The notes under the pieces: generated by a model
The model's database searches: none
Seen by the model: only the letters and a program-made list of their open reading frames with translations
Told to the model about the DNA's origin: nothing
Position numbers and translations under genes: made by a program
Virus record (IMG/VR): IMGVR_UViG_3300046318_000150
Span: 1-31,250 of that record
DNA from: a virus
Length of the DNA stretch: 31,250 bases
Reading direction: 5' to 3' (one strand)
Part shown: piece after piece, positions 1 through 31,250 of the stretch
How positions within the stretch are numbered: position 1 is the first letter of the stretch
Layout of the letters: each line of letters begins with the position of its first letter

Positions 1-1053
1 GAAATACGCACCTTGCGCTCCTGCGCCGCCGCCGCCGCCGCCAGAACTAGTAGAGGTGCCTTGGCTTTGACCACCCGCGTTACCTTGGTTGGTAGTGGCG
101 GCTCCACCAAAACCACTAGACGACCCACCGCCGCCAGAGCCGCCAGTATTTCCATTCACGGGATTGGCGGCGGCTCCGAGGTTTGTCGCACCGTAGCCCC
201 CGCCGATAGCCGTTGTAGTCCCTGTTAGGGAAGAGTTTGTGCCGTTAGTCGAAGCCGCAAATGTTGATGTGGCCCCGCCGGAGCCAACCGTTACCGTGAG
301 CGTTCCAGTAGCAAAAGCTAAATTTCCAGCTACTACGCCGCCTCCACCAGCGCCGCCGCCTTGATAGCCACCCCCACCGCCGCCGCCAGCTACAGACAGA
401 TAAGAAATTGTAGGTACGACTGCTGAACCAAAAGAGCTATTCCATTGGTCTGTGCCAGTTTTAATTAGCTGCAAGGAACTTTTTGGGGTGATTGTTGAAG
501 GGCTGGCAATAGTTCCTACGCCATTTTGGCTTATAGTGACGCCAGTTGTGGACAGGCCAATTGATGTAGTCCCCATATTCACAATCGTAATAACCGTGCC
601 AATTGGAAAGGCCACCGATGCGTTTGTCGGGACTGTAATGGTCTGTGCGCCGGTGTTGGCAGAGTAAATTTGTCTACCCGCATCAGCTAAAACAAAAGTG
701 TAATTGCTGTTTTGCGCGTTTTGTGGGTAGGTTACTGGGGCCAATACGGCGGCGGATGTCCAGCCTGTGCCGTCGCTGGTTAGTACGTTACCTGAAGCGC
801 CGGGCGAAGTTAGTCCAGTACCGCCGTTGGCAGCAGGCACAGTTGTGACCGCCAGCGTGCCGCCGGATACCGACAAAGCCGTACCAATACTAAGTTCTTC
901 CGCAGCGCCTGTGCCCGCGGTAGCGCGGCCCAGCAACTTATTAGTGGCAAGCGTCAACTCATGCTCTTCGTTCCAATTGGACGGCTGAACAATCGTTACG
1001 TCGGCGCTGTCAGCTTTAGCTGACTGAAAGGTATGTTTGAGGCTTACGGTCAT
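1..1053 (-). CDS. Glycine-rich tail/appendage protein (partial, C-terminus off the left edge)
   Basis: The reading frame is open from an ATG at 1053 to the left edge, giving 351 residues with no stop. The start overlaps the portal stop as ATGA, so the two are probably translationally coupled. The first ~60 residues contain a PSNWNEEHELT segment followed by LLGRATAG, a pattern I recognise from phage tail fibre and appendage proteins. A beta-rich middle follows (residues ~100-210). From about residue 220 the protein becomes a Gly/Ser/Thr/Asn-rich domain with several runs of 4-8 glycines, resembling the glycine-rich domains at the tips of some phage adhesins. Position directly after the portal is unusual for a P22-type fibre. 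The role in receptor binding is inferred; the C-terminal end is not visible. Confidence 0.75.
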   Translation of the reverse strand, partial: MTVSLKHTFQSAKADSADVTIVQPSNWNEEHELTLATNKLLGRATAGTGAAEELSIGTALSVSGGTLAVTTVPAANGGTGLTSPGASGNVLTSDGTGWTSAAVLAPVTYPQNAQNSNYTFVLADAGRQIYSANTGAQTITVPTNASVAFPIGTVITIVNMGTTSIGLSTTGVTISQNGVGTIASPSTITPKSSLQLIKTGTDQWNSSFGSAVVPTISYLSVAGGGGGGGYQGGGAGGGGVVAGNLAFATGTLTVTVGSGGATSTFAASTNGTNSSLTGTTTAIGGGYGATNLGAAANPVNGNTGGSGGGGSSSGFGGAATTNQGNAGGQSQGTSTSSGGGGGGAGAQGAYF

Positions 1054-3290
1054 TCCATCATTCCTTCAGGCGGCATCGGAGGCTGCTGTGGCATACCGCC
1101 CATTTCTGGCATTGGTTGCTGTTGAGGCATTTCTTCGTTCATCATGGGCTGTTCACGCATCTCTGGTGAGCCGCCGATCAAGTCGCCTGTATCCAGTGCG
1201 CCTGCAATCGTACCCATGACAATATCCTGAATTTGCTCAGGTGTCATGCTATTTTGCATCGCCGTGATACGCTTTGTCTCAGCGTCGTAGGCGTCTACCT
1301 GAGCCTTATACTCCTTGATGTCCACTTCGCGCTGCGCGACGCTGTCTTGAACATTCTCAATAATGTCCGTCATGCGGTTCAGTTCTTCGGTCATCGCCTG
1401 CATTTGCTGCTGCGCGGCCATCATCTCAGGCGATTGGTCACCTTCAGACAGCACCTTCGGATCAAGGATTTTCTTGAAGCGTTCCGCCATTTCCTGCGCG
1501 CCGGGCCAATCCATGTTCTTGATGAACAAATCGCCTGCAACCGACCAAAGCTGCGGGTTGGATTGCAAAATCTGACTCATGGCATCAAGTGCTTCTTGAC
1601 GCTTGGTCATGTAGCCGGGGCCAGTTGTGACCATAACGTCGTATGTACCAACGCCGGGGTTGTAAATCTTTTCGATCAAACCGCCAGTTTCCATGTCGCG
1701 GACTTCCTTGACCGGCTCTGGCTGCGTTGGGTTAAACTTAACCATGCTTACGTCGCCATCAACGCCGATGATGCGTGCGATGCGCTGCGTGTCGTAGATT
1801 TTAGGGATCATATCGACGACTTGGCGTGTGATATGACGGATAGCACGCGCAAGGTTGTCAACGTAGTGATACGTGCCGACATCGCCCTGCTTTTCACGTG
1901 CGACAATAGCCTTAGCCGACCGCTCGTTGCCCTGTTGGCCCAGCGATGCGTCGTACTGGCCTGTTGTAGCCTTGATGTCCTCTCCAGCGCCCATTTTAGC
2001 CTGTATAAGACCTGTCTGGGGTAGAGGTGGCTGTGCGCGTTGCGGCAGCGGTAGAACGCCTCCAGCGCCGTCTGTAACGTCAGGGTTGACTTCCAGATAC
2101 GGCCAGTTGGTCGTATTGGCTGTCTTCCACTGCTGTTCGTAGCCTTCGAACTGGCCGCCGTAGCCGATAAACGGCGCTTTAGGCGCCAGCGCCAGCATTT
2201 CTGCCTCTTGGCTGGTCCAATAGTTGTACATCCGCTGGGCGTCCTTGGCGTTACGCACAAGGCCAGAGATATACATACGGCCTTCGACTTCCCATTCGTT
2301 GCCGACAACACGAACGACAGGTATCCATTTGCCGGACCATTCACGTTCGTCGAGGATGTCAAACCCGTTGGTTTTCATCCACATGACCTTTTGGCGGTCT
2401 ACTTCGCGTGTGCGGATAGGCTTGCCAAACATCGCCTGCAAGTTGCTGTCCTGTGGTGTGCCTTTGAAAGCTGTCTGATTGTCTGGATACAGGTGCAGCG
2501 TAGCTTTTTCGTAGTCTTTGTAGAAGTATTCCGCGATCCGGATGGTATCTTCAGCCAGCCACTGCGCCATGCTCTCGTTACCGACGCCTTGCGACATAAG
2601 AGTCGAGATAGGCGCCGCGTCTGGAAACATACGTTCATAGTCGGATTTCAGGATGTCTTCGGTAACAAAGCACCATTCAGCGTCTGCGCCGCATGGGTCT
2701 TGGATCGTAGGGTCCATGTAGACGCTAAACGAGTTACGGACGCGCATAATGCGGATGTCTTGGTCGAAGCTATCTTCGTTGCAATACTCAGTTATCAGGC
2801 GAATATAGCCTTCGCCGTAGGTAACTTGGTTGTCGCAAGCTGTGTCATATGCAACGTCGGCATCCGACATATACTCAATATGACGCATGACGCCGTTGAA
2901 AATCTCTGCAACTTCAACGTCAGCATTGTCGTCGGCGGGGATTACCTTACCGCTAGGCCGGTTTTGACGTTGTTCGTTCGTAACTTGACGGACGTGTTGC
3001 GGTAGTTTGTTAATTGTCAAGCAGGGACGTGCGTTAATTGTCTGCCCTTGCACGCTTCCGCGTGTTGACAGCACGTCGGCAGGCCATTGCCACTGGTTGT
3101 CTGGCGATCCTGCCATAAACCGTAGGTCGTCCAGTTCATCTTCGCGGCTGTCAGAGTACGCAGCCTGCGCCATTTGCAGGCGCGATCGCATGGTCGCCAT
3201 TTTGTCGCCGTCGTCGCCTGACGTTTTAGGCGGGTTAGAGCCGACGTTGGCGACTTTGCCTGCCGTGTTGATGCCTGTGGGGTCGGCCAT
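1050..3290 (-). CDS. Portal protein, P22-like
   Basis: This 746-residue protein matches the P22-type portal family in length (P22 gp1 is 725 residues) and in its N-terminal core, including RPCLTINKLPQ at residues 88-98 followed by an N-E-Q-R-Q-N-R-P stretch typical of the family. Twelve copies would form the ring at the unique capsid vertex through which DNA enters and leaves and to which the terminase docks. The C-terminal ~120 residues hold a probable coiled coil rich in Gln, Glu and Met, then a tail of Met, Pro and Gln. P22 portal also carries a long helical C-terminal barrel, so this may be the equivalent. It lies downstream of terL and four tiny genes, and its stop overlaps the next start. 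Confidence 0.92.
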   Translation of the reverse strand: MADPTGINTAGKVANVGSNPPKTSGDDGDKMATMRSRLQMAQAAYSDSREDELDDLRFMAGSPDNQWQWPADVLSTRGSVQGQTINARPCLTINKLPQHVRQVTNEQRQNRPSGKVIPADDNADVEVAEIFNGVMRHIEYMSDADVAYDTACDNQVTYGEGYIRLITEYCNEDSFDQDIRIMRVRNSFSVYMDPTIQDPCGADAEWCFVTEDILKSDYERMFPDAAPISTLMSQGVGNESMAQWLAEDTIRIAEYFYKDYEKATLHLYPDNQTAFKGTPQDSNLQAMFGKPIRTREVDRQKVMWMKTNGFDILDEREWSGKWIPVVRVVGNEWEVEGRMYISGLVRNAKDAQRMYNYWTSQEAEMLALAPKAPFIGYGGQFEGYEQQWKTANTTNWPYLEVNPDVTDGAGGVLPLPQRAQPPLPQTGLIQAKMGAGEDIKATTGQYDASLGQQGNERSAKAIVAREKQGDVGTYHYVDNLARAIRHITRQVVDMIPKIYDTQRIARIIGVDGDVSMVKFNPTQPEPVKEVRDMETGGLIEKIYNPGVGTYDVMVTTGPGYMTKRQEALDAMSQILQSNPQLWSVAGDLFIKNMDWPGAQEMAERFKKILDPKVLSEGDQSPEMMAAQQQMQAMTEELNRMTDIIENVQDSVAQREVDIKEYKAQVDAYDAETKRITAMQNSMTPEQIQDIVMGTIAGALDTGDLIGGSPEMREQPMMNEEMPQQQPMPEMGGMPQQPPMPPEGMME

Positions 3291-3293
3291 GTG

Positions 3294-3434
3294 CTATTTC
3301 TTGCCCTTCTTGGCGGCTTCCCGCTTGACGCTGTACGCTATGGCTACAGCCTGTTTGACAGGCTTGCCAGCGTTTACTTCAGCCTTGATGTTCTTGCGAA
3401 ACGCGGCTTTGCCTGTCGATTTGCACAGCGGCAT
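3294..3434 (-). CDS. Conserved small basic phage protein (46 aa)
   Basis: The frame opens with ATG at 3434, three bases after the preceding stop, and ends with TAG at 3294, just before the portal start. The product has about a dozen Lys/Arg residues and ends in AAKKGKK. Its core, with a K-P-V-K-Q-A-V-A-I-A-Y-S segment at residues ~24-35, resembles a small protein I recall between terminase and portal genes in many environmental phages. No function is known to me. Basic composition and position suggest contact with DNA, packaging complex or capsid interior (inference). Confidence 0.72.
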   Translation of the reverse strand: MPLCKSTGKAAFRKNIKAEVNAGKPVKQAVAIAYSVKREAAKKGKK

Positions 3435-3436
3435 AA

Positions 3437-3673
3437 TTATTTCTTCTTTGTTGGCGTAGGCTTAAACATAACGGTCGTGCGAATAACCTGTGGCGCTTTT
3501 GGCATCGCCGTTTTAGCCGCTGGGCGTCCGCCGGCTGCGCTTGTCGTGCCTTCGCGCGCCATAATCTTCATGGCTGCTGCCTTGCGGGCAGGATCGCGGT
3601 TAGCAATTGCGGCCTTTTCGGACTTCATAGTCCCGGCTTTGTACAGGCTTTTACCATATTTATCTGCTGGCAT
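3437..3673 (-). CDS. Small lysine- and alanine-rich protein (78 aa)
   Basis: It starts with ATG at 3673, touching the preceding TAA, and sits in the same tightly packed series as its neighbours. The protein is low-complexity: Lys, Ala, Pro and Thr dominate, there is no cysteine, and it ends in PTPTKKK. No catalytic motif is visible. It is predicted to be strongly basic and probably disordered. I do not recognise a family. Its position between terL and portal suggests a packaging-linked or capsid-interior nucleic-acid-binding role, which is inference only. Confidence 0.65.
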   Translation of the reverse strand: MPADKYGKSLYKAGTMKSEKAAIANRDPARKAAAMKIMAREGTTSAAGGRPAAKTAMPKAPQVIRTTVMFKPTPTKKK

Positions 3674-3823
3674 TTACTTACCCTTCTTGGCGGTTTTGGC
3701 GCTCTCTTTGAACGCTTTGGCTGTTGGTGCGCCTTTAGCGCCCGGTTTACGCATCTTTTCGCCAGAACCAGCGGCGATCCGCTCTTTCTTGGCGTGAATG
3801 TTGGCATATAGGCCCTTTTTCAT
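3674..3823 (-). CDS. Conserved small basic phage protein, MKKGLYANIHAK type (49 aa)
   Basis: The product begins MKKGLYANIHAKKERI and continues with a GSGEKMRKPG segment, a combination I recognise from many environmental phage genomes as a conserved protein of unknown function. An in-frame ATG two codons upstream (3829) is possible. I chose 3823 because it overlaps the preceding stop as ATGA and lies 8 nt after a good AAGGTGG ribosome binding site, whereas 3829 would be only 2-3 nt from it. A different-frame reading of this stretch (3625-3807) is a shadow. Confidence 0.72.
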   Translation of the reverse strand: MKKGLYANIHAKKERIAAGSGEKMRKPGAKGAPTAKAFKESAKTAKKGK

Positions 3824-4086
3824 GAGCATTTCCACCTTTTTAAACTAGCTTTGGCGCGTTCACCGTCTTTAGCCTTAGCAGCTACGGCGCCCATACGCGC
3901 GCAAAATGACGCTTTGCGGCCTGCATCCGCCTTTGTCTTCGGGTTGGGTGCAGGCGCCTTTAATTTGCTGCCGGTCGCAGCGTTATACTTCGCTCTGCCA
4001 GCGGCTGTCAGTCCCGCGCCCTTTGACACAGGCAACTTCTCGCCCCTGCCAACGGATAGCGACACCGATTTTTTCTTGTCCGCCAT
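3820..4086 (-). CDS. Conserved basic phage protein, DUF6321-like (88 aa)
   Basis: The start at 4086 overlaps the terL stop as TAATG; an upstream in-frame start at 4101 would lie inside terL and is less likely. The protein carries an LSVGRGEKLPVSKGAGL segment (residues ~9-25), a G-R-A-K-Y-N segment and a C-terminal SFCARM...KASLKRWKC region. I associate this pattern with DUF6321, a family frequent in environmental phages. Two cysteines (in FCARM and near the C-terminus) could form a metal or disulfide pair, but this is speculative. It is rich in Lys, Arg and Ala and lies directly after the packaging ATPase gene. Confidence 0.7.
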   Translation of the reverse strand: MADKKKSVSLSVGRGEKLPVSKGAGLTAAGRAKYNAATGSKLKAPAPNPKTKADAGRKASFCARMGAVAAKAKDGERAKASLKRWKCS

Positions 4087-5621
4087 TAACTGCCCATCCA
4101 CGATGTAGATATTCCAGCGGAAGAATACGCGCTTACGCGGCGCTTGTCAACGCGTCCTAGACGCGGATCAGTAGATGCTACAGGAAACGCGAACGTGACC
4201 GCTATGGCGTCCGCAGCGTCCGGCGATGCTAGGCCGCGCGCCTTCATGTCCTTCTTGCTCTCAAGGAACAGCGTACCCTTGCTGTCAGGCTTGGTGCGCG
4301 GGCTTATGAGGTCGGTTTTCAGGAACCTATCGGTCGGAATATGGCCTGTTTTCAGCCAGTCGCGCATGGCGCCCCACATTTCAGCGCGTTTGTTGCCCCA
4401 CATTGTCTGATTTTTGGCTTTATTGCCGAAATTCACGCCGCGTATCTTGTATCGCTGCTCTTTTAGCCGGTCTACGACGCCTGCGCCTAGGCCGCCTTCG
4501 TCGATGCACACCAGCGCAGGCTTAAACTCTTCTATGGCGTCGATGACATGGCCAGCAACCTCCATAGTGTCCGCGCCGCGGTGCCTGCGTAGCTCCAGAA
4601 TGTCCCGCCCTTGGCGCACAGCGATGACGGTGGCGTCAGCCCCGAAGCGTGCAGGGTCTACGCCGATGACAATCGGCGCTGTGGCGTCTCTGGCCGGCGT
4701 GCGTTTCATGGCATCATCCACTAAAGTGCTGCCAATGAACTGATCGTCGCCTTCTGACGGGAAATTACCGTAAACTTCGACGCTGGCTTGGTAGCTGTCA
4801 GGCCCATATTCGTCGATGATGCGCTGATACAGGTTTTTATCCGTACCTTCGACATCGCGGGCGTCGATGACGCGCGTCTGCCAGAACGCGCGCTTGCTGT
4901 GAAACGTCTCGTAGAAGTAGCCGGTGTTCCGCCGCGGGTTGGAAAAGGCCAGATGAAAGCGATGCGGCGTATTTTCCGTAAAGAAACCGTCGCTGACGGA
5001 CCATATCGAGTCTGGAATACCGCTGGCTTCGTCAAATATCAGCATCACACCATCTTCGTTGTGCAAACCAGCATAAGCATCTGGGTTTTCTTCAGACCAT
5101 AAACGCCCTTCAACTGACCAATACCGCGTACCCTTTTTCATTTCTCGCTCAACGATTTCGGTGAGCCACTTAGCGGGCATAATGCGAGTAGCTGCAATTT
5201 CATACCAATGGCTGTTTATCGTCATAGCTAACCACTTAGTGATTTCCGCCCAAGTAACAGATCGTAGCTGGGCTTCTGAGTTAGCTGACACAATTACAGA
5301 GCCGCCAATGCGGGTAGACATCATCCATATGACCAGCCAGCTTACCAATGCTGACTTACCGATACCGCGTCCAGAAGCCACAGCCATACGGAACGTGTCA
5401 AAATCTATCTTACCGTTGTTTGCTTGGATGTGGTCGCGGATAGATTGCAGGATAGCCCGCTGCCATTTACGCGGTCCAGCGTGTTTCTCTAGTGGTGTGC
5501 CTTGCTCACCCCAAGGAAAGGCCAAAAGCACGAAGGCGAGCGGATCGTCCTTGATTGACGGCGCCCATAGCCGCGCCATTAATTCTACTTCGTCGGACGC
5601 ACTATATATTGGCTGCTGCAT
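4086..5621 (-). CDS. terL: Terminase large subunit (ATPase/nuclease)
   Basis: This 511-residue protein is the packaging motor subunit that translocates DNA into the prohead through the portal and cuts the concatemer. Visible motifs are a Walker A-type loop SGRGIGKS at residues 83-90, a Walker B segment MLIFDE at 193-198 with the catalytic Glu, and an RNase H-like nuclease domain starting at GVDPARFG (Asp322), with further acidic residues at Asp374/Glu375 and Asp468 in SPDAADA. Length and order of ATPase then nuclease domain are standard. The start lies 20 nt inside the upstream HNH gene and the stop overlaps the next start. Gene order terS-HNH-terL-portal supports the call. Confidence 0.95.
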   Translation of the reverse strand: MQQPIYSASDEVELMARLWAPSIKDDPLAFVLLAFPWGEQGTPLEKHAGPRKWQRAILQSIRDHIQANNGKIDFDTFRMAVASGRGIGKSALVSWLVIWMMSTRIGGSVIVSANSEAQLRSVTWAEITKWLAMTINSHWYEIAATRIMPAKWLTEIVEREMKKGTRYWSVEGRLWSEENPDAYAGLHNEDGVMLIFDEASGIPDSIWSVSDGFFTENTPHRFHLAFSNPRRNTGYFYETFHSKRAFWQTRVIDARDVEGTDKNLYQRIIDEYGPDSYQASVEVYGNFPSEGDDQFIGSTLVDDAMKRTPARDATAPIVIGVDPARFGADATVIAVRQGRDILELRRHRGADTMEVAGHVIDAIEEFKPALVCIDEGGLGAGVVDRLKEQRYKIRGVNFGNKAKNQTMWGNKRAEMWGAMRDWLKTGHIPTDRFLKTDLISPRTKPDSKGTLFLESKKDMKARGLASPDAADAIAVTFAFPVASTDPRLGRVDKRRVSAYSSAGISTSWMGS

Positions 5622-6096
5622 ATAGCTGGCTTTCTACCTTTTTGCGCGCTTTAAGCGCTTGCGTTTCTGTATCAAAAACACCTAACGCGCGGCGTTTACC
5701 GTTAAAATCTATATATGCGCGCCAGCGTTTGCCGTTAAAACTGCGGCTAACGCCAATATGCTTTGAATATGCGTTTTCAGACTTTACTCTGTTTTGGCAA
5801 TTTGAAAAGCGTGATGCCAACCTAAGATTTGCAATACGGTTATCGCCGCGCACACGGTTTATGTGGTCTAACTCAGATGCAGGCCAATCGCCAGTTTCGT
5901 AAAGCCACGCCAACCTATGCGCTTTGTAAGATACGTTATCTAACTTTATGACAGTGTAGCCGTGATAAGATGGTGTTCCTGCTACGCAACCCGGCGTGCA
6001 GCGTGGGCGTTTTATGCGCCAGCGAAATTCGCCAGTGTCAGCATCATATGTCAGTAGACTTTTTAGTCTCTCTTGCGTTATTAAGTTCGTAGCCAT
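5602..6096 (-). CDS. HNH homing-type endonuclease with C-terminal AP2 domain
   Basis: The 164-residue product has an HNH_3-type core: His60 in KAHRLAW, ELDHIN with His78, then DNRIANLR with Asn86. After it comes an AP2/ERF-like DNA-binding segment (residues ~112-150) with IGV near its start and a W-R-A-Y-I strand. HNH-AP2 proteins are typical free-standing homing endonucleases of phages. I chose the ATG at 6096 because an AAGGGA site lies 7 nt upstream; a TTG at 6102 is possible. The gene overlaps terS by 53 nt and terL by 20 nt, so it sits within the packaging operon. All core residues look intact, so it may be active. It could spread itself or cut competing phage DNA near the terminase locus (inference). 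Confidence 0.88.
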   Translation of the reverse strand: MATNLITQERLKSLLTYDADTGEFRWRIKRPRCTPGCVAGTPSYHGYTVIKLDNVSYKAHRLAWLYETGDWPASELDHINRVRGDNRIANLRLASRFSNCQNRVKSENAYSKHIGVSRSFNGKRWRAYIDFNGKRRALGVFDTETQALKARKKVESQLYAAANI

Positions 6097-6550
6097 TAAC
6101 AAGTCCCTTTTGTTGATCGGTCAGGAGTGTGGGGGGCGTTGGTGCGCTCTCCACTTCCGTATACAGTCCTTGTATAACACGCGACTGCGCTTTCTCCAAG
6201 GCAGCAATTACGCTGATTTGGCCTTCAACAGTAATCTCTACAGACTGTGCAGCTTTCCAGCCGTGCTGATGCTTGAGTATCTCCAGCGCAGCCTTGCTGT
6301 CGCCATCGCGCGCCGCTTCGTACATCGTCTTAGCCGCAGTGTACTCGCCGTCAGCGCGGCCTTTGATTTCAGCCATCTCCACCAGCGGGTCAGCGTCGGC
6401 CAGCACGCGGAACTGCCGCGGGGTTAATCCAGCCGCCATAGCCAGACTGTCACCCTTAAGTCCGCAGCGGGCAGCTTCATAGATTGCTTCCAGCCGCGAC
6501 TCAGTCGCCTGCGTGCGCTCTGGTGTGAATGGCAGTGAGTAGAAAGTCAT
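6044..6550 (-). CDS. terS: Terminase small subunit
   Basis: The 168-residue product has an N-terminal helix-turn-helix-like part (residues ~16-52: A-I-Y-E-A-A-R-C-G then a short linker and A-G-L-T-P-R-Q-F), a repeat-like helical middle with MYEAARDGD, and AALEILKHQHGWK at ~88-99, a sequence style common in small terminases. It would recognise the packaging site and load TerL. It is the first gene of the leftward packaging/structural operon. ATG at 6550 is chosen although no Shine-Dalgarno site precedes it, because a good promoter ends 7 nt upstream, implying a leaderless message. A TTG at 6586 would lie within the promoter -35. The C-terminal ~18 residues are encoded in DNA shared with the HNH gene. 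Confidence 0.82.
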   Translation of the reverse strand: MTFYSLPFTPERTQATESRLEAIYEAARCGLKGDSLAMAAGLTPRQFRVLADADPLVEMAEIKGRADGEYTAAKTMYEAARDGDSKAALEILKHQHGWKAAQSVEITVEGQISVIAALEKAQSRVIQGLYTEVESAPTPPTLLTDQQKGLVNGYELNNARETKKSTDI

Positions 6551-6557
6551 TGGGCGT

Positions 6558-6586
6558 ACTATAGTGTGTTGCAAACCAGATTGCAA
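6558..6586 (-). promoter_or_regulatory. Sigma70-type promoter for terS (leaderless)
   Basis: On the minus strand TTGCAA (6586-6581) is followed by a 17-nt spacer and TATAGT (6563-6558), a near-consensus -35/-10 pair. Only 7 nt separate the -10 from the terS ATG, so transcription would start at or next to the start codon. No ribosome binding site is present there, consistent with a leaderless mRNA. An A/T-rich run lies just upstream of the -35. Confidence 0.6.
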
Positions 6587-6707
6587 AAAAAATAAAAATT
6601 GTTTGCGAGCCTACCCGTGACAGACACACACGCCGTCGGCCCCACCCACCCCCTGCATAAAACTTCCGGCAAACTTATGCGCGCGTTTTAATGCTCGCGT
6701 TTCGCTG

Positions 6708-6735
6708 TGCGATTGACGCGCTGCGATTGACGCGC
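6708..6735. repeat. Perfect tandem 14-bp direct repeat (2 copies)
   Basis: TGCGATTGACGCGC occurs twice without a gap (6708-6721 and 6722-6735), followed by a partial third start. It lies in the non-coding control region about 100 bp from the first GACGTC site. It could be an iteron pair or a regulator site. Confidence 0.85.
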
Positions 6736-6979
6736 GCGGATTGGGATTGGCCTTTCCATTATTGCGAGTCAGTCGCATTAAGAAAAACATATCGGCTAGC
6801 TAGCTATGCTGCGGTGCAACATAATGCATGGGACGTCATGGACGTCATGACAATCCAAGTCACCCGGCAACACTTGACGTTAACGTAAAGCAAGGCTGAT
6901 TGCGTGGCCGATCACGTGGCCAATTATGCGTGCCCTCTAACTGTGTTAGTCAACTAGGGAACGTCATATTGTCATCAAG

Positions 6980-7009
6980 TTGGCAGTTGCCGTGAAATAT
7001 ACGTATACT
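6980..7009 (+). promoter_or_regulatory. Sigma70-type rightward promoter candidate
   Basis: TTGGCA (6980-6985), an 18-nt spacer and TATACT (7004-7009) match both consensus hexamers at 5 of 6 positions. It faces the early genes and would give a leader of about 360 nt running through most of the GACGTC array, so binding there could affect its elongation or initiation. A closer promoter for the first early gene is not clear. Confidence 0.45.
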
Positions 7010-7175
7010 AACCATATAGGTTACTTTTTTTACATCTTCACCTTCTTATCTATTTTATGACTATATGACTGTCTTTTGCATAAAACCCGCGCAATTCAGC
7101 CATTATTCGGGACGTCATTTGCGGTGAAATTGATGACGTCCTTATCGACGTTTTTAACGTCCCATTTTCATAAAG

Positions 7176-7184
7176 TTATCAACA
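7176..7184 (+). other. DnaA-box-like sequence
   Basis: TTATCAACA differs from the classic DnaA box TTATCCACA at one position. It lies between GACGTC sites in A/T-rich DNA. A single one-mismatch copy is weak evidence on its own. Confidence 0.3.
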
Positions 7185-7374
7185 GATTTATTTTCATCAT
7201 AATCGGACGTCATTTTCGGACGTCAAAATGACGTCCCGATGACGTCCCTAATTTCTGCCCTCAAACTTTCTTTATTCGCAACACATTTTAGTGCATTATT
7301 GTGCATTCGATTGCGTTTGTGCCTACCCTCAAATTATGAGAGTAAGAGTGTAGTTAAACAAAGGAGCAAACGAC

Positions 7375-7551
7375 ATGACTAAGAAAGAATGCGAATGCGG
7401 CGGTGCCTGGAACAAGCGTCACGACGATGCGGGCAACCCTATCTGGCAATGCGGCTTGTATGACGCGCACACCAAGCCTCGCCAAACCCGTATATCAGCA
7501 AAGCGCCGCCGCATAGACGCGCTGTTTGCAGAATTGAGCGCCGCCGCATGA
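7375..7551 (+). CDS. Small cysteine-containing early protein (58 aa)
   Basis: First gene of the rightward cluster. ATG at 7375 follows an AAGGAG site by 8 nt. Cysteines at residues 6 and 8 (CEC) and at 27 (WQCGLY) could form an incomplete zinc-binding knuckle; no fourth ligand is obvious, though His16 is near. The C-terminal half is very basic (SAKRRR) and then helical. The product is small and could bind nucleic acid or a host protein. I do not recognise a family. The stop overlaps the next start. Confidence 0.65.
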   Translation: MTKKECECGGAWNKRHDDAGNPIWQCGLYDAHTKPRQTRISAKRRRIDALFAELSAAA

Positions 7552-7640
7552 GCCGCGCTGCAATCCAATACCTAGCGTTCGCGGTGTATATCATCGCGGC
7601 GCTAACACTTGACCACCTAATCTTTGGAGCCCCACTATGA
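7548..7640 (+). CDS. Predicted single-pass membrane microprotein (30 aa)
   Basis: The frame overlaps its upstream neighbour by ATGA and its downstream neighbour by ATGA again, a coupling pattern repeated across this cluster, which supports it being real despite its size. Residues ~5-21 (IQYLAFAVYIIAALTL) form a hydrophobic stretch long enough for one membrane helix. No family is recognised. It has no strong ribosome binding site of its own and would depend on re-initiation from the gene before it. Confidence 0.5.
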   Translation: MSRAAIQYLAFAVYIIAALTLDHLIFGAPL

Positions 7641-7828
7641 CTAACGATACCAGCACCGACAACCTCTACGCTTTCTTGCGCGACGAAGGTCTAACTTATC
7701 GCGGCACACTGTTAGAGATTGCAGACATGATTGTGCGCTATCTGCGCGACGGAGACAGCGACAGCATGGCCCGCGCAAGCGAATTGACCAAATCATTACA
7801 GCGTCTGATTGATTTAGACGCTGACTAA
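7637..7828 (+). CDS. Small acidic helical early protein (63 aa)
   Basis: ATG at 7637 is preceded by a GGAG site and overlaps the stop of the microprotein gene. The product is acidic and mostly helical, with a pattern DEGLTYRGTLLEIADMI then a second helix ending RLIDLDAD. Cysteine is absent. No family is recognised. It is followed by the longest gap in the early cluster (66 nt), which carries a stable hairpin. Confidence 0.6.
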   Translation: MTNDTSTDNLYAFLRDEGLTYRGTLLEIADMIVRYLRDGDSDSMARASELTKSLQRLIDLDAD

Positions 7829-7838
7829 CACCACCGGA

Positions 7839-7856
7839 GCGCGGAGCAATCCGCGC
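7839..7856 (+). other. RNA hairpin with GCAA (GNRA) tetraloop in early mRNA
   Basis: GCGCGGA-GCAA-TCCGCGC is a perfect 7-bp stem closed by a GNRA-type tetraloop. It lies in the 66-nt gap after the gene ending at 7828. A weaker stem (TGGC/GCCA, 7863-7876) follows. There is no T-run, so a terminator is unlikely; RNA processing or mRNA stabilisation is possible. Confidence 0.55.
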
Positions 7857-7894
7857 CGAGGCTGGCGCTAGTGCCAACATTAGGAGCAAACACA

Positions 7895-8143
7895 ATGACA
7901 TTCATCACGCAAGCAATCGAGACCCGTTACCTTGGCCCGACCAACACCAAGGGTGGACGTATCAAAGCGACCGCATGGGCTGGCAGCGTTACCGTGCCGT
8001 ATGACCATGCACTAAACAGTGACGCTAACCACAAAGCTGCTGCGGACGCTCTAATTACTAAAATGGGTTGGACTGGCACGTTCGCACAAGGCGGCAACGT
8101 CAAGGGTGACGGTTATTATTTCGTAAATGTAGAAGGGGCATAA
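7895..8143 (+). CDS. Early protein of unknown function (82 aa)
   Basis: I chose ATG 7895 because TAGGAG lies 8 nt upstream; an earlier in-frame ATG at 7871 has no such site. The product starts MTFITQAIETRYLGPTNTKG, has a basic GGRIKATAWAG strand and a GYYFVNVEG end, suggesting a compact alpha/beta fold. I recall similar small proteins with an ETRYLGPTNTKGGRIKA-like start in other phages, with no assigned function. Confidence 0.72.
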   Translation: MTFITQAIETRYLGPTNTKGGRIKATAWAGSVTVPYDHALNSDANHKAAADALITKMGWTGTFAQGGNVKGDGYYFVNVEGA

Positions 8144-8146
8144 GCA

Positions 8147-8389
8147 ATGACATGGACCATTGAAACTGAAATTGAAGGCGGCGAAGGCCGCGAGATTGTA
8201 AGCGGCATCCGACTGATAGCCACAGTTTACAACCCGACAGACGCCCACCTAATCGCAGCCGCGCCTGACCTATTGGCTACGCTTGAAAACTTAACGGTTC
8301 TATTCGACCGCATGGACCGCAGCGGCGCGACCAACAAGGCCGCGTATAATGACGCAATCGCAGCAATCACAAAAGCACAAGGAGCATAA
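8147..8389 (+). CDS. Early protein with LIAAAPDLL motif (80 aa), paralogue of the gene at 8581
   Basis: ATG at 8147 is 3 nt after the previous stop. The N-terminal half is a beta-rich piece; the C-terminal half has the AHLIAAAPDLLATLENL helix common in small phage proteins of unknown function. From that helix to the end (...AIAAITKAQGA) it is clearly related to the gene at 8581-8781, including the LDRMD/FDRMD element. The pair is therefore a local duplication with diverged N-termini. No biochemical role is known to me. Confidence 0.72.
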   Translation: MTWTIETEIEGGEGREIVSGIRLIATVYNPTDAHLIAAAPDLLATLENLTVLFDRMDRSGATNKAAYNDAIAAITKAQGA

Positions 8390-8392
8390 CCA

Positions 8393-8584
8393 ATGACACA
8401 CGCAAGACAATGCACCGCCTGCGGCGCTGGCATGAACGAAGGCTATGTCATCAACGGCGGATGTGAGCACTATTGCAGCGACGAATGCCTGCCCATGACA
8501 GAGGCCGAATTCGAAGAGCTTTACGTTGACGGCGAAGGCGATAGCTATTGGACTGAATGGGAAGAAGAAGAGGAGGACGCATGA
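8393..8584 (+). CDS. Small zinc-finger-type protein with acidic tail (63 aa)
   Basis: The product has CTACGAGMNEGY near the start and CEHYCSDEC at ~25-33, a Cys pattern fit for one zinc site (CxxC plus CxxxCxxxC). The C-terminal third is strongly acidic and aromatic, with DSYWTEWE followed by a run of Glu. I recognise this GMNEGY...YYCSDEC...YWTEWE arrangement from other phages, with no assigned function. The acidic tail could mimic nucleic acid or contact a basic partner (inference). Stop overlaps the next start as ATGA. Confidence 0.72.
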   Translation: MTHARQCTACGAGMNEGYVINGGCEHYCSDECLPMTEAEFEELYVDGEGDSYWTEWEEEEEDA

Positions 8585-8781
8585 TGCCACCATTTGATTA
8601 TGAAGCCGCCGCGCAGGAGCGCAACCGCCGCGCCAAGATGCTGCGCGATGCAGCGCCAGACCTGTTGGCCGCGCTGGATACGTTGGTGTGGCAATTAGAC
8701 CGGATGGATGGTCTGCCAGATGAATTGGAACGCATGGTGGCCGATGCCAAGGCCGCAATCACAAAAGCAAAAGGGGCGTAA
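8581..8781 (+). CDS. Early protein, paralogue of the gene at 8147 (66 aa)
   Basis: An AGGAGG site lies at 8571-8576; either ATG 8581 (overlapping the previous stop) or 8584 may be used. The N-terminus is basic and helical. Residues ~21-66 share APDLLAALDTL, LDRMD and the ending AAITKAKGA with the gene at 8147, and the 3' DNA ends are also nearly the same (gcaatcacaaaagca followed by A/G-rich bases and a TAAC). The duplication has kept the C-terminal helical module while replacing the rest. Function unknown. Confidence 0.7.
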   Translation: MMPPFDYEAAAQERNRRAKMLRDAAPDLLAALDTLVWQLDRMDGLPDELERMVADAKAAITKAKGA

Positions 8782-8782
8782 C

Positions 8783-9034
8783 ATGACACAAGACCGCACA
8801 TATTTTCGGATGCTATCTGATAGCGCACTGGCTGAGGCCGCGCGCTATTGCGACAATGACCTAGCCCTAGTGTTAGGTGAACGCCTACGTGACCTGTTGG
8901 ACGTTGAGGACGAACTAGAGGACGCAAAGGGCGAAATTAAAACGTTAGACCACCGCGTCGAATGGTTAAAAGCCGAAGTTGCCGAATTGCAAGCGCACAT
9001 AGACGCGACACGCGGCTATGGCCCCGATGAATGA
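8783..9034 (+). CDS. Early coiled-coil protein (83 aa)
   Basis: ATG at 8783 follows an AAGGGG site. The first ~45 residues are helical and acidic (SDSALAEAARYC, LVLGERLRDLL). Residues ~46-76 show heptad-like spacing of Leu/Val (LEDAKGEIKTLDHRVEWLKAEVAELQ, quoted in part) expected of a coiled coil. It likely oligomerises or binds a helical partner. Family not recognised. Stop overlaps a 19-residue frame as ATGA. Confidence 0.62.
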   Translation: MTQDRTYFRMLSDSALAEAARYCDNDLALVLGERLRDLLDVEDELEDAKGEIKTLDHRVEWLKAEVAELQAHIDATRGYGPDE

Positions 9035-9090
9035 CCGCGCTGTTAGCCGGCGCTGCCCTGTTTCTATTAACTTTACTACTGGAGGATTAA
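9031..9090 (+). CDS. Possible membrane microprotein (19 aa)
   Basis: This frame starts in an ATGA overlap with the coiled-coil gene and ends 1 nt before the next ATG. Its product, MTALLAGAALFLLTLLLED, is almost entirely hydrophobic, enough for one short membrane helix. The DNA near its end contains GGAGG, the ribosome binding site of the next gene, so this frame may instead only be a coupling spacer. Compare the 30-residue membrane frame at 7548. Confidence 0.35.
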   Translation: MTALLAGAALFLLTLLLED

Positions 9091-9091
9091 A

Positions 9092-9292
9092 ATGACACAC
9101 GACCAAATAGCAATCATCACGCTTTTAGCGATAGAAGCCCTGACACTTTACGCCCTGTGGCTGACGCAACAGACCGGCGAATGGTTCCGCAAGGCATGGC
9201 TGCGCGATAGTGCCGAACTGCTGGAATGGAAGCGCAACGCTGTGCAGCGCGACCCCAAGACGGGCAAATATATCAAGAAGGACAAACGCTAA
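9092..9292 (+). CDS. Small membrane-anchored early protein (66 aa)
   Basis: ATG at 9092 follows GGAGG. Residues ~5-25 (IAIITLLAIEALTLYALWL) are a clear membrane helix; the rest is charged and helical, ending in a basic GKYIKKDKR tail, probably on the cytoplasmic side. No family is recognised. The stop overlaps the next start as TAATG. Confidence 0.62.
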   Translation: MTHDQIAIITLLAIEALTLYALWLTQQTGEWFRKAWLRDSAELLEWKRNAVQRDPKTGKYIKKDKR

Positions 9293-9624
9293 TGGATAGG
9301 AACCTACGCGCGTATATCCGCCACTTAGGCAGCTACATCACCGACAAGTCGGCGATTATGCAATATGTCAATCGGGAGCGGAACCTTAACCTAACCATAC
9401 GCGACATAGAGGACGCTTGCATAGGGCAACGCGACTATCGGCCCAACCTCAAGCCTATGGCTCCGTCGCCGCTAATTGTGACGCACCAGAAGCAGGGATA
9501 TGACGACCTAGCCCTTGCGTTGTTCAAATATCATGCAGCGCGGGCCACAGGCGCCGATAAGGAATATTGGCTTAGTCGGATGTTCGACCGCAAGCCCAAG
9601 CCTACAACAAACATTCAATTATAA
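9292..9624 (+). CDS. Early protein with HTH-like N-terminus (110 aa)
   Basis: ATG at 9292 overlaps the previous stop. The N-terminal part (LGSYITDKSAIMQYVNRERNLNLTIRDIE, quoted in part) resembles a small helix-turn-helix with a following Y-R-P-N-L-K-P-M-A-P stretch. The C-terminal helix holds H-A-A-R-A-T-G-A-D. It might be a DNA-binding regulator, but no family was recognised and the DNA-binding assignment is inference. Confidence 0.55.
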   Translation: MDRNLRAYIRHLGSYITDKSAIMQYVNRERNLNLTIRDIEDACIGQRDYRPNLKPMAPSPLIVTHQKQGYDDLALALFKYHAARATGADKEYWLSRMFDRKPKPTTNIQL

Positions 9625-9637
9625 AGGACACCGAACC

Positions 9638-9886
9638 ATGTTTGAAATTAAAGTGATTGAACCAATCGCCGTTGATGATGACGAAAAGGACATTGACGCA
9701 GAACTTGACCTGTTGCGTGTGGCTGCAAAGGCCATTGAGAAGCACGAGCGCCTCAAGGCTGAACTGCGGCAGCATGAGCAGCACCTGTCGCGTGTCTGCC
9801 AGACATACGGCCAGCACTACCGCATATGGGGCTATAGGCCTGAGCATCTGCGCCAAGCCTGCATCGCACGGGGGTTGCTGAAATGA
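9638..9886 (+). CDS. Small helical early protein (82 aa)
   Basis: ATG at 9638 is chosen over upstream in-frame starts because AAAGGA precedes it and the gene before it ends at 9624. An acidic N-terminus (VDDDEKDIDAE) is followed by a Leu/Ala/His-rich helix (residues ~20-50) and a C-terminal segment with YRPEHLRQACIARGLLK. No family recognised. The stop overlaps the next gene (ATGA). Confidence 0.62.
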   Translation: MFEIKVIEPIAVDDDEKDIDAELDLLRVAAKAIEKHERLKAELRQHEQHLSRVCQTYGQHYRIWGYRPEHLRQACIARGLLK

Positions 9887-10065
9887 CCGGAGCAGAAAAA
9901 GAACGCAAACGTATCGCCGACATCATCCGCAATCGCATCAAAGTCATCCATAACACCATTGATATTTGCGCGAAAAATAACTTCAGAGTGCCGGGCGTTT
10001 TCTTTGATGCAAATAACGAACTGTATCTGCTGTTGCGCGAAATAGAAGGGGGACAAAACACATGA
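9883..10065 (+). CDS. Small helical early protein (60 aa)
   Basis: Starts in an ATGA overlap and ends in another (next start 10062). The N-terminal helix is very basic (KERKRIADIIRNRIK), followed by a hydrophobic, acidic C-terminus with ELYLLLREIEGG. It resembles many small phage proteins with an ERxRIxxII helix, but no specific function can be assigned. Confidence 0.6.
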   Translation: MTGAEKERKRIADIIRNRIKVIHNTIDICAKNNFRVPGVFFDANNELYLLLREIEGGQNT

Positions 10066-10244
10066 GACCGATGATTTACCCAATGGGAACGCTAGAAGTT
10101 GGCGAGGTTGGCACTATGCCAGCCACCAAGCGCGGCGATGCCAAGCGCACCAGCCGTAACGTCTCGCAATACGGGATCAGGAACGGGAAGGCATTTAAAT
10201 GCCGCACTGTTGAGGGCGTCACGTTCATCACAAGGATAAGATAA
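10062..10244 (+). CDS. Small basic early protein (60 aa)
   Basis: The ATG overlaps the previous stop; GGGG upstream can act as a ribosome binding site. The product has a G-T-L-E-V-G-E-V-G-T segment and then a basic stretch KRGDAKRTSRNVSQYG, with a final FKCRTVEG...ITRIR strand pair. The C-terminal half (RTS..VSQYG...KFKC) resembles that of other phage proteins of similar size that may bind nucleic acid, and partly recalls the end of the cluster's last gene (11703). Assignment is not possible. Confidence 0.55.
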   Translation: MRPMIYPMGTLEVGEVGTMPATKRGDAKRTSRNVSQYGIRNGKAFKCRTVEGVTFITRIR

Positions 10245-10423
10245 TGACAGACCAAAACGGATATATGAAACTGACACGCACCCCTGCGGTGCGGTCGCCT
10301 AGAGAACCAAACACCTTTACCAATCACCTTACCACCGAAAGCGGCGGAATAGGCGAAAGGGTGACAGACGAAACCGCCACGCACTATCTGGTGCATCATT
10401 TTTGGATCGAAGAAAAGAAATGA
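10244..10423 (+). CDS. Small early protein of unknown function (59 aa)
   Basis: The gene starts in a TAATG overlap and its stop overlaps the next start as ATGA, so it is an integral link in the chain. The product begins MTDQNGYMKL, has a basic RSPREPN stretch and ends YLVHHFWIEEKK with paired His. No cysteine, no membrane helix, no family recognised. Confidence 0.55.
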   Translation: MTDQNGYMKLTRTPAVRSPREPNTFTNHLTTESGGIGERVTDETATHYLVHHFWIEEKK

Positions 10424-10773
10424 CAGACATTGAGAAAAAAGCCTTGGCGCTGCTGGATGAGATGGCGGCTAAACACAACAGATTTCCACGCGCATACACA
10501 CGTTTAGAGCGAGGGTATACCGCACACGAAGCACTATGCCGCGCCATCGAACAGCACGAAGCCTTTAAGCAAGAGGTGAGTGATGTGATGACGTATATTA
10601 GGGCGCTCTATCCCACACTGCCAAGAAACTTCGACCGCTTCATCATCCCCAAGCCCAAGCCTGACCCGATAGCTGAAGCGTGGATAGAAGCCACGGGCAA
10701 CACTGTGGGCATGGAGCCGCTCAACGCCGCACTGGAAGCGCGTGGGCTGGAGATACGGGAGAAGAGCAAATGA
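10420..10773 (+). CDS. Early protein of unknown function (117 aa)
   Basis: ATG at 10420 overlaps the previous stop and follows a GAAAAG purine stretch. The N-terminal helix (IEKKALALLDEMA) is followed by RLERGYTAHEALCRAIEQHE, a segment I have seen in small phage proteins beside similar partners, and a helical C-terminus ending REKSK. The tail EKSK plus ATGAC junction matches those of the genes ending at 11144 and 11472. No function known. Confidence 0.62.
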   Translation: MTDIEKKALALLDEMAAKHNRFPRAYTRLERGYTAHEALCRAIEQHEAFKQEVSDVMTYIRALYPTLPRNFDRFIIPKPKPDPIAEAWIEATGNTVGMEPLNAALEARGLEIREKSK

Positions 10774-11144
10774 CAGACGATGCAAAGCAGAAACGCGAAG
10801 CTGTGCTACCGCCCTGCCCGTTTTGTGGAGCGCACCCGCATCATGGCTTGTCCAAAGTGATGTATGACGGGCTGCACGGCGACCCGTACCAACGATTTCA
10901 AGTATGGTGCCCCAATGGCCACGCAAAGGTTGATAAGGTCAACCGTGAACAGGCCTTCACGGCATGGAAGGCCTGCCAACCCCAGACCGATGCGCTTGCG
11001 ATCCTAACCGCTATACGTGAGCCTAGCGAGGCAATGAAAGAGAAGGGTTTCGCTGCTTACTACGACACCCAAATCCCACAACACCCCATCATAGCGGCTT
11101 TCACCGCGATGATTGACGAAGCGTTCAAGGAACAAAGCAAATGA
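10770..11144 (+). CDS. Lar-like zinc-ribbon protein (124 aa)
   Basis: Residues ~14-70 read PPCPFCGAHP ... VWCPNGH ... REQAFTAWKA, the pattern of the Lar restriction-alleviation-type zinc ribbon family (CPFCG, a second Cys/His pair and a terminal AxxAWN-like helix). Such domains are widespread in phages; a true role in blocking type I restriction is proven only for a few members. The C-terminal ~50 residues are helical and unrelated. An 18-bp stretch encoding QPQTDA is identical to the start of the gene at 11308, pointing to recombination between the two. Confidence 0.7.
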   Translation: MTDDAKQKREAVLPPCPFCGAHPHHGLSKVMYDGLHGDPYQRFQVWCPNGHAKVDKVNREQAFTAWKACQPQTDALAILTAIREPSEAMKEKGFAAYYDTQIPQHPIIAAFTAMIDEAFKEQSK

Positions 11145-11311
11145 CCGAAAGCTATCGCCTAATCCAAGACGGACAACCCGTCGCATGGGCAGAAGGCCCA
11201 AAGGCTGACACCGAAATCATGCGCTACGCCTATGTTTATGCACAAGATGGCCCTTTGACAATCCAGAAGAAGGTCAACGGACGCTGGAAAGATTGGGGTG
11301 GAACTCGATGA
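11141..11311 (+). CDS. Small early protein (56 aa)
   Basis: ATG at 11141 overlaps the previous stop (ATGA); the gene ends in a further ATGA overlap. It has an alternating beta-like start (SYRLIQDGQPVAWAEG) and a basic aromatic end (GRWKDWGGTR), which suggests a tiny beta-sheet fold. No family recognised. Confidence 0.58.
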   Translation: MTESYRLIQDGQPVAWAEGPKADTEIMRYAYVYAQDGPLTIQKKVNGRWKDWGGTR

Positions 11312-11472
11312 CCCTGCGCCAACCCCAGACCGATGCACTCAAGATAGCGCGGGAGGCTTTGGAGCGTATCGAAGTAGCAACCCGCAACGAAGTCCGCGCG
11401 GGCGATAAAGGCTATGTCAGCCGCTATGGTATCAACGGAATTGCCTGCGCAGCACTGGAACAAAGCAAATGA
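11308..11472 (+). CDS. Small early protein (54 aa), shares segment with Lar-like gene
   Basis: It starts MTLRQPQTDALKIAREALERIE, with QPQTDA encoded by the same 18 bases as in the Lar-like gene (10976-10993 versus 11319-11336). The rest is one long helix, then a GYVSRYGINGIA loop and an AALEQSK end, which again matches the EQSK end of the gene at 10770. It could be a fragment-based paralogue of the C-terminal part of that gene. Family of helices with ALEQSK-type ends is frequent in small phage proteins, function unknown. Confidence 0.6.
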   Translation: MTLRQPQTDALKIAREALERIEVATRNEVRAGDKGYVSRYGINGIACAALEQSK

Positions 11473-11645
11473 CTAAGAAGATGCCAGATATATACGCAGA
11501 TGTCCGCATCGTCGTTGAGCGACATAGGCAACAAGGTGCGGAACAAGAGCGCGCTAAAATCGTAGCGTTTTTGAGGGAAACCATTTTCAACTGCACTTAT
11601 GCAGACATCCCGTCTGCCATTGAAGCGTGTGAGCATTTGAAATGA
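11469..11645 (+). CDS. Small early protein (58 aa)
   Basis: Begins in an ATGA overlap with the gene before it and ends in one with the next. The product has a long helix (VRIVVERHRQQGAEQERAKIVAFLRE) and a short C-terminal helix with two cysteines (FNCTY, EACEH). The RQQGAEQERAKIVAFLR pattern recalls small phage proteins that carry a coiled-coil segment. Function unknown. Confidence 0.58.
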   Translation: MTKKMPDIYADVRIVVERHRQQGAEQERAKIVAFLRETIFNCTYADIPSAIEACEHLK

Positions 11646-11719
11646 CCCTGCGCCAATTCCTGTTCGATAATTTTGGCTGGGATATTTATGATTGGAAAGA
11701 CGATGACATCCGGTTCTGA
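11642..11719 (+). CDS. Possible microprotein (25 aa)
   Basis: This ATGA-coupled frame encodes MTLRQFLFDNFGWDIYDW plus an acidic end. Its first four residues (MTLRQ) match those of the gene at 11308, as does the DNA around the start (atgaccctgcgccaa), so it may be a degraded copy. It overlaps the start region of the last early gene. It could be a real aromatic microprotein or a remnant. Confidence 0.35.
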   Translation: MTLRQFLFDNFGWDIYDWKDDDIRF

Positions 11720-11903
11720 CACACGCAAATCTAAGCACGGCATAAACGCAATGGCTGTTGGTGAGGTTCGCGTGTTCGACACGCCAACGGAGCGGGACAA
11801 AGACCTCTTGCGCCGCGCAGCACACAACCAAAACGAGCGGACAGAGCGCCGCTACATGACGCGATCTCTGGGTGGCAAGCTGACAGTTACCCGACTGCGA
11901 TAG
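11703..11903 (+). CDS. Last early protein, basic (66 aa)
   Basis: I chose ATG 11703, preceded by a GGAAAG purine stretch; ATG 11688 is an alternative. The product is basic, with SGSDTRKSKHGINAM at the start, VRVFDTP then a DKDLLRRAAHNQNERTERR helix (quoted in part), and an ending GGKLTVTRLR. Sequence style (RRY.TRSLGGKLTVTR) recalls small phage DNA-binding proteins, but none is identified. A strong terminator lies 12 nt after the stop. Confidence 0.62.
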   Translation: MTSGSDTRKSKHGINAMAVGEVRVFDTPTERDKDLLRRAAHNQNERTERRYMTRSLGGKLTVTRLR

Positions 11904-11914
11904 CAGACAATAAA

Positions 11915-11947
11915 AAACCCCCGGCGGAGTGAGGACGCCGGGGGTTT
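11915..11947. terminator. Strong bidirectional rho-independent terminator
   Basis: AAACCCCCGGCG (11915-11926) pairs with CGCCGGGGGTTT (11936-11947), a perfect 12-bp G/C-rich stem with a 9-nt loop. On the minus strand the stem is followed by T-rich TTTTTTATT; on the plus strand by TTTAAT. It lies between convergent genes (early cluster end 11903, primase-helicase end 12005) and would stop both. Confidence 0.9.
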
Positions 11948-12004
11948 AATCAAGCCAGCGGAGCACACCGACCCGCGACCTATATCATTGCAACCAAATG
12001 GTTG

Positions 12005-14353
12005 TCAATTCTTGCCTAAGTTCGACATCGTGCTTGGCTTGGGCAATTCCTCTGCCATGCGGCGCAAGTCTGCCTTGTTGTATTTCTTAACCAAATCTGG
12101 CGCGACAAAGATATGCTTCTTGTTCACATAATCTTTCGAGTTGAGCCGGCCCATATCAACCCAGCCAGCTTCCTTCAGCGCGTGTAGCAGCGCCGCCTGT
12201 GGTATCTTCACGCCAGCAGGGACATTGATTGCCAGCGCGTCGCATATGCGATGGAAAGGCCCGCCGATGACACCGCTAGCAAACACGCCCGACTTCACCC
12301 GCATCATGTCTACCAGATAGCTTTCCGCGACGCTCATGCCATGCTCGACCATGTTCAGCTTCCATTCGGTCACTGGCGGCGCAGCGGCAGGGTTGAACCG
12401 CGACACGTCACGCTGCCACAGCCAAGCGGCGCACTTCTCATAGCCGCCCGCCTTATACCAGTTCCACAGCTTATCAGCGGCGGCTGGCGTCATACGCGGC
12501 GCGTGCGTCCACACGCAGAACCAACGCCTGTCCTGCGTCGGCAGCGTGATAGGCAGCGGATCGTTGGTATATGCAATCACCATCAGGCGGTTGACCAACT
12601 CATAGGGGTGCATACCCTTGCGGTTGACTGTCAGCGTCTCAGGCGGCGCAGCGATGAGCGGCTTCAGCTTGTTCGCCATCGCCCGACGTTCGCGTGCCTC
12701 TGGCTCCTTTAGCTCGTTCAGGATGACGACTTCAGCCTCCAGCGAGTAACCCCATTGGCTGTCCAAGCCGCCCGCCTCAATGACTGACCTGTTGCGCCAG
12801 TGCTGACCGCCCAGCGCCCACAGGAACGGCTGGAACATACTATCCTTACCAACGCCTTCATCGCCGCCGATCAGGATGGCATGGTTAATCTTGACGTTGG
12901 GATGCTGTATCTTGAACGCCATAGCGTTAAGGATGTGGTCTAGCTCTTCATCATCCGCGACCAGATTGCGGCAATGCTGTAGCCACGGCTCAACGTCATG
13001 GTCTGCAATCTTGTCGCTACCCGACACGTCAGGGCGTGCGTCTGTCCAGCGGTTGCCGTAGACCAACCCGTCGCGCGTCACCAGCACGTCATCGCCAGCG
13101 GCGAACGTCACGGCGGACAGCGCAGGCGCGCCGCGGTCTTGCCGGCGCTCATCAAAATAGATGGACGACTGTATGCGCTGCGTCTTCTTGTGGATGGAGC
13201 GACAGTCAACGTGACGGAACAGGGCGTTGAAGACGTTGCGCGCTATCTCTTGGCGCGTCACCATGTCAAAATAGCAGTCATCGGACTGTATATAGGCGAA
13301 ACGCTCGAACCATTCGTTTTGTTCCAGCCGTCCGGCTTCTTTTTTCTCGACCTCACGCACGCGCGCTGCGGCTTCGTCAGGGAACGCTTCGGTTGGCGCT
13401 ATCTTGTCCATCATTGACGCCATGCGCTCCGCGATTAGTTCGTCACGCAAGCCGGGCGTTACCTTCGGGCCGCCTTCATTGGCTACCCAATCAAGAAAGG
13501 TGCGGCTGTCTAGGTCTTGGCAATGCCCATGATAGCAGCAGAACGAACGATCCAGCGGCTTGTAGCGCGCCTCGATCATGCCGTCGCTGTGTTGCTCATG
13601 GTTAGGGCAGACAATGCCGCACCAGCCGTCAGCGTTAGGTGCGCTCAGGACTAGATTGTTTTCGCTTAACCATGTCAGGACGTTATCCATCCCGCTGTCG
13701 CGCAGATGCACGGCTTTATACTCCGCTGTGTCGCCTTCCTCTGGCGTAACGCCCAGCGCCGCGCAGATTTCGGGCAGCGTATACTCACGCTCAGGGTGGA
13801 ACTCGACCAGCCGCGCAGGGAAGTTGTTGCGTCCGCGCTTCAGGTTGACGCTGCCGGGGATACGGCAGTTGCGGACGGCGTTAGTCGCGCCCGGATCGGT
13901 GTAGCCCGCATCGGCAATTGCCTTGATGGCGGCGCAGAAGTCGCCCTTGCGCGGCTGTTCGCTGAATGCGTAACCCCACTGGAACGAACCTTCGCTGGTT
14001 TCCAGCACCCATGTCGGCGCAAGCGGCGGCTCTTTCGACTTCGTGCCAACGTCGTCCAGCATCATAAACAGCACATACTCGACGTTGCTGGACTTGGCGG
14101 CTGGCTTGCCGTCTACAAAGCGGTCAACGATGAACGAGCCTGTGTTGACATACCATGCCTCGCCTTCTTTCATGCGGGTCTTTTCTGGCAGGAACGCAGG
14201 GAACGTCGCCTTCGGGACGCCGTCTGCGTGATAAATCAAGTTGCCGTCGCTGTCGTGCTGCGGCTTCTGCCGCACAACAAGGGCTGTCTCGCCGACGTTG
14301 TCCGTCGCCAAGCCAGTTATATACTCTATAAACTTCGTGCGATCCTCACTCAT
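12005..14353 (-). CDS. Primase-helicase (RepB-like primase plus DUF5906-type helicase)
   Basis: I chose ATG 14353 (GGAG upstream, 11 nt after the polymerase stop), giving 782 residues. An N-terminal region (residues ~90-200) has MLDDVG (Asp100/101) and NAVRNCRIPGSVNLK, matching the style of RepB/archaeo-eukaryotic-type primase domains. A Cys/His-rich segment follows (C245, C249, H252, H255, C272/C273, H275, H277, C278). The SF3-like helicase domain has Walker A GGDEGVGKDS (496-505, Lys503), a VVILNE segment ending in Glu547 and TQDRRWF (607-612), typical of DUF5906. It would prime and unwind at the fork with the adjacent polymerase. Whether it is a true primase is inferred. Confidence 0.82.
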   Translation of the reverse strand: MSEDRTKFIEYITGLATDNVGETALVVRQKPQHDSDGNLIYHADGVPKATFPAFLPEKTRMKEGEAWYVNTGSFIVDRFVDGKPAAKSSNVEYVLFMMLDDVGTKSKEPPLAPTWVLETSEGSFQWGYAFSEQPRKGDFCAAIKAIADAGYTDPGATNAVRNCRIPGSVNLKRGRNNFPARLVEFHPEREYTLPEICAALGVTPEEGDTAEYKAVHLRDSGMDNVLTWLSENNLVLSAPNADGWCGIVCPNHEQHSDGMIEARYKPLDRSFCCYHGHCQDLDSRTFLDWVANEGGPKVTPGLRDELIAERMASMMDKIAPTEAFPDEAAARVREVEKKEAGRLEQNEWFERFAYIQSDDCYFDMVTRQEIARNVFNALFRHVDCRSIHKKTQRIQSSIYFDERRQDRGAPALSAVTFAAGDDVLVTRDGLVYGNRWTDARPDVSGSDKIADHDVEPWLQHCRNLVADDEELDHILNAMAFKIQHPNVKINHAILIGGDEGVGKDSMFQPFLWALGGQHWRNRSVIEAGGLDSQWGYSLEAEVVILNELKEPEARERRAMANKLKPLIAAPPETLTVNRKGMHPYELVNRLMVIAYTNDPLPITLPTQDRRWFCVWTHAPRMTPAAADKLWNWYKAGGYEKCAAWLWQRDVSRFNPAAAPPVTEWKLNMVEHGMSVAESYLVDMMRVKSGVFASGVIGGPFHRICDALAINVPAGVKIPQAALLHALKEAGWVDMGRLNSKDYVNKKHIFVAPDLVKKYNKADLRRMAEELPKPSTMSNLGKN

Positions 14354-14364
14354 CGCTTGCTCCT

Positions 14365-16320
14365 TTACTTGCCGTATCGTTCCATAATTGCCACTTCTGC
14401 GTTCAGGGGTAAACCCGACGCCCAAGGTGGCGGCTCACACATAATCCGCACCAGCCGCTCTGCTGCGGCCTCTGCATCATCTTCTGGCACTTCCAAGACG
14501 ATTTCATCGTGGATGTGCAGCACTACGTTGTCCAACCGACGCAAGGCGTGGCGCAGCAAGTCGTTAGCAACAGCCTGCGTGATGTTCTCACACGCCAGAC
14601 CGCGCCACAGCCGCGCCCTTGGCCATTCCTTAGCGTCTGCGGCTGGCTTCCATGAAGCCTTGGCATAGGTCAGGTTGCCTTCCTCGTCGAAACGGGCGAA
14701 AGGATAACATAGCACACGGCCAGACGGAAGAGCATACCAAAGATGCAGTCCGTCAAATAAATATGTGACGCGGCCAATGGTGAACTCACGGCCCTTGTTA
14801 CGCATGGCGCGCATATAGGTTTCTTCAAGGCCAGACCAGTAAGGCACGGCCCATTTGTTAGCCCTGCGCCATGCGTCCACCATGCGCTTTGCATCGCTCT
14901 CCGACATCATCAGGCCGTAGATGCGGCCCATGCTGGCGAAAGCCCCTACACCACCGGCGAAGCCGCACGCCAACTCTTGAACCTTACCGATCTGGCGCTG
15001 GTCTTTGTCAACGTCGTCATAGCCGACATGGAATGTCGCCATAGCGTTGTGCTTGTATACGTCCTCACCTTTGGCGAAGATGTCCAGCTTGTTCGCGCCG
15101 AAGATGCTGTTGGACGCCCACGGCGTCACCCGCGCTTCAATGGCAGCCCAATCGGCGACGACCAGCCGCTTGCCTTTGTCGGCCATCAGCGCAGGGCGTA
15201 GCATACCCTTCAGCACGTCCGTCACACGGCGACCATGTTCAGGAACGATGCTGTGGCCGCGCACCATAGCCTGCCGCACTAATGCAGGGTCGGCGGCGCA
15301 CTTTCTTGGGAAGTTATGGACCTGAAGCCCAAACGATGAAGCGCGTCCAGTAGCACTGCCTCCAGCAAATACGAACGCTCCTCTAACGCGAAAATCTTCC
15401 TCATCAGCAAGCGCCGCCGCACGTTGGAACTTTGCAACGGACGATGCCCACAGATCGTCCGCGCACTGGATGACTTCTGCAACTTCCGCCGGGACTTCAT
15501 CTGGGTTCTCCTCTGCCAATACGAGTAAGTTGGCGCGCACGTTCTTGTCAATGGACAGCTTCTCGACGCCATCCTTCATCACGGTCGCCAGATCAAGCGC
15601 CTGTGGCCCTACCCTAGCTAACACCCAATCCTTCATCTTCGGGCTGCGGACGGACTTAATCTCGCCGTGCGTTACTTCCGCGACAATAGACTGTATCTCA
15701 GCCAATTCAGTCTCAGCGTAGCGCACCGCCGCCTGTGCCAGCGGCCTGTCAAGCAGGACGCCGCGGTCGTTGATGCGCTCGTTGGTGTGGTAGTCGGCCA
15801 ACTCATCAGCCGACAGCGGACGCTGCGCCTGCGCGATAGCGCGCATGGCACGGACATCCTGTTCGCAATAGTCCACCATTTCCTGCATCAGCGCCGCGTC
15901 TTCACGGAACGTGCCGTCGGACTGCGGGATAGACAATGCGCGGATCAGTTGTCCGCCGCGATGGTCTTTCTTCATGGTAGCGCCAGCGAAGCGGCCCACA
16001 TCCTCAAGGCTGCCCGGCGCACAGTTGGCGCGGGCCTGCGCTGCGGTGCAGTAGAACTGCTCCAGCTTGAACTCGACCTGAAGGACATACCAGAATATCA
16101 GGCGTTCGAACGCTGCGTTGTGCGCGTATACCAGCCCCTTGTGGTCTTTGACGGCCTGCGGGAAAGGCTCACCGGGGAGCCACGTCCGCACATCTTCGTC
16201 ATCAAATGCGTATGACATGCACAGCACGTCGGTGCTGGCGTCCTGCGCGTAATTATACACGCCGCGGCTGCGAAGGTCGCAACGGCTGCGCGTCTCAAAG
16301 TCAACCCAAAGTTTAGACAT
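14365..16320 (-). CDS. DNA polymerase, family A, with 3'-5' exonuclease domain
   Basis: I chose ATG 16320 (MSKLWVDFET), giving 651 residues; longer forms from 16377 lack support. The exonuclease domain shows Asp7/Glu9 in VDFET, AHNAAFER (66-73) and YCEQDVRAM (151-159) with Asp155. The polymerase domain shows motif A VADWAAIEAR (Asp390, Glu395), motif B RQIGKVQELACGFAGG (442-457, Lys446), and motif C HIHDE (602-606) with the catalytic Asp605. There is no 5'-3' exonuclease domain. This is the phage replicase, next to the primase-helicase. All catalytic positions I can check look intact. Confidence 0.94.
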   Translation of the reverse strand: MSKLWVDFETRSRCDLRSRGVYNYAQDASTDVLCMSYAFDDEDVRTWLPGEPFPQAVKDHKGLVYAHNAAFERLIFWYVLQVEFKLEQFYCTAAQARANCAPGSLEDVGRFAGATMKKDHRGGQLIRALSIPQSDGTFREDAALMQEMVDYCEQDVRAMRAIAQAQRPLSADELADYHTNERINDRGVLLDRPLAQAAVRYAETELAEIQSIVAEVTHGEIKSVRSPKMKDWVLARVGPQALDLATVMKDGVEKLSIDKNVRANLLVLAEENPDEVPAEVAEVIQCADDLWASSVAKFQRAAALADEEDFRVRGAFVFAGGSATGRASSFGLQVHNFPRKCAADPALVRQAMVRGHSIVPEHGRRVTDVLKGMLRPALMADKGKRLVVADWAAIEARVTPWASNSIFGANKLDIFAKGEDVYKHNAMATFHVGYDDVDKDQRQIGKVQELACGFAGGVGAFASMGRIYGLMMSESDAKRMVDAWRRANKWAVPYWSGLEETYMRAMRNKGREFTIGRVTYLFDGLHLWYALPSGRVLCYPFARFDEEGNLTYAKASWKPAADAKEWPRARLWRGLACENITQAVANDLLRHALRRLDNVVLHIHDEIVLEVPEDDAEAAAERLVRIMCEPPPWASGLPLNAEVAIMERYGK

Positions 16321-16381
16321 AGAAGTTCTCACTCTTCCGCTACTCGCCGGGACGCCAAGACGCCCCGGCTTTCGCACCCTG

Positions 16382-17044
16382 TTATACTACGCGACGACGA
16401 CGACGCGCACCATCAGCGGCTTCAGGTTCAGCGGCGACTTCCAACTCCGCGTCCTCTGCTTCTTCAACCGAAGCGGTATCCATTGACACCCAATCAACGA
16501 TGTCGAAGATAGGCGTATAGATGCGCCCATAGGTCTTGTGCTGGTAATGCTCTGACGATAGCGAGAGCAAAGGCACAGGCTTATTCTGGTCTTTGTCCAC
16601 CTGATCGGCAATGGCAACCGCCAAAGCCTGCACTGCGCGCTTGCCGCCGACTGATGTAGCCGTGAAGCGTGCCTGCATGTCCTTGTCTTCACCGTTCGTG
16701 CAAACCAGCATCATGCCGACTTGCATTTCCCAGCCGCGTTCCGCACCTGATGGTGCAGGGTCAAGCTGCGGCAGTGGCTCTGACACCGGCACCAGCTTTT
16801 CAGCCAGCACTTCGCCTTTGCCCCATGCGATGTAGCCATGCACGAACGAGAACGGATTGGCTGCCCACAGGCTACCGTCTTCGACTTCGGTCTGGTCTGC
16901 ACCGAAAACCCAATGGCCTGTCTTGTCCATCTTCAGGATGACTGTGCCGCCCGGCGCAACTTCCGATTGGATGGAACGCAACGCGCCGGAGAGTGATTGA
17001 ACGGACGGCAAGTTAGCGCCGCCAAAAGTAGTGATATTAGACAT
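16382..17044 (-). CDS. Conserved replication-module protein, possible SSB-like (220 aa)
   Basis: ATG 17044 follows an AAAGG site. The protein begins MSNITTFGGANLPSV, includes WVFGADQTEVEDGS and RGWEMQVGMMLVC with a KRAVQALAVAI helix, then YGRIYTPIFDIVDWVSMD. I recall such proteins between the polymerase and DUF2800 nuclease genes of environmental podoviruses without a named function. The C-terminus is acidic (EEAEDAELEVAAEPEAA) and ends with five Arg before VV. An acidic tail is a hallmark of single-stranded DNA-binding proteins, so an SSB-like role is a reasonable guess, but the basic end is atypical. Confidence 0.65.
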   Translation of the reverse strand: MSNITTFGGANLPSVQSLSGALRSIQSEVAPGGTVILKMDKTGHWVFGADQTEVEDGSLWAANPFSFVHGYIAWGKGEVLAEKLVPVSEPLPQLDPAPSGAERGWEMQVGMMLVCTNGEDKDMQARFTATSVGGKRAVQALAVAIADQVDKDQNKPVPLLSLSSEHYQHKTYGRIYTPIFDIVDWVSMDTASVEEAEDAELEVAAEPEAADGARRRRRVV

Positions 17045-17062
17045 TGTATTGTACCTTTCTGT

Positions 17063-18184
17063 TTACTGGATTTTAGACATAGCTTTGGTAAGCGTCTGTC
17101 CGATTTGCAAAACCGCTGGCCGGGGGTCATTTTCCGGCGCAAGGGTAGAGCCACTGGAGACGGCGACAATTAAGTCCGCCGGCAATTCTATTTTGGCTTT
17201 CTTCAAAACCTTTTCCGCTTGGGCTGGTGACAGCGGCTTGGGTTCACCCCATGCTTCTACACCGACGCCGGTCAGGAATGCTACAGCCTTATCTTCATTT
17301 GTCCACTGTCTTGTGGCGCGCTTGTTGACCAGCTTCCAGCCGGGGACTTTCTGCCCCTCTTCCAGAAGCCCATGCGCCAACTGCTGCAAGTCCTTAATGA
17401 ACCCTTCAATCAGCGGCGCTTGTTCCAGATAGTGTGCGATCTGTTCGACCGGCAACGCTTCCAGCTTGGCCTTCAGCGCACGGTCAACAGCGCCTGTCAT
17501 AATAGGACAGACGGGCTTGGCCGCACACCACTTGCAATGGTCGCCCGACGCCAACGGCGCGTCTGGCCGCGCAGCAATCTTGACGGCAGCGGCAAGTTCT
17601 TTCTCGAACGCGTCAACGCGGGCAAGGTCTGTCACCCAACGCTTGACGTAGGGCGGCTGGACAATGATTAGTTCGACTTCTTTTGCGTCTTTGAAAGCCC
17701 ACGACGTTTCCGCAGTGCGTTTAGCCGCCGCAGCGTAGAAGAGTAGCTGGCTGTTTTCCTCGACTTCGACAGCCACACCATCGCCAAACTTCCAATCCAG
17801 AACAATCGCTCGGTCACCAATGCGACCAAGAAGATCGGTAGAACCAAAAACGTCAGGCAGAAAATCACCAAAACCAACCCGGCTTTCAACCGCATATTCC
17901 ATCTCCCCCTTGGGGTCTATCTCGTCCAGCGCACGCAGCGCCGGTATCAGCTTGTCATCGACCAACGCTTCGGTCAGCACGGTCTTTTCGTATGTCGTGC
18001 CGACCAAACTGTACGGGTCAAGGTCGCTCTCTAATATAGACGCGATGGTGTCGTGTAGGAGCGTGCCTTCGTCGGCGTAGCTGCTGCTGGGCTTTGGCGG
18101 TACGGTGTCCACCAGCGCCACGCTGCCGGGGCAGGCGATGACGCGCTTGGCGGTCGAACCGCCGACTATCTTACTATGCTGCAT
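17063..18184 (-). CDS. DUF2800-type PD-(D/E)XK nuclease with iron-sulfur cysteines
   Basis: This 373-residue protein has the RecB/Cas4-like nuclease order: EGTLLH with His44, GSTD with Asp117, a VLDWKFG core (Asp130, Lys132), and NSQLLFYA with Gln146/Tyr150. Four cysteines (Cys18 in ACPG, and Cys217, Cys220, Cys226 in CKWCAAKPVC) are spaced as in Fe-S cluster nucleases of the Cas4/AddB type. Phage DUF2800 proteins are presumed exonucleases for recombination, DNA end processing or host DNA breakdown. It is the first gene of the leftward replication operon, with AGGTAAG before the start. Confidence 0.85.
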   Translation of the reverse strand: MQHSKIVGGSTAKRVIACPGSVALVDTVPPKPSSSYADEGTLLHDTIASILESDLDPYSLVGTTYEKTVLTEALVDDKLIPALRALDEIDPKGEMEYAVESRVGFGDFLPDVFGSTDLLGRIGDRAIVLDWKFGDGVAVEVEENSQLLFYAAAAKRTAETSWAFKDAKEVELIIVQPPYVKRWVTDLARVDAFEKELAAAVKIAARPDAPLASGDHCKWCAAKPVCPIMTGAVDRALKAKLEALPVEQIAHYLEQAPLIEGFIKDLQQLAHGLLEEGQKVPGWKLVNKRATRQWTNEDKAVAFLTGVGVEAWGEPKPLSPAQAEKVLKKAKIELPADLIVAVSSGSTLAPENDPRPAVLQIGQTLTKAMSKIQ

Positions 18185-18227
18185 ATCTTACCTCACTCTA
18201 TTGTTTGAGCGGCCAGCATACAGACAA

Positions 18228-18265
18228 CAAAATTTGATGCAAGCCTTGAAATGCAAAAAATTTTG
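18228..18265. promoter_or_regulatory. Inverted repeat in the divergent promoter region (operator candidate)
   Basis: CAAAATTTGATGCA (18228-18241) and TGCAAAAAATTTTG (18252-18265) are inverted copies matching at 12 of 14 positions around a 10-nt centre. It lies in the 96-nt gap between the divergent nuclease genes (starts 18184 and 18281), where promoters for both must sit. No clear -35/-10 pair could be assigned. A dimeric regulator binding there could control both operons at once. Confidence 0.5.
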
Positions 18266-18280
18266 TAGTAGCCCTTCGCC

Positions 18281-18556
18281 ATGACTGAGAAAGAGATAGA
18301 GCGGTATTTCTGCAAACGCGTGCGGGCGTTGGGCGGCTATGCCTACAAGTTCCGCAGCGTTACGCAGATCGGTGTGGCCGACCGCATCGCCTGTATGCCC
18401 AACGGTGAGGCTTGGTTCATCGAACTGAAGAAACCCGGCGGGCGTCTGTCTGCGTTGCAGCGTATCTTTGCCGATGAAATGACGCACACCAAGCAGCATT
18501 ACGCGTGCCTGTGGTCAGTAGAGGATGTGGACGCATGGCTCAAACGCTTCAGCTAA
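18281..18556 (+). CDS. VRR-NUC domain nuclease
   Basis: The 91-residue product is a minimal VRR-NUC nuclease: GVADRIA with Asp34, WFIELKKPGGRLSALQ with Glu48, Lys50 and Gln60. Stand-alone VRR-NUC proteins occur often in phages next to a SNF2-like helicase, as here, and are thought to cut branched DNA. The start has no strong ribosome binding site. The next gene starts 22 nt before its end, in another frame. Confidence 0.9.
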   Translation: MTEKEIERYFCKRVRALGGYAYKFRSVTQIGVADRIACMPNGEAWFIELKKPGGRLSALQRIFADEMTHTKQHYACLWSVEDVDAWLKRFS

Positions 18557-19848
18557 GGCCATATCAGCAGGAAGCCGCGACGTTCCTGTACGAGCGCGAC
18601 CGCGCCATGATCCTTGCGCCTGTCGGCGCGGGCAAGACTGCCATTACTTTGACGGCGATGGATGAGATGCTGCGCGACGGCTACGTCAAACGCTGGCTGG
18701 TGGTAGCGCCGAAGCGTGTCTGCACGGATGTGTGGCCGGTGGAAGCGCCGAAATGGTCTGGCGTCGTCCCTGCTCTGGCTGTCGGCACGCCAGTGCAAAG
18801 GGTGGATGCGTTGCAGAGCGACGCCAGTGTGGTCGTCATTAACTATGATAACTTAGATAAGCTAGATGATTTATCCAGCTTCGACGGAATTGTGTTCGAC
18901 GAACTGACGCGGCTGAAGAACCCCAGCGGCAAACGCTTCAAGTCGCTGGAAAAGCTGCTGGCTAACGTCAAGGTGCGCTGGGGTCTGACCGGCTCGTTCA
19001 CGTCGAACGGGCTGGAGGATGTCTTTGGCCAGTGCAAGATCATTGACCAAGGGTTGTTGGGCCGCGCCAAGGGCGCGTTCATGCAGCAGTATTTCATCTG
19101 CACCAACCGCGACTTCGGCCAGTGGGTTCCGGCAGCCGGCGCGCTTGAGCAAGTCATGCAGCGCATCCGCCCTGCGACGTTTGTGCTGGAGCCGGGTGAG
19201 TACAAGGACAAGCTGCCGCCATGCCATGTCACGGAGGTGCGCGTCGCGCTGGACGACCGCAAGCCATACGACAAAATGAAGCGTGAGTATGTCGTGCGCT
19301 TCGGCGACGACCAGATCGTAGCGCAGAACGCCGCGTCGGTGACGACCAAGCTGCAACAGATGGCGTCGGGCTTTGTCTACAACCGCGACGCAGGCACGCC
19401 GTCCATCTGGTTCAGCGGCCACAAGTTCGACCGGCTGGAAGAACTGCTGGCGGAGAACCAGCGGGCCAACACCATCATCGCCTACACCTATCAGGAAGAA
19501 TTGGCAGAACTAAAGCGCCGCTTCCCGCACGCGCAGACGATGGACGACGACAACGTCATCGAACGCTGGAACCGCGGCGAAGTCGAACTGCTGTTGGCGC
19601 ATCCTAAGTCGGCGGGGCATGGATTGAACCTACAGCACGGCGGATGCCACATGGTGTTTCTGTCGCTGCCGTGGTCGCTGGAGTTGTACGAGCAGACGGT
19701 CGGGCGCCTGCACCGCAGCGGTCAGACAAAGGATGTCTGGGTCTATGTGATGCTGACCGAAAAGAGTATTGACGAACGCATATGGGCGGCGCTGCACGAC
19801 AAGCGTGCGGTGTCCGACATAGCTTTATTGGAGTTGAAAAATGAGTAA
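18535..19848 (+). CDS. SNF2/DEAD-type helicase
   Basis: ATG 18535 gives 437 residues. Motifs in order are Q-rich RPYQQEA (8-14), Walker A PVGAGKT (29-35), DELT (Asp122/Glu123) as motif II, LTGS (151-154) as motif III, and QTVGRLHRSGQ as the arginine-finger motif VI of SF2 enzymes. The order and the HRSGQ element place it with SNF2-like phage helicases. It likely remodels DNA with the neighbouring VRR-NUC nuclease, for example at replication forks or recombination joints. An earlier in-frame start (18505) lies deeper in the nuclease gene and is less likely. Confidence 0.9.
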   Translation: MAQTLQLRPYQQEAATFLYERDRAMILAPVGAGKTAITLTAMDEMLRDGYVKRWLVVAPKRVCTDVWPVEAPKWSGVVPALAVGTPVQRVDALQSDASVVVINYDNLDKLDDLSSFDGIVFDELTRLKNPSGKRFKSLEKLLANVKVRWGLTGSFTSNGLEDVFGQCKIIDQGLLGRAKGAFMQQYFICTNRDFGQWVPAAGALEQVMQRIRPATFVLEPGEYKDKLPPCHVTEVRVALDDRKPYDKMKREYVVRFGDDQIVAQNAASVTTKLQQMASGFVYNRDAGTPSIWFSGHKFDRLEELLAENQRANTIIAYTYQEELAELKRRFPHAQTMDDDNVIERWNRGEVELLLAHPKSAGHGLNLQHGGCHMVFLSLPWSLELYEQTVGRLHRSGQTKDVWVYVMLTEKSIDERIWAALHDKRAVSDIALLELKNE

Positions 19849-20032
19849 ACTAAACTGGCGGTCGATGATTGCCGTGCTGTCCGACCTTACGGAAGACGAA
19901 CTGAAGGCGGCGCTGGACGCTGAACTGAAGACGCACAAGCGGCCAGCCCTCGCACGGCGATTGCACCAGCGGTACTCTGCGCTGCGGACGGCGCGGGAGC
20001 GCGACGAACTTTTGAAAGGGCTGAAGAAATGA
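19841..20032 (+). CDS. Small helical protein after the helicase (63 aa)
   Basis: Start overlaps the helicase end by 8 nt. The product is fully helical: TEDELKAALDAELKTHKRP, a RRLHQRYSALRTARERDEL segment and a basic KGLKK end. Similar short proteins with a DLTEDEL...RLHQRYSALR pattern occur in phage replication modules. Function unknown; position suggests an accessory to the helicase. Confidence 0.68.
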   Translation: MSKLNWRSMIAVLSDLTEDELKAALDAELKTHKRPALARRLHQRYSALRTARERDELLKGLKK

Positions 20033-20160
20033 CAGACCATGCAGCGGCAACCGCTGAAGCGCTGGAAATGGTGATTGCCATGCTCAAGGCAGGGCAATCA
20101 CCTGAAGACTTAGGCCCGATGGTTATACTAATCGGGCGTATGATGGCTAGGCGAACCTAA
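20029..20160 (+). CDS. Small protein (43 aa)
   Basis: The ATG overlaps the previous stop (ATGA). It has two short helices (AEALEMVIAMLKAGQSPEDL and MVILIGRMMARRT, quoted separately). Its stop overlaps the stop of the convergent membrane gene by 3 nt, and no clear terminator lies between. No family recognised. Confidence 0.55.
   Translation: MTDHAAATAEALEMVIAMLKAGQSPEDLGPMVILIGRMMARRT
20114..20137. other. Hairpin at the convergent junction
   Basis: GCCCGAT and ATCGGGC form a perfect 7-bp stem with a 10-nt loop inside the coding end of the gene at 20029-20160. Neither side has a T-run, so it is at best a weak terminator. It is the only hairpin I saw between the two converging operons. Confidence 0.3.
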
Positions 20161-20324
20161 GCGAGATATTGCGACAGCGCCGTAGCTGCCGCGCCGATGA
20201 TGGCAAGCGCACCAGCCAGCTTGGCTTTCCAACCAAGGGGCGCTTTCGGTGCGTCAGTCATCGGCAGGATTTTGCCGGCGACTTCTTTCACGGCAATCTT
20301 CGTGATGAGGTTCTTCAAGTTCAT
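20157..20324 (-). CDS. Small membrane protein of the lysis cassette (55 aa)
   Basis: ATG 20324 follows an AAGGAG site (upstream in-frame start at 20351 rejected). A hydrophobic C-terminal helix (AKLAGALAIIGAAATALSQYLA) of about 20 residues follows a basic and amphipathic N-terminus. It is the last gene of the leftward unit and lies just downstream of the endolysin, so a holin or lysis accessory role is possible. Many phages carry a GWKAK...ALA-type small membrane protein next to their lysin. Not demonstrated here. Confidence 0.6.
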   Translation of the reverse strand: MNLKNLITKIAVKEVAGKILPMTDAPKAPLGWKAKLAGALAIIGAAATALSQYLA

Positions 20325-20334
20325 GTTACTCTCC

Positions 20335-20946
20335 TTACAGCCAAGAAGCATATTTCTTGGTCTTCAGTTTGCGGTCGTCGAGGCCGTGCGTGCCGCCGTT
20401 GATCCGCTTTGTCAGCGCGAGGATGGCGGCGTCGCCGGTGCCTTGGTCGCAGATCGACCACAGCTTGTTCTTGTCGAAGAACCACAGGGCGCTTTCAAAG
20501 GCCAGTTCGGTAGCCACCAAATCGGGATTCGTCATCACATCGGGGCGACCGATGTAATCGGAGAACGCCTTGAAATTAAATTTGCCCGTCAATTGGAGAC
20601 TGCCGCGGCCACGAAAAAGCCATCCCTCGCCCGACGCTTCGTCGCCATTGCCCATGCGGTTGGCATAGACGCGGTTGGCAATCTTCTGGGGCTGGCGTTC
20701 GTAAGCGCGTGCCAGTGCGTCGGTGGGGAAGTACTTCCCAAAGATGCCGCGCAGACCCTTGGCGCCGTAATTCAGGTTCTCGCTGAACGCTTTGAAGCCG
20801 CCGCTTTCATGCGCCGTTTGAGCAAAGAAATGTGCAGCCCGATTAGGTGATAGTTTATAAAAAGCCGCAGCCGCCTTAAGTGTACCCGGACCGAATGCAC
20901 CATCTGCGGTTACCCCAATCTTCTTCTGAAGTTCAATCAAGCTCAT
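20335..20946 (-). CDS. Endolysin, GH19 chitinase-like lysozyme
   Basis: ATG 20946 overlaps the previous stop as ATGA and gives 203 residues. The N-terminal ~35 residues resemble a short peptidoglycan-binding segment (LQKKIGVTADGAFGPGTLKA, quoted up to the helix). The GH19 domain has TAHESGGF with the catalytic Glu47, a second conserved Glu56 in SENLNY, and W-L-F-R-G-R-G-S-L-Q-L-T-G, a GH19 signature. It would degrade cell wall peptidoglycan at the end of infection. There is no signal peptide, so release needs a holin. Confidence 0.9.
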   Translation of the reverse strand: MSLIELQKKIGVTADGAFGPGTLKAAAAFYKLSPNRAAHFFAQTAHESGGFKAFSENLNYGAKGLRGIFGKYFPTDALARAYERQPQKIANRVYANRMGNGDEASGEGWLFRGRGSLQLTGKFNFKAFSDYIGRPDVMTNPDLVATELAFESALWFFDKNKLWSICDQGTGDAAILALTKRINGGTHGLDDRKLKTKKYASWL

Positions 20947-21410
20947 TTGCCAGCACTCCGCCAATCAGGAAAGTCATCCGCGTCAACCACGCCGTCGCCG
21001 TTGGCGTCGTAGCGCAGGTCGTTGCGGTACTTCTCCCAAGGCGCCATGTCGTCGTCATCGTCATCTTCGGGCGTGTCGATAAAGACAGTGCCTTGCGGAT
21101 CGTCATACGCCTTTGGCTCCTCTGGCGCAGGCGCTTCAGGCTCTGGTTCTTTGTCGCGGGCGTTGGCGTTAAGGCTCAAGCCGCCCAGCAGCCCGACGAA
21201 CGCGCCGATAATTGTCTGGAACGCAGGGTTGACCATCTCAAGGATGGCCGCGCTGTCCACGACATCGTTCGGCATGAACAGGCCGGCGACAAGCGCCAGC
21301 ACAACGACAAGGATAACTGCCGATAGCGTGACGATTGCCACGCGGATGACAAACTCGACGGTGTCGTTGACGCCGTCGCTCTTGCTTTCAAAACTACTCA
21401 GGAAGCTCAT
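20943..21410 (-). CDS. Membrane protein with C-terminal EF-hand-like loop (155 aa)
   Basis: ATG 21410 is chosen (stop overlaps the endolysin start). Two hydrophobic stretches, residues ~19-46 and ~64-81, are followed by a Pro/Glu-rich linker (~85-105), a run of six Asp at 116-121, and DANGDGVVDADD at 135-146. The last is a canonical 12-residue EF-hand loop (Asp at 1, Asn at 3, Asp at 5, Gly at 6, Asp at 9, Asp at 12). The lysis-cassette position suggests a holin- or spanin-type function whose state might depend on Ca2+. That coupling is inference. Confidence 0.68.
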   Translation of the reverse strand: MSFLSSFESKSDGVNDTVEFVIRVAIVTLSAVILVVVLALVAGLFMPNDVVDSAAILEMVNPAFQTIIGAFVGLLGGLSLNANARDKEPEPEAPAPEEPKAYDDPQGTVFIDTPEDDDDDDMAPWEKYRNDLRYDANGDGVVDADDFPDWRSAGK

Positions 21411-21672
21411 CTTCTTTATCCTTCTTCTTTTGCATGGCCCCGCTGCCCTGCCCCGCCATGAGGCCGGCCAACGCGCCGACAATGAACGTCGCTATCGGGT
21501 TAATCAACTTGAAAAACTCAGCGTCGTTGGGCGACTGCCCTTCCATCGGCTGCGATACAAACACCAGCGAATACAGCACGGTCGCAACGATGAACGTCAA
21601 CGTCAGCGACAGCACGATGCCGACGATGAACCGCAGCAGTTCTTCTGGCGACCATTCGCTAGTGGGCTTCAT
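21394..21672 (-). CDS. Two-helix membrane protein, holin candidate (92 aa)
   Basis: The product has a first membrane helix at ~15-40 (FIVGIVLSLTLTFIVATVLYSL) and a second at ~58-72 (INPIATFIVGALAGLMAG), then a basic and acidic C-terminal tail (QKKKDKEDELPE). Two helices, a charged tail and location directly upstream of the EF-hand membrane gene and the endolysin are typical of holins. It starts within the previous gene by 14 nt. Its second helix resembles that of the EF-hand protein (NPAFQTIIGAFVGLLGG), so the two may be related by duplication. Confidence 0.65.
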   Translation of the reverse strand: MKPTSEWSPEELLRFIVGIVLSLTLTFIVATVLYSLVFVSQPMEGQSPNDAEFFKLINPIATFIVGALAGLMAGQGSGAMQKKKDKEDELPE

Positions 21673-21844
21673 GCTCTTCTTCGCCTGTATTTATCAGCCA
21701 TTCGGTGCAGTAGCCCATAGCGATGCAGCGCGGCTTCTTGCAGAGTTCGTCCTGCCAGTTCTCAGGGTCTTGGCAGTCGTAGCGGTAACGGTCTTCGCAA
21801 CCCGCCAGCAACAGCACCGCCAGTAGTAGACTGACTACACGCAT
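21659..21844 (-). CDS. Cysteine-rich lipoprotein of the lysis cassette (61 aa)
   Basis: A basic MR start and hydrophobic core end in a lipobox LLAGC with Cys16, so it should be lipidated. Glu at position +2 favours outer-membrane sorting. Four more Cys (24, 35, 40, 46) could form two disulfides. The RYRYDCQDPENW segment is one I have met in lipoproteins of environmental phages near the lysin. It may act as an outer-membrane spanin-like partner or an exclusion lipoprotein; no inner-membrane spanin was identified. Confidence 0.75.
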   Translation of the reverse strand: MRVVSLLLAVLLLAGCEDRYRYDCQDPENWQDELCKKPRCIAMGYCTEWLINTGEEEHEAH

Positions 21845-21853
21845 GGGCCTACC

Positions 21854-22033
21854 TTAGACGCCCTTTTGCAGCACGTTCAGCAGGATGCCGACCAGCAACA
21901 CTATGATCGTGCCAGCCGAAGTCATGCCGACTTTCTCAATGCGCTTCATCCGCGCACAGATACTTTCGTACCGGAACGCGCAGACTTGTTCGTGCGTGTT
22001 AAGCTGCGCTTGGGTCTGGTCGATAGTGTTCAT
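21854..22033 (-). CDS. Small single-helix membrane protein (59 aa)
   Basis: This frame opens with ATG 22033 two nt after the preceding gene and ends at 21854 ahead of the lipoprotein. A polar N-terminal half with two Cys (EQVCAFRYESICAR) precedes a membrane helix (TSAGTIIVLLVGILLNVL). This order of N-terminal amphipathic helix then one membrane helix resembles XhlA-type holin accessory proteins, but the match is loose. Confidence 0.62.
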   Translation of the reverse strand: MNTIDQTQAQLNTHEQVCAFRYESICARMKRIEKVGMTSAGTIIVLLVGILLNVLQKGV

Positions 22034-22035
22034 GG

Positions 22036-24522
22036 TTAGCGTCTCATCATGTTGCGTGATACTTTGCCGTATATCGGCACGGGATAACCTTCGGAATAAT
22101 CAATATCTATCAGCGGCTCACCGGAGTCAGGATCGAATTCAGGAAAGTCAAACTCCGCCCCTATTGTTGGTGGCGGTCCAAACTGTTGAGCCATGACATT
22201 ACGCACCCCGGCGGGCACTTGGCTAACTTTTTCGGACGCTATCTGACGCGCCGGGAAAGTGTCAATAAGCTCACCCATACGCGGCGCAGACGCATACGCA
22301 TCAACCAGTTCTTTCTCCACCCGCGGCATGAGATAGCCGGTTTGCGCTCGACGCGCGCCTTCAGCCGCTACAGCAATAGGGGCTGCGGGGGTATTCATCA
22401 GATAACCAAAGCCGCGGGTTATATAGCTAGGTGTTTCGTTCAGTATAACCTTGCCAGCGGCGCCGCCGCCTTCGCCGCGCAAGGTATTTATCGTGTTAAG
22501 TCTTGTTAACTCGTCGGCTGTCATTTTAAGCGCGTCCAAACGCCGAGGGTCGCCCGCAAACGCGTTAGCAATCTTTTCGTTTTCTGGGCCGCCGCCCATA
22601 ATTTTACCCACTGCTTTTGGATCGCCGCCGCGAACCAGCTTTAAAAATTCAGCACCCGTTTCCGGTGCGGTTTCGTACCTGCGAAACGCTTCGCCCGCTA
22701 ATTGCTGGCGGTTAACGGCAGCATAGCCTTGTTCCGATTTTTGGAGAAATTCATCTACAAGATCGCCGCCGCCGCCGCGGCGTAGTGTATCGTCGATTAG
22801 CGAACGAAGCTCTAACACGGTTCCTTGCGCTGCTTCAGGCGTACCTGTGCGAGAAGGAACACCTCCCATTTGTGTGGATAGCCGGTTAACAATATTGTTG
22901 ATACCTGAGCGGCGAATTTTACCTAGCGCCTTAGGGTTAAGCATCCCGTTTGCGTCGGTGGCTTTTTCAAGCTGCCTGATGACGCCTTTTATTGCGCCCT
23001 CTTCTACTGATCCACGCAGAATTTCGGGGTCGGCCATTTTGCGTTGCAACGAAGCTATAAGATCGGCAGCGCGCATAGGCCGCATACCTTGCGAAGCCAT
23101 GTCATCAACCATCTGGTATAAGTCGTTAGCTGCCCCGCGCAACTCAATCTGCGCCGCCATAGCATCGTCTGCGCGCTGCCCGGCGGCGCCGGATATGCCG
23201 CGTGTTTGCTGTATACGTTCCATGTCTGGGAACAGCGCAGGCTTGTCGCCCATGATGGCAGCTTGTTCGCCGGCGCGCTCTTCCAAGCCGCGCATACGAG
23301 GGACAACGCCGGACGCGGTAATCTCGTCGGCGGTCCGCGCAGCTTGACGAGCAGTTCGTTCAGCAACCGGAACGATTTGACTGGCTGCGCCTGCTCTTTG
23401 ATACATTTCTTCGCGTAATGGCGCTATGTCGCGTGTGACTGCTGCTCGTTCGCCGCGTATCGCAGCGCGTATATCTTCCATCGTATCGCCACCAGCGGCT
23501 TCAGCCAGCCGGCGAGTACGCGCTTCGGTATCGCTTTTTAATTTACGGCCAAATACGTCGGCGCCGGTTTCGGTCTGTTCTTGCGCCATTTTACCAATAC
23601 CAAACACAGCACGCGGCTCAATCTTGACATCCACAAGAAACTGCTCAGCCATGCGCTGATCGTCCGGCGATAGTTTTGCAAACTCTGCGCGGGCTGCGTC
23701 AAGGTTGTCTGCGAAGGCGCGGCGCAGAATTTCAGCAGCTTTGCCTTTAGCCATAGTGAAGCCGGGGCGGAAAAAATCAACCACGGGGCTGCCCATGCGC
23801 TTTAGTACGTTAAGCACAACAGGAAGACCAGCACCGTAAGCGCCGCCTTCCAAAACATCCTGATCCATTAATCCTGCGGTAGCGGCGCCAGAAATACCGC
23901 CGCCGACGGCGCGCTCACCTAGTTGTTTCGCGCGCTGAAGACGAGTAAGTTTGGCCGACTGCGCGGCGGTACGCCCTGCGCCTACGCCGCCGGAACCTGT
24001 AGCAGTAGCAATCCGCGCCAACGCGTTGCCCACCACAGGCGCTTTTTGCAGTATAGGCGCAGCCAGATTAGCTGCGCGTGTAACTCCTGCGACCGGGCCT
24101 ACCATGCGCCCGACTTCACGGGCGACGGGGCGGGGCTGCGTTGTCAACTGCCGTGCCACCGTATCGACAGCTTTCTTGCGCTGGTTCTGCGCCTGCTTTA
24201 CTGCATCCTTACCAAAAATCAGGCTTGATATAGGGTCGGTAATCATGGCGGCGGCGTTGTACGTGCCTTCGGGGACGCCAATTAGCGCCTCGTTAATAAC
24301 GTCTAGCGTAGTGTCTATGGCGCCGATACCTGTGCCGCGGTTGCGCGGGGCAGCCTTTTTGGGTGGCAAAATAAACTTTATGATCTCAGTAGGCTTATAG
24401 CCGCTGTCTACCGCATCCTTAACCTTAGGATCGGTGGCCGCTAAATATTTAATAATTTCCGCGTCAGTGTACCCGTTCTGGCGGGCTTCGCGGATTTTCG
24501 CTTTATAATCTACAGGCGCCAT
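22036..24522 (-). CDS. Internal virion / DNA ejection protein (828 aa)
   Basis: This protein is Ala/Gly/Arg-rich and mostly helical, as expected of P22 gp16- or T7 gp16-type injected proteins, with a length comparable to large ejection proteins (P22 gp16 is 609 residues, T7 gp16 over 1300). The N-terminus carries two short repeats GYTDAEIIKYL (17-27) and GYKPTEIIKFI (41-51). Hydrophobic Gly-rich stretches (~140-250) could be membrane-active. No lytic transglycosylase motif was found. It is the last of three successive virion-interior genes, next to the lysis cassette. Confidence 0.68.
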   Translation of the reverse strand: MAPVDYKAKIREARQNGYTDAEIIKYLAATDPKVKDAVDSGYKPTEIIKFILPPKKAAPRNRGTGIGAIDTTLDVINEALIGVPEGTYNAAAMITDPISSLIFGKDAVKQAQNQRKKAVDTVARQLTTQPRPVAREVGRMVGPVAGVTRAANLAAPILQKAPVVGNALARIATATGSGGVGAGRTAAQSAKLTRLQRAKQLGERAVGGGISGAATAGLMDQDVLEGGAYGAGLPVVLNVLKRMGSPVVDFFRPGFTMAKGKAAEILRRAFADNLDAARAEFAKLSPDDQRMAEQFLVDVKIEPRAVFGIGKMAQEQTETGADVFGRKLKSDTEARTRRLAEAAGGDTMEDIRAAIRGERAAVTRDIAPLREEMYQRAGAASQIVPVAERTARQAARTADEITASGVVPRMRGLEERAGEQAAIMGDKPALFPDMERIQQTRGISGAAGQRADDAMAAQIELRGAANDLYQMVDDMASQGMRPMRAADLIASLQRKMADPEILRGSVEEGAIKGVIRQLEKATDANGMLNPKALGKIRRSGINNIVNRLSTQMGGVPSRTGTPEAAQGTVLELRSLIDDTLRRGGGGDLVDEFLQKSEQGYAAVNRQQLAGEAFRRYETAPETGAEFLKLVRGGDPKAVGKIMGGGPENEKIANAFAGDPRRLDALKMTADELTRLNTINTLRGEGGGAAGKVILNETPSYITRGFGYLMNTPAAPIAVAAEGARRAQTGYLMPRVEKELVDAYASAPRMGELIDTFPARQIASEKVSQVPAGVRNVMAQQFGPPPTIGAEFDFPEFDPDSGEPLIDIDYSEGYPVPIYGKVSRNMMRR

Positions 24523-24534
24523 AATTAAATACCC

Positions 24535-26343
24535 TTAACCACCAAAAATATTTTGGAGGGGTTTACGTTTTGTAGATGTTTGCGGCGCCGATTTATATTT
24601 TGGCGCTACAGTACGAACTTTTAAGCGGAGTTCAGGCGCTTCCTTCATAACTTCGCGGTATACATTGTTGTACTTTTGTATCGCTTGCTCGCGTGTGCGG
24701 TACAGTTCGTCACGCAAACGCTGCATTTCAATTTCCTGCTTACGCTCTGAACCTGTTTGCGTCAGCTTGGTGGACGCTTGGGCCGCTACTTTTAAGTCGG
24801 CGTCGGACACAACGCCCTGCGGAGACCCGCCAGTTTCGGTTTGCCCCCTGTCGTCAATAAGTTTTTGAAGGACGGTATTACTCGTGATGTAATCGTAAAG
24901 TCCTTGTGCGTCGGCGCGCGTTTCGGACTGAAGGGCGCGCGGTATACGACCTTCAATAGCGCCAATAATGCTGTTGCGAGAACCCGAACGCAAATATTCG
25001 TCGATTGCGTTAATGCGTCCGGTAAGACTGTTTACCAAAGTCTGCGTTTCAGCCTTCGCAACCGGCATTTCGCCGCGCAACTTTTCCAGCCGTTTTGCGC
25101 GTTCTGTACCCGCTACAATCCGCGGCTCAGTACCAACCTTAACATTTTCCGACCCAGCGGTTTCAGCCGCTTTCTGGCTGCCAAGCACTTGCGGTGCAAC
25201 CAGCGACGATCCGGGCAACGGCGACACGTTCGGGTCGCGGCGTTGAAGTGGCTGATATTGCACCTCCGTGTTCCGCATCATCGACATATCGCCGTCTAGG
25301 TTAGCAGTCCGCGATTGCGGCGGTTGCCCCCCGCGATAGACAGCAAACCCTGCGTCGGGTCTTTGCACTGGGTTAGGCGCCATCGGCGGCTGCTGTTGGC
25401 CCATTCCGCTGGCGGCCAGCGACGGCGCGTCAGCTTGCAGCGCAATCTTGTTGCTGCGGATTACGTCCATAATCCCTTGACGGGCCTGCGGCGGTGTCAT
25501 CGCTAACATCTGGTCAAGATCAATTTGAGCCATGACACCAGTGTTGACGGCGGAGTCAAGAATGGCGGGGACCATTTGAGGCGTCATCTGTCCTGCGCCG
25601 CCCATGTCGCTTTGGTTAAAGGATGCTGGCCGAACCGTAGGCATACCTGAGGGGATGTTGCGCGGGTCCATACCCTGCTGTATAAGGTCTTGCGGCGTTG
25701 TGTTAGCACCCTGCGTCGCGCGCATATTCGTGCCCGCGCCAGCGGTTGGCGTCTGCGGTGCCGCGATCGGCGCCGGCGCCGCCGCGTTGGGCGCGTTGCG
25801 TATAACCCTTGTTGAAGGTTTGCTGCCAGTAATAACCTGTATAGCTGTACCTTCTGGGACTGGATTCCCTTGCTCATCAACGCCGCCCTTGCCGGCGTAC
25901 TCAATGGTGGCTTTAGCGTCAGGATCAATTTTATCGACCGCTTGTTTTGCGGTTAACATTATGTTGTTAACTTTTTCCCGGTCAAATGCGGGCGCAAACA
26001 TTCCAATTTGGTCGGCAATTTCAGGGCTTATTTTTCTTACGCGGTTCAACCAAAATTGATGCCCTTCATCCGTGGACACCATTTTATATTGCTCTTCAAG
26101 ATCGTCGATTTGTGCGCGCACATTATCTATCTCAGCTTTTGTTAAAGCTGGCCCCTGCAACGCTTCTTCGCGCGCATCTTTCTTTTGGGCTAAAGTCATC
26201 GCCTGCTGCGCCTGCGCTGCTTGACGTTCAGCCGCCTCCTGCTGCTTCGTCATATTCATCATGTTGACGAATTTTGCAGTTTGAGCAGCAGCGCTGGGAA
26301 GCTGTGGGCCGCGCGCCTGAAGGGCTATCATTTGGTTTGGCAT
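24535..26343 (-). CDS. Internal virion protein, coiled-coil and Pro/Ala-rich (602 aa)
   Basis: An N-terminal Gln/Ala/Glu coiled coil (~30-95) is followed by a long low-complexity Pro/Ala/Gln/Gly region (~185-330) and a helical C-terminus (~410-590) ending in a basic Lys/Pro tail. No enzymatic motif is visible. It lies between two ejection-type genes, so a structural virion-interior or ejection role is likely. The long disordered stretch would let it pass through a narrow portal. Family not recognised. Confidence 0.62.
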   Translation of the reverse strand: MPNQMIALQARGPQLPSAAAQTAKFVNMMNMTKQQEAAERQAAQAQQAMTLAQKKDAREEALQGPALTKAEIDNVRAQIDDLEEQYKMVSTDEGHQFWLNRVRKISPEIADQIGMFAPAFDREKVNNIMLTAKQAVDKIDPDAKATIEYAGKGGVDEQGNPVPEGTAIQVITGSKPSTRVIRNAPNAAAPAPIAAPQTPTAGAGTNMRATQGANTTPQDLIQQGMDPRNIPSGMPTVRPASFNQSDMGGAGQMTPQMVPAILDSAVNTGVMAQIDLDQMLAMTPPQARQGIMDVIRSNKIALQADAPSLAASGMGQQQPPMAPNPVQRPDAGFAVYRGGQPPQSRTANLDGDMSMMRNTEVQYQPLQRRDPNVSPLPGSSLVAPQVLGSQKAAETAGSENVKVGTEPRIVAGTERAKRLEKLRGEMPVAKAETQTLVNSLTGRINAIDEYLRSGSRNSIIGAIEGRIPRALQSETRADAQGLYDYITSNTVLQKLIDDRGQTETGGSPQGVVSDADLKVAAQASTKLTQTGSERKQEIEMQRLRDELYRTREQAIQKYNNVYREVMKEAPELRLKVRTVAPKYKSAPQTSTKRKPLQNIFGG

Positions 26344-26363
26344 ATCAATAAACCTTTTGGCGA

Positions 26364-27680
26364 TTAAGTCGTTTTACGCTTATAGTAATCCATTATGGCC
26401 TTATTCATAGGCGCTTCCATTGCATACCCAGCCACTTGGCCTAGCGCGTTGTTGTACGCGTTGGCTTGACCGATATAGCCAGATGCGCGGGCAGCGCCCG
26501 CGTTCATCGCGCCTGTGGCCTGTGCGTTGCCGACATTGTATGCGCTTTGCGATCCAGCGTTCGCTATGTTCTGTGCGCCACGCGAAACGGCGTCCGCTAT
26601 ATTGTACTGGTTCTGTGCAATGTTCTGGCCTTGGCCCAACGCAAGATTGCCTTGGTTGCCGTAATAGTCGCCCGCGGCGCCAACCATTGCGTTTCCGCGG
26701 CCAAGAGCGTTTCCAGCGGTCGCCTGACCAAGCCCTAAAGCCATTCCGGCTGTGGCTTCTCCGCGGTTCAGCGCGTTCTGCGCCGTCATCTGGCCGCGCG
26801 CAAGAGCGTTTCCGGCGGTTTGCGATCCGTATTGGCCCGCAAAGTTGCTCATGGTATTCGACGCCGATTGACCGGCGCCGGTCAAAGAGCCTAGCGTACC
26901 CAGACGCGCGGCGCGCTCAGTCTGATAGCGGTTAAATGCGTTGCCAAACTCTTGGCTGGCTAAGTCTTGGCCGAACCGCTGGATGCCTTTCAAGGCTCCG
27001 CCAGACAGCAGACCGCCGCGGGCGGATGCGCTGCGCTCTAACGCCTTCATGCCTTCCGATTGACGGAAAGCATAGCCGGGGTCTTGCTCAAATTGTTGTG
27101 CGCCAAAGGGCTTGGCGTATTCACCATAATTGGCGGCGTTTGTATCGCCGCCGAGGCCCATAAGCTGCATGATTTGATTTTGGGCGGTTAGACCACTTTG
27201 GATATATGGGTTTTGAAATTCGCCCTGCCGCTGGTATGCTTGGTCATACGCACCTTGGGCGCCGGTAAACGCCGTGTCATATGCGCCTTGCGCCGCGTCG
27301 TAAGAGCGGTCGTATGCGCCTTGCGCCTGCCCATATGCCTGCGTGTAAGCGTCTTGCGCGCCGCCATACGCCGTGTCGTATTGCGCCTGCGTCTCTTCGT
27401 ACTGCGCCCGTGAAAAGTCCTGCGCTGCCTTAGTCGCTGCGTCCTGCGCGGTCTGTGCCGCGGCTGCGGCTTCCTTTGCTGCCGCAACAGCTTCTGCGTT
27501 GCCAGTTTTCTGAGCTTCTAATGCCAGCGCGGCTGCGCGTTCCTGCGCCGCGGTTGCGTCAGCAGCAGCTTTTGCTTGCGTGTTAGCCGCTTTCTTAGAT
27601 GCAGAAGCGGCCATAGCCCCACCGCCAAGAGCAGCAGCCCCGCCGATTAACGCTGCGCCGACTACAGGTGCGATTGGCAT
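26364..27680 (-). CDS. DNA ejection protein with 11-residue repeats (438 aa)
   Basis: Residues 5-25 are a hydrophobic Ala/Gly segment. At ~200-260 lies a core (PGYAFRQSEGM, SARGGLLSGGALKGIQ, FGNAFNRYQTERAARLG) characteristic of a phage DNA transfer/ejection protein family. Two flanking blocks show 11-residue periodicity: ~102-156 with consensus xxAYxxAQGAY, and ~289-420 with xxNALxxGxxxA. Hendecad repeats support long amphipathic or transmembrane helices, fitting a DNA-translocating channel. It is first of the three ejection-type genes and starts in TAATG overlap with the GNAT-like gene. Confidence 0.78.
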   Translation of the reverse strand: MPIAPVVGAALIGGAAALGGGAMAASASKKAANTQAKAAADATAAQERAAALALEAQKTGNAEAVAAAKEAAAAAQTAQDAATKAAQDFSRAQYEETQAQYDTAYGGAQDAYTQAYGQAQGAYDRSYDAAQGAYDTAFTGAQGAYDQAYQRQGEFQNPYIQSGLTAQNQIMQLMGLGGDTNAANYGEYAKPFGAQQFEQDPGYAFRQSEGMKALERSASARGGLLSGGALKGIQRFGQDLASQEFGNAFNRYQTERAARLGTLGSLTGAGQSASNTMSNFAGQYGSQTAGNALARGQMTAQNALNRGEATAGMALGLGQATAGNALGRGNAMVGAAGDYYGNQGNLALGQGQNIAQNQYNIADAVSRGAQNIANAGSQSAYNVGNAQATGAMNAGAARASGYIGQANAYNNALGQVAGYAMEAPMNKAIMDYYKRKTT

Positions 27681-28099
27681 TAGTTTAACTCCATCCGGTA
27701 AATTTGATAAAGTGTACCAAACGACTCTACCATTTCATCTGTCTTTTGCATACCCCCTTGACGGGCGTAGCGTACTACGTGTTTACTATCTGGCTCAATT
27801 TTAGTCCACAGTTTTTCGGTGCCGTGATTGCGCGCGTAATCAAGCATGGCCGCGCGCGCATCGTTAGCCCATTTACCCCTGCCTTCTGGCAGAATAAACG
27901 TATGTATTTCGCGGACGCCGGGCGCTGTTTCGGCTAGTAAAAACCCGCCGTGTTCGCCCATAAGAAACCAGTTTTCCGGCATGACTACGAGTATTCGCGT
28001 ATCTATGTCGCCGTCAACGCCGCTACCAACATACGGCCTTACCGCAGGATCGTTTACGACCTTGTTAATAAACGCAGTGTCGTAGCTACGCTCCAGCAT
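27680..28099 (-). CDS. GNAT acetyltransferase-like protein (139 aa)
   Basis: The ATG overlaps the previous stop (TAATG). Residues ~60-115 follow a GNAT pattern: a beta strand (EIHTFILPEGRGK), a Gly-rich turn at the acetyl-CoA loop, a helix (DARAAMLDYARNHG), then KLWTKIEPDSKH and YARQGGMQ. T7 gp13, an internal virion component, also has a GNAT-like fold in my recollection (DUF2833-type), and this gene likewise precedes the ejection genes. The substrate is unknown. It may modify a host or virion protein, or be structural. Confidence 0.65.
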   Translation of the reverse strand: MLERSYDTAFINKVVNDPAVRPYVGSGVDGDIDTRILVVMPENWFLMGEHGGFLLAETAPGVREIHTFILPEGRGKWANDARAAMLDYARNHGTEKLWTKIEPDSKHVVRYARQGGMQKTDEMVESFGTLYQIYRMELN

Positions 28100-28437
28100 T
28101 AGCTAATTTCGCGGCCAGACGCACGCAGGTTGACTGCCGCTGCTGCCGACGCAAGCGTTGATACATATCCGCCAGACGGCAGGGTGTGGCCTACGATTTC
28201 TGGAAAGGTGTACGTCTCGCCGGGTTGCAGCGTCCGCGTCTTGACGATCAGGTTGTCGTTCCCCGTTGCCGCGCCCGCAGCGCCTAAGTTGACGCTCACG
28301 TTGACCATGCTGCTGCTGAAGTTGGTAGCAGTGAACTTGTCAATGATAGTCGTGGTGCTGGCCGGCGCCACATACTGCGTGGTCTGCGCGTTCTCTAGGT
28401 TCTTAGCGGGGATGATGTTGGCTGCGATAATTGGCAT
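28099..28437 (-). CDS. Small beta-rich virion protein (112 aa)
   Basis: ATG 28437 is preceded by an AGGA site. The product is beta-rich (Thr, Ser, Val, Asn), with VNVSVNLGAAGAATGNDNL and TRTLQPGETYTFPEIVG then a VNLRASGRE end. This last pattern is common in small phage structural proteins that I associate with tail or head decoration. Specific role unknown. It is flanked by fibre and ejection-protein genes. Confidence 0.62.
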   Translation of the reverse strand: MPIIAANIIPAKNLENAQTTQYVAPASTTTIIDKFTATNFSSSMVNVSVNLGAAGAATGNDNLIVKTRTLQPGETYTFPEIVGHTLPSGGYVSTLASAAAAVNLRASGREIS

Positions 28438-28449
28438 GGGCCGGTCCTA

Positions 28450-29238
28450 TCAGGTTACGTTGCCGGTGACATAGAATGTTTCCGTGCCAACGCACAACAC
28501 CGAAGCTACACCGTAAGCCGCGATGGTGCGGCTGCCTGTGGTAGCTGTGCCGCCGAGCCGTAGCGTCGTGCCGGCGCCCTGCGTCAGCGTAATGGAACTG
28601 CCGCTGCTGTTGACAACAAGGAACTCGTTACCGGCCACAAACACGCCCGACGGGACTGTGGTGGTCGCGGAAACATACAGATGCTTTCCGATGTCGGAAG
28701 CCGCAGCCGTTGTGTTGAGGCTCTGCGGAACGCTACGGAATCCGATAGTGTAGTCTGTACCAAGGCTGTCTTTAACGGTTGACGCCGAAGCCATGCCGGT
28801 AAGGGTCTTGTTTGTTACCGTCTGCACTGCGTCCAGATAGACGCCGTTCGTCACCGTGCCAGCGTTGCCGGACACATCGCCGATGACATTAACCGTAAGG
28901 GTTACGCCAGTGATCGTGCCGCCGGTGATAGCTACGTTATTGGAGTTCTGGCTGGCGAGAGTACCGTAGGTTGAGATGTTATCGACGGTCCACTGCAATG
29001 TACCAGTCGCGCTTTCCAAAACTACCTTGTAGCTGGATGCGTTAGAGAACCACAGATTACATTCGCCGCGGGAGTCCAGAATTACTGGGTTGGTGTTGGG
29101 TGTAACACCTGACTCGTCGGTGTACGTCTCCAACGGTGTTGTCGTACCGGCTGCATAGGTATATACTTTGCCGCCGACCAACGGGCTACCGCTGGCGTCA
29201 AAGAATTGTGCTTTAGGTTGTGGAGCAAGAACAGCCAT
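28450..29238 (-). CDS. Tail fibre / appendage protein (262 aa)
   Basis: The N-terminal domain (residues 1-65) contains PKAQFFDASGSPLVGGKVYTY and NPVILDSRGECNLWF, a hallmark of N-terminal virion-anchoring segments in podovirus tail fibre and tailspike proteins. The rest is Thr/Ser/Gly-rich and beta-structured (GGTITGVTLTVNV). It is much shorter than a receptor-binding tailspike, so it may be a short fibre or an adaptor to which a longer one, encoded elsewhere, attaches. Confidence 0.74.
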   Translation of the reverse strand: MAVLAPQPKAQFFDASGSPLVGGKVYTYAAGTTTPLETYTDESGVTPNTNPVILDSRGECNLWFSNASSYKVVLESATGTLQWTVDNISTYGTLASQNSNNVAITGGTITGVTLTVNVIGDVSGNAGTVTNGVYLDAVQTVTNKTLTGMASASTVKDSLGTDYTIGFRSVPQSLNTTAAASDIGKHLYVSATTTVPSGVFVAGNEFLVVNSSGSSITLTQGAGTTLRLGGTATTGSRTIAAYGVASVLCVGTETFYVTGNVT

Positions 29239-29247
29239 AGTAAGACC

Positions 29248-29895
29248 TCAATTAATGTTATCGGTGACCGTCAGTATGACGGACGGAATTGCGGGGACAG
29301 GGGCGCTGGCCGCTGCTGCGAGAATTTGGCAACCTGTATCATCTGTAGACCAAACCAGTTCAAAATAATCACCTGCGTTTAACTCTATCACAAAGTTCCA
29401 TGCGGCGACAACTGCCGCGCCGTTTCCAACTAAAGTTACCTGTGTGGCCGAGTTTGCTGCGTCCACACCGTTTACCCTGTACCAAATAAAAACATGTTTG
29501 GCGCTGGCAGACGATTTAACAAGCTGTAGAGAGAATTGAAAGTTGTACGTGCCTACGCGGTCCACATACACACGCGACGTAGGTGACCCAATGTAGACGC
29601 CATCAGAAATGCTTGTGGAGTTAATCGTAATTGGATACGCCGTATTGATGACTGCGGCGGATTGCGTGGTCGTATCGTAAAACACGCCGTGACGTTTAGC
29701 GTCAATCTGTGGTGTATACGCAGGCGCCAAATCTTGCCCAAAAGACGAACTGGCGGCTGAGTTAGCTTGGCCGCCGCCCACTAGCGTAAAGATGTTAAAC
29801 AGATACCTATACCACTCACGCGTCACCGTGCCGTCTGACGTGTCCGTAATCGGGACACGCGACGCAGGGATGCGGGTGAGTTGGTCGTTAGGCAT
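29248..29895 (-). CDS. Tail protein with C1q/TNF-like C-terminal domain (215 aa)
   Basis: Start overlaps the gp10-like stop by 8 nt. The N-terminus (RIPASRVPITDTSDGTVTREWYRYL) is polar and typical of small phage tail proteins. From ~75 to the end, strands such as YITINS, YVDRVGTYNFQFSLQLVKSS, HVFIWYRVNG and DYFELVWSTDDTG resemble the beta-jelly roll of C1q/TNF-like domains (the GTYxFxFS and ELNAGDYFELVW elements). Such domains trimerise and bind glycans or proteins, so a fibre-tip or hub role is likely. Confidence 0.68.
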   Translation of the reverse strand: MPNDQLTRIPASRVPITDTSDGTVTREWYRYLFNIFTLVGGGQANSAASSSFGQDLAPAYTPQIDAKRHGVFYDTTTQSAAVINTAYPITINSTSISDGVYIGSPTSRVYVDRVGTYNFQFSLQLVKSSASAKHVFIWYRVNGVDAANSATQVTLVGNGAAVVAAWNFVIELNAGDYFELVWSTDDTGCQILAAAASAPVPAIPSVILTVTDNIN

Positions 29896-31250
29896 TCGTG
29901 CCGCTCAACAGCAGTTCAGCGCCAGTAAGGTAAATGCGGACAGGATCACTGCCAGACAGTTCATACACGCGGTCGCGCAGCTTCAGCGTCATACCAAGGC
30001 GGCGCCACATGACGCGAGTGCCGGTCGCACCGATCTTGCCCATAGATGCCCAGTGTTCGTTGGACCATGTGTGGCCGCCGTCATCAGACCAGCGAAGCAT
30101 GGCTTGCGGGTCGCTTCCTTGGCCGGTGTTTAGGCCGACGCCCGTTTCGCACTCAAGCTGCAAGCTATGGTTTGCTGTACGTTTGAGATTGTTTTGACCT
30201 GTCGGCAGCGCGCGCCATGACCGCAGCCAACGCTGCGCTATTCCGTTGTCCTCGAAAACATTTAGCTCAAACGTGTAGATGTTGCCGTTAGCGTAATCGC
30301 CGACAATGATGTTGCCTTGGAAGTTGCACTGGCAGTTGCTGCGGTGACGCGAGAACACGCCGCTGTTACCAGACGGGGTGAGCGGTAGCACCGTGTAGAA
30401 CGCGCCCGAATAGAACGCGTCAGCGTTAAATGCACCCACAGACGGCGCAATGGCTGAGTAGGATGACCGTTGGTGCCATGCGCCGGTGGATGCGTCAAAC
30501 ACCCATGTCTCATCCGCGGACGGGAACGACAAGACGTAGAACGCATGGCCATCCTGCTGGTAGGTGTAGCCGACCGCGTCGCTCATGTTCAGATAGTTTT
30601 GGATGCGCCATTCAATCGCGTGCGTTGACACGCGCTGTGCGCTATAGCCAGACGCCCTGTAGACAATACCTTGGCCGCGGGCGTCGGCGCCCAGCCAAAA
30701 CACAGTGTTGTCCATTTTGGCGATGGAGTGCGGCGCGGCGCAACCGATTTCGTTAAACGCGCCTTGGATCGGCGACAGCGGAAAGTCTAACCCGCCGGAG
30801 TTGTACCACACTTCGGTCGAGTCCGTGCCGAATACCCAGCACTCGCGGTGGTCTACCAACAGGCCGACGACGCCATCAGGGCTGCCTTCGGCGCTGGAAA
30901 ACTCTAGCGGGTCAATCTGGAAGCCGTCGTAAAGCTGCGTCACCCAAATCTTCTGGCTGTTTGGTTCGTTGAACACAAAATAGCCATCCAGATAGCCGAC
31001 AGTAACCGCGCCGGGGAAGTCAGGGTCGGTGATTTGCCCAAACGTGTCGGTTGACTCGTCGTAAATGTACGCGTCAGGGTTGCAGGCAAAGAATATCTGT
31101 GTGCCGTTGTCAGCGATAGACACAGGGCCAGTGCCGGTCACGTCGCCTAGCTTAATCGGCGTGCCGTTCAAGCTGGTCATTTTGTAGACTTCAAAGCCTG
31201 ACACGACGTAATAGTCAGTGCCGCGCGTCTGGTGCGCCCACAGCCCGCGG
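29888..31250 (-). CDS. P22 gp10-like tail/DNA-stabilisation protein (N-terminus off the right edge)
   Basis: The frame stays open to the right edge (455 or more residues visible). A GTG at 31204 is just an internal codon, since the upstream RGLWAHQTRG...YYVVSGFEVYKM reading continues. That segment and the overall beta-rich layout with ADARGQGIVYRASGYSAQRVSTHAIE and RWSDDGGHTWS match P22 gp10, which closes the portal channel after packaging and forms the tail hub. P22 gp10 is 472 residues, so perhaps only the first ~20 residues lie beyond the edge. Confidence 0.83.
   Translation of the reverse strand, partial: RGLWAHQTRGTDYYVVSGFEVYKMTSLNGTPIKLGDVTGTGPVSIADNGTQIFFACNPDAYIYDESTDTFGQITDPDFPGAVTVGYLDGYFVFNEPNSQKIWVTQLYDGFQIDPLEFSSAEGSPDGVVGLLVDHRECWVFGTDSTEVWYNSGGLDFPLSPIQGAFNEIGCAAPHSIAKMDNTVFWLGADARGQGIVYRASGYSAQRVSTHAIEWRIQNYLNMSDAVGYTYQQDGHAFYVLSFPSADETWVFDASTGAWHQRSSYSAIAPSVGAFNADAFYSGAFYTVLPLTPSGNSGVFSRHRSNCQCNFQGNIIVGDYANGNIYTFELNVFEDNGIAQRWLRSWRALPTGQNNLKRTANHSLQLECETGVGLNTGQGSDPQAMLRWSDDGGHTWSNEHWASMGKIGATGTRVMWRRLGMTLKLRDRVYELSGSDPVRIYLTGAELLLSGTNA

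Follow-up and report, generated by a model that had tools for sequence, protein, structure and literature searches.

The alpha protein of phage P4 is a fused primase-helicase, and its C-terminal origin-binding winged helix (PDB 1KA8) reads iterons. In SaPIs, Rep and Cch2 bind the origin iterons via a C-terminal domain (PMC7581432), and two sets of iterons flank an AT-rich region in PICI origins (PMC6092414). The DNA-binding domain of the V. cholerae PLE initiator covaries with the origin iterons and has been swapped with them several times, and cognate pairing was shown experimentally (PMC8263062); no helicase or primase activity is predicted for PLE RepA_N (PMC7145576). The NrS-1 primase-polymerase-helicase (PDB 6k9e/6k9c) ends in a C-terminal Tail, which the available part of its description (PMC7102993) presents as a novel fold and to which it assigns no origin.

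The window analysed here (31,250 nucleotides, the whole IMG/VR record of a podovirus) holds a cluster of GACGTC sites that are very probably the iterons of a phage replication origin. Its best reading is an iteron origin of PICI/P4-alpha type whose specificity has been switched often. Wing and array switch together in related phages, and this comparison makes it highly probable that the phage's own PrimPol-SF3 helicase binds the origin with its C-terminal domain and that wing residues 747 and 749 of the domain set the array word. The initiator–origin logic is known from other systems; new are its setting and the much finer detail in which switching is recorded.

With the pri-rep-ori modules of PICIs and SaPIs the locus shares a primase/helicase-type initiator and a C-terminal domain that would here, too, read the iterons. 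However, the initiator belongs to a phage and not to a satellite, the window having a P22-like portal (E = 1e-169) and a terminase. The putative origin is not directly 3′ of its initiator, as the array (6830-7248) lies ~5 kb from the end of the initiator gene at 12005. Moreover, the units are ~10 bp long and often 9 bp apart, DnaA boxes adjoin them, and switching in this phage group can be traced to single wing residues in >100 relatives. P4 alpha with its ori/crr is similar in the fusion of primase and helicase and in the C-terminal origin-binding domain, which is putative here; it differs in that the window has one array region in 31 kb and an array word that is highly variable among relatives. 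No sequence match of the primase-helicase to P4 alpha was found, and the P4 origin-binding domain is not among the fold matches listed for the predicted winged helix, a list in which matches are weak overall. The NrS-1 protein likewise combines PrimPol, SF3-like helicase and C-terminal Tail. Its helicase segment is the only convincing PDB relative by sequence (E = 0.0012), and its Tail (618-718) aligns weakly to the C-terminal domain (Z 4.0). PLE resembles the present phages in the covariation of initiator domain and iterons, known here from sequence comparison, but RepA_N is an unrelated initiator and PLE has two variants where these phages have many. The selective pressure proposed for PLE is an origin-directed nuclease of a phage, a counterpart of which we would propose for the present phages only as speculation.

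The array in the window

The podovirus encodes a P22-like portal, a terminase, a family A DNA polymerase, a PrimPol/SF3-type helicase, a PD-(D/E)XK exonuclease and an SNF2-like helicase. Among annotated genomes, the metagenomic MW202483 (Manatee Spring) comes closest, its DNA polymerase being 61% identical. A DNA-level search of a phage database gave no match, and a genome collection search gave one partial match, to a lake metagenome bin, which indicated no host.

The array occupies the non-coding region between TerS and the first early ORF, where one word recurs in many short repeats:

6044..6550, minus strand: small terminase (TerS), bounding the control region on the left (next to TerL and conserved in relatives; no family match)
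6830..6848, minus strand: TerS-side iteron pair ATGACGTCCC (6830-6839) and ATGACGTCCA (6839-6848), in head-to-tail order at 9-bp spacing
6958..6967, minus strand: degenerate iteron ATGACGTTCC; some relatives have an exact copy nearby
7109..7118, minus strand: iteron ATGACGTCCC
7133..7142, plus strand: iteron ATGACGTCCT
7154..7163, plus strand: degenerate iteron TTAACGTCCC
7204..7226, minus strand: iterons ATGACGTCCG (7204-7213) and TTGACGTCCG (7217-7226)
7228..7248, plus strand: iterons ATGACGTCCC (7228-7237) and ATGACGTCCC (7239-7248)
7375..7551, plus strand: first early ORF, bounding the control region on the right

An exact count over the 31,250-base record places GACGTC at 6832, 6841, 7111, 7135, 7206, 7219, 7230 and 7241, and nowhere outside 6832-7246. 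The clustering of eight cores described in a preliminary description of the sequence thus holds for every copy in the contig, and it is not a chance event (8/8 within 416 bp, or 1.3% of the contig). The enrichment suggested there does not extend to the total, which is ordinary (8 versus 6.7 expected from dinucleotide shuffles). Other details of that description were borne out: seven of the eight sites are GGACGTCAT or its reverse, the exception at 7219 being GGACGTCAA; the last four are spaced by 13, 11 and 11 bp and include a perfect inverted repeat at 7218-7236; and two of the degenerate copies it mentioned were found, at 6958 and 7154. The palindromic hexamer, in contrast, has to be given up as the unit. 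The unit is a directional site of ~10 bp, ATGACGTCCC, and this oriented 10-mer has eight copies with 0-1 mismatch in the array region versus one in the remaining contig.

Arrays of other words in relatives

Among the relatives, which were collected by TerL and TerS searches, a few have 6-11 GACGTC upstream of TerS and many have none. Many of the latter carry another repeated word at the same place, and the array words include ATAGCCTA, ATGACCCA(G/A/C), ATGACCTA, ATGACAAC, ATTGCCTA, ATTGTCCACA and others. All these words share the frame A-T-n-n-C/T and the sister arrays are not palindromic; hence, the palindromic look of GACGTC is incidental. An EM motif finder was too permissive, and framed words were counted instead with a finder that is blind to proteins and uses the frame TnnC|nnn. 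One class, referred to as K after its residue 747, was counted one base off this frame (TGTC|CAC); the common frame gives ATTGTCCAC, that is, CCA then C.

It had been proposed to count GACGTC over the genome and its relatives, and to take the lack of an array in relatives as refutation. The contig has none elsewhere. Most relatives do lack GACGTC, but an array built of another word stands at the syntenic place in them, so that this test on relatives would mislead. Outside the array, all these phages have few GACGTC sites (0.06-0.10 per kb), irrespective of the word in their array, and the absence of GACGTC from the remaining contig is therefore not class-specific. Avoidance of a phage's own word outside the origin was considered and rejected; own words are no rarer than others in these phages. 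In two regions, L312 and L313, a 16-copy repeat of another word (TGCCTGC-like) stands upstream of TerS beside the expected TGTCCAC iterons.

Co-switching of the array word with two wing residues

The candidate reader of the array is encoded ~5 kb away:

12005..14353, minus strand: PrimPol/SF3-type helicase, 782 aa, ATG at 14353 after AAAGGAG
12008..12388, minus strand: its C-terminal domain, a predicted winged helix and putative iteron-binding domain (AlphaFold2 pLDDT mostly 78-87 over the core)
12122..12145, minus strand: hypervariable wing-tip loop LNSKDYVN, with the putative specificity residues N (747) at 12140-12142 and K (749) at 12134-12136

Residue numbers count from 14380; subtraction of 9 gives the CDS numbering. 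The protein matches profiles of PHROG DNA primase (6e-21), Pfam DUF5906 (2.5e-9, above the cut-off) and RepB_primase (7e-5), and a VapE-like domain match fell below its cut-off. Its C-terminal end, GW.D.GR[LNSKDYVN]KKH, varies with the array word. AlphaFold2 predicts the order helix, strand, helix, helix and two-stranded wing, at moderate fold confidence (mean pLDDT 72), and places the variable loop between the strands of the wing. Solved structures that match the domain are mostly winged helices, and the matches are weak (best Z 6.3). Foldseek gave no match below E 0.1 with the domain model (E at least 0.13), and a Pfam search of the domain gave nothing worth keeping.

Scores against the array word in 63 labelled regions were computed for all columns of eleven protein families, a twelfth family having too few sequences. 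Residue 747 of the primase was the top column for the array triplet (bias-corrected NMI 0.78, raw 0.91), followed by residue 749 of the same loop (corrected NMI 0.45); all other columns of primase, TerS, TerL and eight small early families reached ≤0.30. A packaging (pac) site read by TerS would suit the position of the array, since TerS is adjacent and its gene starts ~280 bp off, but TerS has no column that follows the word (best corrected NMI 0.17; TerL 0.18), and we consider this reading very improbable. Binding by one of the small early proteins, or by a protein of partition type, is just as improbable. Many small early genes of unknown function adjoin the array and the preliminary description had looked to them for the binding protein; however, no column of the eight scored families exceeds the above limit, and none of 28 early families tracks the word class by presence or absence (best p 5e-4 in 84 tests).

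Residue and word correspond as G–CTA, A/H–CCA, N–GTC/AAC and K–TCCAC. The correspondence holds in 114/114 distinct regions (A/H–CCA 45, G–CTA 30, K–TCCAC 24 and N–GTC/AAC 15), these being the regions among 128 that have a strong word in the four classes, and classes and reading frame were set after part of the data had been seen. The 14 unscored regions comprise eight without a strong word, three in which another repeat ranked above the predicted word (L016, L164 and L312) and three with other words (L005, L074 and L182). When mapped on a primase tree that leaves out the C-terminal domain (114 regions), word class and residue class each change 23 times, in step, and independent pairs on well supported branches agree in 11/11, 9/9, 8/8 and 3/3 cases.

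The base that follows the triplet goes with residue 749, as V/T–G, G/S–A and, once the K class is re-framed, K/R–C. V goes with G in 7/7 regions of the CCA class and 2/5 of the CTA class, G with A in 30/30, T with G in 13/16 and K with C in 16/20; S goes with A or T, and R with C.

New contigs were predicted with two rules. A first, stricter rule was right in 15/22, and its seven misses were five N-type loops, an IACVDH loop and one IGSTDY loop with TTGCCTA. The I/V before NSK is not predictive in the N-type misses, four of which had GACGTC or GACAAC and one no strong word. A coarser rule, which looks at the second residue of the loop, was fixed in writing before two further scans and was right in 35/36 new regions, which come mainly from two loop types and are not 36 independent events. 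In its single miss an unrelated repeat ranked first and the predicted word second.

The sister phages L180 and L186 separate this correspondence from linkage. L180 has loop INSKDYMN and word GACGTC, L186 has loop IGSTELPT and word TAGCCTA, and their primases are ~98% identical outside the C-terminal domain. At the DNA level they share 94% identity along 4.4 kb, a stretch running through the primase gene to ~100 bp past it, with a sharp dip at the loop (41/60 bases alike in that block) and similar protein on both sides. Loop and array, ~5 kb apart, differ although the two phages share DNA in between; therefore, mere linkage does not account for the correspondence. Very probably, the array is read by the phage's own primase-helicase through its C-terminal domain.

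Origin-like features of the array region

Two further features lie within the control region:

7001..7090, no strand: AT-rich segment that separates the two iteron sets, candidate site of melting (AT 0.67-0.73 in 60-bp windows versus 0.35-0.58 for 6611-7000)
7176..7184, plus strand: DnaA-box-like TTATCAACA, which differs from TTATCCACA by one mismatch; relatives have exact boxes at this place

In the relatives, adjacent sites most commonly lie 9 bp apart in head-to-tail order. On the TerS side, almost all sites have one orientation; the early side is mixed, and the majority of its sites 500-600 bp from TerS are opposite to the TerS-side direction. DnaA boxes (TTATNCACA) are ~20x denser in array regions than in the remaining loci, also when the K class is left out, in which the iteron word itself is similar to a DnaA box. 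GC skew gave no clear inflection or origin signal, and an Rfam search gave no match.

The enrichment of DnaA boxes beside the array, and the likeness of the ATTGTCCACA class to such a box, could suggest that the array is bound by a factor of the host, either DnaA or a regulator, as the preliminary description had also allowed. Nevertheless, the close relatives L180 and L186, which are nearly identical, carry unrelated words, and the word follows a residue of the phage; a host reader is thus hardly to be expected. Somewhat less remote, but still improbable, is that the same primase-helicase domain binds the array chiefly as a repressor or timer of the divergent early and late promoters, and not for the start of replication. 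The array lies between divergent gene blocks and reaches the start of the early genes, and promoter-like matches overlap it. Against such autoregulation, the reader is a primase-helicase and not a dedicated regulator, and two iteron sets around an AT-rich stretch with DnaA boxes resemble an origin; moreover, both roles can coexist, as in iteron plasmids. Among the functions first proposed for the array, that of an initiator array is strongly supported, and nothing specific speaks for a repressor stack or a partition centre.

As a replication origin, the array may work as follows. The C-terminal winged helix of the PrimPol-SF3 helicase would bind each ~10-bp iteron via its wing, with the wing-tip residues 747 and 749 determining the word that is read. 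Helicase assemblies would form on the two mostly opposed iteron sets that flank the AT-rich stretch and melt it, perhaps with help of DnaA at the nearby box, and replication would be primed after melting. During evolution, wing and array have switched jointly and repeatedly. What the comparison itself demonstrates is the array, the other words that stand at its place in relatives, the tight joint change of word and residues, and the lack of a comparable signal in the other proteins scored; physical binding, helicase loading, melting and origin firing are steps that we infer from it.

Switching of origin specificity

Initiator–origin specificity seldom changes often enough to be decoded by comparison. 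Here, ~20 co-switches among close relatives single out two residues and three to four bases, and the resulting code is directly testable with natural variants. It would also give the C-terminal domain of such PrimPol-helicases a function, origin recognition. On balance, we favour the view that a widespread freshwater podovirus lineage re-keys its origin, with a compact combinatorial wing-tip code (747 for bases 6-8, 749 for base 9) switched ~20 times together with the iterons, perhaps so that co-infecting relatives or satellites cannot cross-use the origin, or so that it escapes attack. This raises the question of what drives phages to alter their origin word, and to name origin use by relatives or satellites, or origin attack, as the driver is speculation on the model of PLE.

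Other elements around the array

Close to TerS, the elements AAAAATTGTTTGCG (in ~43/47 close relatives) and GTGACAGTCACGCGG lie at 6585-6635 and at the same place in relatives, independent of array class, and are possibly a late promoter or pac element. Another conserved element, ACCATATAGGTTA (~27/47 relatives), is found at 6998-7022, at the edge of the AT-rich segment, and is directly preceded by a promoter-like TTGGCA-18-TATACT. Between TerL and TerS, at 5602-6102 on the minus strand, an HNH_3 endonuclease with an AP2-like domain is encoded (HNH E 8e-15), which looks like a homing endonuclease; L005, the locus of MW202483, has an annotated homing endonuclease just past TerS. Upstream of its TerS, L005 carries a divergent array, ATGTAAACA, with 11 copies of TGTAAAC, and its wing loop, CFAPELST, is divergent too; from this example the pairing of word and loop seems to extend past the four classes.
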